This document shows, one piece after another, positions 1-64,000 of a stretch of 64,000 nt of DNA (its first letter is position 1; the number at the start of each line of letters is the position of its first letter). A program made the position numbers and the translations under genes. Under the pieces are notes generated by a model that worked only from the letters and a program-made list of their open reading frames with translations, made no database searches and was not told the origin of the DNA. The stretch is taken from positions 434,001 through 498,000 of the forward strand of contig JAFLBX010000002.1 in NCBI GenBank assembly GCA_017303675.1, read 5' to 3'. The DNA comes from Ignavibacteria bacterium. GTDB lineage: Bacteria; Bacteroidota; Ignavibacteria; Tepidaquicellales; OLB5.

Positions 1-35
1 ATCCAAAAAAAGTTTTATAGAAATTAAGACAGAAA

Positions 36-920
36 ATGATTCCTAAACTATTTCAACTGGGTCCAATACCCGTTTACAGCTACGGGCTGATGCTTGGCAT
101 TTGTTTTATTGTTGCAAGCTGGCTGCTGCAGCGAGAGTTCAAGCGCAAAAAGCTGGATGAAGGCGCAGCGGTTAACATTACATTTATCGCCCTGGTGTGC
201 GGCGTAGCCGGCTCTAAACTGCTTTATGTGATAGAGGAGTGGAAGTCATTTTCAATGATGTCATGGGGGAAAATATTTTCAACCGAAGGGTTGTTTTCTC
301 CGGCCGGATTAACTTTTTATGGCGGTCTTATCCTCGCAACTGCACTGGTTTATATTTATACCAGGACAAAGAAGATACCGTTCCTCCGGGTTTGTGATGC
401 AGCCGCACCTTCGCTTGCGATAGGTTATGGCATCGCGCGTGTAGGCTGCCACCTTTCAGGTGATGGCGACTACGGCCTGCCCGTATCTGAGTTCATGTCA
501 TGGGTGCCTTGGGGCACCGATTACTCCAACGGCACGCTTCCGCCATCAGTAGCATTCCGCGGCAGTGATATTGCCGCCAAATTTGGCGGCGTTGTGCCCG
601 ATAACACCCTCTGCCATCCTACACCAATGTATGAGTTTATTATCGGCGGACTTCTCTTCTGGCTGCTGTGGCGCAAACGCAGTGTGTTCAAAGGTGATGG
701 AAAGCTCTTCGGGCTGTATTTAATGCTCTCCGGCGCTGCGCGCCTGCTGGTGGAGTTCATCAGGCTAAACCCGAGGTTCTTCCTGGGACTCTCAGAAGCG
801 CAGATAATTTCCGTTGTGCTTATCGGGCTGGGCGTTTACCTCTACATGCGTACTCCAACAACCTTCGTTCCCGAAAATGCTAAGGCCACCGGCAAACCGG
901 TTAAGAAAACAAAATCATAA
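36..920 (+). CDS. lgt: Prolipoprotein diacylglyceryl transferase
   Basis: Inner-membrane enzyme that moves diacylglycerol from phosphatidylglycerol to the lipobox cysteine of prelipoproteins, the first step of lipoprotein maturation. The 294-aa product has the usual Lgt length and about seven hydrophobic segments. It opens with the typical IPVYSYGLMLGICF stretch and has the conserved ARVGCHLSGDGDYG segment (about residues 132-145) containing the family's essential Arg. PTPMYEF near residue 200 and RLLVEFIR near 235 are further family blocks. ATG is the first good start. Several lipoproteins in this window would be substrates. A palindromic repeat begins directly after the stop codon. The lysine-rich tail is not conserved in the family. 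Confidence 0.95.
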   Translation: MIPKLFQLGPIPVYSYGLMLGICFIVASWLLQREFKRKKLDEGAAVNITFIALVCGVAGSKLLYVIEEWKSFSMMSWGKIFSTEGLFSPAGLTFYGGLILATALVYIYTRTKKIPFLRVCDAAAPSLAIGYGIARVGCHLSGDGDYGLPVSEFMSWVPWGTDYSNGTLPPSVAFRGSDIAAKFGGVVPDNTLCHPTPMYEFIIGGLLFWLLWRKRSVFKGDGKLFGLYLMLSGAARLLVEFIRLNPRFFLGLSEAQIISVVLIGLGVYLYMRTPTTFVPENAKATGKPVKKTKS

Positions 921-921
921 C

Positions 922-1023
922 GACCCCCTCGCCCTAAAGGGCACTCCCCCTTGGTAAGGGGGAGACAAATAAAGCTTTTGATTTTAAGTCCCCTCCTTAC
1001 CAAGGAGGGGATTTAGGGGAGGT
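922..1023. repeat. Palindromic intergenic repeat, copy A (GACCCCCTC...GGGGAGGTC)
   Basis: About 100 bp built from hairpins: GCCCTAAAGGGC, CTCCCCCTTGGTAAGGGGGAG, a spacer with AAAGCTTTTGATTTTAAG, then CCCCTCCTTACCAAGGAGGGG and a closing ATTTAGGGGAGGTC. It starts at once after the lgt stop. Copies B (1436-1535) and C (9463-9618) share the ends and spacer but differ in the inner hairpins. No coding role. Confidence 0.85.
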
Positions 1024-1122
1024 CTTATTAAGTATAAAAAATCTTAATTAAGGAGCTTAAAGACGGGCAGAATTTTCAACAGAAAAAAAGATAAGGAAAA
1101 ACGAAGATCGCTTCGGAATAAT

Positions 1123-1452
1123 ATGACCAAAGCCGAAGCAATACTGTGGGATGAAATAAAAAACCGAAAGATTCTGGGGGTCAAATTTCGCAGACAATTT
1201 GGAATAGGTGCATATGTTGTTGATTTCTATTGTAATGAATTAAAGATTGCTGTTGAAGTAGACGGCGCTACTCATCAAACAGATGCAGAATTAGAATATG
1301 ACAGGACTAGAGAAGAAGAAATCCGACAGCTTGATATTCATTTTATAAGATTTTCTAATATTGAAATCTATCAATCTCTGGATCATGTTATTGAAAGTTT
1401 AAAAACGAAGGTAGAATTTTTGGCAGCAAAAAAATCGACCCCCTCGCCCTAA
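1123..1452 (+). CDS. DUF559 single-domain endonuclease (PD-(D/E)XK, Vsr-like)
   Basis: Small nuclease-fold protein. Visible family blocks are AEAILWDEIKNRKILGVKFRRQF, GAYVVDFYC and IAVEVDGATH; Asp and Glu of VDFYC/EVDG are the expected metal ligands of the PD-(D/E)XK fold. The frame is open upstream to 1048, and the residues there (RRSLRNN before the ATG) resemble the usual DUF559 N-terminus. The real start may therefore be a non-ATG codon such as ATT at 1072, or the 5' end may have been lost. The last residues (STPSP) and the stop codon are encoded by repeat copy B. The gene lies between two direct repeat copies. Cellular function is unknown for this family. Confidence 0.8.
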   Translation: MTKAEAILWDEIKNRKILGVKFRRQFGIGAYVVDFYCNELKIAVEVDGATHQTDAELEYDRTREEEIRQLDIHFIRFSNIEIYQSLDHVIESLKTKVEFLAAKKSTPSP

Positions 1453-1535
1453 AGGGCACTCCCCCTTGATAAGGGGGAGACAAATAAGGCTTTTGATTTT
1501 AAGTCCCCTCCTTAACAAGGAGGGGATTTAGGTCT
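1436..1535. repeat. Palindromic intergenic repeat, copy B
   Basis: Same orientation and nearly the same sequence as copy A (GCCCTAAAGGGC hairpin, CTCCCCCTTGATAAGGGGGAG, AAGGCTTTTGATTTTAAG, CCCCTCCTTAACAAGGAGGGG). It lacks about five bases near its end (ATTTAGGTCT instead of ATTTAGGGGAGGTCT). Its first bases supply the stop codon of the DUF559 gene. A separate hairpin, CTACGAGT/ACTCGTAG, follows at about 1542-1563. Confidence 0.85.
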
Positions 1536-1666
1536 ACAACTCTACGAGTTATCGACTCGTAGTGGTAGGTCTGAAGCGGGGATTAGGCAAAAGACTTTTA
1601 TTTACAACCGTATCGAATCTCCACCCATACACCTATCCGGAAAAAACTAAACATCACCATAATCAC

Positions 1667-2779
1667 GTGAAAAAATTCATATTCCTGATCACACTAATTT
1701 TATTTTTCATGGCTGCAGCCGGCTGCAGCCCGGATAAAAAACAAGATCAAACTACCAACGAAAAAAACACCAGCAAAACCACCACCGAAGTAACTGTCGA
1801 CCCCGACTCCGTCTATTCCATAATTATGGTGGGGGATATGATGCTTGGCACCAATTACCCCTCCGCAGCTTCGCTGCCGCCGGGTGACGGCCGCGATATA
1901 CTCGAAGCGCCTGCTGATATTCTGCAATCTGCTGATGTGACCATTGGCAACCTCGAAGGCACGCTGCTCAACAGCGGCGGCACACCGAAGGTGTGCCAGA
2001 ACCCCGAGAACTGCGTGGCATTCAGAATGCCTGAGCATTACGCGGGTTACATGAAGGATGCCGGATTTGATATGATGAACCTTGCCAACAACCACTCCGG
2101 CGATATGGGCGATATAGGCAGGAAGCAAACACAGAACACCCTGAAACAATACGGCATAGAATATGCCGGGCATATCAGCGCGCCGACTGCAATTTTTGTG
2201 AAAGATGGCATTAAGTTCGGCTTAATAGGCTTTGCGCCTAATACCGGAACGCTCAGCATCAACGATCACACCAAAGCAGCAAAAATTGTAAGCGACCTTA
2301 AAAAGCAGTGTGATATTGTAATTGTCGCTTTCCATGGGGGAGCCGAGGGCTCAGGCGCTACGCATGTGAACCGCAAACGTGAGTTTTACCTTGGCGAAGA
2401 TAGAGGCAACTGCTATGAGTTTGCGCACGATATGATAGATGCTGGCGCTGATATTGTTTTCGGGCACGGGCCGCATGTGCCGCGCGGAGTGGAGCTTTAC
2501 AAAGGCAAGTTCATAGCGTACTCACTCGGAAATTTTTGTACATACGGAAAGTTTGGCTTAAGCGGCAATCTTGGCCTGGCGCCGGTGCTGAAGCTATACA
2601 TTACAAAATCCGGCGATTTTTCACACGGCAGAATTTTCCCCTTCAAACAGGTACGGCGCGGCTTCCCGGTGTATGATGAGAGCTTTGAGGCGGTTGAGCT
2701 TATGAAACGCATGACCGAATCCGACTTCCCCGAAACAACCATCCAAATCTCCCCCGATGGCAAAATAACAAAACGTTAA
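1667..2779 (+). CDS. CapA-family (PGA_cap) metallophosphatase-like lipoprotein
   Basis: Predicted lipoprotein of about 370 aa. The chosen GTG start gives KKFIFLITLILFFMAAAGC, a clean signal peptide and lipobox; the frame is open upstream to 1562, but those residues look like untranslated repeat-flanking sequence. The mature part has the calcineurin-like CapA blocks: IIMVGDMMLG, VTIGNLEGTL, MNLANNHSGDMG, IVAFHGGAEG and FGHGPHVPRG. The Asp, Asn and His residues in them would bind two metals. CapA homologues take part in poly-gamma-glutamate or capsule export, but many stand-alone homologues such as this one have no known substrate. No pgsBC genes are nearby, so capsule synthesis is not implied. 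Confidence 0.85.
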   Translation: MKKFIFLITLILFFMAAAGCSPDKKQDQTTNEKNTSKTTTEVTVDPDSVYSIIMVGDMMLGTNYPSAASLPPGDGRDILEAPADILQSADVTIGNLEGTLLNSGGTPKVCQNPENCVAFRMPEHYAGYMKDAGFDMMNLANNHSGDMGDIGRKQTQNTLKQYGIEYAGHISAPTAIFVKDGIKFGLIGFAPNTGTLSINDHTKAAKIVSDLKKQCDIVIVAFHGGAEGSGATHVNRKREFYLGEDRGNCYEFAHDMIDAGADIVFGHGPHVPRGVELYKGKFIAYSLGNFCTYGKFGLSGNLGLAPVLKLYITKSGDFSHGRIFPFKQVRRGFPVYDESFEAVELMKRMTESDFPETTIQISPDGKITKR

Positions 2780-2791
2780 AACGATACTGCT

Positions 2792-2819
2792 TGTCATACC
2801 CGCGGAAGCGGGTATCCAG
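2792..2819. repeat. Palindromic repeat TACCCGC-GGAA-GCGGGTA
   Basis: A perfect 7-bp stem with a four-base loop and the flanks GTCA...TCCAGA. This is the widespread intergenic repeat whose chance translation reads WIPASAGMT on the minus strand. Related hairpins flank the GIY-YIG gene at 15047 and 15433. Confidence 0.75.
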
Positions 2820-2868
2820 ACTATTATCATGCTATTTTAAATAATTTGTGAAAAAATAATATCGGGTG

Positions 2869-3012
2869 CGGTCACTCTGTTATTGCAGAGACGTCCCGCT
2901 GGGACGTCTGCTTTGTCTTCTTGAAGTATTACAAAGCTCCCCTCCTGTTTTTAGGAGGGGAAGAAATCCGGCGATAGCCGGATTGAGGGGTGGTCACCGC
3001 ACCACCTCCCAT
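2869..3012. repeat. Cluster of intergenic hairpins
   Basis: The 304-bp gap between the CapA-like gene and the small acidic protein is mostly structured repeat: AGACGTCCCGCTGGGACGTCT (about 2886-2906), CCCCTCCT-gtttttAGGAGGGG (about 2939-2960), AATCCGGCGATAGCCGGATT (about 2965-2984) and GGTGGTCACCGCACCACC. It resembles copies A-C in ending with a GAGGGGTGGTC type terminus. The open frames across it are chance translations of repeat sequence. Confidence 0.7.
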
Positions 3013-3083
3013 ACCCGCAAAAACCTTTGCCCCCGGGCTAATGTTTAGAATTATATATCAATATAAACTAAAACACAGCTAAC

Positions 3084-3314
3084 ATGCCTGAAAAAACCAA
3101 AACAAATCAAACCAGCGAGCCAAACTCACCGGTTGACTCCAACAATAACAAAATTAGTGAAGAGCAAAAACGAAAAGCTATCGAGCAAGCGCCGCAAAAA
3201 ACCGATAATACCAGGAAAGCCGGGTATGATGAAAACGGCAAGCTCGATAACCCTAAATTTAAGGATGACACCGGCGGCGGCAATAACGAAAATGACGAAA
3301 ACGAAAATAATTGA
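3084..3314 (+). CDS. Small hydrophilic, probably disordered protein
   Basis: 76 aa, very rich in Asn, Lys, Glu, Asp and Gln, with no hydrophobic core, ending in an acidic Asn/Glu tail. An ATG start and a strong intrinsic terminator 40 bp after the stop argue for a real gene. No domain recognised and no function proposed. Another frame overlaps it, but only this one looks like a protein in composition and is followed by a terminator. Confidence 0.55.
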   Translation: MPEKTKTNQTSEPNSPVDSNNNKISEEQKRKAIEQAPQKTDNTRKAGYDENGKLDNPKFKDDTGGGNNENDENENN

Positions 3315-3354
3315 ACAGAATTGAGTCCAGCAGTAAGTGAAACCTGATCCCGCA

Positions 3355-3382
3355 GGGGCGTATGTAATACGCCCCTTTTTTA
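3355..3382 (+). terminator. Intrinsic terminator
   Basis: GGGGCGTAT-gta-ATACGCCCC, a perfect 9-bp stem followed by seven T. It terminates the small acidic protein gene and separates it from the defence island. Confidence 0.85.
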
Positions 3383-3466
3383 TTGTTACACTAAAACTCA
3401 CTTAATTATCCAGTATCGCGTTTACCTGCGAACGGCGCGTTATGTAACAGACTGGCGGTCATCCAC

Positions 3467-3515
3467 AATTTGCATAATTTTGCAAAAAAAATATCATCGT
3501 ATGATACACCAAAAA
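3467..3515 (+). promoter_or_regulatory. Possible control region of the methyltransferase gene
   Basis: About 100 bp before the methyltransferase start there are two inverted repeats: TTTGCA-taattt-TGCAAA (about 3469-3486) and TATCAT-cgt-ATGATA (about 3492-3506). TAATTTTG (3475-3482) inside the first fits the Bacteroidota -7 box TAnnTTTG, though the -33 position has only CTG. Operators near the promoter are common in restriction-modification genes. No controller gene is visible. Confidence 0.35.
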
Positions 3516-3607
3516 GGATAATAATTTATAAATTTGTATTAAAGTAAAAGGAATTATTTGAATTTTTTTAAAGATTTTTTGTTGTTAAATTACTTTATTA
3601 TAATAAA

Positions 3608-6121
3608 ATGAAAAATAAGCACTTAATAAATACTTACGTTAGTTTCTTCAGTGGTGCAGGCATAGGATGCTATGGTTTTCTATTAGAAGGATTTAAATGC
3701 ATTGCTACTGTTGAATTGTTAGAAAAACGGCTAAAATTTCAGAGATATAATGACAAGTGTACTTATGAAAGTGGATATATCTGTGGGGATTTGAAAGAAG
3801 ATAATGTTAAGACTAAATTATTAAACGAAATAGATTATTGGAAGAATAATTATTCAATAAAGGATATTGATGTAGTTATTGCAACCCCTCCTTGCCAAGG
3901 AATGTCTGTGGCTAATCATAAAAAAAAGGACGAGAAGAGTAGAAATTCACTTGTAACAGAATCAATTAGGTTTGTAAAGGATCATAAACCTAAGTTCTTT
4001 ATTTTTGAAAATGTAAGAACATTTTTGAAGACTATATGTACTGATATAGACGGCAAGGACAAGAAAATTAAGGATGCAATAGAGCTAAATCTAGCCGGAG
4101 AGTATCATATTCACTATGAATATTTGAATTTTAAAAATTACGGAAATAATTCCAGCAGAACACGAACACTCGTAATAGGTACAAGAAAAAACTTAGAGGA
4201 GATTACGCCTTATGCTATATTTCCAGACTATACAAAGGAAAAAACCTTAGAAGAAGTTATTGGTGATTTACCTGAACTAAATGAAATGGGTGCAATTGAT
4301 CCCACTGATATATACCATAACTTTAGACCATATGCACCTAAAATGCTGGAATGGATTAAGGATATTAAGGAAGGTGAGTCTGCATTTGATAATAATGATA
4401 TTAAAAAAATTCCACATCAAATAATTGATGGTTTAATACTATATAATACAAATAAAAATAGCGACAAATATACAAGATGCTATTGGGATAAGGTTGGTCC
4501 ATGTATTCACACAAGAAATGATATTCTAGCAAGCCAGAATACAATACATCCGAGGGATAATAGAGTTTTCAGCATACGTGAGTTAATGAAAATGATGACT
4601 ATACCTGATACGTTTAAATGGACAGACATATCGGAAAAAGACTTAAACAAATTGCCATATGACTTAAAAAGGAAATTCCTTTCTAAGGAGGAAATGAATA
4701 TTCGACACAGCATTGGTGAAGCAGTTCCTACTAATATTTTCAGACAAATAGCAAACAAAATTAAAACCGTTCTGAATGAAACATCAATAAACTTACCTCA
4801 AGTAAATAAAATAATTGAAAAGGAAAATCTCAAATCGAATGAAGCTATTTATAATTTTGTCAAAATTAATTTAAATAAACTTAACTATTCGACTCTTTCA
4901 AAAATTGTAGAAACATCCAATGCATTAAAAACTGATAATGCGGCTTATTATACAAGACAAGATATCTGTTACTCAATAATAAAAGATCTGCCATCCCCAG
5001 ACAACTATGACAATTTGAAAATTCTTGAGCCATCAATTGGAGTGGGTAATTTTCTTCCCCTACTGATTACAAAATATAGAGAAGTAAAAAATGTCACAAT
5101 TGATGTAGTAGATATTGATGAGTTTGCTATAAAAATTGTAGGTCTTTTAGTAAAAAAATTGAATATTCCGGAAAATATTAAAATCAATTATATAAATAAT
5201 GATTTTTTGCTACATGAATTTAACCATAGTTATGATATAGTTGTAGGGAACCCTCCATTTAAGAAATTTAATTCAGATAAGGAACTTCTTAATAGATATA
5301 AATCAAATGTAGTAAACAAAGATACGAATAATCTATATTCTTTTTTTATTGAAAAATGTTTACAGCTTGGTGATATCGTGTCTTTAGTAGTGCCTAAAAG
5401 TTTAATCAATTCACCTGAATATAACAAAACCAGGGAAATTCTATCGAAATTGAAATTTAACAAGATTATTGATTATGGAGAGAAAGCTTTTAAAGGAGTA
5501 CTCATTGAAACAATTAGTTTCATTATAGAAAACAAGCCTCTACCGGCTAATAATTCAATTGAAATAGAATCTTATATCCTTAATAATATAAGTATAAAAA
5601 GACAAGATTACATTTTTTCATCTAACTATCCTTATTGGTTAATTTATAGAGATGATTATTTTGATTCTGTAAGTCAAAAATTAAACTTTAACATTTACAA
5701 ATCATACAGAGATAGACAAATTACAAAGAAAATAACAAAGCCAAAAGCAGATATACGTGTTTTAAAATCTCGTAACATTGGTTCTAACAAAATAATTGAT
5801 ATAGATGGTTATGATTGTTATGTAAATTATACATCAAATTTAGATGTCTTGAAATTTATTAATAATAAAGAAGCAGTGTTGGTTCCAAATCTCACTTATT
5901 ATCCCAGAGCATGTTTTCTTCCACCTAATACAATAACTGATGGTTCTGTTGCAATCTTAACATTAAGAAACGGTAGTAGGAAAATACACAAAAAAGATTT
6001 GGAATATTACAATAGTGAGGAATTTACAAGATTTTACAAGATAGCGAGGAATTATGGAACTCGCTCATTGAATATAGATAATAATTCAGTATTTTTCTTT
6101 GGAATTATGAAAGATAGTTGA
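3608..6121 (+). CDS. Fused cytosine-C5 / adenine-N6 DNA methyltransferase
   Basis: One 837-aa protein with two complete methyltransferase modules. Residues about 8-400 are a C5-cytosine enzyme: FFSGAGIGCYGFLLEGF (motif I), TPPCQGMS with catalytic Cys96 (IV), ENVR (VI), SRTRTLVIG (VIII), a short target-recognition region, and HSIGEAVPTNI (X). Residues about 450-837 are an N6-adenine enzyme of the gamma (TaqI/type IIG) order: AYYTRQDIC, LEPSIGVGNFLPLL (motif I), DIVVGNPPF (motif IV, residues 548-551) and a C-terminal region that may set specificity. Methylating C on one strand and A on the other suits an asymmetric, type IIS site. The next gene, overlapping as TGATG, is the likely restriction enzyme. 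The region is visibly AT-richer than its neighbours, suggesting transfer. Confidence 0.9.
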   Translation: MKNKHLINTYVSFFSGAGIGCYGFLLEGFKCIATVELLEKRLKFQRYNDKCTYESGYICGDLKEDNVKTKLLNEIDYWKNNYSIKDIDVVIATPPCQGMSVANHKKKDEKSRNSLVTESIRFVKDHKPKFFIFENVRTFLKTICTDIDGKDKKIKDAIELNLAGEYHIHYEYLNFKNYGNNSSRTRTLVIGTRKNLEEITPYAIFPDYTKEKTLEEVIGDLPELNEMGAIDPTDIYHNFRPYAPKMLEWIKDIKEGESAFDNNDIKKIPHQIIDGLILYNTNKNSDKYTRCYWDKVGPCIHTRNDILASQNTIHPRDNRVFSIRELMKMMTIPDTFKWTDISEKDLNKLPYDLKRKFLSKEEMNIRHSIGEAVPTNIFRQIANKIKTVLNETSINLPQVNKIIEKENLKSNEAIYNFVKINLNKLNYSTLSKIVETSNALKTDNAAYYTRQDICYSIIKDLPSPDNYDNLKILEPSIGVGNFLPLLITKYREVKNVTIDVVDIDEFAIKIVGLLVKKLNIPENIKINYINNDFLLHEFNHSYDIVVGNPPFKKFNSDKELLNRYKSNVVNKDTNNLYSFFIEKCLQLGDIVSLVVPKSLINSPEYNKTREILSKLKFNKIIDYGEKAFKGVLIETISFIIENKPLPANNSIEIESYILNNISIKRQDYIFSSNYPYWLIYRDDYFDSVSQKLNFNIYKSYRDRQITKKITKPKADIRVLKSRNIGSNKIIDIDGYDCYVNYTSNLDVLKFINNKEAVLVPNLTYYPRACFLPPNTITDGSVAILTLRNGSRKIHKKDLEYYNSEEFTRFYKIARNYGTRSLNIDNNSVFFFGIMKDS

Positions 6122-7323
6122 TGAACATATCTGATTACTTAAATAAGGCTAATCTAGACATTCGTAAAGTAAAAGGTGTTAGATTTATGGATCAGAAAGT
6201 AACTCCCGATGTACTTTGTATAATTTCTGATTGCGTGATAAATTATGTCGGTGATGACTTAGAGACCACTTTCACTAAAAACGATATTTGGGAATCTCAA
6301 TATTTCATTAAAAATGTTAAAAATATTTTTAATAAGCCTGATGCTCTCAAGGAAACTGCACGGAGTGAATACGATAAATTTGTAAGCCAACCACTCCAGA
6401 TGCTTTCTTTTGCCCAACTGCTCTACTGCGAAAAGCGTGGGACAACAAATTTTTATAAAATAAAAAATCAGGAATTATTAGAATATATATCTCTAAAAGA
6501 ACATAACGCATATGTTTTTTTATATTTTTATTTATTAAAAGTCATGGAGTCGAGCGGTTTTTTAAAAAATCTTATCAATTTTAAAACGCTCTATGAAAAC
6601 GGCAATCTTACTGAAGAAAAATTTCAAGACTTGAAAGATCAATTCAAAAAATTCATATTAGGAAATACTAATATTAATGGTAAGACTGAGGTTTACCGTA
6701 TTTTTCCAAAGGTTTTAAATGTATTTTCCGCATATAATTATATACCAGGTGCAATTAAAGGCCGTTTATCAAAATTTCCCTTTTGTTATGGTGATTTAAT
6801 GTATAATAGAGTTAATTGGAGAGATCGTAACAAATCAAAAGATATTACAAGACAAGAAGCCGAATCTTTATTTGCTGAAAGAGTTACAGACTTAGGTACT
6901 TCATATAATGCTTATTTAGTACAAAAAGCAATGAATACTATCCGAAAATTGTATCGTGAAAGTGAGATTAAAGACCAATGGAGTTCTGGAGATGCCACAC
7001 AAGTACATCACATTTTTTCATCTAAATCATTTCCGTCTTTAGCGCATTATTTGGAAAATTTAATAAAACTAACACCAACCCAGCATTTTTTTAAAGCTCA
7101 TCCAAATAATAAAACAACTGTTATTAATAGAGATTATCAACTTATATGTTTACTTGCTAAATCAAACAGTATTGAAACATCTTTAAAAGCATTTGGTGAA
7201 AGATATTACAGAAAAGAGTCATTTATTTATGTGATAAATACAGGTTTATCATTAAGTTTAAATGCCTCACTTAGTTTTAACGATATACGCGTGAATTTAG
7301 TTCAACATTATAACAAAAATTAA
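6121..7323 (+). CDS. Probable HNH restriction endonuclease partner
   Basis: 400-aa protein whose ATG overlaps the methyltransferase stop (TGATG), implying translational coupling. Residues about 291-327 carry an HNH-type metal site: VHHIF (His296, His297), ENLIKL (Asn313) and TPTQHFFKAHP (His322, His327). HNH type IIS enzymes such as Eco31I/BsaI and Esp3I/BsmBI act with cytosine plus adenine methylation of asymmetric sites, which matches the fused methyltransferase upstream. The N-terminal 290 residues, including a CEKRGTTNFYKI segment, match no domain I recognise and would contain target recognition. The restriction role is inferred from context and the HNH motif; the recognition site cannot be read from sequence. 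Confidence 0.75.
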   Translation: MNISDYLNKANLDIRKVKGVRFMDQKVTPDVLCIISDCVINYVGDDLETTFTKNDIWESQYFIKNVKNIFNKPDALKETARSEYDKFVSQPLQMLSFAQLLYCEKRGTTNFYKIKNQELLEYISLKEHNAYVFLYFYLLKVMESSGFLKNLINFKTLYENGNLTEEKFQDLKDQFKKFILGNTNINGKTEVYRIFPKVLNVFSAYNYIPGAIKGRLSKFPFCYGDLMYNRVNWRDRNKSKDITRQEAESLFAERVTDLGTSYNAYLVQKAMNTIRKLYRESEIKDQWSSGDATQVHHIFSSKSFPSLAHYLENLIKLTPTQHFFKAHPNNKTTVINRDYQLICLLAKSNSIETSLKAFGERYYRKESFIYVINTGLSLSLNASLSFNDIRVNLVQHYNKN

Positions 7324-7347
7324 TCCGTAAATTATGCCTAACTCAAA

Positions 7348-7692
7348 ATGAACCAACTAATCTTTGGCACGAATCAACAAATTAGATTTGCAACAGAAAA
7401 TGATTTTTATGAAACCTTAGGTTTTTTATCGAAATCTGATGGTACAACATCTCTTGTTTGGGAACATAATGAAACAAGTGGTGCTTGGGGTAGTGAAGGA
7501 AGAATACAATGTTATAAAAACATACAGAAATTTCCAGTGGCATTAAGTGCTGCTTTTACTGCAGGAGTAGGCAATATTCTATATCGTATAAATTGTAATG
7601 AGTATATAGAGCATATTTCACAACATCATGCAATGGTATATGGAGACACACAAAACTTGGTTAGAGTAAGGAGTACAGTTCCACCTGCTTAA
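7348..7692 (+). CDS. Unknown 114-aa protein of the defence island
   Basis: Starts 24 bp after the HNH gene in the same direction and with the same AT-rich composition, so probably co-transcribed. It is soluble, without signal peptide or membrane segment. It has a Gly/Trp-rich stretch (WEHNETSGAWGSEGRI) and two His/Cys-containing segments (RINCNEYIEHISQHHAMVYG). No family recognised. It could be a regulator, an accessory specificity factor or an unrelated cargo gene. Confidence 0.6.
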   Translation: MNQLIFGTNQQIRFATENDFYETLGFLSKSDGTTSLVWEHNETSGAWGSEGRIQCYKNIQKFPVALSAAFTAGVGNILYRINCNEYIEHISQHHAMVYGDTQNLVRVRSTVPPA

Positions 7693-7737
7693 CTAGTTGA
7701 TTTCGACCGTGGATACAGTTTATAGTTATAACGCCAT

Positions 7738-7908
7738 CGTTGGTGCCTGCCTTGTTTTTAAGGTTCTCACCAACGACAATACCCTTTGTGCCTTAATTGC
7801 AAGTTTTTGTAACTAATTAATTTAATCGCCGATGTTGGTGTTGTCACCAACGTCTGTTTTAGGTTAAAGTAACCTAAATCTTCTTTTGTCGTTGGTCAAA
7901 AGACCAAT
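7738..7908. repeat. Three related GTTGGTG/CACCAAC hairpins
   Basis: CGTTGGTG (7738) pairs with CACCAACG (7768-7775); GTTGGTG-ttgt-CACCAAC lies at 7834-7851; GTTGGTC-aaaa-GACCAAT lies at 7891-7908. An AGGTTA-aag-TAACCT hairpin sits between the last two (7861-7875). This 267-bp gap between convergent genes has no gene. Confidence 0.6.
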
Positions 7909-7959
7909 AACGCGGAAAATAGTTTTATAGCCCATTTTAGGTACAATAAATTTCGAAGG

Positions 7960-8499
7960 TTACTTTTCTCCCAAACTTATTATACTTTCAGCCACTTCTT
8001 TTATTTCCTTTACCGCATCTACGCCTGGAATAATGCTTGCAAAACTTCCAAGTATTGAGTTCAGTAAATCTAGAACTTTTCTCATTAAACCTACAGTCTT
8101 ATTATTAGCAAAATCAATTATACCATTTTTTGCTGTTAAATAAGCTTTCTTCCAATGAAAGTTCAATAAATTTATCTTCAATTTAAATGAATTTTCTGTA
8201 AATCCATTTTGAGCAAGTCTTAAATATAGGTAAGTTTTGTAACGCTTAATTCTAATATTTTCTTTTACAAGCTTTAGGTTCATATCTAATTGTTCTCTTA
8301 CCTCATAAAATGAGTTTTCAAAAAGCTCATAGTTAATATCCTCTGTAATGTCATCAAACAATCTTTTGAAAGATTCTTGACTGAAGATAAAGTTTAATTT
8401 TTCAGGCAGTTCTTCTAGGAATGAAAATGCATTTTCTAAATTATCTTTTTCAGAATTGTAATTGTACCAAATACTTTGATCTAAACTTCCTAATTCCAT
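7960..8499 (-). CDS. Unknown 179-aa helical protein
   Basis: Convergent with the defence-island genes and similarly AT-rich. Predominantly charged and helical (long Lys/Glu/Leu stretches). It ends in a moderately hydrophobic segment LLNSILGSFASIIPGVDAVK followed by an amphipathic EIKEVAESIISLGEK helix. No signal peptide and no catalytic motif visible. Not recognised. Its place beside a restriction system suggests accessory cargo, possibly defence-related, but nothing in the sequence proves this. Confidence 0.65.
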   Translation of the reverse strand: MELGSLDQSIWYNYNSEKDNLENAFSFLEELPEKLNFIFSQESFKRLFDDITEDINYELFENSFYEVREQLDMNLKLVKENIRIKRYKTYLYLRLAQNGFTENSFKLKINLLNFHWKKAYLTAKNGIIDFANNKTVGLMRKVLDLLNSILGSFASIIPGVDAVKEIKEVAESIISLGEK

Positions 8500-8813
8500 A
8501 ATAAATTGCTTAAAATTTATCTAATTGACTACATACTAAATAAAATGGATTTTTTTGTAAGTTTCTAACAACAAACAACTAATTATTATCGTTTTTTAAC
8601 TTTTCAGCCTTATCACTAGTCCCTATTACAATCTATCGGGTGGTTCAATGTACTTAAATCGATTTGGGGCTGCTATCAGGGTGGGGAGACAATGGTATTC
8701 ATTTTCCCCCTTGAATATGCAATCAGCATATATTATATTAGTCTAAGTATGCAGTAAGCATATTAATCATTAATTTATCCTTTATGTAAAATGTTCATAT
8801 ATAACATTGAATT

Positions 8814-8904
8814 ACCCCCTCTCCACGAGTCTAAGACTCAATTGAGTCGCAGACCTGCTCCCACATGTCTTCGCCAGTCCATACGGCCTGATAGGGGGAG
8901 AGGT
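8814..8904. repeat. ACCCCCTCTCC...GGGGGAGAGGT palindromic repeat
   Basis: About 90 bp with complementary ends (CCCCCTCTCC at the left, GGGGGAGAGG at the right) and nested inner palindromes GAGTC-taa-GACTC and GACTCAATTGAGTC. Similar in design to copies A-C but with different inner sequence. Confidence 0.6.
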
Positions 8905-9085
8905 GAAGTATTTACCGCTTTATTATTTATCTTTGTTTTTGCGGCTGATGTATTACACGCTAACTTGGGGAGCAGAACTGCTAACGCAGTTCGGGCCTGC
9001 GGCCCGGTTAGGCTGATTTCAGCATCATTAATTATTCATAATGAGAAAATAAAATGGCGCTTCCGCTCTTTAATCGCGGATTTTC

Positions 9086-9142
9086 TCAAGATGAATATTC
9101 ATCTTGAAACTGTTCTCAACATGAATTATTCATAATGAGAAC
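9086..9142. repeat. Two adjacent long palindromes
   Basis: 9086-9107 is a perfect 22-bp palindrome (TCAAGATGAAT and its complement). 9112-9142 is a 31-bp palindrome with two mismatches (GTTCTCAACATGAAT / ATTCATAATGAGAAC). The right half, ATTATTCATAATGAGAA, recurs at about 9030. They share an ATGAAT/ATTCAT core and look like operator or recombination sites, but no gene is adjacent. Confidence 0.6.
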
Positions 9143-9341
9143 GCTTTCATCGTGAGAAAGTTTGCGATTTCAGCTCAAAATCAACATCTCGCCATGCAAG
9201 CGCCCCGAAAAAAAAAAATAAGGATCACAAAAAATGAGAAAATGTGCAAAAGCAGCGTGGAATTACGGTTTGTTTCATAAATTATCACTCCCCCTAAGAG
9301 GGGGAGCTGGAGGGGGTCACTTGTTGTGAATTTGCGCTTTG

Positions 9342-9441
9342 CCCTTCGACAGGCTCAGGGTGAGGACCCTTCGACAACTGCCTGTGTTAACCACGCCATA
9401 GGCGGGCAAGAACTTCGGCAGTCAAGGGCTCAGGGTGAGGG
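9342..9441. repeat. CCTTCGACAGGCTCAGGGTGAGG repeats
   Basis: Copies at 9342-9363 and (partial, with GGCTCAGGGTGAGG) about 9427-9441, belonging to a widespread bacterial intergenic repeat. Related copies occur after the sugar dehydrogenase gene at 45757-45867. Confidence 0.65.
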
Positions 9442-9462
9442 GAGGTAGGGTAGTTTATAAAA

Positions 9463-9618
9463 GACCCCCTCGTCCGGCAGCTGCCGGACACTCCCCCAAG
9501 ATTCATCCCGCCAGGGCGGGACTTCGAAAATCACTCCGTGATTTTCTTGAGGGGGAGACAAAAAAAGCTTTTGATTTTAAGTCCCCTCCTTACCAAGGAG
9601 GGGATTTAGGGGAGGTCT
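9463..9618. repeat. Palindromic intergenic repeat, copy C (expanded)
   Basis: Shares with copies A and B the GACCCCCTCG start, the GAGGGGGAGAC block, the AAAGCTTTTGATTTTAAG spacer and the CCCCTCCTTACCAAGGAGGGG-ATTTAGGGGAGGTCT end. The first inner hairpin is TCCGGCAGCTGCCGGA instead of GCCCTAAAGGGC. The second is a larger nested structure including CCCGCC-a-GGGCGGG and AAAATCAC-tcc-GTGATTTT. The outside is conserved and the inside exchanged. Confidence 0.8.
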
Positions 9619-9640
9619 AACATCAACTATTCCGAAACAA

Positions 9641-9665
9641 GATGCTGAAACGAGTTCAGCATGAC
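9641..9665. repeat. GATGCTGAAACGAGTTCAGCATGAC repeat
   Basis: A 25-bp imperfect palindrome (ATGCTGAA / TTCAGCAT). It is of the common type that translates by chance as HAELVSAS on the minus strand. Confidence 0.55.
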
Positions 9666-10019
9666 AATGAGAGGCGTTTGAGGCTTTTATTCTAAGCCCC
9701 GATGGGGCGTAAGATTTTAGCGATGGGCTAAAGCCCATCGGGTTAAAGTAAACAAATTTACCCAAGCCCTGGAAGGGCGGAATCGATGTGCCTTTTCAGG
9801 TTAATTCAATCAGGGCTAAAGCCCATACTTTTTAAAAATTACATCCTCACCCTAAAGGGTATGTCAAAAAAGAATGAATTATCGGAAACAATAGCAGCCG
9901 GATACCCCCTCCAGCTCCCCCTTTTAGGGGGAGGGTCGAGGACGCTTTTTCAAGCCTTGAAAGTGTTGGAATATTTCATTATTTTAGCGTTTTATTAAAA
10001 GGAAATTTATAAACAGAAC

Positions 10020-10139
10020 ACCGCTAGCGCGGTCCCCCAAAAGGGATAAACCTAAGGTATAAACCCCGAAACGGGGGAGCCAATGGGTGATCCTGAAAGG
10101 GGTAAACCCCAAAATAATAAACCCCTCGGGGGTAAACAG
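10020..10139. repeat. Hairpin cluster upstream of rpmH
   Basis: The 120 bp before rpmH contain ACCGCTAGCGCGGT, several TAAACC(CC) motifs, CCCCGaaaCGGGG, GGGGTAAACCCC and ACCCCTCGGGGGT. Motif spacing is irregular. It may be repeat debris or a structured rpmH leader; no known riboswitch is recognised. Confidence 0.5.
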
Positions 10140-10147
10140 GAGTAGTT

Positions 10148-10306
10148 GTGAAAAGAACGTTTCAGCCAAGCAATACAAAGCGCAAAAACAAGCACGGTTT
10201 CAGGGAAAGAATGAGCACCAAGAACGGCAGAGCCGTTTTAGCCAGCCGCAGAGCCAAGGGCAGAAAGAAGCTCACAGTAAGCGATGAAAAGAAGTTTACC
10301 AGGTAA
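10148..10306 (+). CDS. rpmH: 50S ribosomal protein L34
   Basis: 52 codons with a GTG start: the N-terminus [20 protein letters not shown] and the [17 protein letters not shown] tail are diagnostic of L34, a basic protein of the large ribosomal subunit. First gene of the conserved rpmH-rnpA-yidD-yidC cluster. Unlike in many bacteria, dnaA is not adjacent within the window; the upstream side is repeat-filled. Confidence 0.95.
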
Positions 10307-10362
10307 TTATCGGCCGCAGGATGATTTGGTTTATTAACTGAATTTAACTTAAATTTTTAACT

Positions 10363-10772
10363 TTGAGCAGAATTTTTACATTAGGGAAACATGAAATTAT
10401 CCGCGGATTTGGTGTTTTTGAAGAAGTTCTTTCAGGATCTAAAAAGCTCGAATCCGGTAATGTAAACGCGTTTTTAAATTTTTCAGGCAGTAAAACCGAC
10501 TTTCCGGTAAAAGTCGGTTTTTTATTGTCAAAAAAAAAATTAAAAAATCCAGCGCCCGCAACCGCGTAAGAAGGCTCTTAAAGGAATCTTACAGGCTGAA
10601 TAAAACTGAACTGCTTTCAATTACTTCAGGCAAAGAGATCAAACTCAGAATTCTATTCACCCTTTCAGGCACAGCATATACAGATCACAGGCAGCTCACA
10701 TTCAGAGCAATCGAGCCCGATATGATTAAATTACTAAGTAAAATAAAAAAACTAACAGAAAACAAAATTTAA
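10363..10772 (+). CDS. rnpA: Ribonuclease P protein component, frame interrupted
   Basis: The protein partner of RNase P RNA, needed for tRNA 5' maturation. The frame starting at TTG 10363 reads [16 protein letters not shown] and, after about 60 residues, [11 protein letters not shown], then stops within a short nonsense tail. The family continues in the -1 frame: [22 protein letters not shown] (the RNR motif), then a normal C-terminus ending at 10772. The switch lies at a run of ten A (10530-10539); one extra A would restore the gene. A perfect 12-bp hairpin with a T run ends 8 nt before that run. As rnpA is normally essential, a sequencing error or productive slippage is more likely than a dead gene. 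Confidence 0.9.
10492..10523 (+). promoter_or_regulatory. Hairpin inside rnpA just before the A10 run
   Basis: AAAACCGACTTT-ccggta-AAAGTCGGTTTT, a perfect 12-bp stem that ends in six T and looks like an intrinsic terminator, but lies inside the rnpA coding frame. The A10 homopolymer starts 8 nt after the stem. Confidence 0.6.
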
Positions 10773-10824
10773 ATCCGGTATCAGCGTCTTAATCAATAAT
10801 ACAGTTCTACAAAACAGATCCGCA

Positions 10825-11085
10825 GTGAAAGCCGAAAACCTGAAATACTTAAATCCAAAATACCTGCTTATACTTTTTATCAGGCTGTACAAGTACGCGG
10901 TTTCACCGCTTTTTCCGCCTTCATGCAGGCACTATCCCACGTGCTCAACTTACGCTATTGAAGCGCTGCAAAAACACGGTCTGTTCAAAGGTACATACCT
11001 GGCGTCAGTCAGAATTTTAAAATGCAACCCGTTCTTCGCCGGCGGGTATGACCCTGTTCCGGAAAAGAAACTTAAACTGCATTAA
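10825..11085 (+). CDS. yidD: Membrane protein insertion efficiency factor YidD
   Basis: 86 aa with a GTG start. It contains the family core [29 protein letters not shown] and the [14 protein letters not shown]-terminus, with the conserved Cys residues. YidD is a small membrane-associated protein that assists the YidC insertase. Its position between rnpA and yidC is the conserved arrangement. Confidence 0.95.
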
Positions 11086-11168
11086 TTTAAAATAAGCGTA
11101 AAGTAAAAAAGAGTTCAATAACAAAAAGTTCAATAACAAAGAGTTTAATATAACAGTGAATCATAATA

Positions 11169-12989
11169 ATGGATAGAAATTCGATAATTGGTTTTGTATT
11201 AATTGGTGTAATTCTGCTGGGTTGGCTTTATTTCCAGAGTCAAAACAAACCGCCTGAGCCGCCAAAGGATGATAAAAAGACTGAACAGCAGATAAATAAA
11301 GATAGCCTCAGTAAAGTCCAGGAGCAGCAGAAGCAGCAGCAATCAGCCGATACAATTAAAAAGGTAGTAAGCGGAGATACTGTAAAAGTTGTTCAGCCGG
11401 TTTCAGAAAAATACGGCGCTTTATTCGGTAAGTTTGAAAAAGGTGAAGATAAAGTTGTAATAGTTGAGACAGATAAATACTACGCTGAGTTTTCCACTAA
11501 AGGCGGAGCGTTAATTAAGTATGAAGTAAAAGGTTTCAAAACATGGGATGGATATCCAGTGCAGCTTTTATACCTGGATAAAGGGGGAGAGCTGAACCTG
11601 CTTTTCAATTCCACAGAAGGAAAGCTTATCAATACCAAAGAGCTTTACTTTAATTCATCATACAAGCCGTGGGAAAGAAAAACCCTGAACGGCACAGAAG
11701 AGTTTAAGATAGTATTTGAAATGCCTGTAGATACAACAGGCGCGAAGATCACCAAGACCTTTACATTCAGGAATGATTCATACATGTTCGATGTTGAAAT
11801 AGGGCTTGAGAATTCCAGTAAGTTCATTGCCAACTATGAGTACCAGTTAGCATGGGAACATTCACTTAAGCTTACCGAGTACCGCAGTGACGGAGAGGGC
11901 AGTCATGCCCAGGCTTTCGCCGAAATGGGTGATGAGCTTGAAGTGCTTGATGTTACAGCCAAGGATGAACCGGTGAAATCAGACCTGAACGGCCAGACGA
12001 ACTGGGTGAGCAGCAGGATAAAATACTTCACAGTGTTCCTTATCCCCGATGGCAGAAAAGCGGACGGCTCATATATTACCGGAAATTATTTTGACCTGCC
12101 GCAAAACGGCCATGAAAAAGATTATAGTATTGCCCTTAAAATGGCAGTTAAAAATGAAAAGTCGGAGCGTAATAAGTTCAAAGTTTATCTCGGTCCGGTA
12201 GATTACGAGATCTTAAAGAGCTACAATATGAACCTGCAGTCAACCATGAGGTTCTCACTGGACTTTCTTGTAAGACCAATTGCGCAGTATGCGATACTTC
12301 CATTCTTCCTTTTCCTGCATAAGTTCATTTCAAACTGGGGCATAGTTATTATTATTTTCTCTATTGTGATGAAGATCGTATTAACGCCGTTCACGCGCTA
12401 CCAGATGAAATCCATGAAGAAGATGGGCGAGCTTCAGCCGAAGATGAACGCGCTGAAAGAGAAGTATAAAGATGACCCGCAGAAACAGCAGCAGATGCTG
12501 ATGAAGCTGTATAAGGATGAGAAGATAAATCCCGCAGGCGGATGCCTGCCAATGCTGCTGCAGCTGCCTATACTTTACGCGCTGTTCGGAGTGTTCAGCA
12601 GCACCATTGAGCTGCGCCAGGCATACTTCGGGCTGTGGATACATGATCTCGCAGTACCTGATGTAATATTGCAGCTTCCGTTCAAGATACCTCTCTTTGG
12701 TGTTGATTACTTATCGGGTCTTGCATTGCTGATGGGTGTTACAATGTTCATCCAGCAGAAGATGACAGTTAAGGATCCCAAGCAGATGGCGATGGTTTAT
12801 ATTATGCCTATTATGCTTACATTCCTTTTCACAACGCTGCCTGCAGGATTGAACCTGTATTACTTCATGTTCAATTTGCTTTCAATTATTGAGCAGTACT
12901 ATGTTACCAAAAAAGGTAAGAAAGAAGGCGAAGAAGAAGCAGTGGTAGAGCAGCAAAAGGCTGTGCTGAAGAATAAAGGTAAGAAGTAA
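11169..12989 (+). CDS. yidC: Membrane protein insertase YidC
   Basis: 606 aa, the length of Gram-negative YidC. One N-terminal membrane segment (IIGFVLIGVILLGWLYF) is followed by a Lys/Gln-rich linker and a large periplasmic beta domain (about 80-350). The conserved five-helix insertase core (about 370-580) contains GIVIIIFSIVMKIVLTPFTRYQ with the groove Arg, and QLPILYALFGVF. A basic tail ends in KKGKK, suited to ribosome contact. Last gene of the rpmH cluster; a terminator follows. Confidence 0.95.
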   Translation: MDRNSIIGFVLIGVILLGWLYFQSQNKPPEPPKDDKKTEQQINKDSLSKVQEQQKQQQSADTIKKVVSGDTVKVVQPVSEKYGALFGKFEKGEDKVVIVETDKYYAEFSTKGGALIKYEVKGFKTWDGYPVQLLYLDKGGELNLLFNSTEGKLINTKELYFNSSYKPWERKTLNGTEEFKIVFEMPVDTTGAKITKTFTFRNDSYMFDVEIGLENSSKFIANYEYQLAWEHSLKLTEYRSDGEGSHAQAFAEMGDELEVLDVTAKDEPVKSDLNGQTNWVSSRIKYFTVFLIPDGRKADGSYITGNYFDLPQNGHEKDYSIALKMAVKNEKSERNKFKVYLGPVDYEILKSYNMNLQSTMRFSLDFLVRPIAQYAILPFFLFLHKFISNWGIVIIIFSIVMKIVLTPFTRYQMKSMKKMGELQPKMNALKEKYKDDPQKQQQMLMKLYKDEKINPAGGCLPMLLQLPILYALFGVFSSTIELRQAYFGLWIHDLAVPDVILQLPFKIPLFGVDYLSGLALLMGVTMFIQQKMTVKDPKQMAMVYIMPIMLTFLFTTLPAGLNLYYFMFNLLSIIEQYYVTKKGKKEGEEEAVVEQQKAVLKNKGKK

Positions 12990-13005
12990 ATATACAAGAT
13001 AAAAT

Positions 13006-13036
13006 AAAAAGGTGAGTTGTTAAACTCACCTTTTTT
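13006..13036. terminator. Bidirectional terminator
   Basis: AAAAA-GGTGAGTT-gtta-AACTCACC-TTTTTT between convergent yidC and the DinB-like gene; A and T runs on both sides allow use in both directions. Confidence 0.85.
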
Positions 13037-13057
13037 CCAAATAACCCCTATAAAAAT

Positions 13058-13579
13058 TTATTTAGTAAGTAATGGTAAATATTCTATCCACGGTCCTGTT
13101 TCATCGCTGTATTGCTTTGCCAGTACACGTGATATCTGCGCGATGTGGTTCAGGTCATGTACAACCCATGTTGAAAGTAGTTGCTTCAGGGTAACTTCTC
13201 CAAACGAGGGATGAATACCTTTGAGTGCAAGCTTTTCTTCTCTTAATGCTAGGCTCTTTAAATATTCAATGTTCTTTTCGCGCAGCTTGCGGAATTCCGC
13301 AAGCAGTTGAGTTATGGTTTTCCCTTTGCTTTCTTCAAACTGGGCAAACCGGTCAAACTTCCTGAAGTGTTTATCTTCGCTGAACAGAATAATATTTGTT
13401 CTTTCCATCCAGTCGGTTTGTTCTCCATGTACCAAATGGCCAACAATATCAAAGGGACACCACGAGTCGGGTCCTTCATTTGAAAACAGCCATGTATCGC
13501 TTAAGTTATGGAGAAGTGATTCAAGAACGGATGGCGTGCAGGATAAGATCTCAATTGATTTATTCAGATCGAATTTCAT
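13058..13579 (-). CDS. DinB/YfiT-like metal-binding four-helix protein
   Basis: 173 aa. It has the DinB-superfamily pattern: a first His in the second helix (DIVGHLVHGE), and the last-helix motif VVHDLNHIAQISR. Together these give a His triad that binds a divalent metal. The family includes thiol transferases and stress-induced proteins; the substrate here is unknown. It sits downstream of the tmRNA gene on the same strand but need not be co-transcribed. Confidence 0.8.
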   Translation of the reverse strand: MKFDLNKSIEILSCTPSVLESLLHNLSDTWLFSNEGPDSWCPFDIVGHLVHGEQTDWMERTNIILFSEDKHFRKFDRFAQFEESKGKTITQLLAEFRKLREKNIEYLKSLALREEKLALKGIHPSFGEVTLKQLLSTWVVHDLNHIAQISRVLAKQYSDETGPWIEYLPLLTK

Positions 13580-13625
13580 AAATGTTTATTTTTATTAGAT
13601 GCGGCAGGCAGTGAAATAGTGAAGC

Positions 13626-13988
13626 TAGTGGAGATGCCGGGAGTCGAACCCGGGTCCGAAAATAAGACCATTAAGACGCCTACATTCATATTCAGCGTTT
13701 GAGATTCAGTCTTGCACAGCCCCGCTGAATTAGCGGTACAAAACCTACACTTGAAGTTATCTCGCCGTTCGGCTCAAGTAAACCTTGCGGCCAGCCCAAA
13801 AGTTTGGCGCCTTTTACCTTCCAAATGGGCGGTGGAGGCGGTAAAAGACGAGCGGCTTATTTATTAAGCAGCTAAAGCGTAATTATTGTTGTCGTTTATT
13901 TTGACTTTCAGCCTTTTTAACGCGCTTGCTGAGAACGCGGAATGCAGTCTTAAACATCTGTATTCCCGTCGAAACCAAATTCATCCCC
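13626..13988 (-). ncRNA. ssrA: Transfer-messenger RNA (tmRNA)
   Basis: Rescues stalled ribosomes with SmpB. The 3' end on the minus strand gives GGGTTCGACTCCCGGCATCTCC and discriminator A (CCA not encoded: CTA). The 5' end GGGGATG pairs with CATCTCC and is followed by the signature TTTGGTTTCGACGGG. The tag frame ends in NDNNNYALAA with two stop codons (TAA TAA). Aligned with the usual AGUC just before the tag, the resume codon would be AAA and the tag KINDNNNYALAA; the exact resume point is uncertain. Length about 360 nt is normal. Confidence 0.95.
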
Positions 13989-14069
13989 GTTAAAAGAACG
14001 ATATCTTAAAATGCTTACAAAAATATAACAAATTAGGGAGTTAAACAATTCCATAGCGATAAACTGCTG

Positions 14070-14555
14070 TTATTTGGTCAGATCAAGCTCGAGAAAAAGT
14101 GTGTGGGGGTTGGGATTGTGGTAATATGGCTCGGTTTCAACAAATCCGTGTTTTGTGTAAATTTCAACCGCCTTCGGCATCTTCTCTTTGATGGTATCCA
14201 GACGCATTGTTTTGTATCCTACATCTTTGGCATCATTAATTATCTTTGTTACCAATGTATTGCCTATACCTTTTCCCCGTAATTCTTCTTTCAGGAAGAG
14301 GCGTTTCATTTCACAAATGCCGTCTTCAATTTTACGAAGAGCAATACATCCGGAGTATTTGCCGTCATACTTCACAATATACAGCCTGCCTTCAGGGGGT
14401 GAATATTTACCCGGCAGAGTGTTTACTTCTTCTTCAAATCCCTGGAAACACAAAGAAACATTCAGCCATTTTTCATATTCTCTAAAAAGCCGTTTAGTTT
14501 CTTCTGTTAATTCAGGAGTGTTAACCGGGAGTATTTCTATGTTATTATTTTCCAA
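14070..14555 (-). CDS. GNAT-family N-acetyltransferase
   Basis: 161 aa with the GNAT core: substrate-side strands CIALRKIEDGICEMKRLFLKEELRGKGIGNTLV (acetyl-CoA pyrophosphate loop R-G-K-G-I-G) and GYKTMRLDTIKEKMPKAVEIYTKHGFVE. The substrate cannot be predicted. Divergent from queD with about 50 bp between them, so the two promoters must lie in that gap. Confidence 0.9.
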   Translation of the reverse strand: MENNNIEILPVNTPELTEETKRLFREYEKWLNVSLCFQGFEEEVNTLPGKYSPPEGRLYIVKYDGKYSGCIALRKIEDGICEMKRLFLKEELRGKGIGNTLVTKIINDAKDVGYKTMRLDTIKEKMPKAVEIYTKHGFVETEPYYHNPNPHTLFLELDLTK

Positions 14556-14605
14556 TGCTGAAATTCCTTTAAATTACTTTCAAATTTAATTAACTTTGGT
14601 GAATT

Positions 14606-15046
14606 ATGAAAATCTCAAAACAATACCACTGGGAAATGGGACACCGTTTACCGTTTCACAAGGGTTTATGCAAAAATATCCACGGCCACTCATACCGCAT
14701 GAATGTTGAAATTACAGGCGGACTGGATAAGAACGGTATGGTCATAGATTTTTTTGACCTTAACAGAATCGTAAAGCCAATAATCGAAAAATACGACCAT
14801 GCATTCTTATGCTGGAGGGGTGATAAAAAGGTACTCGATTTTTTATCCAAGAATAAAATGAAAAAAGTTGTAGTTGATTATCACTCAACAGTAGAAAACA
14901 TTTGTGCTGATTTTACCGATAAGCTTACTAATGAACTGCTTGATATTAAAGGGCATAAGTTCGAAGAATTAACGGTGAAGATTTATGAGAGTCCAAACAG
15001 CTACGCAGAAAAATCGAGATTGCTGGCAAAGGGGCTTCTTATATAA
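14606..15046 (+). CDS. queD: 6-carboxy-5,6,7,8-tetrahydropterin synthase
   Basis: Makes 6-carboxytetrahydropterin from 7,8-dihydroneopterin triphosphate for the 7-deazaguanine (queuosine/preQ0) pathway. 146 aa, with MGHRLPFHKGLCKNIHGHSY (zinc His residues and catalytic Cys), DFFDLNRIVKPIIEKYDHAFL and a C-terminal VKIYESPNSYAE containing the pterin-binding Glu. First of queD-queE-queC, but separated from queE by an inserted GIY-YIG gene. A palindrome begins at the base after its stop codon. Confidence 0.93.
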   Translation: MKISKQYHWEMGHRLPFHKGLCKNIHGHSYRMNVEITGGLDKNGMVIDFFDLNRIVKPIIEKYDHAFLCWRGDKKVLDFLSKNKMKKVVVDYHSTVENICADFTDKLTNELLDIKGHKFEELTVKIYESPNSYAEKSRLLAKGLLI

Positions 15047-15068
15047 TCCCCGCGAAAGCGGGGATCCA
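15047..15068. repeat. Palindrome CCCCGC-gaaa-GCGGGG, left of GIY-YIG gene
   Basis: TCCCCGCGAAAGCGGGGATCC, of the same family as 2792-2819. It begins one base after the queD stop and ends seven bases before the GIY-YIG start. It is inverted relative to the copy at 15433-15454 (loop gaaa here, tttc there). Confidence 0.8.
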
Positions 15069-15075
15069 ATCAAAT

Positions 15076-15411
15076 ATGAATTATTTTGTTTACATATTAG
15101 CTAGTCAACGAAATGGTACTTTGTACGTTGGTTTCACTGACGATATTCTCAAAAGAATAGAAGAACATAAAAATTTCAAATATGATGGCTTTACAAAGAG
15201 ATTCAAAGTAACCAATTTAGTTTATTTTGAAAGACACATTTATTTAGACGAGGCTATGAAAAGGGAAAAACAATTAAAGAAATGGGATAGAAGTTGGAAA
15301 ATTGAGTTAATAAAGAGAACTAATCCTGAATGGAATGAATTATCATTGGGATTTAAGAAAAACCTTTCAAACATAGAAAAGTTAGATTTGTTGTTCGGAA
15401 AAAAAAGATGA
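15076..15411 (+). CDS. GIY-YIG single-domain endonuclease-like protein
   Basis: 111 aa of the YhbQ/UPF0213-like group. NYFVYILASQRNGTLYVGFTDDILKRIEEHK shows the paired Tyr, the YVG replacing YIG, and the catalytic Arg; DEAMKREKQLKKWDRSWK is the typical C-terminal block. Function of such stand-alone proteins is uncertain. The gene lies inside the queuosine operon between inverted copies of one palindrome. Its TGA overlaps a possible queE ATG (ATGA). It looks like an insertion between queD and queE. Confidence 0.88.
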   Translation: MNYFVYILASQRNGTLYVGFTDDILKRIEEHKNFKYDGFTKRFKVTNLVYFERHIYLDEAMKREKQLKKWDRSWKIELIKRTNPEWNELSLGFKKNLSNIEKLDLLFGKKR

Positions 15412-16100
15412 GTAATTTAGAATCACAAATGGTTCCCCGCTTTCGCGGGGATACGGCACAACTTAAAATCAACGAGATATTCCACTCTATCCAGGGTGAA
15501 TCTACCAAAGCAGGACTGCCTTGTGTATTTGTAAGATTAACATATTGCAATATTCGATGTGTTTACTGCGATACTGAATATGCCTTCTACGAAGGCTCAG
15601 ACAGATCCATTGATGATATCATTGCGGAAGTAAGATCATACAAATGCAATCTGGTAGAGATTACCGGGGGTGAACCTTTGGTTCAGGAAAATGTCCATAT
15701 TCTGATGAAAGAGCTATGTGACCTTGGTTTTGAAGTGCTGATAGAAACGGGAGGTTCATTACCAATTGAAAATATTGATAGCCGTGTTAAAGTGATCATG
15801 GATCTTAAAACCCCTTACAGCAAAATGGAAAAAAAGAACCGGTACGAAAATATTCAATATTTAAAGCCAAATGATGAAGTGAAGTTTGTAATAGGCAGCA
15901 GAGATGATTATGAATGGGTTAAGGAAATGATAAGTAAGTATGACCTGGTAAATAAAGCTGGACAGGTTTTACTTTCACCTGTTTTTGATAAAGTAGAAAA
16001 TATTCAGCTGGCTGAGTGGATCCTGCAGGATAAGCTGGATGTGAGGTTTCAGCTGCAGATGCATAAATATATATGGCATCCTGAGGCAAGGGGAGTGTAA
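15408..16100 (+). CDS. queE: 7-carboxy-7-deazaguanine synthase (radical SAM)
   Basis: Converts 6-carboxytetrahydropterin to 7-carboxy-7-deazaguanine. The core begins [14 protein letters not shown]; the radical-SAM cluster motif is [14 protein letters not shown], a CxxxCxxC-type site in the usual QueE position, followed by [10 protein letters not shown]. About 17 extra residues precede the core, including [10 protein letters not shown] encoded by the palindrome at 15433-15454. The start is ATG 15408 (overlapping the GIY-YIG stop) or ATG 15429; both include repeat-derived residues. One-base overlap with queC supports coupling. Confidence 0.93.
15433..15454. repeat. Palindrome CCCCGC-tttc-GCGGGG, right of GIY-YIG gene
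   Basis: Inverted partner of 15047-15068. It lies inside the 5' coding part of queE, where it is translated as VPRFRGD. Confidence 0.8.
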
Positions 16101-16783
16101 TGGAAAAAGCTGTAATATTGGTAAGCGGGGGAATGGATTCACTGGTAACAGCGGCAATTGCATCTGATAAATACCGGCTTGCATTTTTACACTTAAATTA
16201 CGGTCAGCGGACAGAAAAGCGTGAGCTGAAGGCATTTAATGATATTGCTGATCATTATAAGGTTGCCGATAGATTGATTGTTAATATAAATTATCTTGCT
16301 GAGATCGGCGGTTCATCTCTGACAGATAAGAGTATTGAAATAACCAAAGCAGATCTGAATAATAAAGATATCCCAACATCGTATGTTCCATTCAGGAACG
16401 CTAACATACTTTCTATTGCTGTTAGCTGGGCAGAGGTAATTAATGCCAGCAAGATATTTATTGGAGCAGTAGAAGAAGATTCAAGCGGTTACCCTGACTG
16501 CAGGGAGGTATTTTATGAGGCATTTAATAAAGTTATTGCGCTTGGAACAAAACCTTCAACTGAAATTAAAATAGAAACCCCTATTATCCATTTGAAAAAA
16601 TATGAGATCATAAAAAAAGGAGCGTCAATTAATGCCCCGTTTGAGCTTTCATGGTCTTGTTATAAATCTGAAGAAAAAGCCTGCGGCGAATGTGATTCAT
16701 GTGCTTTAAGATTAAAGGGATTTCAGCAGGCAGGTCTTGTTGACCCGATAGATTATATTTACCGTCCATTGTATATAAAATAA
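16100..16783 (+). CDS. queC: 7-cyano-7-deazaguanine (preQ0) synthase
   Basis: ATP-dependent conversion of 7-carboxy-7-deazaguanine to preQ0. 227 aa with the PP-loop motif [11 protein letters not shown] near the N-terminus, YGQRTEKRE, the substrate-side [14 protein letters not shown], and a zinc site of Cys residues in [21 protein letters not shown]. Overlaps the queE stop by one base; end of the queuosine set. The later steps (queF, tgt, queA) are not in the window. Confidence 0.95.
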
Positions 16784-16803
16784 CTAACTTAAATATTATA
16801 ATA

Positions 16804-17565
16804 ATGAAAAAACTCAATTTTATTGCTAATTTATTTTTGATTTTCGTTTTAGCATTTTCACTTATTACCGGCTGCGGCAAAAAAGATGAAAGCACAGGTA
16901 AAACTGATGATAAAAAGTCTGATACAAAAGAATCAAATGATAAAACTACATTTTCGAAAGATAAACCTTTTAAGGTAGAATTTGAAGTGACCGGAAATGA
17001 AAAAGGAAAAGGTACTGTCGAAGCTATTTATGATGGCAAAAAATGCCGTTCAACCAGTACTTTCGATGCAGACGGGAAAAAATTATCTGCGGTAGCATAT
17101 TTTGATGGAGGTGATGTTGTTTATACTGTCAGTGAAATTGCCGGGGTTAAAATGGGTATGAAGTTTGATAAAACAAAATTCAGCGAAACAAAAGATAATG
17201 TTGATGTAAACACTTTCCGTGACTACCTTGATAAAATGGATAAGATAGGTGAAGAAGAAATTATAGGTTATAAATGTGAAATTTATAAACATAAAGAAAA
17301 GAATTTTACTGTAAGCCTATATGAAAAAACCGTTCCATTAAGGATGGGTTCAGCAGACGGCAAAACGTATATGAAGGCTGTTAAATTTGAAAATGATGTT
17401 AAAGTTTCCGATGATATGTTTAAAGCTCCACAGGATGTTAAATATATGGATATGACAAATATGCTTGAAGACATGAAAAACATGAAAGATGGCGGAAAGA
17501 ATCTTCAGGATTTGAAAGATAAGACCAAGGAAATGGAAGAAATTATGAAAAATTATAAAAAATAA
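16804..17565 (+). CDS. Lipoprotein of unknown function (possible LolA/DUF4412-like fold)
   Basis: 253 aa. The signal peptide ends in the lipobox LITGC (Cys about residue 24), followed by a Lys/Asp/Ser-rich linker (about 25-55) and a domain of alternating strands. The block DKIGEEEIIGYKCEIYKHKEKNFTVSLYE resembles DUF4412/LolA-like proteins that describe a cleared or bound ligand. A charged, Met- and Lys-rich C-terminal helix follows (DMKNMKDGGKNLQDLKDKTKE). It starts 20 bp after queC but a functional link is unlikely. The family assignment is tentative. Confidence 0.75.
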   Translation: MKKLNFIANLFLIFVLAFSLITGCGKKDESTGKTDDKKSDTKESNDKTTFSKDKPFKVEFEVTGNEKGKGTVEAIYDGKKCRSTSTFDADGKKLSAVAYFDGGDVVYTVSEIAGVKMGMKFDKTKFSETKDNVDVNTFRDYLDKMDKIGEEEIIGYKCEIYKHKEKNFTVSLYEKTVPLRMGSADGKTYMKAVKFENDVKVSDDMFKAPQDVKYMDMTNMLEDMKNMKDGGKNLQDLKDKTKEMEEIMKNYKK

Positions 17566-17587
17566 ATTTTATTAAATTAAGTATAAT

Positions 17588-17613
17588 AAGCCGTATTCTA
17601 TACGGCTTTTTTT
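17588..17613 (+). terminator. Intrinsic terminator
   Basis: AAGCCGTA-ttcta-TACGGCTT followed by a T run, 22 bp after the lipoprotein gene. Confidence 0.85.
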
Positions 17614-17734
17614 ATATTTTTTCAAATGGGTTTACTTAATTTATAAATTCATATATATTGTAAATATATCAGCCTGAAAAATCTGTTTAAAATAGTAAAT
17701 TAAACCAATCATCCATTTAATTAATTATTTAATA

Positions 17735-19993
17735 ATGAAAAATATTAATATTCTGTTTTTACCCTCAATTTTTATCCTTCTGTGTTTTCATCCTATATTT
17801 TCACAGTATAATTCCGGTGGGCAACCCATCAGCTCACTAACTTCTCTGAACAATGATTATCAGTCTGTTGAAATGCCGCATTTTGATGTGGAAGCTATGT
17901 ATGATGAAGACCGGATGAACATTTCAAAACCGGATGTACCTTTCAGATATGGAAAAGTATTTGAAGTAAACTTTGATCTTAATAATTCAGGAACATGGAC
18001 CTCACTGCAAGATGGAAGCAGGGTATGGAGACTTGAAATAACTTCTCAGAATGCATATTCTATAAATTTATTTTATGATGAATTTTATATGCCTGAAGGT
18101 GGGTTGTTATATCTCTATAATTCTGATAAATCTGAAGTGATTGGAGCTTTTTCAAAGCTTAATAATACTTCTGATAGATATTTTTCTACAGCCCCTACAA
18201 GAGGAGATGCAACCGTGATAGAATATTATGAACCAGTACATTCAAAAGGTAAAGGTAAACTCAGTATCAGACAGGTAGTTCATGCTTATAAGGATATTTA
18301 CGGATTACTTAGTGTAGCTGAATTACAATGCAATATTAATATAAATTGCCCGGTAGGTGCTCCCTGGGTACAGGAAAAACGTTCAGTTACCAGAATAACA
18401 TTTACTCAAGGAGGTAGCGGGTATTTATGCACTGGTTCATTAATGAACAACACCCTTCAGGATAGAAGCCTACTTTACTTAACCGCTGAACACTGTTCAC
18501 CGGATAACCATTCAAGCATGGTTTTTTATTTTAATTATGAAAATCCATCGTGCTGGGGTAATGGAGGGTCACTTGCTCAAACTCTTTCGGGAGCAACTTT
18601 AAAAGCAGCAAATTATATGACGGATTTCAGGCTGGTGCAGATAAACGGTACATTACCTGCTTCTTATAATGGTTTTTTTAACGGCTGGGATAGAACAGGT
18701 AATCAACCGGCTAATGAAACAGCAATTCACCATCCGGGTGGAGCAAATAAAAAAATTTCAATAGATAATAATCCAGCTATTACCTCAAACGGTTTTGGTG
18801 GAAGGTTAGTGAACGGTTTTTGGCAAGTAGTCTGGGATATTGGCATGACTGAAGGAGGATCTTCAGGGTGCCCTTTATATGATGAGAATAAGCTGGTTAT
18901 AGGACAGAATCTGGGAGGAATTGCTTCCCAATGTGAAAATCCTCAGGCAGTTTACAAAGTATTTGGAAAACTATCTCAGTCATGGGGATATGGAGGTTCT
19001 TCAACAAATCAGCTGAAAGACTGGCTTGACCCTAATAATTCAAATGTAAATACATTGCCCGGAATTAATGCTGTAACCGGAAGCGCTCCTGTAGCTAATT
19101 TTACGTCTGATACGGCAAATTTACCGATAGTCGGTGGTAGTATAAATTTTACAGATCTTTCAACTTATACACCTACTTCATGGAGCTGGAGTTTTCCTGG
19201 AGGAAATCCTTCTACTTCTTCAGTAAAAAATCCATCTAATATATCATATACTCAAACCGGCGCATATACAGTTTCACTTACAGCAACAAATTCATTCGGT
19301 TCAAACACCTATACGTTTGTAAATTATGTTAAAGTAGCAGGTGTCCCTTTAAATTCATATCAACTGCAGAGCCCTCCAAGTTTATCAGTAGTTGAAGTAT
19401 CTTCTTCAGATCTTTCACCTGTGAAATTTACCTGGAGAAAGGCAAATCCTGATCCTTCTGTTAAATATACTTTTAAGATCAGGAAATTAGGAACAAATCA
19501 GGATTACAATTATACAAGTGATAACAATGGAGTAGATTCTGTAAGCACATTCAGAAAAAGCTTTCTGGATAGTCTTGCATCAACAATTGGCTACACAGGA
19601 GATTCATTGAGGTGTACGTGGAGAGTTTCTGCAACTAACGGACTTGATACATTACTTGCTGCATCTTCGTTTTTGGTAACAATAAAACGATCAACAATAG
19701 GTATTTCACAGATAGGTACTACTGTACCGGGAAGTTACAAGCTGTATAATAATTATCCTAACCCGTTTAACCCTAAAACAATTATTAACTTTGATGTACC
19801 TAAAGAAGGAATTGTCAGCCTTAAAATTTATAATTCTATTGGCGAAGTTGTTGCTGTAATTACAGAAAGCAATTTTAAGCCCGGTAAGTACCACGTGGAT
19901 TTTGACGGCTCTGATTTAGCATCCGGTATCTATTTTTATGCTCTGCAGTCCGGAAATTACAGGCAGGTAAATAAAATGGTCCTGGTAAAATAG
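17735..19993 (+). CDS. Secreted trypsin-like serine protease with PKD domain and T9SS signal
   Basis: 752 aa. A signal peptide ends near PIFSQ; a prodomain-like region spans about 25-200. A chymotrypsin-fold domain resembling lysyl endopeptidases follows, with the triad His253 (LTAEHC), Asp297 (MTDFRLV) and Ser377 (GGSSGCPL). A PKD domain lies at about 450-535 (WSWSFPGG...AYTVSLTATN) and a short beta domain comes next. The C-terminal sorting domain has YPNPFNPKTIINFDVP and ends in MVLVK. The last marks type IX secretion across the outer membrane. Likely extracellular or surface-bound. Cleavage specificity is not determined from sequence. Single-gene unit between terminators. Confidence 0.9.
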   Translation: MKNINILFLPSIFILLCFHPIFSQYNSGGQPISSLTSLNNDYQSVEMPHFDVEAMYDEDRMNISKPDVPFRYGKVFEVNFDLNNSGTWTSLQDGSRVWRLEITSQNAYSINLFYDEFYMPEGGLLYLYNSDKSEVIGAFSKLNNTSDRYFSTAPTRGDATVIEYYEPVHSKGKGKLSIRQVVHAYKDIYGLLSVAELQCNININCPVGAPWVQEKRSVTRITFTQGGSGYLCTGSLMNNTLQDRSLLYLTAEHCSPDNHSSMVFYFNYENPSCWGNGGSLAQTLSGATLKAANYMTDFRLVQINGTLPASYNGFFNGWDRTGNQPANETAIHHPGGANKKISIDNNPAITSNGFGGRLVNGFWQVVWDIGMTEGGSSGCPLYDENKLVIGQNLGGIASQCENPQAVYKVFGKLSQSWGYGGSSTNQLKDWLDPNNSNVNTLPGINAVTGSAPVANFTSDTANLPIVGGSINFTDLSTYTPTSWSWSFPGGNPSTSSVKNPSNISYTQTGAYTVSLTATNSFGSNTYTFVNYVKVAGVPLNSYQLQSPPSLSVVEVSSSDLSPVKFTWRKANPDPSVKYTFKIRKLGTNQDYNYTSDNNGVDSVSTFRKSFLDSLASTIGYTGDSLRCTWRVSATNGLDTLLAASSFLVTIKRSTIGISQIGTTVPGSYKLYNNYPNPFNPKTIINFDVPKEGIVSLKIYNSIGEVVAVITESNFKPGKYHVDFDGSDLASGIYFYALQSGNYRQVNKMVLVK

Positions 19994-20019
19994 TCTTTTA
20001 AAAAATAATAATTATCTGA

Positions 20020-20048
20020 AAAAGGAACAGTTTTGCTGTTCCTTTTTA
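20020..20048 (+). terminator. Intrinsic terminator
   Basis: AAAAAGGAACAG-ttttg-CTGTTCCTTTTT after the serine protease gene. Confidence 0.85.
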
Positions 20049-20077
20049 TTTTTATGGATTTTGCACTAATTTGGTAA

Positions 20078-20108
20078 TTGAACATTTGGCAAAAATTAGC
20101 TATTTTTG
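20078..20108 (+). promoter_or_regulatory. Bacteroidota-type promoter of etfB-etfA-bfn
   Basis: TTG at 20078-20080, 20 bp spacer, then TATTTTTG at 20101-20108, matching TTG-N19-21-TAnnTTTG. It lies 45 bp before the etfB ATG, which has a good ribosome site (GAGGAAGG). Confidence 0.65.
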
Positions 20109-20153
20109 TTAATATAAGCAAAAAATCTACATTTTTAAGAGGAAGGTAAACCA

Positions 20154-20900
20154 ATGAAAATTGCAGTTTGTGTTTCGCAGGTACCTGATACAACTACGAA
20201 AGTAAAGATAGGTTCTGACGGAAAAACTATCGACCCTGCAGGAGTTACATATATTATAAACCCGTATGATGAATTTGCTGTTGAAGCGGCACTTCAGCTG
20301 AAAGAAAAAAACGGCGGAGAAACAGTAGTTTTATCCGTAGGTAAAGATTCAAACAAAGAAGCAATAAAAAAAGCGTATGCTATGGGAATCGAAAAAGGCA
20401 TATTAATAAAATCAGATGCCGAAATGGATTCTTACACTGTAGCAAGAAATCTAGCCGATGTGCTTAAAGAAATTAACGCAGATATAATATTCTTTGGAAA
20501 GCAATCAATTGATTACGATGATTCACAAGTAGGAAGCTTAACAGCTGAAATGCTCGGAATTCCTTCAATAAATGTTGTTGTAAGCTTAAACATTGAAGGT
20601 AATAAAGTTACCTGTGAACGTGAAATTGAAGGCGGTAAAGAAGTTGTTGAATCTACATTACCTGTTGCGATATCAGCTCAGCGCGGACTTAACAACCCAA
20701 GATACCCTAATCTGAAAGGCATAATGGCAGCAAAATCAAAACCAATAGAGGAAAGACAGCCGACTTATACAGAAAATAAAACTGAAATATTGACAATGTC
20801 ACTTCCAAAGCCTAAACCTAAAGGAAAGATCGTCGGTACTGATGTATCTGCAGTTCCTGAACTTGTAAAACTGTTAAGAGAGGAAGCAAAGGTGATATAA
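20154..20900 (+). CDS. etfB: Electron transfer flavoprotein beta subunit
   Basis: 248 aa. N-terminus KIAVCVSQVPDTTTKVKIG and INPYDEFAVEAALQLKEK are typical of EtfB, as is GKQSIDYDDSQVGSLTAEML. It forms the heterodimer with EtfA that carries electrons from acyl-CoA and other dehydrogenases. No bifurcation partner is encoded nearby, so a classic rather than bifurcating role cannot be decided here. It overlaps etfA by one base. Confidence 0.95.
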   Translation: MKIAVCVSQVPDTTTKVKIGSDGKTIDPAGVTYIINPYDEFAVEAALQLKEKNGGETVVLSVGKDSNKEAIKKAYAMGIEKGILIKSDAEMDSYTVARNLADVLKEINADIIFFGKQSIDYDDSQVGSLTAEMLGIPSINVVVSLNIEGNKVTCEREIEGGKEVVESTLPVAISAQRGLNNPRYPNLKGIMAAKSKPIEERQPTYTENKTEILTMSLPKPKPKGKIVGTDVSAVPELVKLLREEAKVI

Positions 20901-21877
20901 TGGGAAAAATTCTTGCTTTTATTGAATCACGTGATAATAAAATAAAAAATTCCGGTTTTGAAACAGCATCTGCTGCTGTAAAACTCTCATCAGAACTTGG
21001 TATCGAAGCAGAAGCTATTCTGATCGGAAATGCTGTATCTCCATTGGCCGGGGAGCTTGGTTCGTACGGAATAAAAAAAGTTTTAATTGTTGAAGACCCC
21101 AGGCTTGAAAAATATTCAACCACTGCATACTCTAAAATACTTGCTGATACAGCAAAACATCGAGGGGCTGATATTATAATTCTTTCTGCTACAGCAATGG
21201 GTAAAGACCTCTCACCCCGTGTATCAGCAAAACTTGAAGCGGGTTTGGTTGCAGATTGTACTGATATCAGAACCGAAGGCGGAAACATAATAGCCACCAG
21301 GCCTGTTTATGCAGGTAAAGCGCTAATTGAAGTGAAAGTTACTTCACCTGTAAAAATATTTACATTAAGGCCTAATGTTTTTAAACCTCTTAAAGCTGAA
21401 GGAATAACAGCAGAATCAGAGAAAGTGGACGTTTCAATAGCTGATACCGATATAAATGTGCAGGTAAAAGATGTTGTGGTAAGCAATGAGAAGCTTGATG
21501 TAACTGAAGCAAATGTAGTTGTATCAGGCGGCAGGGGCTTAAAAGGACCAGAAAACTTTTACCTTGTCGAAGATCTTGCAAAAGTTTTAGGCGGTGCAGC
21601 CGGTGCTTCACGAGCAATTGTAGATGCAGGATGGAGGCCGCACTCAGACCAGGTGGGCCAGACAGGTAAAACTGTCTCTCCAAGCTTATATATTGCTGTT
21701 GGAATTAGCGGTGCAATTCAGCATCTTGCAGGAATGTCATCATCAAAATGCATTGTGGCAATAAATAAAGATAAAGATGCGCCAATTTTTCAGATAGCGG
21801 ACTACGGTATTGTTGCTGATGCGCTTGAAATTATGCCTGCTTTAACTGAGGAGTTCAGAAAAGTACTTTCGAATTAG
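20900..21877 (+). CDS. etfA: Electron transfer flavoprotein alpha subunit
   Basis: 325 aa. An N-terminal domain (about 1-190) is followed by the conserved FAD domain: VVSGGRGLKGPENF, GASRAIVDAGWRPHSDQVGQTGKTVSP, IAVGISGAIQHLAGM and INKDKDAPIFQIADYGIVAD. It binds the FAD of the EtfAB dimer. Translationally coupled to etfB; the bfn gene follows 21 bp later. Confidence 0.95.
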   Translation: MGKILAFIESRDNKIKNSGFETASAAVKLSSELGIEAEAILIGNAVSPLAGELGSYGIKKVLIVEDPRLEKYSTTAYSKILADTAKHRGADIIILSATAMGKDLSPRVSAKLEAGLVADCTDIRTEGGNIIATRPVYAGKALIEVKVTSPVKIFTLRPNVFKPLKAEGITAESEKVDVSIADTDINVQVKDVVVSNEKLDVTEANVVVSGGRGLKGPENFYLVEDLAKVLGGAAGASRAIVDAGWRPHSDQVGQTGKTVSPSLYIAVGISGAIQHLAGMSSSKCIVAINKDKDAPIFQIADYGIVADALEIMPALTEEFRKVLSN

Positions 21878-21898
21878 AAAAGGAAAGAACAGAGTTTA

Positions 21899-22513
21899 AT
21901 GGATAACGATAAAATTCAGGTTGATATATTAGGACTATCACCCACGCCGGCTCCGGGTGGCGGAGGGTATGCCCTTATCTTGAAAGAAATTGGCGGCGAA
22001 AGAAGGCTTCCGATAATTATCGGCAGCTTTGAAGCACAGCATATTGCATTAGAGCTTGAGGGAATTAAGCCTCCAAGACCTTTAACCCATGACCTGATAA
22101 AAAATATTATTGAACAGCTCGGATTTTCGATATCATATGTTTATATCAATGAGCTTAGGGATGGTACATTTTTTGCCAAGATCAAAATGGATGTTGGAAG
22201 TGTTGATGAAATTGATTCAAGGCCTTCTGATGCTATAGCTTTGGCTCTTAAATTTGCTGTACCAATCTATGTAAATGAAGAAGTAATGAATGAAGTTGCA
22301 TTTTTGCCTGATAAAGAAGGTGATGAAGAGAACCCTGCTGATGACCTTTTTAAACCGGCGGAAACTGCTGAAACACAGGAAAAGATAACGGATCCATATA
22401 CCAGAAAATTAAACAAGCTACAAACTGACCTTAAAACAGCAATAGACAGCGAAGATTATGAAAAAGCAGCTTCACTTCGGGATGAGATCAAAAAACTTGT
22501 ATTAAGCAGGTAA
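21899..22513 (+). CDS. Bifunctional nuclease (BFN/DUF151) with UVR motif
   Basis: 204 aa. The first about 140 residues are a BFN domain (LPIIIGSFEAQHIALELEGIKPPRPLTHDL, SRPSDAIALALKFAVPIYV). The C-terminus is a UVR coiled motif (LKTAIDSEDYEKAASLRDEIKKL) as in UvrB and ClpC-like proteins. Related proteins have reported DNase/RNase activity, but the biological role is unclear. Co-transcribed with etfBA and closed by a terminator. Confidence 0.85.
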   Translation: MDNDKIQVDILGLSPTPAPGGGGYALILKEIGGERRLPIIIGSFEAQHIALELEGIKPPRPLTHDLIKNIIEQLGFSISYVYINELRDGTFFAKIKMDVGSVDEIDSRPSDAIALALKFAVPIYVNEEVMNEVAFLPDKEGDEENPADDLFKPAETAETQEKITDPYTRKLNKLQTDLKTAIDSEDYEKAASLRDEIKKLVLSR

Positions 22514-22542
22514 ATTCTGATTTTTAAATATTTCTAATATAT

Positions 22543-22573
22543 AAAAATGCCTGTTTTATACAGGCATTTTTAT
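22543..22573 (+). terminator. Intrinsic terminator
   Basis: AAAAATGCCTG-ttttata-CAGGCATTTTT after bfn; it ends about 25 bp before coaX. Confidence 0.85.
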
Positions 22574-22598
22574 TAATTTATGAATGTACTTTTAATTT

Positions 22599-23369
22599 AT
22601 GAACCTACTTATTGATATTGGCAACAGCTTTACTCATTTCGCCGTTTTTAACGGAATTAAAATTATCAAACAAAAACACTGTCCTACCGGCAGCCTTAAA
22701 GAGCTTTTAACAACCCTTAAGTATTATTCTAATGATGTGAAAATATCCGGAATCGGGATATCATCTGTTGTTCCAAAAGTCGAAAAGACGTTAAGTAAAA
22801 CTATTAGGAATATTTTTAAAATAAATCCACTAACCGTTAATTATAAAAGTAAGTTACCGATTAAACTTAAAGTTAAATATCCTTTTACCGTTGGGGCAGA
22901 CAGAATCTGCAATGCAGTGTTCGGGTACCTCTCTCAAAATAAAAAAACAAATGTATTGGTTATAGACCTTGGGACTGCAAACACTTATGACCTAATTTTG
23001 AAAAATGGTGATTTTATAGGTGGAATTATAGCTCCGGGTATTATGACAAGCTCAAAAGCCCTTAAAGTCCAAACCGCTGCTCTTCCGTTTATAGGCTACA
23101 ATAAATTAAAGCCTAATACTCCGTTGATAGGCAAATTTACCGAAGAAGCAATTAGATCAGGCCTTATAAATTACATGAAATTCGCTACCGAAGGAATTGT
23201 AAACGCTGTGAGAAAACAGTATTCCGGTAAATTAACAGTGATATTAACAGGCGGCTCATCTTTTCTGCTGAAAAATAATGTTAATTTTAAATATATTTAC
23301 AGGGAAAATACTGTTCTCGAAGGATTAAATTTCATACTTAATTATCAAAAAAATAATTCTTTTTACTGA
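22599..23369 (+). CDS. coaX: Type III pantothenate kinase
   Basis: First step of coenzyme A synthesis. 256 aa with the ASKHA signatures: LLIDIGNSFTHFAVF (phosphate 1), GADRICNAVFGY (pantothenate site), VIDLGTANTYDLI (phosphate 2) and GGIIAPGIMTSSKAL. ILTGGSSFLL is the adenosine motif. The family uses ATP and a monovalent cation and is not inhibited by CoA. It is followed at once by yjbQ. Confidence 0.93.
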   Translation: MNLLIDIGNSFTHFAVFNGIKIIKQKHCPTGSLKELLTTLKYYSNDVKISGIGISSVVPKVEKTLSKTIRNIFKINPLTVNYKSKLPIKLKVKYPFTVGADRICNAVFGYLSQNKKTNVLVIDLGTANTYDLILKNGDFIGGIIAPGIMTSSKALKVQTAALPFIGYNKLKPNTPLIGKFTEEAIRSGLINYMKFATEGIVNAVRKQYSGKLTVILTGGSSFLLKNNVNFKYIYRENTVLEGLNFILNYQKNNSFY

Positions 23370-23371
23370 AA

Positions 23372-23791
23372 ATGAAAATTATAACTGAAAATCATTTTTT
23401 TGAAACCAGGGGAGATTGTGATATTGTCAATCTTTCTGATCAATTATTCAGCGCTTATGAACGAACAAAGCTGAAAAACGGAAACGTTACAGTATTTGTA
23501 ACAGGCTCAACTGCTTCTATAAGCACAATTGAGTATGAACCCGGCCTTAAAAAAGATATGCCGGAATTACTGGAAAAATTTATTCCCAGCGGAAAAAAAT
23601 ATCACCATAACAGCACATGGGGAGATAATAACGGACATGCGCATCTGCGCTCAACATTGTTCGGATGTTCACAAACAATCCCTTTTTTAAACGGAGAGCT
23701 TTTACTGGGTACATGGCAGCAGGTAATTTTAATGGATTTTGATGAAAAACCAAGGAAAAGAAAAGTAATTTTCCAGTTTATTGGCGAATAA
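23372..23791 (+). CDS. YjbQ/UPF0047 family protein
   Basis: 139 aa with the family pattern: FVTGSTASISTIEYEPGL, HHNSTWGDNNGHAHLRSTLFG (metal-binding His residues) and LLGTWQQVILMDFDEKPRKRKV. Some members have weak thiamine-phosphate synthase activity, and the physiological role is open. It starts 3 bp after coaX and ends 10 bp before the glycosyltransferase, so all three are one transcript. Confidence 0.9.
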   Translation: MKIITENHFFETRGDCDIVNLSDQLFSAYERTKLKNGNVTVFVTGSTASISTIEYEPGLKKDMPELLEKFIPSGKKYHHNSTWGDNNGHAHLRSTLFGCSQTIPFLNGELLLGTWQQVILMDFDEKPRKRKVIFQFIGE

Positions 23792-23800
23792 ATATCATTA

Positions 23801-25279
23801 ATGGATAAAAAAACTGAAAAATTCCTGCTTTTTATTCTCTTCGGTTTTTGCCTGGCACTTAGGCTTACCTTTATATCACAGAAAAATCTCTGGTTTGATG
23901 AAGTTTTTTCATGGCATTTAAGCATGGATTCATTCTATGAAATCATCGTTCGAACCTCAAATGACATTCACCCTCCGCTGTATTACTTCACTTTAAAAAT
24001 ATGGAACTTTCTTTTTGGCGATTCAGTAGTTTCGATGAGACTTTTATCATCAATTTTTACCTCTGCTGCAGTTTTTTTCATTTATCCGTTAAGCAAGCGA
24101 ATTATGGAGCCCTGGAAGGCATTCATTGTATTGCTTTTATATTCTGTTTCACCCTTGAATATTTATTATTCACAGGAAGTCCGGATGGCAGCAATGAACC
24201 TGTTTCTCAACGCAGGCTCAGTATACTTTTTGATGAAGCTTACTGATATTAAACACAGCCATCACAGGATATATAAGGATAAATATTCGCTTCTTTACGT
24301 TGGTTTTACAGCCGCGGCACTTTACACACATTATTTTTCTTTCTTTATACTTGCGGCAGAAGTTATTTATATTGCAGTAATTAACTTTAAAGACCGAAAG
24401 CAGGTAATATCATATTTGTATTTATGGCTTGGTGTACTTGCAGTATATATTTTATGGCTGCCAGACCTGATCTCACATATGAGAAGAGGGCAATCATGGC
24501 GGGTACCCCAGACATTTACGCAGGTACTTGGAGAGTATGTGAATTATGTCCGCGATCTTAACTTAGGCTTATATTATTATTATACTGATCTGGATCTGGT
24601 AAATTACATTACATATTTTGCTGCATTTGTAATTATAACAGCCCTGGTTGGAGTTATTATACACCGCAATAAACCAAGGAATAACACGGTACTGTTATTA
24701 CTTTTGATATTATTTGTGCCGTTAATTTTAGCGGGGATAATTTCATTCAGGCAAAAAATTGAGTTTTACCGGTATTTAAGCATACTTGTTCCGTTTATTA
24801 CTATTTTCCTGGTTTACGGGGTTTCGAAATGGAATTTTAAGCCTTTGGTATTTATTTTGTTGTTAATATACTTATCGGTGAATATTTACGGCATTACAAT
24901 CCATTTTTCTTTTAAATTCAAAAATGATGATTACAGAAGGTTGATAGAACAGATCCAAACAGACCATAAGGCAGGGGACAGGATCTACGTTGAGCCGCAT
25001 TACAATGGATGGGTCATAGATTATTACAAAAAACAGGATAATCTGCAAATCCCCAATGCTGCCTTCGTCAGATATGGGTGGAATGAAGTTTTGGATTCAA
25101 TAAAAATTCAAATACCCCCAAGATTCTGGGTTATTATGGATTACAGCTCAGTTGATACAACAAAATATGCTAAATATATAAGATCACTAAGTGAAAAATA
25201 CTCAAAAGATTTTAATATGACATACTACCTAGCACCTCAAAAAGTTGAGCTTTACCGTTTTTCTCAAAGATCCAAATAA
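23801..25279 (+). CDS. GT-C fold membrane glycosyltransferase (PMT/ArnT-like)
   Basis: 492 aa with about ten to eleven membrane segments. The first periplasmic loop carries LWFDEVFSWH with the catalytic-type Asp/Glu, then NDIHPPLYYFTLKIW. YYSQEVRMAAMNLF is the second conserved block. Such enzymes transfer sugars from polyprenyl-phosphate donors on the periplasmic side. The acceptor is unknown. The C-terminal about 110 residues are a soluble periplasmic domain. Confidence 0.85.
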   Translation: MDKKTEKFLLFILFGFCLALRLTFISQKNLWFDEVFSWHLSMDSFYEIIVRTSNDIHPPLYYFTLKIWNFLFGDSVVSMRLLSSIFTSAAVFFIYPLSKRIMEPWKAFIVLLLYSVSPLNIYYSQEVRMAAMNLFLNAGSVYFLMKLTDIKHSHHRIYKDKYSLLYVGFTAAALYTHYFSFFILAAEVIYIAVINFKDRKQVISYLYLWLGVLAVYILWLPDLISHMRRGQSWRVPQTFTQVLGEYVNYVRDLNLGLYYYYTDLDLVNYITYFAAFVIITALVGVIIHRNKPRNNTVLLLLLILFVPLILAGIISFRQKIEFYRYLSILVPFITIFLVYGVSKWNFKPLVFILLLIYLSVNIYGITIHFSFKFKNDDYRRLIEQIQTDHKAGDRIYVEPHYNGWVIDYYKKQDNLQIPNAAFVRYGWNEVLDSIKIQIPPRFWVIMDYSSVDTTKYAKYIRSLSEKYSKDFNMTYYLAPQKVELYRFSQRSK

Positions 25280-25309
25280 AAAAGCCGGTTAAAAATTTAA
25301 CCGGCTTTA
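25278..25309. terminator. Bidirectional terminator
   Basis: AAAGCCGGTTAAA-aa-TTTAACCGGCTTT, a 13-bp stem between the convergent glycosyltransferase and activase genes. Confidence 0.85.
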
Positions 25310-25328
25310 TATTGTTTAAATCCTGAAT

Positions 25329-28300
25329 TTAAGCTTCTACAGTTTCTTTAACCTCAGTTTTTGAACTCACATTGCCGTTTGAAGTTGATTTTTCAGCCGG
25401 TTTTACCTTGCTGAGATCGATTTCAATAGCATTGGAATTAAGACTGCCGTTATGATATTTGCCGGTACCCTGCTGTTTATGAATAACATCAAGTTTTTCC
25501 TGTAATTCATACTGTTTCCTTATCTTTTCTTCAAATTCTTTCATCTTTTCTTGAATTGTAAGTATTTTCTTTTCCTTGGCTATCATATCTTCCCTGTAGC
25601 GTTTCAGGAAGTAATGAATAGTCTCTACACGTATCTTAATTGAGCCTGTCGGTTTGTTCTCGTCAATATCTTTGAATGAGAAGTACGGCGTTCCGCTGTT
25701 TGAAACTATTTCTTCAACGACTGAATAAATAGGTGCATCATGGCCGCATTTGAATGAAGAAAGCTCCAGCGCAACCAGATTAGGATGGCGGGCAGTATAT
25801 TTTGCAGCCCATACCTTACGGGTTGTGTTTTCACTGTATGAATTTTTCCATACATCACCAACATCCATACCGCCTTTTATTAACCCGGCTTTCACCTCAT
25901 CGCCAAACAGCCTTTCGAGTATATCTTCATCTGTTGGAAGTGAATCCTGGTTGAAGACAGGGTAACCGAGTTTCTGGAATTCCTCGAGTATCTCGTGATT
26001 CATACCGGGATCATTATGATAAGGCCTTGCAAGAACAACTATTCCTATCTTGTTATCCTTTTCAAGCTGCTCAAGCGCTTTGCGCGCATGGCTTCTCATA
26101 TTGTTTGTATATTTATCCAGGGCAGCGTATGCTTCATCAATAGCCCTGTCGTTCTCTTCCTTGCTTAAGCCAAGCTTCGGAGCCCATTCATCGAACATCT
26201 GTTTTGCGCAAAGCTTCTTTTCGGTCATATACAAATATGTATTTACATACTCAATACCGTTATCCTTAAAGATGTCGCTTTCCTTAATGAAAGCAGCTTT
26301 CGCAGCTTCTGCGGTAGCTGTAACTGTTGGACATGCATGATGCTGCTGTGCGTATATCAGGTCTGATGGAATAGTATCCACAATAGGGAGGAAGATGTAA
26401 TCGATCTTCTTCTTTTTGTGAATTTTATAAATTAAGTTGTGTAAATGCGGAATACCTACTTTTGAAGGGAAACACGGATCAATTGCGCCGCGCTTTGCGC
26501 CCTCTTTGTATAATTCCTCACTAGTGTATTCAGAATATATTATATTACCCGGATTAATACCTAAAGCTTCAAAATATCCTGTGAAAAACGGAGTGTGAGC
26601 GTACATATTCAGCACTCTTGGAATAGCAATTACAACCTTATTCCTGTTTTTCATCAGTTCTACGCGTTTATCGAATTCTTCCTTAGCCTTTTTATCGAAT
26701 TTCATTTTCAGCTCTTCGATCTTTGAAAGCACAGGAATTTCATCCATTACTTTCTTAGGTTCCTGGGATTTCCATACTTCAACAGCAGCATGCTCAACCA
26801 GGTTAGGAGTAATATCCTTTATCGCGTCCAACCCTTTTTTGATATCCTTCATTGAGCTAAGGTCTTCAACGGTGCCTTTTTCGCATGTTGCGATAATGAG
26901 CCTTTGAGTACCATCAACCAAAGGGACCTTTGAATCAGGGTTGACAATTTTTTCTTTGGGAAGCTGAATTGATTCATCTTTTACAAAAGGAATAGCCTTT
27001 TCATCTGTTGCTACATCAATAAATGTTCTGAGGCATTTATTCTTGCAGAAATAACAGCGAGTAGATTCATTCCTTGTGGTTTTGAATACAATTTTCGCAA
27101 CCTTATCAAGTCCAATAAACTGGGTCCGCATACCGTTATCATAAAGCCTTGCAGCTTCAATACCGCAGCCAATAGCACCGGCTTCGCCTGTGTGTTTGTG
27201 TACAAACACATTCGGTTCAATTCCGCTGCCTTTGAATCTTTCGGTAATGAAATCAACCTGTGTTTTTACAGCTGCAAGATTATGCTGAGTACCGCCCTGC
27301 AGCACAAAGTTTTCGCCAAGCTTTGCAAGATTCGGTATCTGCGATACATACAGCCATATGTTTTTTGGCAATACGTTCGCAAGGCCCGCCATGATTTCTT
27401 CAGGTTTCCAGCCCTGCCTCTGGAAATCAACGATATCAGACTGCATGAAAACGGCGCAGCCGTAACCGAAGGTAGGATATTGTTTTGCCGAAAATGCTAC
27501 ATCAGCAAAATCCTCAACTGCATAACCGAATCCCTGTGCTGTTGACTGGAGGAAATAACCGTTACCTGCTGAGCATTGAGTGTTCAGCTTAAAATCAGTT
27601 ACACGCCCCTGGTCCAATATAATTAACTTAATATCCTGGCCGCCAACATCAACAATCACATCAGTATCAGGGTAGAAATGAAGCGCTGCCTGTGTATGAG
27701 CAACAGTTTCAACAAGCGCTACATCACCGTGCAGTACATCTTTTAATATATCTTTTGCATAACCGGTTGTACCAATACCAAGTATTTCAAGGGTTGCACC
27801 CTGTTCTTTAACCTGGTCATGAATTTTCTGCAAAATATCAACAGTATCTTCAATCGGGTTACCTTTTGAAAGCTGGTAAGCTTTAACAAGCACCTGCTTA
27901 TCAAGTGAGATAAGCGCAGCTTTGGTTGAAGTTGAGCCACCATCAAGTCCAATAAACCCTCTTATAACTTCGCCAGGCTTAAATGTAGCGGGTGTGAATT
28001 TGGGAATTTTATATTTTTCCTTAAAAGTATCAAGCTCAGCATCATCTTTATAAAGACCGCCGCCGCCTGAGAGCTTCATCAGTTTTTTCTTTTCTTCAGC
28101 TCTGCCAACATTAATGTAATATTCAAGGTCAGCATAGCCTTTATACCTGCCAATTTCAGGTTCTTCTTCCTTGCCGTACTCAATTGCACCTATAGCAGCA
28201 AAATACTGAGCGTTATCGGGAACCCTGATCAGCTCTTCAATAGGTACTGATTTATCATACGGTACATTTCTTTCATCCCACATTTTAGGAATGTTAGCCC

Positions 28301-29042
28301 TCCAGCAGTCCATCATTCCCTTAATATAACAGTTGGGACCACCCAGCAGTAATACTTCAGGCTTTAATGTATGACCGCGGGTTAATACGGACATATTCTG
28401 CTGAATGATTGATTCAAACAGGCTTGCCATAAGCTCATCGGCGGGAACGCCGGACTTCTGAAGGCCGTTAATATCAGTTTCAGCAAATACACCGCATTTA
28501 CCTGCAACAGGGTGGAGCTTAAGTCCATAGTAACCCATATTGCACAGCTCCGCTGCCGGTATTTTTAGTTTAGCATTTATCTTATCGATAACAGCGCCAG
28601 TACCGCCGGCACATTTATCGTTCATAGAAGGAATTTTTTTCTTCTTGCCGGTTTCAGGATCTTCTTTGAAAACAATTATCTTCGCATCCTGGCCGCCTAA
28701 TTCAATTACAGAAAGTGTCTTGGGGTAGAACTTTTCCACCGCAAGTGATACTGCGTTCACTTCCTGTACGAATTTCGCGCCGAGGAACCTTCCGATATTG
28801 CTTCCGCCTGAACCCGTTATGAAAATTCTTGCGCCTTCCAGGGCATCTTTGCCAATCTTATCTTCTATTGCCTTAAGCAGCTCCAGAGATTTTTCAGGCT
28901 GTTTGGTATCATGGCGCTGGTAATCAGACCAAAGTATCTTATCAGTATCAATATCCATTACAACAGCTTTAACAGTTGTTGAACCGACATCAAAACCGAT
29001 ATACAGCGGAGAGTTACCTTTATTATTATTTTGATTTGTCAT
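25329..29042 (-). CDS. Large acyl-CoA dehydratase activase (BcrAD/BadFG type, double ATPase)
   Basis: 1237 aa. Two ASKHA ATPase halves each begin with a phosphate loop: YIGFDVGSTTVKAVVMD (about 12) and FIGLDGGSTSTKAALIS (about 365). Each has VIELGGQDAKI or VIVDVGGQDIKL, and cluster-ligand-type Cys in MNDKCAGGTGAVID and NTQCSAGNGYFLQ. A DUF2229-like and HgdB-like region follows (about 660-1130), with CYFCKNKCLRT, and a charged coiled tail. Small relatives use ATP to inject an electron into 2-hydroxyacyl-CoA dehydratases or benzoyl-CoA reductases. The role of these giant forms is not established. It lies 31 bp downstream of its partner gene. Confidence 0.88.
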   Translation of the reverse strand: MTNQNNNKGNSPLYIGFDVGSTTVKAVVMDIDTDKILWSDYQRHDTKQPEKSLELLKAIEDKIGKDALEGARIFITGSGGSNIGRFLGAKFVQEVNAVSLAVEKFYPKTLSVIELGGQDAKIIVFKEDPETGKKKKIPSMNDKCAGGTGAVIDKINAKLKIPAAELCNMGYYGLKLHPVAGKCGVFAETDINGLQKSGVPADELMASLFESIIQQNMSVLTRGHTLKPEVLLLGGPNCYIKGMMDCWRANIPKMWDERNVPYDKSVPIEELIRVPDNAQYFAAIGAIEYGKEEEPEIGRYKGYADLEYYINVGRAEEKKKLMKLSGGGGLYKDDAELDTFKEKYKIPKFTPATFKPGEVIRGFIGLDGGSTSTKAALISLDKQVLVKAYQLSKGNPIEDTVDILQKIHDQVKEQGATLEILGIGTTGYAKDILKDVLHGDVALVETVAHTQAALHFYPDTDVIVDVGGQDIKLIILDQGRVTDFKLNTQCSAGNGYFLQSTAQGFGYAVEDFADVAFSAKQYPTFGYGCAVFMQSDIVDFQRQGWKPEEIMAGLANVLPKNIWLYVSQIPNLAKLGENFVLQGGTQHNLAAVKTQVDFITERFKGSGIEPNVFVHKHTGEAGAIGCGIEAARLYDNGMRTQFIGLDKVAKIVFKTTRNESTRCYFCKNKCLRTFIDVATDEKAIPFVKDESIQLPKEKIVNPDSKVPLVDGTQRLIIATCEKGTVEDLSSMKDIKKGLDAIKDITPNLVEHAAVEVWKSQEPKKVMDEIPVLSKIEELKMKFDKKAKEEFDKRVELMKNRNKVVIAIPRVLNMYAHTPFFTGYFEALGINPGNIIYSEYTSEELYKEGAKRGAIDPCFPSKVGIPHLHNLIYKIHKKKKIDYIFLPIVDTIPSDLIYAQQHHACPTVTATAEAAKAAFIKESDIFKDNGIEYVNTYLYMTEKKLCAKQMFDEWAPKLGLSKEENDRAIDEAYAALDKYTNNMRSHARKALEQLEKDNKIGIVVLARPYHNDPGMNHEILEEFQKLGYPVFNQDSLPTDEDILERLFGDEVKAGLIKGGMDVGDVWKNSYSENTTRKVWAAKYTARHPNLVALELSSFKCGHDAPIYSVVEEIVSNSGTPYFSFKDIDENKPTGSIKIRVETIHYFLKRYREDMIAKEKKILTIQEKMKEFEEKIRKQYELQEKLDVIHKQQGTGKYHNGSLNSNAIEIDLSKVKPAEKSTSNGNVSSKTEVKETVEA

Positions 29043-29073
29043 ATAATAAATAAATTTCTTAGTTCAACATTTA

Positions 29074-30879
29074 TTAAGCTTTAACCGCTTCAGTTTTTGC
29101 TGCAACAGGTTTTATTCCGTCTTTCTTCATTCTATCCGAAACATGAAGTACGAAATTAGCAGCTACACCAATTACGCCTTTTTTGTGTCCGAAATGATAG
29201 AACGGCCTCTGCAGATCATCGTTTGCTTCAACGTAAGCTTTGATCTCTTCAAGTGTATATCCTGTTTCATCAAGACATTTTTTGAATTCAAGCTTGGCTT
29301 TCGCTTTTGCTTCGCCAAGAGCCATCTGCACTCTTGAATGAGCGTTTACATCGCCTTCGCCTGATGTTTCGATCGGGATAAATATCATATCCTTGAACAT
29401 TGAAGTAACCGCTGACTGAACACCATCTGACTGTGTTGAAGGCATACAGCCGAATGGCTTAAGTGAAAGCACCATATGGCAAAGATCTTTGTTTACGTAG
29501 TAAATGTTCTTTGCTATTTCAAGGTGACCCTCGCCGCCTTCTACTCTTGAATTGTAGAACGGGTGGCCCAGTCTCTGCATTTCAAGCTGGTTTGCCAGCT
29601 CATGCGGCATGCCTTTGAATACTTTTCTTATTCTGTTGTATTCACGGTCAAAAACGCTTTCAGCGATCGAAAGAATTGTAACTGTCTTTTTATAATCTGT
29701 CAGGTTCTTCAGTTTTTTCAGTACCTGGAATGATTTCGGCTCTTCTTCACCTTCTTTAATTCCTTTTCTGTCATGGTACATATTCTTAGCCTGGTGAAGC
29801 ATATAAAGTATCCATGTAGCAATAGGCTCAACCAAAAGCTGCGCGCCTTCTCTTTCGAGGAAGGGGAACATATTGAAGTTTCCGTCACCTTCGGTAGTCT
29901 GCGCCCAGAATTCACCTGTAACTTTACATATCGGCTTAACTCTTGTTCTGTCAACTTTAACTTCATTGAACTTCGCCTGGATCTCAGTGAGAGTTTCAAT
30001 GTAATAGTCGCTCATTACCTGGTCAACAAAACGCTGAACGTAGTTTGAGCCCGGAAGCTTGCTTAAAAATGATCCCATTTTTGAATTAAAGTCAAAATAT
30101 CTTTTGCCTTTCATTCTTTCATACATCATATCCATGCATTCTTCAAGCACTTTATCGGTTTCACCTGGATTAACTTCGTATGGTCTTATCTGGTAAGCAA
30201 CATCGTTTAAGATATCGCCGATATTCATAGCATTAAGTATTCCGAGGAAGAAGTCCAGGTTCATTTCAAGTCCTGCTTCCATTTCTTCCTGCTCAAGGCC
30301 GCCTGTCTGCTGGAATATAAGCACCCTGAAGCCTTCGAAGCCTGAATTACGCAATGCAAGGCGGTATTCAGCTTCATACATACCAAAGCGGCATGGGCCG
30401 CATGCGCCTGCGGTGAAAAATACATAATCATTAATGATCTGTTCCTTGGTTAACCCTGATTTCTCCAGGTTCTGGAGGTATTCCACAAGGTTACCAACTG
30501 TGAAGTAAGTAGGATTGCACTGGCCATTATTGCCGTATTCCTTGCCTAACTGGAAGGCTTTTTTGCTTGGGGTTGGAATTTCACTGGCTTTGTAACCCAA
30601 ACCCTGGAGAACACCTTTTATAAGCTTTTCATGTTTCCATGTTAACCCGCCGAATAAAATTGTAGTATTGGCGCGCTGATCTTTTGTAAAAGTGTTTTCC
30701 AGCGGTCTTTTAAAATGATCTATACGTGTTGCTTCAACGCCGTATTCCTTTTCAAGCCTCATTCTTTCTTCAAGCAGTAAACGCTGAATTTCAGCTTCCT
30801 TGCTTTCAGATTTTTTCAAACTGATACCTACCGGCGCACTTCCGGTTTTTGTATCTTCGTTTTGATTTTGATATCCCAT
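29074..30879 (-). CDS. 2-hydroxyacyl-CoA dehydratase-like component / activase-associated protein
   Basis: 601 aa. No ATPase loop. Cys-containing segments such as YGNNGQCNPTYFTVGN, FFTAGACGPCRFGMYEAEYR and LKPFGCMPSTQSDGVQSAV resemble the C-terminal part of the giant activases and the HgdB/DUF2229 group, which bind an iron-sulfur cluster. In other genomes one long polypeptide covers both genes, so this is probably the split second part of the complex. It precedes the activase on the same strand and has a good ribosome site (AAAGGAAGG). Substrate unknown. Confidence 0.8.
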   Translation of the reverse strand: MGYQNQNEDTKTGSAPVGISLKKSESKEAEIQRLLLEERMRLEKEYGVEATRIDHFKRPLENTFTKDQRANTTILFGGLTWKHEKLIKGVLQGLGYKASEIPTPSKKAFQLGKEYGNNGQCNPTYFTVGNLVEYLQNLEKSGLTKEQIINDYVFFTAGACGPCRFGMYEAEYRLALRNSGFEGFRVLIFQQTGGLEQEEMEAGLEMNLDFFLGILNAMNIGDILNDVAYQIRPYEVNPGETDKVLEECMDMMYERMKGKRYFDFNSKMGSFLSKLPGSNYVQRFVDQVMSDYYIETLTEIQAKFNEVKVDRTRVKPICKVTGEFWAQTTEGDGNFNMFPFLEREGAQLLVEPIATWILYMLHQAKNMYHDRKGIKEGEEEPKSFQVLKKLKNLTDYKKTVTILSIAESVFDREYNRIRKVFKGMPHELANQLEMQRLGHPFYNSRVEGGEGHLEIAKNIYYVNKDLCHMVLSLKPFGCMPSTQSDGVQSAVTSMFKDMIFIPIETSGEGDVNAHSRVQMALGEAKAKAKLEFKKCLDETGYTLEEIKAYVEANDDLQRPFYHFGHKKGVIGVAANFVLHVSDRMKKDGIKPVAAKTEAVKA

Positions 30880-30946
30880 AGTTTTACCCTTCCTTTAGGT
30901 ATTTTTTGGTTTATTTATTTATACTTTTTTGTTCTAAACTTATTAT

Positions 30947-32281
30947 TTAAATCAGCTTCAATATTTCGTTTGCTGCGGTTTTTCCGCTTTTAACAGCTCC
31001 TTCAATTGTTGCGGGAAGCCCTGTATTTGTCCAGTCACCTGCCAAAAACAGGTTTGAAACATCTGTTATGCAGTCAGGCCTCCGGCGTAATGAATTCTTA
31101 TCAGGTATGAATGTTGCCCGCATTTCCTTTAAGACCCGGGAAGCTGTAACTTTCAGCTTTTTGAATTCCGGAAGGCATTGATTTAATTCATTTACTGCAA
31201 GCTCTGCCAGTTCATCCTTGTTCATTTCTGCGGCAGCGGCTGCGCTGCTTATCACCACGCAAACCTGGTCATTTGTGACCCTGAATACCCATTGTGATGT
31301 TGTGTTCAGCAGTCCCGCAAAATCAGTTTTCAGAATACCGCTGATATCACTATCAAATTTCAGGTGAATATTGACAATTGGTGAGGAAGTTAATTCCTCT
31401 ATCCCTTTAAAATACTTTTTGTGATCTGTTTCGCTTAAAAGATTTTTAAAATTAAAGAACGGTACAGCACTTACATAAAAATCGGTTTTAACAGCGGTGT
31501 TATCTTCAAGTATTATTTCACTTACAGTATTATTGTTAATCTTAATTTCACTTATTCTGTTATTGGTGATTACTTTAGAACCATTTCGTTCCAGGTATTC
31601 AACAGCCGGTTTGATAAAGATATCACTCAAAAAACCTTTTGGCAGAACAAGCTCAGAACCGCCTTTTTCTATAAAACCCAGCTTTATCATATCACAGAAC
31701 ATACTTGCCGAAGTATTTTCAGGCTCTGCATTAAAAACCGCAATGATGAACGGTTTCCAGAAGTATCTTGTAGCCTTATCAGTTTGTGAGCTCAATTGGA
31801 AAAGCTCATCTGTATTCATGTTCAAAAGCTCAGCTTTCGGATAGCGATTCTTTTTTATCCCGTTAACAAGCTTCACAATGGAAAGCTTATCACTTAAGCC
31901 AAGGGCTTTATATCCCATTATTCCGCCCGCAAGATGCAGCGGGGGAGGGAGCTTTGAAGCTTTAAGTGAGTACTGAGCCCTGTTAACATCAGCAAATATT
32001 ACTTCAAGCTGCTTCTGAAAGCTTAATTTTTCATAGGTACCGATCAGTTTCAGGTATTCAAACGTATTTTTATACCAGCTTGCAAGTATATGCTGCCCGT
32101 TATCAATTGTTAAGCCTGATGTTTTATCAAAGAACGAATAAACCCTGCCTCCAAACTTAGGGGAGGCTTCTATTAAAGTGACCCTAAAACCTTTTTGTGC
32201 CAGGAAAACGGCTGTTGAGAGTCCCGCCAGGCCGCCGCCAATTACTGCTGCACTTTTGTTAACTGTAACACTATTACTCAA
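30947..32281 (-). CDS. hpnE: Hydroxysqualene dehydroxylase (FAD-dependent)
   Basis: 444 aa. The Rossmann motif AAVIGGGLAGLSTAVFLAQKG and IEASPKFGGRVYSF are at the N-terminus, and LFLAGDWTNTGLPATIEGAVKSG is the C-terminal FAD motif. HpnE reduces hydroxysqualene to squalene. Four-base overlap with the hpnD stop indicates coupling. The nearest alternative, a phytoene desaturase-like enzyme, is less likely given hpnC and hpnD beside it. Confidence 0.9.
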   Translation of the reverse strand: MSNSVTVNKSAAVIGGGLAGLSTAVFLAQKGFRVTLIEASPKFGGRVYSFFDKTSGLTIDNGQHILASWYKNTFEYLKLIGTYEKLSFQKQLEVIFADVNRAQYSLKASKLPPPLHLAGGIMGYKALGLSDKLSIVKLVNGIKKNRYPKAELLNMNTDELFQLSSQTDKATRYFWKPFIIAVFNAEPENTSASMFCDMIKLGFIEKGGSELVLPKGFLSDIFIKPAVEYLERNGSKVITNNRISEIKINNNTVSEIILEDNTAVKTDFYVSAVPFFNFKNLLSETDHKKYFKGIEELTSSPIVNIHLKFDSDISGILKTDFAGLLNTTSQWVFRVTNDQVCVVISSAAAAAEMNKDELAELAVNELNQCLPEFKKLKVTASRVLKEMRATFIPDKNSLRRRPDCITDVSNLFLAGDWTNTGLPATIEGAVKSGKTAANEILKLI

Positions 32282-33120
32282 TATGCTATTTTATACTTAA
32301 CAAAAACCCCGAATGTATAATATAATTTTTTCAGTTTTGAAACCTTAGCTTTTTTACTGAACACATTGTAATTCATTTTTTCGATCTTCTGGAGAATGTT
32401 AAAATATATCTTCTGCATTATGCGCGCGGGGAAAAGCTGTTTGCGGTCTTCCTTCGCGAAAGCGTTATTGGCTTTTTCGAAGTATTCGCGTGCGCGTTTA
32501 CATTCAAACTTCATCAGCTCCACAAATGAATCATTATACCTGAAGTTCATCAGGTCATCTTCGGTGTAACCGAACTTCTTCATATCTTCTTCAGGAAGGT
32601 ATATCCTGCCGTTCAAAGCGTCGAATTTTATATCTCTTAAAATATTGGTAAGCTGCAGTGCAATACCAAGATTCACCGCGTATTCCTTTGCGCTTTGTGT
32701 TTTGTAGCCGAAAATTTCTATGCACATAAGCCCAACTGTGGCAGCTGCTCTGAAGCAATACTGGTATAAGGTGTTAAAATCCTTATAACGCGAAACCTGC
32801 AGGTCAGCTTCCATACCTTTAATAAGCTCAAAGAAAGGCTCAACAGGAATATTGAAATTCCTGATTATTTTTGTGACCTGGTTCAGCAATGCATAGCTTG
32901 AAGAGCCTTTGAGCGCTTTTTCAAACTCATTTTTCCATTCCCGTATTTTGCGGAACTTAAGCTCGGTTGAATCATCTTCATTATCAACAATATCATCAGT
33001 CTGCCTGCAAAAAGCATAAACCGTGTTTATGGCCTCATACTTTTCCTTAGGCAGCAGCGAGAACGAATAAAGGAAGTTCGTTTTGCTTGATTGCGTTATT
33101 TCAATATGTTCTGTTGACAA
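32278..33120 (-). CDS. hpnD: Presqualene diphosphate synthase
   Basis: 280 aa, trans-isoprenyl synthase fold. First Asp-rich motif TDDIVDNEDD, second NILRDIKFDALNGRIYLPEEDM, and SLLPKEKYEAINTVYAFCR at the N-terminus. Condenses two farnesyl diphosphates to presqualene diphosphate. It is homologous to HpnC next door but lacks the HpnC-specific N-terminus. Confidence 0.9.
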   Translation of the reverse strand: MSTEHIEITQSSKTNFLYSFSLLPKEKYEAINTVYAFCRQTDDIVDNEDDSTELKFRKIREWKNEFEKALKGSSSYALLNQVTKIIRNFNIPVEPFFELIKGMEADLQVSRYKDFNTLYQYCFRAAATVGLMCIEIFGYKTQSAKEYAVNLGIALQLTNILRDIKFDALNGRIYLPEEDMKKFGYTEDDLMNFRYNDSFVELMKFECKRAREYFEKANNAFAKEDRKQLFPARIMQKIYFNILQKIEKMNYNVFSKKAKVSKLKKLYYTFGVFVKYKIAY

Positions 33121-33135
33121 TTGTTATGTTAAATT

Positions 33136-34044
33136 TTAAAATCGTGAGCTTAAAAATATCTTTATTTTATCTAACCCTGAAATCCTGGGTCTTTGATTTA
33201 AAACGTTATAGTTAATTTCTTTGATCTTATTTAAAATTGTTGTTCCGCCAAGCCATGTTAATTTTAATTCCTTTGAAAGCCTTCTTGTCTCTGAGTTTTT
33301 TTCAGTCATTTCTATAAGCTTCCTGCCTTCATCAAACAACGCCATTGTTTTTTCAACTTCATGCTCCATCAGTTTCCTGAAATATCCGTTATCCTGCTTC
33401 ATTTCAAGCTGCCGGTATGAATACCCGAACTTATTTATATCTTCTTCGGGCAGGTATATTCGGTCTTTCCTTAAGTCAACTTCAACATCCTGCCAGAAGT
33501 TCGTTAACTGCAGTGCAGTGCAAATTTTATCTGAATATTTAAAGAACTCCTCATCATGGCAGCCGAAGATCATTAACACAAGCCTGCCAACGGGGTCTGC
33601 AGAGCGTTTGCAGTAATCCAGAACTTCATCAAACGTGCTGTAACTGCTTTTAACTACATCCTGCCTGAAAGCGCTGAGGAGATCCTCGAGCGGTTTTATT
33701 GGTATTCTGCAATCTTCAACTGTTTTGCCAAGCGCTATGAAGATGGGGTCATAAGCCTTGCCGTTGTAACAATCCTTCAGCTTTTCGTTCCACTCATCCA
33801 GCAGTGCCAGCCTTTTTGGGCTGCCGCCTTCAATTCCTTCTTCGTCAGCAAAATCATCTGCGGCCCTGGCAAAAGCGTAAATAGCGTAAACATATTTGCG
33901 CTTTTCCTTAGGCAGCAGCAGTGATGCTACAGGAAAATTTTCGTAGTGACTTTTTGCGATATCTTCGCAGTATTTAAAAGAACTATTGAACAGCTCATCC
34001 TTATTGACCGTAATGACTCTATCTGCTGTGCCGCTGTTTTTCAT
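33136..34044 (-). CDS. hpnC: Hydroxysqualene synthase
   Basis: 302 aa. Same fold as HpnD: FPVASLLLPKEKRKYVYAIYAFARAADDFADEEG and LTNFWQDVEVDLRKDRIYLPEEDI. Converts presqualene diphosphate to hydroxysqualene. First gene of hpnC-hpnD-hpnE, which gives squalene from farnesyl diphosphate without classical squalene synthase. No squalene-hopene cyclase lies in the window, so the end product is unknown. Confidence 0.9.
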   Translation of the reverse strand: MKNSGTADRVITVNKDELFNSSFKYCEDIAKSHYENFPVASLLLPKEKRKYVYAIYAFARAADDFADEEGIEGGSPKRLALLDEWNEKLKDCYNGKAYDPIFIALGKTVEDCRIPIKPLEDLLSAFRQDVVKSSYSTFDEVLDYCKRSADPVGRLVLMIFGCHDEEFFKYSDKICTALQLTNFWQDVEVDLRKDRIYLPEEDINKFGYSYRQLEMKQDNGYFRKLMEHEVEKTMALFDEGRKLIEMTEKNSETRRLSKELKLTWLGGTTILNKIKEINYNVLNQRPRISGLDKIKIFLSSRF

Positions 34045-34171
34045 ATTGCACGAAACTGTGATAAACTGAATAATCTCAATTTATCCCGGGGTAAAATACC
34101 CTTAGTATTATGTAAAATTATTGCCTGAATTGTTACATTCAGGTTAAATAATAGCCGGATTAGTAATTAAT

Positions 34172-34528
34172 TTAAATAATGAGTGCGGATTTCCGTAAAT
34201 ATGTTTCCTGTGAGCGCCACAGTGAAATATTGCCGGAATCAAGAATGCGATAAGTTATCAGATCTATTTTATGGTTAACAGACTTTGATATATTTTTAAC
34301 TATTGATTGAAATGAAATACCCGAGCGTTTAAAGATGAGCGCAAAAAGGAGGATAATGAAGCCGGAAGAATTTGCGTTTGCCGGGTCTGTGGGATTGTAA
34401 TAAAACGCCAGCCATATCATTGACATAGCGGTAAAAATTATCATCCAGAACCTGGTATTATAGCCTGCTGTATGGGGAGTAAGCCTTTTCCAATAAAGAT
34501 TATTACATAACTTTCGGTAGAATTCCAT
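34172..34528 (-). CDS. Small membrane protein, unknown
   Basis: From ATG 34528 the product is 118 aa: a basic start (EFYRKLCNNLYWKRL), two membrane segments (FWMIIFTAMSMIWLAFYY and SSGFIILLFALIF) and a basic C-terminus. The frame is open upstream to 34663, but those residues lack a convincing start context. No family recognised. It lies between hpnC and the 204-aa protein; reality as a gene is moderately likely. Confidence 0.45.
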   Translation of the reverse strand: MEFYRKLCNNLYWKRLTPHTAGYNTRFWMIIFTAMSMIWLAFYYNPTDPANANSSGFIILLFALIFKRSGISFQSIVKNISKSVNHKIDLITYRILDSGNISLWRSQETYLRKSALII

Positions 34529-34750
34529 AGTTAAAAAGTTATTCAAAACCCAAATAACTTTTGACAGAAATTCGCTTTTAAGCAGTAATTTTATTTGAAG
34601 TAAAATGTTCAAATTCTGTTTGATTTTATACGTAAAGTTAAGGAAATATGTTTGAAATGTCAATTAAATCAAAAATTTAATCTGTACACTTGTGTATAGA
34701 TAAGAAGAGATAATTATTGTAGCGATAAAAGTCATATTTTGTGAAAAAAA

Positions 34751-34770
34751 TTAACCACTAATTTCACGAA
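34751..34770. repeat. TTAACCACTAATTTCACGAA repeat, left copy
   Basis: Belongs to a repeat family of the form TTAACCACTAATT...CACGAA. It is inverted relative to 35402-35434. It contains the stop codon and last codons (VREISG) of the 204-aa protein gene. Confidence 0.7.
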
Positions 34771-35365
34771 CCTGATTGTTTCGTTTATTTGATCTCTTCC
34801 TCAAATAAAGTAGAATTTGATATAGTACCAATAACAGAAATAGAAATGTAACTATGTGCGAAAGGTAGTTTGCTATGATAGGAAAGATATTTTTATTAAG
34901 CACTTCTGTTAAGAATCCATCCTTATCGAACTTTAAATTGTCTTCGTTAATTTCTACATTTGCTGAATATTTGATATATTCTAAATCTACATATCCATAA
35001 TTTCCATTTTTCTTCATAACTACCATACTTCTTGTCCTGCCCTCTATATCAAACACTTCAGAAACAGATATCCCCTTAACCGTTAAGAAAATCCATATAA
35101 TATTTCCATTATTATCCAAATAGTAAACAGGTGAGAACAATTTTGAGTTATTAACTAAACTTAATTTGCCCGGAGTTGATGCTAGAAAATCAATGCTAGG
35201 TAATAACTTTAGCGTCATAAATGGAATTATAAAAACAGAAATCAGAACAATTCTTCCAATTCTTTGACTTGGTCTAGTCCTAAATACCATTATAAACAAC
35301 AAAATGGAGATAACGTCAATAGATAATATTATATAACATGCAACTTCAGGAAAGTAATACAACAT
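34751..35365 (-). CDS. 204-aa membrane protein bracketed by inverted repeats
   Basis: Two or three N-terminal membrane segments (residues about 8-55), a soluble beta-rich centre with a YVDLEYIKYSANVEIN stretch (about 60-160) and a last membrane segment (about 165-190) with a basic tail. AT-rich compared with the neighbouring permease gene. No family recognised. Its final residues and stop are encoded by a copy of the TTAACCACTAAT repeat, and an inverted copy lies 36 bp before its start. It therefore looks like an inserted unit in the transporter cluster. Confidence 0.6.
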   Translation of the reverse strand: MLYYFPEVACYIILSIDVISILLFIMVFRTRPSQRIGRIVLISVFIIPFMTLKLLPSIDFLASTPGKLSLVNNSKLFSPVYYLDNNGNIIWIFLTVKGISVSEVFDIEGRTRSMVVMKKNGNYGYVDLEYIKYSANVEINEDNLKFDKDGFLTEVLNKNIFPIIANYLSHIVTFLFLLLVLYQILLYLRKRSNKRNNQVREISG

Positions 35366-35401
35366 AAATAAGAATAGTTATATTTTGGGGTTTACAATAA
35401 T

Positions 35402-35434
35402 GTAATTAGTGTAATTTGTGTAATTCGTGGTTAA
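35402..35434. repeat. GTAATTAGTG...TTCGTGGTTAA repeat, right copy
   Basis: Contains GTAATTAGTGTAATTTGTG, made of three short AATT(A/T)GTG-like units, then TAATTCGTGGTTAA, which is the inverted complement of the left copy at 34751. Confidence 0.7.
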
Positions 35435-35457
35435 CGCTTTTGATTTTCTATCATATT

Positions 35458-36693
35458 TTACTCATACCGCAAAGCATCTATCGGATTAAGCTTAGCTGCT
35501 TTGAAAGCAGGGTAGGTGCCGAAGATTATACCGATAAGCGAGCATACTATCACGCCGATTGCTACCCAGTCATATGGTATGGTTACAGGGAAACTGAATA
35601 TTGAGCCCAGCAGGTTACCGATTCCAATTCCAACGGCTATGCCGATAAGTCCCCCTAACTCACATAGCAATATTGCTTCAAATAAAAACTGCGTTAATAT
35701 ATTGCTGCGCTTTGCGCCGATAGCCATCCTGATGCCGATTTCTTTGGTACGCTCAGTTACAGTTACGAGCATGATATTCATAATACCGATTCCAGCCGCT
35801 ATCAGTGAGATAAATGATATTACACCCGCGCCGTATTTAAAATAGATAGTAAAATTATTAGCTTCGCGTACAAGTGATTCATTCGACCAAATTTCAAAAT
35901 CATTTTCTTCACCCGGGGGAACTTTCCTTATTTGCCTCATGAGCCCGATAACTTCTTCCTGGGTTTCATCAAGCTGCGCTTTGCTGTATGCTGATACCGT
36001 AATGTTAAGTGAGCGGTCTCTGCGCGCGCCGTATATTTTATCCATTGTGTATAATGGAACCAATACAATATTATCCTGACTTTGTCCGAGATTTTCACCT
36101 TTAGCTGTAAGTACACCTATAATTGTAAAACGATTTCCGTCAATTTCAATTTCCTTTTCAAGCGGGGAAGTGAATGGGAAAAGCTTATCAACTACTTCCA
36201 TACCGACTACAGCTATATTTCTGGTTGATTTTACTTCATCTTCCGTGAAAAATCTTCCCTCGTTTAAAGTGTGATTGTTTGCCGGTAAGAACTCAGTTGT
36301 TACACCCGCCATTTGAAAGTTAGGATTAGTCTGTCCGCTGCCGTATTTAACTGTTTTACCTCCTGACCAGTCCTCAAGTCCGATATACTTTGGAAGCACT
36401 GCAAGCTCTTTAAGCCTATACCCTTCATCAATGGTGATAGGTTTTCGTTTTTCATATTTACGCCATCTGCCGGGTCCGCTAACAAACGATGCCGGCCACT
36501 TCTGCACCTGGAAGGTGCTTGTTCCAAGCTGGCTGAGACCGCTATCTATACCTTTTTGCAAAGCATCAAGCAGCGTCATAACCCCGATGATGGAAAATAC
36601 ACCGATAATGATTCCGAGCAATGTGAGTGAAGCCCTGAGTTTGTTTGCCCTGATGGAATTGAGAGCCGAAATTAATGCTTCCTTGATGTTCAT
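35458..36693 (-). CDS. MacB/FtsX-type ABC permease (second of two)
   Basis: 411 aa. One N-terminal membrane helix (LRASLTLLGIIIGVFSIIGVMTL), a MacB periplasmic core domain (about 45-260) and three C-terminal helices of the FtsX domain. It includes ERTKEIGIRMAIGAKRSNI and ends LNPIDALRYE. It lacks an ATPase domain, so it depends on a separate ATPase, most likely the one at 40963-41694. The first two periplasmic segments resemble the permease at 38162-39388, so the two could pair as a heterodimer. Confidence 0.9.
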   Translation of the reverse strand: MNIKEALISALNSIRANKLRASLTLLGIIIGVFSIIGVMTLLDALQKGIDSGLSQLGTSTFQVQKWPASFVSGPGRWRKYEKRKPITIDEGYRLKELAVLPKYIGLEDWSGGKTVKYGSGQTNPNFQMAGVTTEFLPANNHTLNEGRFFTEDEVKSTRNIAVVGMEVVDKLFPFTSPLEKEIEIDGNRFTIIGVLTAKGENLGQSQDNIVLVPLYTMDKIYGARRDRSLNITVSAYSKAQLDETQEEVIGLMRQIRKVPPGEENDFEIWSNESLVREANNFTIYFKYGAGVISFISLIAAGIGIMNIMLVTVTERTKEIGIRMAIGAKRSNILTQFLFEAILLCELGGLIGIAVGIGIGNLLGSIFSFPVTIPYDWVAIGVIVCSLIGIIFGTYPAFKAAKLNPIDALRYE

Positions 36694-36707
36694 CTATTTA
36701 GAATAAT

Positions 36708-37316
36708 TTAATCTTCGAAAGTTCGATACCAATTTTTTTCAATTTCCCAGTTATTAGATGGGTCACGCCTCAAAATATTCTGAATACGTTCAATTTCATA
36801 AGGATTGTTTGTATAAATTAAATGGGTTGATGGTGAGCTAAAGAAGTTTCTGAATATCCAAAAAGTCACTGTTACATGGTCCGAGCTATCTATTCTGTTT
36901 ATTACTATATCATTACCCCCATTAGAAATTACCGGGAATTCATATGGTAATTCACAAAGATCCTTACTCCAGCTTACATTTGGATTCAACTGTCTATTTT
37001 TTACCATTTGAACTATTTCGATTCTTTTAGAGTAGAAAATGAACCAATCAATCTTTTCAAGAACTTTATTAACTGGATGTGGATAGATTGTTAAAAAGAA
37101 TAATACTGTAATTAGACCATACTGTATTTTCTTGCTCTTAGTTAAGTTTTCGTCACTTTTTGATATTTTTACTGTTTTTATTATGGCAAATAGCAAGAAT
37201 ATAAAAAGAATTAAAAGCCATTCTAAAGCTAGTAAAAAATATGGGACAAAATAAAAGTTAATTATTGTCAATATGCCCCAAGCAAAAATAATCAATATTG
37301 ATTTAAGCAGACTCAA
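36708..37316 (-). CDS. 202-aa membrane protein, unknown
   Basis: Three N-terminal hydrophobic segments (residues about 5-45 and 68-82) followed by a soluble domain of about 110 residues with LCELPYEFPVISNGGNDIVINRI and VTVTFWIFRNFF. AT-rich. No family recognised. Its stop is 15 bp before the start of the downstream permease gene, so co-transcription is likely. Confidence 0.6.
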   Translation of the reverse strand: MSLLKSILIIFAWGILTIINFYFVPYFLLALEWLLILFIFLLFAIIKTVKISKSDENLTKSKKIQYGLITVLFFLTIYPHPVNKVLEKIDWFIFYSKRIEIVQMVKNRQLNPNVSWSKDLCELPYEFPVISNGGNDIVINRIDSSDHVTVTFWIFRNFFSSPSTHLIYTNNPYEIERIQNILRRDPSNNWEIEKNWYRTFED

Positions 37317-37329
37317 ACTACATCAATCT

Positions 37330-37479
37330 CTACCTGTTTTTAACTTTGCCGCTTAAAGATCTTTTAATACTTTTTACGCGGGTTTTTTCTGCCTCTGTTT
37401 TATCAGCAGCAGTATCTTTTTTCTTTTTCTTTTTGCGTATAAGCAATTGTGTCGTAGCTGTTGATTTTATTACCGGCAT
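37330..37479 (-). CDS. Very small basic protein (possible)
   Basis: 49 aa starting at ATG 37479: PVIKSTATTQLLIRKKKKKK followed by a charged Ala/Glu/Lys region and a basic end. The sequence is unusually Lys-rich and shows no domain. Correct strand and spacing for the operon. No clear ribosome site, and the size is close to chance, so treat as tentative. Confidence 0.3.
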   Translation of the reverse strand: MPVIKSTATTQLLIRKKKKKKDTAADKTEAEKTRVKSIKRSLSGKVKNR

Positions 37480-37511
37480 AAAATTATTACTATTTTGTTT
37501 TTTCTATCAAT

Positions 37512-37675
37512 CGGGACTAAAGTCCCGAAAGGAGAGGAATTTTTTTTCCCCGACCTGAAGGTCGGGGCTAATCAAAAAAGCAAACAAATTGGTTTTTAAA
37601 GTGTTACCCTTTTTTGAGTAGCCACGAGCTTTAGCTCGTGGATTAATAACAAAAAGCATGAGCGGCTTTAGCCGC
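37512..37675. repeat. Array of four different short hairpins
   Basis: CGGGACTAAAGTCCCG (37512-37527), CCCCGACCTGAAGGTCGGGG (37548-37567), CCACGAGCTTTAGCTCGTGG (37622-37641) and GCGGCTTTAGCCGC (37662-37675). Each is a near-perfect stem on a four-base CTAAAG- or CTTTAG-type centre, but with different stem sequence. They lie in the gap within the transporter cluster. Confidence 0.75.
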
Positions 37676-37692
37676 AATTTCCAAATTAAATT

Positions 37693-38115
37693 TTACTTTA
37701 TATAAAAATCTCTTTGGAAAATAAACTGATCCGTTTCAAACTCACATAGATACCTTCCCGGGGGATAAGTGCAATTGCTTGACCTGCAGAATTCCATTTC
37801 CCATCTTACCCTGAATACGCCGGCTTTTAATGTCTGGTCATTAATAAGATACATTAGTGTATTACCGCTTGTATCGCTGACAGAAAGCTTGAGGGTCGTT
37901 TTTAATGGAATATCGAGATCAACCCTTATGACATACTTTGTCTGCATTTTATCAAGCTTGATGATCACATCGCTGATGTTGTATTCTGCAGGGACGTCCT
38001 TCTTTGTCCTGCGAATAACAACATCACTTGTATCTTTATCGATTATCTGTGAAAGTAAATCAGATCCTGTAATTAAAAGAACTAATGAAAAAAATATTTT
38101 AAAACATGCTTTAAT
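37693..38115 (-). CDS. Small secreted protein, probably with ATT start
   Basis: The frame reads a full signal peptide (KACFKIFFSLVLLITGSDLLSQ) and then a domain of about 115 residues with a strand pattern LDIPLKTTLKLSVSDTSGNTLMYL. It ends near YPPGRYLCEFETDQFIFQRDFYIK, which suggests an Ig-like or FlgD-like bracket domain. Two Cys (CRSSNC) may form a disulfide. No ATG, GTG or TTG lies before the signal peptide. ATT at 38115 follows AAGGAA by 7-8 nt and is the best start. It begins 46 bp after the permease stop. Confidence 0.55.
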   Translation of the reverse strand: MKACFKIFFSLVLLITGSDLLSQIIDKDTSDVVIRRTKKDVPAEYNISDVIIKLDKMQTKYVIRVDLDIPLKTTLKLSVSDTSGNTLMYLINDQTLKAGVFRVRWEMEFCRSSNCTYPPGRYLCEFETDQFIFQRDFYIK

Positions 38116-38161
38116 ATTATTATTTCCTTATGAGATCCTTCACTTCGTTCAGGATATATAA

Positions 38162-39388
38162 TTATTCATACCGCAGTGCATCAACCGGGTCAAGCTTTGA
38201 AGCTGAGAGGGCAGGGAAGAATCCGGCAACAATGCCCGCAAATGCCGAAATTCCCAGCGCAAGCACAACAACCCACAGCGGCATGACCGTAGGGAGCAAT
38301 ACAGCATTTATAACAAGACTCAACGGGAATGCGATCATAAGTCCAACCAAACCACCGACAACGCAGATAGTAACTGCTTCAATTAAAAACTGCAGCATTA
38401 TTGTAACGCGCTTCGCACCAATTGCTTTGCGTATGCCAATTTCCTTTGTTCTTTCTTTAACACTTACGAACATGATATTCGCTATACCAATTGATCCAAC
38501 TATCAGCGAAAGCAAAGTAATTGCAGTTCCTATAGTTTTTATAAGTCCGGTCAATGATTCATATGTCTGCTTAAAAGCTTCCTGCTGGTTTACGCCAAAA
38601 TCATCTTTTCCGCCTATGGGAATTCTGCGTGCTCTTTTCATAACAGCCCTGACTTCTTCCTTGGTATCTTCAAGAGCTTCAACTGTGGGAGCTTTAACAT
38701 TAATTGTAAGTGATCTTCTTGTTCCGAAGATCTTAAAAAATTTATTTATGGGAATGATTATCCTGTTATCAAGGCTGAAGAGTCCAAGCATTGAGCCCAT
38801 TTTTTCATAAGTACCTATTATTTTGAAATTATGTCCGTTTACCTGGATAACTTTACCAATTGGATCGATACCCTGGAAAAATGATTCTTTGATATCATAG
38901 CCAATCACACAAACGCCCCAGCCGCCATCTGATTCACGTTTTGTGAAGAACCTGCCCTCATCAACTTCCAGTCCCAGAGTCCGCTGGTATTCCTCAGTCG
39001 TGCCAAAAACAGGAATATTTTCGCTTGTAAAATCCTGGTATGTTACAAGTCCGGCAGAGCCAACTGTTGGACAGATTGATTCAGCATTGTTCATATTTTC
39101 TGCGAACAATTCGTAATCCTGCCAGGTAATATCGCGCCTGTTGCGGTAAACATCCCAATCTTCTTTTCCGAACCATTCGAATTTCTGTATATAAAGGACA
39201 TCTGCTCCGACTGCGGAAATACTTTTTTCAAATGCAAGGTTAATTCCTTCAATTGCTGTCTGTAGTGTAGTAACGGTCATAATACCAATCACTATTCCAA
39301 GAGTCGCAAGAAAAGACCTTACCTTATTTGCCCTGATGGAATTCAGAGAAATTACGATACCTTCTTTTATTTCAGTAAAAAAATTCAA
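38162..39388 (-). CDS. MacB/FtsX-type ABC permease (first of two)
   Basis: 408 aa. Domain order: N-terminal helix (FLATLGIVIGIMTVTTLQTA), MacB_PCD periplasmic domain (about 45-260), then the FtsX domain with KERTKEIGIRKAIGAKRVTIMLQFL and the ending LDPVDALRYE. No ATPase domain. Located between the TPR protein and the small secreted protein in the tolC-macA-ATPase cluster. Confidence 0.9.
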   Translation of the reverse strand: MNFFTEIKEGIVISLNSIRANKVRSFLATLGIVIGIMTVTTLQTAIEGINLAFEKSISAVGADVLYIQKFEWFGKEDWDVYRNRRDITWQDYELFAENMNNAESICPTVGSAGLVTYQDFTSENIPVFGTTEEYQRTLGLEVDEGRFFTKRESDGGWGVCVIGYDIKESFFQGIDPIGKVIQVNGHNFKIIGTYEKMGSMLGLFSLDNRIIIPINKFFKIFGTRRSLTINVKAPTVEALEDTKEEVRAVMKRARRIPIGGKDDFGVNQQEAFKQTYESLTGLIKTIGTAITLLSLIVGSIGIANIMFVSVKERTKEIGIRKAIGAKRVTIMLQFLIEAVTICVVGGLVGLMIAFPLSLVINAVLLPTVMPLWVVVLALGISAFAGIVAGFFPALSASKLDPVDALRYE

Positions 39389-39402
39389 TTTATGAAAGTA
39401 GT

Positions 39403-40917
39403 TTATTTGGAAAGCTCATTTTTGATCTTTCCGTCCATTGAATCCTTGAAATCATATTCATAATCAATATCCTGTGCAATATCAAAATTCTTTTGTGCTT
39501 CGGAACGGTTGCCCATTCTTAAATAACATCTTCCTATTTGAAAATAAGCTTCCGGTACAAGCCACTTTTCATTTGCGGGATTTAATGACAGGTTCATTTT
39601 AAACTGTTCGATAGCTTTGTTGTAATCCTTCTGTTTGTAATATAACTGGCCTAATCCGTGATTGATCTGGGCTTTAATATCATCGCTGTAGTTTGCTCCG
39701 GGTGTATTTAAAAGAGTGTTGTAATCTTTAGCAGCTTCAGTCAATTTTCCGGTTGCACGGTTGTTATCAGCAGCAATTAATAATGAATCAGTAACCGTAA
39801 GTGGAACGGCTTCTCTTTCCCTTAGCTTTCTCAGCCAGTATTTTTCCCATTGGTTTTCATCTTTAATATCGGTTCTCGCCCTGCGGTAATATTCCATAGC
39901 AGCGTTTCTGTCACCCATCAATTCCAGTGAAACCCCGGTGCTGTAGAGCCTGTTATTCTGGTTATCATCTTTGGTAAGAATTGAAATGAACAGCTTGCCG
40001 TATTCCGCTGATTTGGAATAATTGTTCATCCTGAAATAAGCATTACTCAGAGCGCCGTAGGCGGTACGGAAAATTATCTCGTTATTTTTACCTTTATTGT
40101 ATTCCAGTGATCTTTCATAAGCCTCAACTGCTTCTTTCATTTTATCCTGCTGGGCAAGCAGTCCGCCCCATAACATCCATACTGCGGGACTTTCAGGGTA
40201 CTTTGTCTTTAATGACTGTGCATAGCCTTCAGATTCAGGATAATTCTCTTCGCGCCATAACATTAAAGTAAGATAAAATTTAGCTTCGCTGTTGGTATAT
40301 GTACCTTTTTCTGATGCGATCTTTAAAAGCCGTTTTCCTTCATCCCTGTTACCCGAAAATCCGAGAATATCGGTTAGCCACTGAAGCTTTCTTGGAATAA
40401 AGCTTGCGAGGTAATTATATACTCCGAGTCCGAGAGCTGCATCATGGTAATTCGGATTTTTTTCAAGTACAAAAGTGAGGTTATTACTGCCGTCCTTAAT
40501 TTCAGATGCGGCTTTAAGATAGTTTTCACCCATAAATCCAATTGCAAAGGCGCGTATAGTGTAGGTCCAGCCAAGGTATAATCTCGCATCAAGGTCATTT
40601 TCATTTTTATCGATAACATTTTCGCATTTTTCAACAAGCTTATCGCTCAGGTTCATAAATGTTTCAAAGTCAGTTTTGTTGCGGGTAAGCATTGCCTTCC
40701 AGTAATAAATTGTCTGCTCAAAAAAATGTCCTCTTAGATCATTTGGCGCAGAATTTTTAGCTTCCTGGAATTTAGCAAGAGCTCCCGGAAAATCCATATT
40801 GTATTCAGCATCGATACCTTCTGATATCAGTGTATGTATTTTTCCGAAATCCTGAGCAGCAGTATAGCTGCCGATTACCGATAATAAAATAAAAATGTTC
40901 AGATACTTTTTTAACAA
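39403..40917 (-). CDS. Secreted TPR protein of the export operon
   Basis: 504 aa. A signal peptide (ending near SYTAAQ) is followed by tetratricopeptide repeats through most of the length, for example YLGWTYTIRAFAI, YGALSNAYFRMNNYSKSAEYGKLF, HGLGQLYYKQKDYNKAIEQFKMNL and EAYFQIGRCYLRMGNRSEAQKNF. Periplasmic or outer-membrane facing. It sits between the ATPase and first permease genes, implying a role as scaffold or substrate-capture factor of the transporter; this is inferred from position only. Confidence 0.8.
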   Translation of the reverse strand: MLKKYLNIFILLSVIGSYTAAQDFGKIHTLISEGIDAEYNMDFPGALAKFQEAKNSAPNDLRGHFFEQTIYYWKAMLTRNKTDFETFMNLSDKLVEKCENVIDKNENDLDARLYLGWTYTIRAFAIGFMGENYLKAASEIKDGSNNLTFVLEKNPNYHDAALGLGVYNYLASFIPRKLQWLTDILGFSGNRDEGKRLLKIASEKGTYTNSEAKFYLTLMLWREENYPESEGYAQSLKTKYPESPAVWMLWGGLLAQQDKMKEAVEAYERSLEYNKGKNNEIIFRTAYGALSNAYFRMNNYSKSAEYGKLFISILTKDDNQNNRLYSTGVSLELMGDRNAAMEYYRRARTDIKDENQWEKYWLRKLREREAVPLTVTDSLLIAADNNRATGKLTEAAKDYNTLLNTPGANYSDDIKAQINHGLGQLYYKQKDYNKAIEQFKMNLSLNPANEKWLVPEAYFQIGRCYLRMGNRSEAQKNFDIAQDIDYEYDFKDSMDGKIKNELSK

Positions 40918-40962
40918 AATTACCCCTTATGTTTAAATATTGAATATTTGAAAATTGATCTA

Positions 40963-41694
40963 TTAATTTAAAACAGCAGCTGCCTTTTCACTTTTGTATT
41001 TTAAACCTTTTTCGGTTTCCTTATCAGTTTCAATAAGTCCGTCACGTAGCCTAATTACCCTGTGAGCGTGTTCTGCAATGAAATCTTCATGTGTTACTAA
41101 TATAATAGTATTTCCCTGGGAATGCAGGTTATCAAACAATTCCATTATTTCATCGCCTGTTTTTGAATCAAGATTACCGGTTGGCTCATCAGCAAGAATT
41201 ATAGAAGGCTTATTAACCAGCGCTCTTGCTATTGCAACACGCTGCCTCTGTCCGCCGGAAAGCTCATTGGGTTTATGTTTCATCCTGTCCTGCAATCCTA
41301 CTTTTACCAGTGCTTCTTCAGCCTGTTCCATTCTTACTGTTTTTGAAAGTCCGGCGTAAATAAGGGGAAGCTCAACATTATGCAATGCGTTTGAACGGGG
41401 GAGAAGATTAAAAGTCTGGAACACGAACCCGATTTCTTTGTTTCGAACTGTTGCAAGATCATTATCATCCATTTCACTTACATTCTGCCCGTTTAATTCA
41501 TAGTAACCCGAAGTTGGAGTATCAAGACAGCCGATAATATTCATCATTGTGGATTTGCCTGAACCTGAGGGTCCCATGATAGCCACATACTCATTTTTGT
41601 GAATGGTCATGGAAACACCTTTAAGCGCGTAAAGCTCTTCTGTACCCATTACATAAAGCTTTACAATATCTTTGGTTTTGATTATTTCTTCCAA
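40963..41694 (-). CDS. ABC transporter ATPase, MacB/LolD type
   Basis: 243 aa. Walker [14 protein letters not shown]-loop VFQTFNLLP, signature [15 protein letters not shown], Walker [13 protein letters not shown] and the H-loop LVTHE. It belongs to the lipoprotein/macrolide exporter group that works with FtsX permeases. Probably powers the permeases at 38162 and 35458. Starts 6 bp after the MacA-like gene. Confidence 0.93.
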
Positions 41695-41699
41695 AACGG

Positions 41700-43004
41700 T
41701 TACTCTTCCTTATCCGTTTTTTTCTTTACTTCATTATCGATCTTAACTATAGAACCTTCTTCAAGCTCTTTGCTTATCGATTTATACGGTCCTTTTACAA
41801 CAACCTGGTCAGGCTGGAGCCCTTCAAGGATTTCTATGTACCTGTCATCGCTGATACCGGTTTTAACCTGGACCATTTTTACCTTTGTGGGTGAGCCTTC
41901 TTCAACCACAAATACAACTTCTTTTGGTTTTTCCTTTTTCTTCAGGTTCTCATCGGATTTCCTTTTAACTTCATCTCCTGAATCTTCTTCCTTCTTTTCA
42001 TCTTCCCTGGCAGTTACACTTTGAATTGGGATTGTAATTACATCTGCTTTTGAATTTACTTTAATATCAGCATTGCATGACATTCCGGGTTTAAGCTGTA
42101 CATCCTGATCTATTATTCTTATCTTAACAATAAAATTAATTACCTGCTCCTGTGTGCCGGTACCCTTTGATTTTGCTGAATTGGATATTTCGTAAACATA
42201 ACCTTTGATAATTCTGTCCGGGAAGGCATCAACTTCAACTTCAGCGGTATCGCCCAGCTTAACGTTGGTAATATCTGTTTCACTAACTTCAATTTCAGCA
42301 TCCATAGTAGAAAGGTCTGAAACGGTCATAATAACACTGCCTGCCATTTGCTGCGTACCAACAACTTTTTCACCAATTTCATTATTCAATGCGGTAACAA
42401 TGCCATCCATATTTGCGCGGATAGTGGCTTTCGAAAGATCCTGTGAGCTTTGCTGAAGCAAAGCCTGGTTCTGCCTTACATTAGCATTAGAGCTTTTAAC
42501 ATTTGATACAGCAACATCGTAAGCAATTCTTGCATTATCAAGGTCTGATTGAGATACGAGCCCGCTCTGGAAAAGCTGCTCAGTTCTCTGCAGCTCAAGC
42601 TGCGCTTTTTTAAGATTATTTTCTGCTACTTCTACCTGGGTACGTGAATACTGAACGCCTGCCTGCTGCTGGTTAATTCTGGCTCCGTAAGTTTCCGCTT
42701 TTATCTTAACAAGCAAGTCGCCTTTTTTAACCGTGTCACCTTCTTTAAAAGGCAGCTGGACAATTTCACCGCTTATCTCAGCTGAAATATCCACCTTGGT
42801 TTCCGGGTTAATTGTACCTGTACCTGAAACTACCTGTGTAACATTCCGCTTCATTACTTTTTCAGTCTGAACAGTTACAAGCTTATCTTTTTTACCTGAT
42901 GCAATAACAGCTACTATTATCAAGATAACAACAACTCCAATTATTGAAAATAACAGGAGCTTTTTGCTTTTCTTTTTCTTTGCTACGGGTTTAATATCTG
43001 CCAT
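41700..43004 (-). CDS. MacA-like periplasmic adaptor (membrane fusion protein)
   Basis: 434 aa. Basic N-terminus, one membrane anchor ([22 protein letters not shown]), a lipoyl half ([29 protein letters not shown]), a long alpha-helical hairpin (about 115-185) for TolC docking, the second lipoyl half, then beta-barrel and membrane-proximal domains. A Lys/Glu-rich insertion (KKKEKPKE, about residue 350) interrupts the last domain. It bridges the inner-membrane permease and TolC. Confidence 0.9.
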
Positions 43005-43042
43005 AAAAATATTATTTAAATTTCTCCTTTAATTCACAAGTA

Positions 43043-44386
43043 TTAATAGCTCAGTAAACCCTGGTAATATTCAAGTGTTTTCTGAGCATTGATAAAATCA
43101 TATATAAGATTTGATTTATTGATCAAAATATTGTTAAGGTTAGTTGTCGCTGTGTTCACATCCAATACAGTTCCTATACCTACCCTGTATGATTCTTCAG
43201 CCAACAGCTTATTCTGCTGCGCATTTAAAAGGCTTCTGTCGGTAATTTCTATCTGTTTAAGCAGTGACCTCAGATCCTGTATTGCTTTTTTGATCTGGAG
43301 CTCCGTTTGATTTTTAATAAGCTTTATATCTTCCTGGGCAGATCTGTAATTAATAAGAGCTATTTGCCTCTGGTAATCCTGCTGGAAACCCTGGAAGATC
43401 GGGTAGCTTAATGATAAGCCTATTGTGAATGTACGCTGGTTTGTAACGTTATCTATTTTGTCACCGTTCATTGAATACTGTCCGAAGCCAGATAATGTAG
43501 GGAAGTATTGAGTTCCCCGTGCAATATCAATATTTGTTTCTAGCAGGTCCAGGTTCTGAATTCTTGCCCTTATATCCTGCCTGTTGTTAAATGCATTTCT
43601 TACAAGGTTGTCAGTATTCTGGTTCTGAATGACATAAGCTTCAAGGTTTTCGTAGGCAATTTCTGTATTGAACTCAGCCTGGTTAACTGCATAATTCCGT
43701 TCAAGCGGAAGATTAGCATTGTAAGCCAGGTCACTAATGGACTTGTTGAGATTATTCTTTGCCTGCTCTACCAGTAATTCATTCTGTGCTACAATAACAT
43801 CCTGCTGATAAACATCTGAAAGTGTTCTTCTGCCTACTTCAACAAATATTTTGATCCTATCAAGCTGTGCCCGTGAATCTGCCAGTGTAGCTTCGTTAAT
43901 AACCACGATCTGCTGGTTTTTAAGTACAGTAATATAGCTGTTGATTATCTTAACAGCGATATCCTGTTTAAGCTGTTTAAGCTGGATCTGATACTGAACT
44001 TTTGTCTGTTTGGCAAGCTCAATTCTGTCAAAATTCGCCATTCCGTCAAATAACGTAACATCTGATCTTAGTGATAAAGAAAAATTATTGGATGTTTCAT
44101 TGCTTTCAGGTATCGGAATGCCGTTCTGGTTTATAAAGCTGTTGTTGATAACGGTATTTGAGCGTGACCAGCCGGTTGTGAACTTTAGATCAGGAAATAA
44201 ATTTCCGTAATTAGCCCGTAAATTGCTTTCCTGCAGCTCGATCGTGTTTTCAAGTTTGGTTATATTGGGGTCATTTTTGTAAGCGTGCTCAATAGCTTCT
44301 TTAAGTGAAACCTGAACAATTTGCGCTGAAATTTCAGCACAAAACAGCATTACAAGCATTATTACTGATAATTTTAGTATCTTCAT
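43043..44386 (-). CDS. TolC-family outer-membrane efflux protein
   Basis: 447 aa. A signal peptide (about 1-21, ending SAQIV) is followed by the duplicated OEP repeats: SLKEAIEHAYKNDPNITKLENTIELQESN and the later half starting near LEAYVIQNQNTDNLVRNAFNNRQDI. The C-terminal ESYRVGIGTVLDVNTATTNL block is typical. Forms the outer-membrane channel and tunnel. First gene of the tolC-macA-ATPase-TPR-permease operon, reading away from the divergent sugar dehydrogenase gene. Confidence 0.93.
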   Translation of the reverse strand: MKILKLSVIMLVMLFCAEISAQIVQVSLKEAIEHAYKNDPNITKLENTIELQESNLRANYGNLFPDLKFTTGWSRSNTVINNSFINQNGIPIPESNETSNNFSLSLRSDVTLFDGMANFDRIELAKQTKVQYQIQLKQLKQDIAVKIINSYITVLKNQQIVVINEATLADSRAQLDRIKIFVEVGRRTLSDVYQQDVIVAQNELLVEQAKNNLNKSISDLAYNANLPLERNYAVNQAEFNTEIAYENLEAYVIQNQNTDNLVRNAFNNRQDIRARIQNLDLLETNIDIARGTQYFPTLSGFGQYSMNGDKIDNVTNQRTFTIGLSLSYPIFQGFQQDYQRQIALINYRSAQEDIKLIKNQTELQIKKAIQDLRSLLKQIEITDRSLLNAQQNKLLAEESYRVGIGTVLDVNTATTNLNNILINKSNLIYDFINAQKTLEYYQGLLSY

Positions 44387-44585
44387 ATAATATTTTGGAT
44401 AAAGATGCAGCTTTATAGTTTATTAAGACGATAAAATACTTCTTTTAGTTTCAAATTATAAGTCAAAATTTCAATTTTATTGTAAAAATGTGTTACAATT
44501 ACAGAAATTTAAAACGCAACCTTTTAAGGCAAAACAGTATTTAAATCATTAATTTAGTAGGTTAACTTTAAATATTATTACAGTT

Positions 44586-45731
44586 ATGAACATACTTCTT
44601 AATCTGATATTTGCAGCAGCATTTTTTCTTTCTGGCGGATGCAAAGAAAAAAATGATAGCAGGGAAACTGAGCTTAAAAATTCTACAACAGAAAGAACTG
44701 AACTAAAAGGGAATACTGTAGAAACTTTCGTTACAGGCCTTGAAGTGCCGTGGAGCATAGTTTTTACATCCGCAAACAGGGTTTTGGTGAACGAGCGGCC
44801 CGGAAGATTAAGGGTAATTAATGACGGAAAGCTTGAACAAAACCCGTTAATGACATTTGAAGATGTTTCAAGCGGTTCTGAAGAAGGGCTGATGGGATTA
44901 ACTCTAGACCCGGGTTACACAGAAAATAAGTTCATATATTTAAGCTACGCTTATGAAAAGAGTGGTGAGCTTGCTGTAAAAGTTGTGAAGTATAAGGATA
45001 ACGGCTCAGGTATAAGTGACCCGCAGCTGATTTTTGATAATATACCTGCAGAAAAATACCATGCAGGCTGCAGAATAAAATTCGGGCCGGACGGCAAGTT
45101 GTATATTACTACCGGCGATGCCGGTGAGAGAAAGCTTGCCCAGGACCTGAGCAAGCTTCACGGAAAAATTCTGAGAATTAACTCTGATGGCTCAATTCCT
45201 CCGGATAATCCATTCTCGAATTCGCCGGTGTGGAGCTATGGGCACCGCAATCCGCAGGGAATTGACTGGGTAGCAGGCACTGATATAATGTGGCAGACTG
45301 AACACGGTCCGAGCGGGTTTGACGGACCTGGCGGCGGTGATGAAGTGAATGTAATTGTAAAAGGCGGCAATTATGGCTGGCCGGAAGTATCACATACTGA
45401 AAGCAGTGAGGGTATGATATCGCCATTATTGGTTTTTACACCCGCAGAAGCTCCGGCTTCGGGTCTAGTTTACAAATCAGGCAAGATAACAGAATTTAAA
45501 GATTGCTTCCTCTTTGGCTGCTTAAGAGGTAACGGAATAATTGTGGTAAAGATCGACCCGAATGACAGGAGCAAAGCGCTTTCACACAGTAAAATTGCAA
45601 CAGAGTATGGCAGGATAAGGGATATAGCAGAGGGTCCGGATGGCTATATTTACTTTTCAAGCAGTAACAAAGATGGAAGGGGCTCACCCAAAACCGGAGA
45701 TGATAAGATTTACAGAATAATTCCGAATTGA
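44586..45731 (+). CDS. PQQ-dependent aldose sugar dehydrogenase-like lipoprotein
   Basis: 381 aa. Lipobox SGGC (residue about 19) is followed by a six-bladed GSDH beta-propeller: GLEVPWSIVFTSANRVLVNERPGRL, EEGLMGLTLDPGYTENKFIYLSYAY, HAGCRIKFGPDGKLYITTGD, YGHRNPQGIDW and EHGPSGFDGPGGGDEVN. His and Asp in these segments match the active-site and PQQ contacts of soluble glucose and aldose dehydrogenases. Likely periplasmic, tied to the outer membrane. No PQQ biosynthesis genes are nearby. Confidence 0.9.
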   Translation: MNILLNLIFAAAFFLSGGCKEKNDSRETELKNSTTERTELKGNTVETFVTGLEVPWSIVFTSANRVLVNERPGRLRVINDGKLEQNPLMTFEDVSSGSEEGLMGLTLDPGYTENKFIYLSYAYEKSGELAVKVVKYKDNGSGISDPQLIFDNIPAEKYHAGCRIKFGPDGKLYITTGDAGERKLAQDLSKLHGKILRINSDGSIPPDNPFSNSPVWSYGHRNPQGIDWVAGTDIMWQTEHGPSGFDGPGGGDEVNVIVKGGNYGWPEVSHTESSEGMISPLLVFTPAEAPASGLVYKSGKITEFKDCFLFGCLRGNGIIVVKIDPNDRSKALSHSKIATEYGRIRDIAEGPDGYIYFSSSNKDGRGSPKTGDDKIYRIIPN

Positions 45732-45756
45732 ATTTTGCCTCCATATTTTCTCACTT

Positions 45757-45867
45757 TGAGCCTGTCGAAGGGTGAAATAAGACGATAAAATCCATCCTTC
45801 GACAAGCTCGGGATGAGGTAGAAAGCTTGATTGTACATTTTCTCACCCGAAGCTTGTCGAAGGGTAT
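45757..45867. repeat. CCTTCGACAAGCTCGGGATGAG repeats
   Basis: Three copies in both orientations (about 45757-45774, 45797-45818 and 45845-45867) of the same family as at 9342. This 215-bp gap contains no gene. Confidence 0.65.
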
Positions 45868-45946
45868 TAAAGCTTGGTTACTTCTTAGTCCTTAAATCTC
45901 TTTTAAATATTGCATATATTTGCAATAGTTAATTTAAAGTATATAC

Positions 45947-46351
45947 ATGATAAAAGAGAAATTTTTAGGCAGGTGGAAGCTTAAATCAGTAATTGTTCGC
46001 CATGAAGATACCATTATTTACCCATTCGGCAGACATGTAAAAGCAATTTTATTTTATGATGAGAAATATATGTCAGCGCAGATAATGATGCCGCATGACC
46101 TTCCGCTTGAGCAAATGCCTGAAAAGAAGCTTAAACTGAAAGATCTCGCATGGGCTTTAAAGAACCTGGGTTATATGGGATATTTCGGTCCTTACGAAAT
46201 AGACGAAGAAAAACATGTAATCAAGCATCATGTTGAAGGAGCCATAGTCCAGAGTCTGGTTGGGGGCACAGAAGTGCGTAAATACCGGTTTGAGCATGGC
46301 GAAATGATACTTTCAGCGGGACCAATGGAGCTTAGGTGGATGAGGGCTTAA
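45947..46351 (+). CDS. Lipocalin-like domain protein
   Basis: 134 aa. The pattern FLGRWKLKSVIVRHEDTIIYPFGRHVKAILFYDEKYMSAQIMMP, with an FGPYEIDEEKHVIKHHVEGA block, matches the small lipocalin-like (Lipocalin_5) family, a beta-barrel likely to bind a small hydrophobic ligand. No signal peptide, so cytoplasmic. A TATATTTG at 45915-45922 might be a -7 box, but no -33 TTG is seen. Its end overlaps the convergent helicase gene by four bases. Confidence 0.8.
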   Translation: MIKEKFLGRWKLKSVIVRHEDTIIYPFGRHVKAILFYDEKYMSAQIMMPHDLPLEQMPEKKLKLKDLAWALKNLGYMGYFGPYEIDEEKHVIKHHVEGAIVQSLVGGTEVRKYRFEHGEMILSAGPMELRWMRA

Positions 46352-48354
46352 TCACTTTCTATTATAACTTCACACTCAGGCAGTGAATGGATAAAATGTT
46401 TGCCGTAGGGTTTCTTTAATATGCGGCTATCTAAAATGCAGATTATTCCTTCATCGTTTCTGCTGCGTATCAATCGGCCCACACCCTGTTTAAACTTTAA
46501 TATAGCTGTTGGCAATGAATAATCCATGAATGGATTACCGCCTTTCTGCAAAATGAACTCCAGCTTGGCTTCTATGACAGGGTGGTCAGGCACTTCGAAG
46601 GGAAGCTTTGTTACAATCACATTGCGCAGGCTGTGACCCGGAATATCAACACCCATCCAGAAACTGTCCACTCCGAATAAAACTGAATTTTCATCGTCAC
46701 GGAATTCCTGCAATATTCGGTTATTAGGCATGCCGTTATGCTGCGCGTATAAATTAATTCCTTCACCTATAAACTCTTCAAGCAGCCTGTTGTATGCTGT
46801 TTTTAGCAGCTTATTGCTGGTAAAAAGCACAAGTGCTCCGCCGCTGGTTTTTTTAACACACTCTTTGATCTTACCTGTAAGTATCTTTTCAAAATCACTT
46901 TCATTCAGTATATCACTTATCTTATACTTCGGGGTCTTTTCCGGTTCCGGTATATCCTTATATACATGAATCTTCATCTGCCTGCTGTAATCAAACGGAG
47001 TTTCAATAATTTCGCTTCTGATCTCTTCTGCGCCAACGGTATTTTTAAAGAATTCAAGGTTGTTGTTTGTAGAAAGTGTTGCAGATGTCATTACACACTG
47101 CCTGTTCTTAGCGAAAACATTTTCGCGGAAGTATTCCGCCATATCTATTGGAGAAATACAAAGATCTATATTGTTCCTTGCCCTGCCTTTATATTCAACC
47201 CAGTAAACATATTCATCGCTTTTCTGCTCGAGGAAAAATATCAGATTGTTCCGTATCCTTGTGAACTTTGTAAAGTAATTCTTTATTTCATCTTCCTCGA
47301 TATCATTCTTAGCCAGGGGAGTTGCTTTTTTCAGTTCAATGGTAAGCTCCAGCAGTGAGTTCATCAATTCAGTGCCAAGAGGAACAGGCTTTTTTATCCT
47401 GATCGCGCTTTTATGCGCCTGCGCATGATATACATCGTTTACATGTGAGTGCAGCATTTTAAAAAAATGCTCATTATCCTGGTAAGTTATCTCAATGGCT
47501 TTTTTAAGGCGGTCAGCCTGTTTCATTGAAAAAAATCCTTTTTGTGTACGGGGATTGTATAACTTATTCAGCCAGAACCTTATCTGCTCTTTTGATACTG
47601 AAGGTGAAACTCGCTCTGCGGCAATTTGTTCAACAGTATGAGCTTCATCGAAGATAACAAAATCATTAAAGTATAGATAACCTTCGGAATCCCGCTCATA
47701 AAATCCGAACAGTGTAAAAAACAGATGGTGATTCAATACCAGTACATCGGCATCCTTCATTCTTTGTTTAGCCTGCTGGTAGTAACAGTTAATATCAGCT
47801 CCGCCGCAGGATTTCTGCGTGCATACTCCTTCTTCAGCGAAAATTTCACTCCACACAGTATCATCAACAGGGAAGGGTATATCCTGCCTTGTTCCTTTGC
47901 CTTCCTTATTCACAAAATCATATATCTTCTGCAGTGTCTGCTGTTCGCTTGTCATAAACAATGAATTCTTTTCGATCATTGCCTTGTTCAGGCGCTTGGT
48001 GCAGATGTAATTGTTCCGTCCTTTTAAGATCTCGTACTTAAACTCAACAGGCAGTATTCTGGCAAGTGCGGGAATATCTTTATTAATGAGCTGTTCCTGC
48101 AGGTTGATAGTGCAGGTAGAAATTATAGCTTTCCGTTCATTCTGCAGCGCGTATAATATCGAAGGTACTAAGTAGGCAAGGGACTTGCCAACGCCAGTAG
48201 GCGCTTCAATGATGTTATGCTCGGCTGATTCCAGTGAATCAGCTATACTTACAGCCATTTGCTGCTGCTGTGAGCGGTATTCAAAGCCTTCAAGTTGAGA
48301 AAGCAGCCCGGAAGGGGAGAAGATCTCTTTGATTTCATTGGTAAAATCAGACAT
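46348..48354 (-). CDS. dinG: DinG/XPD-type ATP-dependent DNA helicase
   Basis: 668 aa, superfamily 2. Walker A EAPTGVGKSLAYLVP, DEAH box VIFDEAHTVEQ, four Cys for the XPD-type iron-sulfur cluster (NNYICTK, EGVCTQKSCGGADINCYYQ), motif III MTSATLS, and motifs V-VI in VLFGVDSFWMGVDIPG and KQGVGRLIRSRNDEG. Unwinds DNA 5'-3' and resolves structures during repair. No exonuclease domain is present. Symbol by similarity; YoaA is the close alternative. Confidence 0.88.
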   Translation of the reverse strand: MSDFTNEIKEIFSPSGLLSQLEGFEYRSQQQQMAVSIADSLESAEHNIIEAPTGVGKSLAYLVPSILYALQNERKAIISTCTINLQEQLINKDIPALARILPVEFKYEILKGRNNYICTKRLNKAMIEKNSLFMTSEQQTLQKIYDFVNKEGKGTRQDIPFPVDDTVWSEIFAEEGVCTQKSCGGADINCYYQQAKQRMKDADVLVLNHHLFFTLFGFYERDSEGYLYFNDFVIFDEAHTVEQIAAERVSPSVSKEQIRFWLNKLYNPRTQKGFFSMKQADRLKKAIEITYQDNEHFFKMLHSHVNDVYHAQAHKSAIRIKKPVPLGTELMNSLLELTIELKKATPLAKNDIEEDEIKNYFTKFTRIRNNLIFFLEQKSDEYVYWVEYKGRARNNIDLCISPIDMAEYFRENVFAKNRQCVMTSATLSTNNNLEFFKNTVGAEEIRSEIIETPFDYSRQMKIHVYKDIPEPEKTPKYKISDILNESDFEKILTGKIKECVKKTSGGALVLFTSNKLLKTAYNRLLEEFIGEGINLYAQHNGMPNNRILQEFRDDENSVLFGVDSFWMGVDIPGHSLRNVIVTKLPFEVPDHPVIEAKLEFILQKGGNPFMDYSLPTAILKFKQGVGRLIRSRNDEGIICILDSRILKKPYGKHFIHSLPECEVIIESD

Positions 48355-48651
48355 ATTTACAAAGATGTAAATAATGCCGTAAAAATGTTAGGGAATAATT
48401 TCTATTGAAGGCATTTGCTTTTTCAGATTTCTTGTATTATATTTGAAATAGTAAAACTAAACTAATCTATCTAAAACAGATCGAACAGAAAAATACCTTT
48501 TTAAAATTTTTCTAAATTAATCATAAATTATCTCAACAAAATTTTACCCGTTTAAATTAATTATTTAATTTAATAAAGGAGAAAATACATTTAAATTTTA
48601 TACTGGCTTGGTATAATCCGTGGCCGCAATGTAAAATTATGGAGGTAATTT
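48355..48651. other. Gene-free gap of 297 bp
   Basis: Between divergent dinG and the BNR/T9SS gene. AT-rich, with no open frame of interest and no strong hairpin. A ribosome site (GGAGGTAATTT) precedes the ATG at 48652. TTGGTATAAT near 48608 resembles a promoter fragment but is not convincing. Confidence 0.5.
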
Positions 48652-49953
48652 ATGAAACGGACTCATCTTAATGAAATCCTTTCATTGTTTCTGCTTTTAG
48701 TAATATTTTACTTTCCCGCTAAAATTTCAGCTCAATGGACTCAGCAAGTTTCCGGGACTGATTTTTTTCTCACAGCAGTTTATTTTCTAAACGAAAATAC
48801 AGGTTTGATCGGTGCAGGTGCGCCATTACCTTTAACAAGCAATTTTTACGGAGGTGAAATTATCAGGACCACCAATGGCGGTACGAACTGGCAAAGAGTT
48901 CTACTGGATAGTAACCTGAGGGTTAAAAGCTTCAGCTTTTTTGACCAAAATACAGGGTACGCTGTTGGCGGTTCATATGCAACTTACGGCAAAATCATGA
49001 AAACAACTAATGCAGGGCTGAACTGGTTTACTTACCTGGAAAATAATCAGCCCGGAAGTTACTATCACTTTTATAATTTATATTTTGCAAACGATAATAC
49101 CGGTTTTGTTTCAAACCAGCTTGGCGTTTACAGGACCAATAATGCCGGTACTAACTGGAATTTATGTCTGAACGCCAGTGATTATGCCTATGGTTATTTA
49201 TCTTTTAAGAAATTACATTTTTTTGATGTCAACACAGGCATATTTTTATCTGATAGCGGAAAGATTTACAAGACCACAGATTCCGGTTCAAACTGGAGCA
49301 TCAGCTATGTAGATCATTTAACCAGTTTCAAAGATATTACTTTTTCAAACAGTAATACAGGTTTCGCTGTGGGTCTTGAGGGAAAATTCTACCGGACAAC
49401 TAACAGAGGCACATCTGGGCAGCAAGCAGATCTTGGAACTAATGAATCATTTTACGCGGTCAGATTTCCAAACTCACTTACAGGATATCTTACAAAGGAT
49501 CAAGGTGTTTTAAAGTCAACAGACGGCGGATCAACCTGGCAGCAGATCATGCAGCTTAATACTGATACATTGTTCTCGGTATATTTCTTAACACAGGATA
49601 TAGGTTATGTTGCAGGAACAAAAGGTAAAGTTTTTAAAACTATAACCGGGGGAGTATTAGGTATTAACCAAATTTCAAATGAAGTGCCTAAAGAATATTT
49701 ACTTGAACAGAATTATCCCAATCCTTTCAATCCTTCAACAATTATTAAGTTCTCAATACCTAAGCTCTCAAAAGTAAGATTAGCTATTTATGATTTGCTT
49801 GGGCGGGAAGTAGAATCACTGGTGAATAGTCAGCTTACACCAGGAATATATGAAGTGAACTGGAATGCTGCAAAATTTTCAAGTGGTATTTATATGTACA
49901 GGCTTGAAACTAATGATTTCAGCATGGTAAAGAAAATGTCCTTAATAAAATAA
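48652..49953 (+). CDS. Secreted BNR/Ycf48-like propeller protein with T9SS signal
   Basis: 433 aa. The signal peptide ends near KISAQW. Repeated Asp/BNR-type blades of the form TTNGGTNWQRV, TTNAGLNWFTY, TNNAGTNWNLC, TTDSGSNWSIS and STDGGSTWQQI alternate with NTGF/NTGY strands, giving a predicted beta-propeller. The C-terminal sorting domain has YPNPFNPSTIIKFSIP and ends MSLIK. Exported by type IX secretion; function unknown, probably binding or structural. Related in design to the gene at 54973. Confidence 0.88.
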   Translation: MKRTHLNEILSLFLLLVIFYFPAKISAQWTQQVSGTDFFLTAVYFLNENTGLIGAGAPLPLTSNFYGGEIIRTTNGGTNWQRVLLDSNLRVKSFSFFDQNTGYAVGGSYATYGKIMKTTNAGLNWFTYLENNQPGSYYHFYNLYFANDNTGFVSNQLGVYRTNNAGTNWNLCLNASDYAYGYLSFKKLHFFDVNTGIFLSDSGKIYKTTDSGSNWSISYVDHLTSFKDITFSNSNTGFAVGLEGKFYRTTNRGTSGQQADLGTNESFYAVRFPNSLTGYLTKDQGVLKSTDGGSTWQQIMQLNTDTLFSVYFLTQDIGYVAGTKGKVFKTITGGVLGINQISNEVPKEYLLEQNYPNPFNPSTIIKFSIPKLSKVRLAIYDLLGREVESLVNSQLTPGIYEVNWNAAKFSSGIYMYRLETNDFSMVKKMSLIK

Positions 49954-49966
49954 GTATCCTTTATAT

Positions 49967-50085
49967 ACCTTACATCATTGGAAAGATACCTTACATCATT
50001 GGGGCAACCTTAACAACTGGGAAAACCTTAAATTTAAGAACCTTATACAATTGAGAAGAAACCTTACAGTTTTGGGTGAACCTTA
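49967..50085. repeat. Seven degenerate ACCTTA repeats
   Basis: ACCTTA occurs at 49967, 49988, 50007, 50025, 50040, 50061 and 50080 (steps 21, 19, 18, 15, 21, 19). Several units continue as CAT-CATTGG or AnnnTTGGG. The array starts 14 bp after the T9SS gene stop and ends before its terminator. A frame across it is open but has no start codon. Confidence 0.75.
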
Positions 50086-50126
50086 CTAACAGAAATAACT
50101 TGCACCCTTATTGTGGCGCCATATCA

Positions 50127-50153
50127 GGGGCGGATAAATTCTGCCCCTTTACT
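50127..50153 (+). terminator. Probable intrinsic terminator
   Basis: GGGGCGGA-taaat-TCTGCCCC (one G-T pair), then TTTACTTTTT. Lies after the ACCTTA array. The rest of the gap to 50373 is AT-rich; it contains an inverted CCCG-ggttca-CGGG at about 50300 and no gene. Confidence 0.7.
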
Positions 50154-50373
50154 TTTTGTTGAAATACATTTAAATTTGTTAATAATTAAAACTACATTAT
50201 AGCATACAAATCTACCCGTTTTATTTAAATTATCAAATTTTCGATATTTTTTAGCATTGATATAACTGTCATTTTCAGTTAATCTTGTCTTTTTCGTTCC
50301 CCGGGTTCACGGGAAACGGAATTGACCTGTTATTTTGTTTATAAACTAAATACGCTAATTTTATTTTATTTTT

Positions 50374-53300
50374 ATGATATCAAGAATCCTGTTATTAATA
50401 CTGCTTGTTTCAGCCGTTACATATTCACAGTTTGAGCCGAACCCTGAGCTTGAATGGTTCACAATAGAAACCGAACACTTTTACATTCATTACCATAAAG
50501 GAACAGAAAGAACAGCTAAGCTTACAGCAAAAATTGCGGAAGAAGTTTACGGACCGATAACTTCATTATATAAATATGCCCCGGAAGATAAAACTTCATG
50601 GATCATAAACGATGAATCGGATATTTCCAACGGCGCAACTGATTATTACGGCAACAGGATAGAAATTGCATCAGCTTCGCTTGATTTTGATCTTCGCGGC
50701 ACACACAACTGGCTAAGGAATGTTATAACTCACGAATATACCCATGTTATACAGGTTCAGGCTTCAATGAAATTTTCAACTAAATTCCCTTCATTATACC
50801 TGCAGTTCCTGAATTATGAAAAAGAACGCAGGCCGGATGTTTTATACGGCTATCCCAATACAATTATTTCTTATCCGATCTCGGGAGTTGGAGTTCCTGC
50901 ATGGTTCGCTGAAGGTACAGCCCAATACCAGCGCCAGCAGCTTGGTTACGATTACTGGGACGCGCACAGAGATATGATACTGCGTATGCGTGTACTAGGC
51001 GATAATATGCTTACATGGGAAGAAATGGGACAGTTTGCCTCTGTGACAACATATAAAGCAGAATCAATTTATAATTCAGGCTTTGCGCTATCAAGATATA
51101 TCGCTGAGAAATACGGCGAAGATAAGCTTCGCGAGGTATCTGAAAATTTGGGTGACCTGACAAGATTAAATTCCGAAGGAGCTTTCAAAAAGGCAATCGG
51201 CAAATCAGGCAGCGATCTTTATGATGAATGGAAAGCATTCCTGAAACAGGACTACAAGAACCGTGTTGAAGGCATTAAAAGCCACCAGGTGGAAGGTAAA
51301 ATTATAGCTGATGTTGGTTTTGCAAATTATTACCCGCAGTTCTCTCCTGACGGGAAAAAGATAACATACCTTTCAAACAAAGAGTATGATTACGGTTCAA
51401 CTTCTATGTTCATCCATAATACATCAGGTTCAGGGGATGATGAAATGCTAATAGCCAGCGTCAGCGGTTCTTATGACTGGTCTGCAGACGGCAAAAAGAT
51501 AATATTTTCACGCAGGAATAAGCCGAATATTCATGATGCTGTTGTTTTTGACCTGTTTGAGTACGATGTTTCAAAAGAAGAAGAAACCCAGCTTACAAAC
51601 GGTTTAAGAGCACATGCACCTGCTTATTCAGGTGATGGTAAATGGATCTGCTTTGTAAGAAATTATGACGGAACACAGAACTTATTTATAGCACCGGCTC
51701 CGAACGGCAAAAAAATAGAAAAAAGGAATATTAAACAGATCACCACATTCACCAATGGTGAACAGATATACGCACCAAGGTGGTCACCGGTGAACAACAA
51801 TATTGTATTTGATTACAGCAAAGAAGGTTCGAGGCAAATTGCAGAAATAAATGTTGATAACGGGGAAATATTTTTTATTTTCAGTGATCCAAACGCAGAT
51901 TTTCGCAGTCCCGTATATACCAGAGACGGCGCATCAATAGTTTTCGCATCAGATATTACCGGAATATACAATATTTATAAGTATGACCTGATCAACAATG
52001 CAAGGATGACAAAGGAAAGCAGTACGGCATTTATGCAGCAGCTAACCAATGTTATTGGCGGAGCATTTATGCCGTCTGTTGATAGTGAAAAAAACCTGAC
52101 TTTTGCTTCATGGCAAACAGGCGGCTACAAAATCAATGAACTGAAAAATTATACTGAGTTTGATACTATTATTGCTGAAAAGAATGCAAAATATAACAGA
52201 CCCGATAAGCTGATCCAAAAATATGAACAGGAAAACAGCGATAACTCATCACTTGCAAAAAACAAGTATGATTTTCTGAAGCTGAAAAACTTCAAAGATG
52301 ACAGTGTTAAATCATACACATCTACCAAATACAATAACGTTGCAACACCGCTGTTCATAATACCTGTTCTAAGATTTGATAATTATACAAAAGACGGTAA
52401 ATTTCTTGATATAATAAAACCAGGTTTATATTTTTATTCTTCTGATGTTTTAGGCAGGATGGGAATATTCGGAGGTGCATCAATTAACAGGAAATTTGAA
52501 AGGGATCTTTTCCTGCAGTTTGATTATAACAACGGTGTTCCGTTCTTAAAAGACCTGTTCCTTAAAAAACTAGGGTTTTCACCTTCGTTCCAGCTTGCAG
52601 GGTATAATGTTACAAGGAAAACTGAAGCTGACCTTGTTGCGGGACTTGATACAATACCCGTTGATGTGACTTATGACCTGCTTCAGTTTGAGTTTGGTAT
52701 GGGCTTTAAAATCATTAATGCCAACCATAACATGCGGGCCGGATTCACATTCTCATCCTATTCATCAAAGCTGAGCACATTTATTATTCCTTCTATAAAC
52801 AGGCAGGTATCGGCTTCATCAACTAATTATTTTACAGGCAGGGATCTTTCATTAACCTATTCATACAGCTCATTTCTTCCAAATAAGAATGATGATATAA
52901 ATCCAATAGGCCGTTATTTCAGGCTGAAATATGATTACGAGATAAATGATCTTAATCCTGAGCTTGTTATAGATGACCAGGGCAATGTAACTGAAGCATT
53001 TGAAAAAGCTAAATTCCACCGTTTGGAAGGAGACTTGCTGCAGGGCTTCGGATTATTCAACAATTCACATTCTTTAAGCCTAAGGCTGCGGGCAGGTACT
53101 ATTTTCGGTCCTGAGCAGGATAATTTCTTTGATTTTTACGCAAGCGGCTTCCCGAACATGAAAGGATATCCATTTTATGCAATAGGTGGCAACAGGTACG
53201 CTACTGCGAATTTGACATATAGATTCCCGTTGGCAACAAACCTTGATTTCAAGTTCCTCCAGTTCTATTTTGATAAGCTGTATTTATCAGTTTACGGAGA

Positions 53301-53574
53301 TATCGGTAATGCATGGTATAACAAAGCTACCAAGCTTAAAGAAATGAAAAAAGATGTTGGTTTCGAACTCAGGCTTCTTACATATTCATATTATGTGTAT
53401 CCAACTGCTTTTACATTCAATGCCTCATATGGTCTAGATGAGTTTTCAAGGATATTTCCTTCAACTACCGGTGAGCAAAAAACCGTTACTTACGGTAAAG
53501 AATGGCGTTTCTATTTTACAATGCTGTTTGGATTTGATTTTCTGGTCGAAAATATAAATAAGATCAGATTTTAG
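50374..53574 (+). CDS. Metalloprotease - beta-propeller - outer-membrane barrel fusion
   Basis: 1066 aa with a signal peptide (ending TYSQF). Residues about 20-310 are a gluzincin (peptidase MA-like) domain: HEYTH at 120-124 and the third zinc ligand Glu180 in WFAEGTAQYQ. About 315-600 is a TolB/WD40-like propeller (YYPQFSPDGKKITYLSNK, YDWSADGKKIIFSRR, APRWSPVNNNIVFDYS, RSPVYTRDGASIVFASD). About 660-1066 is rich in alternating strands. There LRLRAGTIFG, GYPFYAIGGNRYATANLTYRFPL and the final FGFDFLVENINKIRF resemble Omp85/surface-antigen barrels. Probably outer-membrane anchored with an exposed or periplasmic protease. Substrate unknown. Confidence 0.85.
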   Translation: MISRILLLILLVSAVTYSQFEPNPELEWFTIETEHFYIHYHKGTERTAKLTAKIAEEVYGPITSLYKYAPEDKTSWIINDESDISNGATDYYGNRIEIASASLDFDLRGTHNWLRNVITHEYTHVIQVQASMKFSTKFPSLYLQFLNYEKERRPDVLYGYPNTIISYPISGVGVPAWFAEGTAQYQRQQLGYDYWDAHRDMILRMRVLGDNMLTWEEMGQFASVTTYKAESIYNSGFALSRYIAEKYGEDKLREVSENLGDLTRLNSEGAFKKAIGKSGSDLYDEWKAFLKQDYKNRVEGIKSHQVEGKIIADVGFANYYPQFSPDGKKITYLSNKEYDYGSTSMFIHNTSGSGDDEMLIASVSGSYDWSADGKKIIFSRRNKPNIHDAVVFDLFEYDVSKEEETQLTNGLRAHAPAYSGDGKWICFVRNYDGTQNLFIAPAPNGKKIEKRNIKQITTFTNGEQIYAPRWSPVNNNIVFDYSKEGSRQIAEINVDNGEIFFIFSDPNADFRSPVYTRDGASIVFASDITGIYNIYKYDLINNARMTKESSTAFMQQLTNVIGGAFMPSVDSEKNLTFASWQTGGYKINELKNYTEFDTIIAEKNAKYNRPDKLIQKYEQENSDNSSLAKNKYDFLKLKNFKDDSVKSYTSTKYNNVATPLFIIPVLRFDNYTKDGKFLDIIKPGLYFYSSDVLGRMGIFGGASINRKFERDLFLQFDYNNGVPFLKDLFLKKLGFSPSFQLAGYNVTRKTEADLVAGLDTIPVDVTYDLLQFEFGMGFKIINANHNMRAGFTFSSYSSKLSTFIIPSINRQVSASSTNYFTGRDLSLTYSYSSFLPNKNDDINPIGRYFRLKYDYEINDLNPELVIDDQGNVTEAFEKAKFHRLEGDLLQGFGLFNNSHSLSLRLRAGTIFGPEQDNFFDFYASGFPNMKGYPFYAIGGNRYATANLTYRFPLATNLDFKFLQFYFDKLYLSVYGDIGNAWYNKATKLKEMKKDVGFELRLLTYSYYVYPTAFTFNASYGLDEFSRIFPSTTGEQKTVTYGKEWRFYFTMLFGFDFLVENINKIRF

Positions 53575-53629
53575 CAGGTAAATTTTAAATTATCTCACAA
53601 TTTTCTGCTAAATAGCTTTAAAACATTTT

Positions 53630-53672
53630 AAAAGGAGTTTTGTAAATATATTTATATTTATGAACTCCTTTT
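53630..53672 (+). terminator. Probable intrinsic terminator
   Basis: AAAAGGAGTT and AACTCCTTTT pair across a 23-nt AT loop, 55 bp after the protease-barrel gene. Confidence 0.65.
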
Positions 53673-53726
53673 GGTTTATCAGATAACATTAAAAAAAACG
53701 GTAATTGATCAGGTTAAACATAAATA

Positions 53727-53792
53727 ATACTTTAGTTTTAGTAATTTCATACTTTAGTATGAAGGTTTTAATGGGTTTTCAGGTTATTTTTG
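53727..53792 (+). promoter_or_regulatory. Promoter with repeated operator upstream of DUF1579 genes
   Basis: ATACTTTAGT occurs at 53727-53736 and again at 53749-53758, 22 bp apart. The second copy is the core of the palindrome CATACT-tt-AGTATG (53748-53761). TATTTTTG at 53785-53792 fits the TAnnTTTG -7 box, and the palindrome covers where the -33 element would be. A bound regulator there would block or replace -33 contacts. Confidence 0.5.
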
Positions 53793-53841
53793 CAGGTATA
53801 AAATTATTTAAAAATTTATAAATCATAATATAAAAAATATA

Positions 53842-54342
53842 ATGGCAAAATTTAAATTCAGTGAATCAATAGCAGGGGGAGTTCATAAACAGCTGAAGGA
53901 GCTGGAAGGTGAGTGGGAAGGTACTGCAAAGACATGGTTTGAACCGGATGTAATAGGGGATGAATCCCCGGTAACCGGAAAATTCACCTCAGTTTTAGGC
54001 GGCAGATTTTTGCTGCATGAATATACAGGTTCAATGCAGGGTAAAACCCTTGAAGGAATCACAATTTACGGTTTTGACTGTATGCGGGGAGTTTACCAGT
54101 CAGTTTGGGTTGATAGTTTCCACATGGGTACGGCAATTATGCACTCAGAAAGCAAGCCTGGTTCAGAAAAATTTGATGTTATGGGGTATTATGATACCAA
54201 TGAAGAAGGCACTGCTAAATGGGGGTGGAGAAGTGAAATGGAAATTTCAGATAACAACAATATAATTTTAACTGCTTATAACGTAACCCCAACTGGCGAT
54301 GAAGCAAAAGCTACAGAAATTATTTATAAACGTAAAATTTAA
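53842..54342 (+). CDS. DUF1579 family protein (cytoplasmic)
   Basis: 166 aa without a signal peptide. The family pattern LKELEGEWEGTAKTWFEPD, VLGGRFLLHEYTGSMQGKTLEGITIYGFDCMRGVYQSVWVDSF is clear. DUF1579 proteins are predicted lipocalin-like barrels of unknown role. A secreted paralogue begins 7 bp downstream. The stretch upstream has a possible operator. Confidence 0.85.
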   Translation: MAKFKFSESIAGGVHKQLKELEGEWEGTAKTWFEPDVIGDESPVTGKFTSVLGGRFLLHEYTGSMQGKTLEGITIYGFDCMRGVYQSVWVDSFHMGTAIMHSESKPGSEKFDVMGYYDTNEEGTAKWGWRSEMEISDNNNIILTAYNVTPTGDEAKATEIIYKRKI

Positions 54343-54349
54343 CATAAAT

Positions 54350-54913
54350 ATGAAAATTCTCAAATCAATAATAATTGTTTTAATGCTCATAAGCTCCGCA
54401 GTAATAAAAGCGCAGTCAGAAAATGATGAAGCAATGAAAATTGCTGGTCCGGCACCTGAGCATGACCTGATCAAAAAGCTTGATGGAAAATGGAATGTTG
54501 AGTTTAAATATGATTTTGGGGGCGGAATGGTAATGGAAGGCAAAGGAACTGCTGAAGGGAAAATGATACTTGGCGGAAGGTTTATGAACTTTGAGCAGAA
54601 TACTGAATCAATGGGTATGAAAATTGCAAGCCTGAGCATTTTAGGTTATGACCGCAGGGTCAATAAGTATACTTACTACGGAATTGATGAAATGGGCACT
54701 TATGCAGTTACCGGTGAAGGTGACTATAACAAAGATACTAAAATTCTCACGCTAAGCGGTTCAACTATAGATCCTTCAGGGAAAACAAGTGAAGTCCAGG
54801 AGTATAAATTTATATTTGAATTTGTAAACGAACAGGAAATAAAATGCAGCGTAGTTTTTAAAATGCCTGATAACACGGAAAAAGCAATTGTGAATATAAA
54901 ATATTTTAAATAA
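54350..54913 (+). CDS. DUF1579 family protein (secreted)
   Basis: 187 aa from ATG 54350, which gives the signal peptide KILKSIIIVLMLISSAVIKAQ; the frame is open upstream inside the previous gene but that part is a shadow. Core: LIKKLDGKWNVEFKYDFGGG, ILGGRFMNFEQNTESMG, LSILGYDRRVNKYTYYGID. A paralogue of the preceding gene with an added signal peptide, so the pair acts on two sides of the inner membrane. Ligand unknown. Confidence 0.85.
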   Translation: MKILKSIIIVLMLISSAVIKAQSENDEAMKIAGPAPEHDLIKKLDGKWNVEFKYDFGGGMVMEGKGTAEGKMILGGRFMNFEQNTESMGMKIASLSILGYDRRVNKYTYYGIDEMGTYAVTGEGDYNKDTKILTLSGSTIDPSGKTSEVQEYKFIFEFVNEQEIKCSVVFKMPDNTEKAIVNIKYFK

Positions 54914-54916
54914 ACA

Positions 54917-54950
54917 AAAAAGCGTCATTGGAAAATGACGCTTTAAATTT
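54917..54950. terminator. Bidirectional terminator
   Basis: AAAGCGTCATT-ggaa-AATGACGCTTT flanked by A and T runs, between convergent DUF1579 and T9SS genes. Confidence 0.85.
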
Positions 54951-54972
54951 TTCAATAATCATAATACAAGTA

Positions 54973-56241
54973 TCATTTCACAAGTATCATTTTTTTTGTA
55001 TCTGTAAAGCTGCCAGTCTCCAAACGGTAAAAATAAACACCGCTTGGGTATTCGGCTGCATTCCAGTCAACTTCAAAAGTCCCGGCTTCCAATTTATTGT
55101 TCAGCAGCTCTTTTACAGCTTTCCCGCTGATATCGAAGATATTTATTTTTACACTACCTGACCGCTTTATATCAAAGCGGAATTTTGTAACCGGGTTAAA
55201 AGGGTTAGGATAGTTCTGGTGTAATTTAAATGATACCGGAATTTCGGATGAAATAGTACTGATACCAAGAGATAGAAAATATGTCCTTGATATACCGCCG
55301 TTATCCCTGGTTGCAAATACCGCTCCGCTGAAATAACCGTTCCTTTCGATTGTCATATAAGTATAATTCCCGTTAGGTGCTGTGTAATCAAGCTGCCATA
55401 TATTGGTATTATGGGGATTTAAATAAATCTTATTATCGCTTCTAATTGCCCAGTTGAACCGTGAGTGCGCGCTGCCTGTTACAGCGATAATGTTTCCGCT
55501 GCCGGGTATAGATTCGATGTTCCAGTTACTGCCGCTGTTAAATGTTCTAAGCAGGTTACTGCTTCCTGTAAGGCCTATATTAAAATCAAAATCAAACCAT
55601 AAAGAAGCTGAATTTTTTTCACTGCCTGTTGATTGAACCTGCCATGTAGCGCTGTAATCCGGGGTTTTGTATATTTTAAAATTATCGGTGCCAAACCATA
55701 TTTTATCACCTGCAGCCCAAAGTGAATTGTTAAAACCTTTTTCGCTTCCGTTCTGCGCTAAATAGCAGCCTGTGGAATCCCATGAATTACCGCCATTGAT
55801 AGTTTTCCAGATCGACCATCTTCCGCCGACCGGGTCGCCAACCAGCATTCCGGTATTTCCATCAATAAAATGAAGGGCGTTGAATTTACCGGAAGCCTGC
55901 TGATGAACAATATTCCATGTTATGCCACCATTAATTGTTTTGTAAAGGTATGCTGTGGAGCCATCAATACCGGAGCAAAGAACAATATTTTCATTAATGC
56001 AGAAAATATGGTTCAGGCTTGCAGAAAGGGGAATACCTGATTGATTTCCGTTTTGCCAGCTATCACCCATATTACTGCTTTTAATTACTGTACCGCCTGC
56101 TCCGCATGCCCATGTACACAGGTCTTTAACAGAGCTTATCGAATTAAGCCGGGTTGTTACGCCTGAATTCAGCTCAACCCATTGAGCAGATGAATAATTT
56201 ACGATAATAATGAGTAATAAACATGTAAGACTTTTAAGCAT
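54973..56241 (-). CDS. Secreted BNR-type propeller protein with T9SS signal
   Basis: 422 aa. Signal peptide ends near NYSSAQW. Blades such as KSSNMGDSWQNG, KTINGGITWNIV, KTINGGNSWDST and RTFNSGSNWNIE predict a beta-propeller. The sorting domain has YPNPFNPVTKFRFDI and ends MILVK. Single-gene unit; the third type IX substrate in this window. Function unknown. Confidence 0.88.
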   Translation of the reverse strand: MLKSLTCLLLIIIVNYSSAQWVELNSGVTTRLNSISSVKDLCTWACGAGGTVIKSSNMGDSWQNGNQSGIPLSASLNHIFCINENIVLCSGIDGSTAYLYKTINGGITWNIVHQQASGKFNALHFIDGNTGMLVGDPVGGRWSIWKTINGGNSWDSTGCYLAQNGSEKGFNNSLWAAGDKIWFGTDNFKIYKTPDYSATWQVQSTGSEKNSASLWFDFDFNIGLTGSSNLLRTFNSGSNWNIESIPGSGNIIAVTGSAHSRFNWAIRSDNKIYLNPHNTNIWQLDYTAPNGNYTYMTIERNGYFSGAVFATRDNGGISRTYFLSLGISTISSEIPVSFKLHQNYPNPFNPVTKFRFDIKRSGSVKINIFDISGKAVKELLNNKLEAGTFEVDWNAAEYPSGVYFYRLETGSFTDTKKMILVK

Positions 56242-56314
56242 AATTGTTTCCTCCGGGAATTTCTTCTAAATTAAGGTTAAAAAAATTTAATTAAAAGATT
56301 TAAAACAAAATTTA

Positions 56315-56827
56315 TTAAATATATTGCTTTATCTCTTCCGGTTCATTAATGAAATGAATCTGTTCATTTAAGAGTTTTTCCAGGTCCGAACTTTCACTTT
56401 GAAGAGTTAGCAATGTATTTTTCCAGAAATCACTGTAAAAGAACATTTTTTTAGCCGGCATTGATTTTTTATACATTAATTCCAGCACTACCGATAGTTC
56501 AACCAGTGTACCTGTACCGCCTTTGAATACAATATAAGCATCAGCTTTATGAATTAGGGTTAGGATTCTTGCCATTAAGTTCTCAGAAAGTATAAATTCC
56601 GATAAATACTGGTTAGGAGAGATATCCCGCCCTTTTAATCCAATACCGATAGTCTTACCGCCTGCTTCAAATGCTCCTTTTGAAATTGCTTCCATAGAGC
56701 CGCCATAACCGCCACAGCAGACTGAATAGCCGGATTCTGCTAAATATTTACCGATCGTTTCGATTTCTTTATAAAACGGCTCATTTGGTGCTATAAAAGC
56801 TGTACCGAATGATGTAATGGTTTTCAA
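56315..56827 (-). CDS. LOG/SLOG-family Rossmann protein
   Basis: 170 aa. TSFGTAFIAPNEPFYKEIETIGKYLAESGYSVCCGGYGGSMEAISKGA has the Gly-rich nucleotide fold. FKGGTGTLVELSVVLELM corresponds to the PGGxGTxxE motif of lysine-decarboxylase-like (LOG) proteins. Relatives include cytokinin-activating phosphoribohydrolases and nucleotide-derived ligand sensors. The first Pro of the motif is replaced (FKGG). It lies upstream of the nucleoside genes only on the opposite end; function not assigned. Confidence 0.8.
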   Translation of the reverse strand: MKTITSFGTAFIAPNEPFYKEIETIGKYLAESGYSVCCGGYGGSMEAISKGAFEAGGKTIGIGLKGRDISPNQYLSEFILSENLMARILTLIHKADAYIVFKGGTGTLVELSVVLELMYKKSMPAKKMFFYSDFWKNTLLTLQSESSDLEKLLNEQIHFINEPEEIKQYI

Positions 56828-56870
56828 AAGACCTCCACAGTACCTTCAATAATCATAATGTTATATTTTT

Positions 56871-57437
56871 TTAATCTACCGGCTCTTCATAGCAGCTTCT
56901 GCAGCGTGCTTCATATAGGTCGGTAGCGCCAACCAAAACCCTGTCACCGGTGTTTGAAATACGCTGCGTTCGGTTGGCAGGTGCGCCGCATTTAACGCAA
57001 ATGGCAAGTGTTTTGGTTATATATTCCGCAATAGCCAGAAGCTGTGGGATAGGCTCAAATGGTATTGCCCTGTAATCAGTATCAAGGCCAGCGACAATTA
57101 CACGTTTACCCTGTGCGGCAAGCTTTTGGCATACTTCCACCAGGTATGAATCGAAGAATTGGGCTTCATCCACTCCAATAACATCGGCTTCAGCGGAAAA
57201 AAGGAGTATCTGCTCTGCTGTTTCAACAACAGTGCTGGGTATTTTTTGCTCGCTGTGTGATACTATCTCATTTTCACTGTACCTGTTATCAATTTTGGGT
57301 TTAAAGATTTCAACCCTTTGTTTGGCAATCTGCGCGCGCCTTAGCCTTCTGATAAGCTCTTCAGTCTTTCCGCTGAACATACTGCCGCAGATTACTTCAA
57401 TTTGCCCTGACATTTTTTTGTTTTCTAAATCGTACAT
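56871..57437 (-). CDS. tdk: Thymidine kinase
   Basis: 188 aa, type II enzyme. Walker [27 protein letters not shown], and a zinc site of four Cys (CVKCGA, CRSCYE). The lasso loop with [19 protein letters not shown] is typical. Salvages thymidine to dTMP. The cytidine deaminase gene precedes it by 10 bp on the same strand, making a pyrimidine-salvage pair. Confidence 0.95.
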
Positions 57438-57447
57438 ATTTTTTACT

Positions 57448-57849
57448 TTATACTTTATTCAGCTTAAAATAATTTGGTATAATATCTTTTAAAATAAAGC
57501 TTTTAATCTCTTTCTTTTTAGTAATTAATATTACTTCCATGTTAGGGTTAAATTCAACCAACGCCTGGCGGCATAAGCCGCATGGATAAATGAACTCATT
57601 TGAACTGGTAGCAACAGCAATGGCTTTAAACTTCTTTTCTCCCCCTGAAATAGCACCGAAAATTGCTGCCCGTTCTGCGCATACAGTTAACGATAAGGCA
57701 TCGAATTCAACATTTGTACCTGAAAATACCTTGCCGTTAACACTAAGCAGCGCACTTCCTACTTTGAATCCGGAATGAGGCGAGTGTGAGTTTTTTAAAA
57801 CACTCAAAGCTGATTTTATCAGCTTGTTTTTCTGCAGTTTAGTTATCAT
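57448..57849 (-). CDS. cdd: Cytidine deaminase
   Basis: 133 aa, tetrameric-type size. [15 protein letters not shown]-like start ([14 protein letters not shown]), catalytic [12 protein letters not shown] with zinc Cys and proton-shuttle Glu, and [13 protein letters not shown] with the other two zinc Cys. Deaminates cytidine and deoxycytidine for pyrimidine salvage, consistent with adjacent tdk. Confidence 0.95.
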
Positions 57850-57975
57850 TTCGATTTATTTGAATACAAAATACATATAATTTTTGCATTTTGGAACGTA
57901 AAAACTTAAATCAGGTTGTAAATATAGATAGCTGAATTGATATAAAATATATATTTAATTATCTTTCATATACTG

Positions 57976-59172
57976 ATGCGTAGAAAAAAGATCTTCAGGT
58001 TTTTTGACCGGTATTTTGGGATACCCCTTGTGCTTTTTTTAGCTTTATTTACAAGGAGAAAAAGACGCTTACCCATAGAAGACATACAGAATATTTTATT
58101 TATAAAACTTGCCGCTATTGGTGATGGTATTTTATTGATACCTACCTTAAGGAAGCTTAAAAATTCATTTCCTAAGGCTAAAATTACCTTTATGTGCAGC
58201 GATATAAACTTATCTGTAATTCAAAAAATACCGTACGTTGACAGAATTATTAATTGCCGGGTATATGATTTCCTTAAAAATCCCGTAAATTTTTACAGAT
58301 TTGTAAAGGAATTACGTAAAACCAAGTATGAAGTAGTAATTGATGCGGGACAGTGGGAAAGGATCAATTCAATTATTACAATTTTTACAAAAAGGGATTA
58401 TTCCATCGGATTCAGAACAAAAGGGCAGTGGAAGCATGTTGTTAATGATGCGGTAGCTGCGCACAGCAGGACAAAGCATGAAGTTGAGAACTTTATGGAT
58501 CTGCTGATTCCGCTTGGTATTGTCCCGATTAGCGGTGAATATAACTTTGATGAGCTTCAGCTTGAGTTTTTCCTTAAACCTGAACACAGAAAGTTCAGGG
58601 ATGATTTCTGGAAAGAACACGGGCTGGAAGATAAAACGGTAATTTGTTTCCACCCCGGATGCGGTGAGAACGGCAAACCACGGGAATGGGCTCTGGAAAA
58701 TTACATTAATGTCGGCAAAAGGCTTCATGATGCAGATAAAAACCTGGTAATAATTATTACCGGCACTGAATTTGAAAGGTATTTATGCGATCCGCTTCAC
58801 GAAGCGTTAAAGGATTATTCGATAAATACTGCGGGTAAATTCACTCTGGAACAATCAGCCGCGTTGGTTGAAAGAGCGAAACTGATGTTATGCAGCAACA
58901 CCGGTATCCTGCATGTGAGCACATGTGTAGGTACAAGGACGATAGGGCTTCACGGTCCGACAAATCCTGTTAAATGGGGAGCATATAACAAAAATGCTGT
59001 AACCATCCAAAGCAGTAAATACTGTTCACCGTGTTTATACCTGGGGCATGATTACGGCTGTAATGAACCTACCTGCATGAAGGAGATAACTTCAGACGAA
59101 GTTTATATGGAGATAAGAAAAGCTTTAAGACCGGAACTATTTTTAAATATATTACAAGTACAGGAGAATTAA
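57976..59172 (+). CDS. Glycosyltransferase family 9 (heptosyltransferase-like)
   Basis: 398 aa, GT-B fold. N-terminal domain ILFIKLAAIGDGILLIPTLRKLKNSFPKAKITFMCS; C-terminal FHPGCGENGKPREWALENYI, LEQSAALVERAKLMLCSNTGILHVSTCVGTRTIGLHGPTNPVKWGAYN. The match is to ADP-heptose:LPS heptosyltransferases. A short hydrophobic stretch near residue 14-24 may anchor it to the membrane. Likely acts on lipopolysaccharide core or another surface glycan. Seven bases precede the phosphofructokinase gene. Confidence 0.88.
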   Translation: MRRKKIFRFFDRYFGIPLVLFLALFTRRKRRLPIEDIQNILFIKLAAIGDGILLIPTLRKLKNSFPKAKITFMCSDINLSVIQKIPYVDRIINCRVYDFLKNPVNFYRFVKELRKTKYEVVIDAGQWERINSIITIFTKRDYSIGFRTKGQWKHVVNDAVAAHSRTKHEVENFMDLLIPLGIVPISGEYNFDELQLEFFLKPEHRKFRDDFWKEHGLEDKTVICFHPGCGENGKPREWALENYINVGKRLHDADKNLVIIITGTEFERYLCDPLHEALKDYSINTAGKFTLEQSAALVERAKLMLCSNTGILHVSTCVGTRTIGLHGPTNPVKWGAYNKNAVTIQSSKYCSPCLYLGHDYGCNEPTCMKEITSDEVYMEIRKALRPELFLNILQVQEN

Positions 59173-59178
59173 ACTTAA

Positions 59179-60219
59179 ATGAAAATCGGAATGTTGACCG
59201 GAGGCGGAGATTGCCCCGGGTTAAATGCTGTAATAAGAGCTATTGTTAGAAAATCACTGGCTTATGGATGGGAATGTGTTGGAATTGAAAATGGCTGGAA
59301 AGGCCTGATGGATATCTACACAAGGCCTCTGGATATGAATGCAGTATCAGGAATACTTCAAAAAGGCGGTACTATACTTGGAACATCCAGAACTAATCCG
59401 TACAAAACTGAAGGCGGAGAGCAAAAAGTAATTGAAAATGCAAAATCAATAGGACTGGATGCTTTAATTGCTATTGGCGGAGAGGATACACTAGGGGTTG
59501 CGAACAAGCTTTCAAAAACCGGCTTTAAAGTTGTTGGTGTGCCAAAAACCATAGATAATGACCTCAACGGTACAGATTACACTTTTGGATTTGATACAGC
59601 GGTAAATATAGCAATGGATGCAATCGACAGGATACATACTACTGCTGAATCACATCACAGGGCTATGATAATTGAGGTAATGGGAAGGCATGCCGGGTGG
59701 ATAGCAATGCATGCGGGAATCGCAGGCGGCGCTGATCTTATTCTAATACCTGAAAAAGAAATAGTCCTCAGTGAGGTTATCAGGGTAATGGAAGAAAGAA
59801 AAAAACGCGGAAGGACATTTTCAATTATTGTTGTAGCTGAAGGCGCAAAGATAAGCAAATCAGACCAGCAAAGCTCTGAGATGATCCTCCAGGATGAAAA
59901 GCTCGATGCTTTCGGCCACGTAAGGCTTGGCGGTATAGCTAATCTTTTGGCAGAGATAATCGAAAAGAAAACAGGAGTTGAAACACGCGCTACAATTCTG
60001 GGTCATATACAAAGAGGCGGTTCACCAACTGCGTATGACAGGGTGCTTGGCAGCAGGTTCGGAGTTCATGCGGTTGAAATGGTGAAAGAAGGTAAATTCG
60101 GCAGAATGGCTGCGCTTAGAGGTACTGAAATCATAGATATACCTATCGAAGATGCTGTAAAAGACCTTAAGCTTGTTGGCGATGATTTTTACGATGTTGC
60201 CAGAACATTTTTCAGGTAA
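59179..60219 (+). CDS. 6-phosphofructokinase, probably pyrophosphate-dependent
   Basis: 346 aa, family A. MLTGGGDCPGLNAVIRA and the catalytic PKTIDND (Asp126, Asp128) are clear; substrate blocks IEVMGRHAGWIA and GHIQRGGSPTAYDR follow. At the phosphate-donor site the sequence is GGEDT with Asp103, plus Lys123. These correspond to E. coli Gly104 and Gly124, and Asp plus Lys at those two positions is the pattern of PPi-using enzymes. Group III enzymes from actinobacteria have similar GGEDTLG sequence. The donor call is inferred from two residues. Confidence 0.9.
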   Translation: MKIGMLTGGGDCPGLNAVIRAIVRKSLAYGWECVGIENGWKGLMDIYTRPLDMNAVSGILQKGGTILGTSRTNPYKTEGGEQKVIENAKSIGLDALIAIGGEDTLGVANKLSKTGFKVVGVPKTIDNDLNGTDYTFGFDTAVNIAMDAIDRIHTTAESHHRAMIIEVMGRHAGWIAMHAGIAGGADLILIPEKEIVLSEVIRVMEERKKRGRTFSIIVVAEGAKISKSDQQSSEMILQDEKLDAFGHVRLGGIANLLAEIIEKKTGVETRATILGHIQRGGSPTAYDRVLGSRFGVHAVEMVKEGKFGRMAALRGTEIIDIPIEDAVKDLKLVGDDFYDVARTFFR

Positions 60220-60235
60220 AAGAAGTATAATGTAT

Positions 60236-61206
60236 ATGAATATATACAAATTTTATTTTTTTTAGTTCTCGTATTTGCCGGTTGCACATTAAACAATTTT
60301 GAAAATAATAATAGCTATAAAACTTTTAATACCGGCAAATACGAGCTTGGAATAATCCTGCAAAAACAGGAATACAAGGTTTACGAACCTGTAGTTGCTG
60401 AATTTATCCTGGTAAATCACGATACCCTTCCGTTAGTTATCAAAGAAGCATTTAATACCAAAGGTGTTGTAGACGGAAATTTTATATATAAAGATCCGGC
60501 AGGTGAATATATAAAAAGTTTTCATTATTATTCAATTGGCTGCGGTATAGAGATGATCGATACGGTTAGTGCTTATATCATTAACCCGTGTGACACATTG
60601 TATTTTGCTATGAAAATTAATAACTGGGGAAAGCTGGGAATTCCTTTTAAAGAAATCCGGGAAAAAACCTTCTTCTCAAATTCTGGATATTTTCCAAAGG
60701 GCAAATACAGCCTATATTATATCAAACCTGTATTATTCAGAATTAATATGATATCTGAGCTGAAGCCGGTATATCGTTCAGGTATATTTAAATTGAATGT
60801 CATTGAAAACAATTATGAAGATAAGTTTATTCTCAATTTTATTAAACAAAACGAAACCAAATTAACGTTAGCAGAAGTTTACAAAAGTTTAATGGATAAA
60901 TACCCCGGGAATTCTTACAGAGAACATATATATGCAGCTTATATCAGTTCCAAACATTCTGTAAATAACGAATCAGAAACATTATTGAATGATTATGAAG
61001 AATTTATCGCTCAATATCCTGATTCTCCGTATTTACTGGACGAAAGCTTTATAAATAATTATTTTTCATATTTATGCTTAAACTTTAACAAATATGAAGA
61101 AGCTGTCGACTATCTTAAAAAATACATAAAAAATCAAAAATTATTAAAATTTATATCAAACGAAAAAAGGCTTTATAATATTGTAATTCATAAGTGGAAC
61201 TTATAA
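60236..61206 (+). CDS. Lipoprotein, frame interrupted at a T8 run
   Basis: The long frame (to 61206) has no start codon before its lipobox VLVFAGC (around 60280). ATG 60236 in the neighbouring frame reads NIYKFYFF and then stops in the T8 run at 60256-60263. One extra T would join them as a normal lipoprotein signal. The mature part has a beta-rich region (about 30-190: GKYELGIILQKQEYKVYEPVVAEFILVN) and a helical TPR-like end (LLNDYEEFIAQYPDSPYLLDE). No family recognised. An internal ATG (60553) exists, but it would drop the signal and the first domain. Sequencing error, slippage or decay are all possible. Confidence 0.7.
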
Positions 61207-61229
61207 TATATTAGGTTACAAATAAATTC

Positions 61230-61261
61230 TTTGAATAATTGCAAAAAAATGCATATATTTG
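61230..61261 (+). promoter_or_regulatory. Bacteroidota-type promoter of the TPR gene
   Basis: TTTG at 61230-61233, 20-bp spacer, TATATTTG at 61254-61261: an exact fit to TTTG-N19-21-TAnnTTTG. The ATG of the TPR gene is 46 bp downstream, with AAGAAAGG as ribosome site. Confidence 0.75.
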
Positions 61262-61307
61262 TCGTTTGTAAACACAGGAATACTACATTTTTAAGAAAGG
61301 TTTTTTG

Positions 61308-62009
61308 ATGTCTTCATTAAAAGCACGCAAAAAGATTACGCATAAAGAAATTAAGAAAGATAAGCTTGTAACCGGTTATTTTGAAGCCAGGAACTGGCTT
61401 GATAGTGACGAAAACAAGAAAAAAGTTTATATTGGTGTTGGTGTTTTACTTGCACTTGTTGTGGTTGGATTTTTATATTTCAGCAATAAAAAAGCAAAGA
61501 ATGAAGAAGCTGAAGTTAAGCTCTCAGCAGTTATTTCTTTATATGAACAGGGTAAATATCCGGAAGCTATAAACGGTGACCCTGCCGCAAATATTACGGG
61601 CCTTAACCAGATAGTTAACGATTACGGCAGCACTGAAAGCGGTGAAACCGCTAAGCTTTACCTGGGTAACTGCTATTTTAATGTTAAAGATTATGATAAT
61701 GCCCTGAAACAGTTTGATAATTACGGCGGAGATAACGATATTGTTAAAGCTTCCTGTATTTCCGGTATGGGTGCGGTTTATGAAGCTAAAGGTGACCTGA
61801 AAAAAGCCGGTGAATATTTTGAAAAAGCCGCAAGCGTAAACAAAGGAGTGGTCATTAACCAGGAAAACCTTTTCTATGCAATACGTTCATACACCAATGC
61901 AGGTGATAAAGAAAATGCAAAACGAGTTTTTGCAAAGCTTAAAGAGCAGTATCCAAAATCAAAATATATCAATGAATCAAAAAGATTTGAAGCTGAATTC
62001 AAAAACTGA
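61308..62009 (+). CDS. Membrane-anchored TPR protein (YfgM-like)
   Basis: 233 aa from ATG 61308 (a TTG lies just before). Basic cytoplasmic N-terminus, one membrane helix (VYIGVGVLLALVVVGFLYF), then periplasmic tetratricopeptide repeats: TAKLYLGNCYFNVKDYDNALKQF, ASCISGMGAVYEAKGDLKKAGEYF and FYAIRSYTNAGDKENAKRVF. The layout matches the YfgM/ancillary SecYEG group and similar chaperone-linked proteins. Role inferred from architecture only. Confidence 0.8.
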   Translation: MSSLKARKKITHKEIKKDKLVTGYFEARNWLDSDENKKKVYIGVGVLLALVVVGFLYFSNKKAKNEEAEVKLSAVISLYEQGKYPEAINGDPAANITGLNQIVNDYGSTESGETAKLYLGNCYFNVKDYDNALKQFDNYGGDNDIVKASCISGMGAVYEAKGDLKKAGEYFEKAASVNKGVVINQENLFYAIRSYTNAGDKENAKRVFAKLKEQYPKSKYINESKRFEAEFKN

Positions 62010-62033
62010 TCCTGGTAAATAATATAATTTTAT

Positions 62034-62070
62034 ACACAAAGTTTCTTAAAAGAGGCTTTGTGTTTTTTTT
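62034..62070 (+). terminator. Intrinsic terminator
   Basis: ACACAAAG and CTTTGTGT pair around a partly paired loop, followed by eight T, 25 bp after the TPR gene. Confidence 0.8.
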
Positions 62071-62088
62071 AATATTTAATATTACAAA

Positions 62089-62625
62089 TTGAACTGGTTA
62101 GATATAGTAATTGTTTTAATTGTTACTTTACCGACATTTTTCGGTTTCAGGAAAGGCTTCCTTAGAAAGCTCCTTGGAATCGCCGGAATTATTCTTGGGT
62201 TTATACTCGCTGTAAATTTTTACAGCAGTGTATCAGTGATTTTAAGCAAGGTTATAAAAGAAAACCAGGTATTTGTAAATGTATTAAGCTTTTTACTGAT
62301 AATCGGTATTGTTTACGGTGCTTCAATATGGCTTGCCAGATTTATCGCTTCCATGAACTCCGGTACAAGCATTATAGATAAGATATTAGGCACAATAGTC
62401 GGGTTTATCCAGGGATTACTCGTAGCTAGTGTTTTATTGTATAACCTTTCAGTTGCCGATCTGCCTTCGAAATCAACAAGGGAGAGTTCATTATTATATC
62501 CAACTGTCACAAAAATTGCCCCTGCATTGTTTGATAAGATTCTGGAATATTTTCCGGGTTTGCAGGAATTGTATAAAGAATATATTATACCAGAAAAGAA
62601 AGAGCCGAAAAAAAGCTCAGTATAG
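62089..62625 (+). CDS. CvpA family membrane protein
   Basis: 178 aa, TTG start. Four hydrophobic segments: WLDIVIVLIVTLPTFFGFRKGF, LLGIAGIILGFILAVNFY, NVLSFLLIIGIVYGASIWLA and ILGTIVGFIQGLLVASVLLYNL, with a charged C-terminus. CvpA homologues affect colicin V production, biofilm and envelope integrity. It precedes the response regulator by 17 bp. Confidence 0.85.
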   Translation: MNWLDIVIVLIVTLPTFFGFRKGFLRKLLGIAGIILGFILAVNFYSSVSVILSKVIKENQVFVNVLSFLLIIGIVYGASIWLARFIASMNSGTSIIDKILGTIVGFIQGLLVASVLLYNLSVADLPSKSTRESSLLYPTVTKIAPALFDKILEYFPGLQELYKEYIIPEKKEPKKSSV

Positions 62626-62642
62626 AGTAATTAATAGAGTAA

Positions 62643-64000
62643 ATGAGTACAATATTAATCATAGAAGACGATAAGGCGATAGTAGATGTCCTTAAGATGA
62701 TACTTGAACATGACGGGTTCAGGATCGAAAAGGCATTCAACGGGCCAACCGGGATTGAAAAGTTCAAAGAGGTTGATCCTGATATCGTTCTTCTTGATAT
62801 ACGTATGCCGAAAATGGATGGTATAGAAGTACTCCAGGAGCTTCGTAAAATTGACCCTTCATCGATAATAATAATGATATCCGGACACGGAAATATTGAA
62901 ACAGCTGTACAAACCACTAAACTTGGTGCGTATGATTTCATTTCAAAGCCATTTGATGTAGAAAGGCTTAAGCTTACCATTCAAAACGGGATGAACTACA
63001 GAAAGCTTCTTGCTGAAAATGAAAGCATGAAGAAGAAATTTGATACTGATGCAGAGTTCCTCGGTTCAAGCGATGAAATGAAAAGACTTAAAGACCAGAT
63101 CACAAAAATTGCATCAACATCAAGCAGGGTGTTAATCACCGGTGAGAACGGAACCGGCAAGGAGCTTGCCGCGAAACAGATACACAGATTAAGCGACAGG
63201 GCAGATAAGCCTTTCATTCATCTCAACTGCGCTATAATACCGAAGGACCTGCTTGAAGTTGAGCTCTTTGGCTGTGTAGAAGGCTATCTTTCATTTTCAC
63301 CCGGTAAACGTATCGGAAGATTTGAAATGGCCAACGGCGGAACTTTGTTCCTCGATGAGATAGCTGACCTCAGCATGGAATCACAGGCTAAGCTGCTGAA
63401 TGTTTTGGGAGAGAACAAGATTGAACCGCTCGGAAGCAGTAATTTTATACCGGTTGATGTAAGGGTAATTGCATCTACCAACAGGGATCTTAATCAATTG
63501 ATATCAGAAGGTAAATTCAGGGAAGATCTTTATCACAGGCTGAATGTTCTGACCTTGGTTTTACCACCATTGAGAAACAGGAAAGAAGATATTGCTGAGT
63601 TAGTCTGCTTTTTTTCAAAGGCAATATCTATTAAGAACGATATGCCTGTAAAAACATTCACCCCAAAGGCTCTTGAATATTTAAGCTCTTTAAAGTGGCC
63701 GGGTAACGTAAGAGAGCTGAAAAACACTATTGAAAGGCTTATAATCCTTTCAGATTCTGATGAAATAGACAGAAAAAACATAGAGGGTGAAAATCAGCCG
63801 TATTCTTCTGAAATGGATAAATTAGTTAATTCAGAAAGCAGTTTAAGGGATTTTCAGGATATCTCAGAAAAGATCTTCATTGAAAAACGGCTTCTTGAAA
63901 ACAACTGGAACATATCCAAAACCGCTGAATCCCTTGATATTCAAAGAAGTCACCTTTATACCAAAATTAAGCAATTCAACATAGAAAACCCCGAAAAAGA
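62643..64000 (+). CDS. NtrC-family response regulator lacking GAFTGA (partial at window end)
   Basis: Over 450 residues, running off the window. A receiver domain (1-120) has acidic residues EDD and phospho-acceptor Asp52 in LLDIRMPKMDG. An AAA+ domain follows: Walker A TGENGTGKELAA, Walker B GGTLFLDEIADL, arginine-finger region FREDLYHRLNVL. A Fis-type helix-turn-helix (NWNISKTAESLDIQRSHLYTKI) ends the visible part. The sigma-54-contact loop, normally GAFTGA after ELFG, reads CVEGYLSFSPGKRIGRFE. Sigma-54 activation is therefore doubtful; it may act at other promoters. No histidine kinase is in the window. Confidence 0.88.
   Translation, partial: MSTILIIEDDKAIVDVLKMILEHDGFRIEKAFNGPTGIEKFKEVDPDIVLLDIRMPKMDGIEVLQELRKIDPSSIIIMISGHGNIETAVQTTKLGAYDFISKPFDVERLKLTIQNGMNYRKLLAENESMKKKFDTDAEFLGSSDEMKRLKDQITKIASTSSRVLITGENGTGKELAAKQIHRLSDRADKPFIHLNCAIIPKDLLEVELFGCVEGYLSFSPGKRIGRFEMANGGTLFLDEIADLSMESQAKLLNVLGENKIEPLGSSNFIPVDVRVIASTNRDLNQLISEGKFREDLYHRLNVLTLVLPPLRNRKEDIAELVCFFSKAISIKNDMPVKTFTPKALEYLSSLKWPGNVRELKNTIERLIILSDSDEIDRKNIEGENQPYSSEMDKLVNSESSLRDFQDISEKIFIEKRLLENNWNISKTAESLDIQRSHLYTKIKQFNIENPEK

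Follow-up and report, generated by a model that had tools for sequence, protein, structure and literature searches.

Several described systems share features with the locus reported here. In the REP/REPIN (BIME) and TnpAREP/RAYT system, or 'REPtron', short palindromes with a conserved head occur in many copies per genome, an inverted pair of them around a linker is dispersed as a non-autonomous unit, and the enzyme gene is flanked by its cognate repeats, with several independent pairs per genome. All of these features recur here. By definition the REP sequence of REPIN/RAYT systems is preceded by a conserved tetranucleotide, usually GTAG (PMC8266576), whereas the heads here are C/G-rich (GGGGTGGT, GGGGAGGTC). 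The RAYT enzyme is a Y1 HUH tyrosine transposase, whereas the enzyme here is a Vsr/PD-(D/E)XK-like nuclease, and the units described below, unlike REPIN/RAYT, insert in frame in coding genes. EDxHD homing endonucleases, including I-Bth0305I, have a catalytic domain related to that of DUF559 by profile and fold, and they are likewise present or absent at defined sites in conserved genes; a published remark (PMC9403480) puts a DUF559 gene in this homing family. In contrast to these endonucleases, the unit here has a single short domain, no sign of an intron, intein or splicing was seen, and cognate repeat arms frame the gene and spread without it as well. The Vsr very-short-patch-repair endonuclease has the same fold (Foldseek, 1vsr), but the gene here lies among repeats. 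Rickettsia palindromic elements (RPE) are also palindromic and inserted in frame in protein-coding genes; the available part of the review PMC10969869 gives them a length of about 150 bp and describes no gene of their own, whereas the unit here carries a nuclease. MITEs, like the gene-less units described below, are short inverted-repeat units, but the enzyme here is neither a DDE nor a HUH transposase and no fixed target duplication was found. Among the open-licence PMC papers naming DUF559, none was found whose available text describes a link to such repeats.

Together, the DUF559 gene and the arms on either side of it probably constitute one selfish mobile unit of about 0.45–0.6 kb, which is REPIN-like and has a Vsr-fold nuclease in place of a RAYT. 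DUF559 is a common protein family whose role is not settled.

Copies A and B and their nuclease gene

The window, the whole 64,000-nt stretch of Ignavibacteria DNA that was analysed, contains two copies of a repeat, A (921–1017) and B (1436–1532), which are 97 nt each, 97% identical, in the same orientation and 515 nt apart. Across 100 dinucleotide shuffles of the window, 0 matches to their hairpin patterns are expected. An earlier note on this DNA had described a DUF559 gene framed by two direct copies of a palindromic repeat, the first beginning at the lgt stop and the second supplying the nuclease stop. The coordinates confirm both junctions: copy A begins directly 3' of the lgt stop codon (918–920), and copy B contains the stop codon of the DUF559 open reading frame (1123–1452), which results in the tail STPSP. 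The repeats and their direct framing of the gene are real, but each copy is a pair of inverted arms, GACCCCCTC..hairpin, spacer, hairpin..GGGGAGGTC, and not a single palindrome; such a pair without a gene is called a 'hollow' unit. With two inverted arms in every copy, the arms of A and B that adjoin the DUF559 gene also face each other across it as an inverted pair, with hairpins pointing outward and heads (GGGGAGGTC/GACCCCCTC) inward. This inverted pair adjoining the gene, and not the direct repeat alone, defines the arrangement.

As a complete hollow unit, from head to head, copy A occupies 921–1026 on the forward strand. Its left arm (922–965) has the head GACCCCCTC, a small GCCC/GGGC stem and the hairpin CTCCCCCTT..AAGGGGGAG at 944–964, and its right, gene-side arm (985–1026) has the hairpin TCCCCTCCTT..AAGGAGGGGA followed by the head GGGGAGGTC. 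The copy folds in a cruciform-like manner, in which head pairs with tail and both hairpins are closed (DNA z = -3.9). In copy B, the second hollow unit, the left arm (1436–1480) partners the right arm of A, and the terminal right-hand head is lost (ATTTAGGTCT versus ATTTAGGGGAGGTCT). Rfam at the gathering threshold placed no family on the arms and no splicing element near the locus. The flanking genes, also on the forward strand, are lgt (36–920) on the left and a PGA_cap-family lipoprotein gene (1667–2779) on the right. A third hollow unit, which belongs to the family of A and B and contains no DUF559 gene, lies at 9463–9618 on the forward strand (L007), and its spacer and right arm are 99% identical to those of A. 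The left hairpin of this unit is split by another palindrome (GATTCATCCCGCC..GATTTTCTTGA), a case of nested repeat insertions.

The nuclease gene (PF04480) extends over 1063–1452 on the forward strand, with a clear ATG open reading frame from 1123. Codon 1063–1065, at which the orthologues start, follows a kept AGGAG; it is ATG in the orthologues of G005 and G010, and both the window and G002 have ACG. Translation may begin at the ACG of 1063–1065, or a shortened protein may be made from the ATG at 1123. The Pfam matches to the protein are DUF559 (E=8.8e-29; 100 bits against a curated cut-off of 20.6) and MTES_1575 only, with no Y1/HUH transposase (PF01797). An alignment of 66 sequences keeps E30, W34, D59, F60, E70, D72, G73, H76, D85 and R101, of which E30, D59, E70, D72, H76 and D85 are invariant. 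A profile search with hmmsearch matched DUF559 to the mobile-intron protein 3r3p (I-Bth0305I) at E=4e-4. With the AlphaFold2 model (pLDDT 92), Foldseek returned Neisseria 3hrl first, then I-Bth0305I (probability 1.00, E=1e-3) and Vsr (1vsr). The protein thus models as a Vsr/EDxHD homing-endonuclease fold. Between the DUF559 orthologues at the lgt site dN/dS is 0.03–0.28, and in DUF559 embedded in UvrC pN is 0.08–0.17 against a near-saturated pS; these low values indicate that the protein is kept by purifying selection.

Cognate pairing of arms and protein

The source genome has four DUF559 genes, each (4/4) framed by an inverted pair of C-rich hairpin arms; the arm type differs among the four, with heads GGGGTGGTT, GGGGGTCTT, GGGGTGTGTT and GGGGAGGTC. 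The repeat of the window has 22 DNA matches genome-wide, comprising hollow units, solo arms and fragments. The wider DUF559 sample drew on the genus and the phylum and on 80 loci taken from species genomes, 193–199 places in all, and many of the genomes with G handles are MAGs. The species-genome loci were picked by similarity to the DUF559 protein of the window, so that other branches of DUF559 lie outside the survey. When the upstream flank was compared with the reverse-complemented downstream flank (match at a score of at least 14), inverted flanks matched in 64% of 193 DUF559 places, against 0/50 for the control nuclease UPF0102 (p 4e-19) and 1.1% of 2250 control intervals placed at random in those loci. 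On at least one side, 81% of 199 DUF559 places had a C-rich hairpin no more than 250 nt away, versus 4% of the UPF0102 controls, and 47% versus 0% had one on both sides; coding sequence may be commoner in the flanks of UPF0102 than in those of DUF559, so the sequence-matched inverted arms and the tree test outweigh these hairpin counts. About a fifth of the DUF559 places had no such hairpin within 250 nt. The enrichment of DUF559 beside repeats raised in the earlier note is therefore seen both in the source genome and in the survey. Among the non-Bacteroidota loci of the species-genome collection, which include Cyanobacteriota, Acidobacteriota, Nitrospirota, Planctomycetota, Myxococcota and several Patescibacteria, 53 of 54 had a C-rich hairpin.

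Across loci, an arm generally consists of a G/C-rich head and a C-rich hairpin. The commonest heads are AACCACCCC/GGGGTGGTT; GGGGTGGT, GGGGAGGT, GGGGGTC, GGGTGTGT and similar heads also occur, and the GTAG tetranucleotide is not a feature of them. Heads usually point toward the gene, with mixed arm polarity in a minority of loci. On the DUF559 tree, arm class requires 56 changes, against at least 92 with shuffled labels (n=172). Arm similarity also tracked protein similarity among loci with unrelated outer flanks (Mantel 0.26; permutation maximum 0.055; 18,644 pairs). Since arm type follows the DUF559 tree even at unrelated sites, protein and arms travel together, as cognate partners in a mobile unit. 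The idea of one spreading repeat was rejected: every DUF559 subfamily has its own arm, and what spreads is many cognate pairs of repeat and nuclease.

The palindrome CCCCTCCT-n2-8-AGGAGGGG was found in 17 of 118 phylum genomes, and DUF559 was present in 16 of these 17 versus 45 of the 101 others (Fisher 1.1e-4, kinship ignored). Two phylum genomes have 25 and 124 palindromes with four DUF559 matches each, so the arms far outnumber the gene. Genome G026 has eight CCCCTCCT palindromes and no DUF559 was found in it; its genus-mates G031 and G036 have four and two DUF559 genes, and a recent loss in G026 is possible.

The repeats could also be moved in trans by another enzyme, such as a RAYT, an IS transposase or host repair, with DUF559 as cargo. 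The source genome does have RAYT genes (nine matches to Y1_Tnp, the RAYT-type Y1 transposase), and hollow units and solo arms move on their own. However, the repeats that frame these RAYT genes are different ones, and a C-rich hairpin adjoins none of the nine, so a RAYT was rejected as the default mover of the arms. The tracking of DUF559 subfamily by arm type, the near-constant presence of DUF559 in palindrome-bearing genomes and the four arm types of the four DUF559 genes in one genome also argue against a cargo role, which is regarded as unlikely.

Empty, hollow and filled sites

At the lgt site, a hollow unit, DUF559 and a second hollow unit are found in four genomes (G000, G002, G005 and G010). 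In six outgroup relatives (G004, G006, G007, G008, G009 and G011) the junction is empty, with the lipoprotein gene directly after lgt and neither repeat nor DUF559; lgt loci lacking the insertion had been proposed in the earlier note as a test of mobility. The site holds other repeats in G012. Judged by position, a single gain in the clade's ancestor plus a loss in G012 is enough to account for this distribution. Copies A and B resemble each other more closely inside one genome than they do across genomes, a pattern suggestive of concerted change. G000 and G002 also have a solo 41-nt arm that G004 and G006 lack.

Whole units have also been found at more than one site. A 463-bp unit is 98% identical at two sites (L070 and L074, on short MAG contigs), where the flanks diverge at the unit edges, and two copies of a unit occur within one genome (L246 and L248). 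Terminal inverted repeats bound the units in both cases. Among plasmids, no DNA relative of the L070 unit was found. The direct repeats that surround units are of varying length and frequently include arms. Only at L128 was there a duplication, of 37 bp, that resembles a clean target-site duplication, and it is not general; no consistent fixed-length target-site duplication was established for units across loci.

Units have further been found in frame within conserved genes. Insertions near the CP1 editing domain of LeuRS occur in the genus of the window and in three other genomes of the phylum, and an in-frame insertion at a different LeuRS site occurs at L237. The other in-frame hosts are UvrC (three species, one site), MetH (two), HsdR (three), and HsdM and other DNA methylase-like genes; LeuRS and UvrC are confirmed by Pfam, and host names outside the genus are readings of translations. 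Together with the empty lgt sites and the near-identical units at two sites, these insertions bear out the mobile cassette proposed in the earlier note. Loci L159, L217, L219 and L240, from different families of the phylum, have LeuRS with DUF559 in frame at the same CP1 site, and the catalytic residues of these embedded proteins are kept. These four represent either independent hits or old inheritance.

At uvrC, close relatives have empty (G000, G012, G006 and G011), hollow (G002 and G010) and filled (G005, G008 and G009) alleles, and the change may have been from hollow to filled or from filled to hollow. The localised co-conversion tract that homing predicts was looked for at uvrC and not seen. 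The entire G002 gene is closer to those of G005, G010 and G012.

Such sites may also be read as the targets of a plain homing endonuclease acting on host genes and intergenic sites, whose arms serve as homology or as tolerance devices such as terminators or linkers. The fold, the profile likeness to I-Bth0305I and the published placement of a DUF559 gene in the EDxHD family are consistent with this, as are the single CP1 site of LeuRS in the genus and other phylum genomes and the single uvrC site in three species. Arms standing alone in tens of copies (the genomes with 25 and 124 palindromes), arms sequence-matched to the protein and otherwise diverse insertion sites speak against it, and plain homing is judged slightly less probable than a cargo role for DUF559. 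A host function is very improbable; in that view a small gene for defence or repair would be framed by arms acting as bidirectional terminators or mRNA hairpins, and the association would be regulatory rather than selfish. Hairpins next to short genes can terminate transcription, and DUF559 has a weak match to a type II methyl-directed restriction model. Such a function is difficult to reconcile with empty sites, copies at two sites and in-frame insertions in housekeeping genes, with hollow units and solo arms away from any DUF559, and with UPF0102, a control nuclease gene without such hairpins.

Proposed mechanism and other repeats of the window

In the preferred reading of a selfish REPIN-like unit, paired inverted arms enclose either a spacer, as a hollow and non-autonomous unit, or the nuclease gene, and DUF559 would drive the spread of both by cutting followed by repair-driven copying. 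The target of the nuclease would be the sequence of its own arm, a pair of arms or an empty site, where it would make a cut or a nick. The heads differ along with the protein and are mostly turned toward the gene, which makes them the best candidates for the recognition site. Repair of the break off an arm-bearing copy would then copy in arms, hollow units and sometimes the gene, and recombination between the flanking direct copies could remove the gene, turning a filled site into a hollow one.

The chances appear evenly balanced that these units represent a new pan-bacterial class of mobile element, in which REP-like arms and a dedicated Vsr-fold DUF559 form co-evolving pairs, settle in frame in essential genes and are the source of scattered C-rich palindromes in Bacteroidota, Ignavibacteriota, Cyanobacteriota, Patescibacteria and other genomes. 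If so, DUF559 would gain a testable role as the enzyme of a REPIN-like selfish system, and this would explain where a widespread class of C-rich palindromes comes from. It would also mean that such units settle in frame within LeuRS, UvrC, MetH and HsdR, and that a REP-type system has arisen whose enzyme is not related to the HUH transposases.

Two further features of the window were recorded. Positions 3608–7323 hold a methyltransferase of 837 aa in which cytosine-5 and Eco57I types are fused, and after it a 401-aa open reading frame that reads as HNH-type; the region is probably a type II restriction-modification locus. The Rfam 'RNA' Acido-Lenti-1 (RF01687), at 9695–9740 on the reverse strand, falls on a repeat of the CGATGGGC/GCCCATCG type. 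Repeats of this type also adjoin RAYT genes of the source genome (L031), and what RF01687 describes may be a REP associated with RAYT instead of an sRNA.
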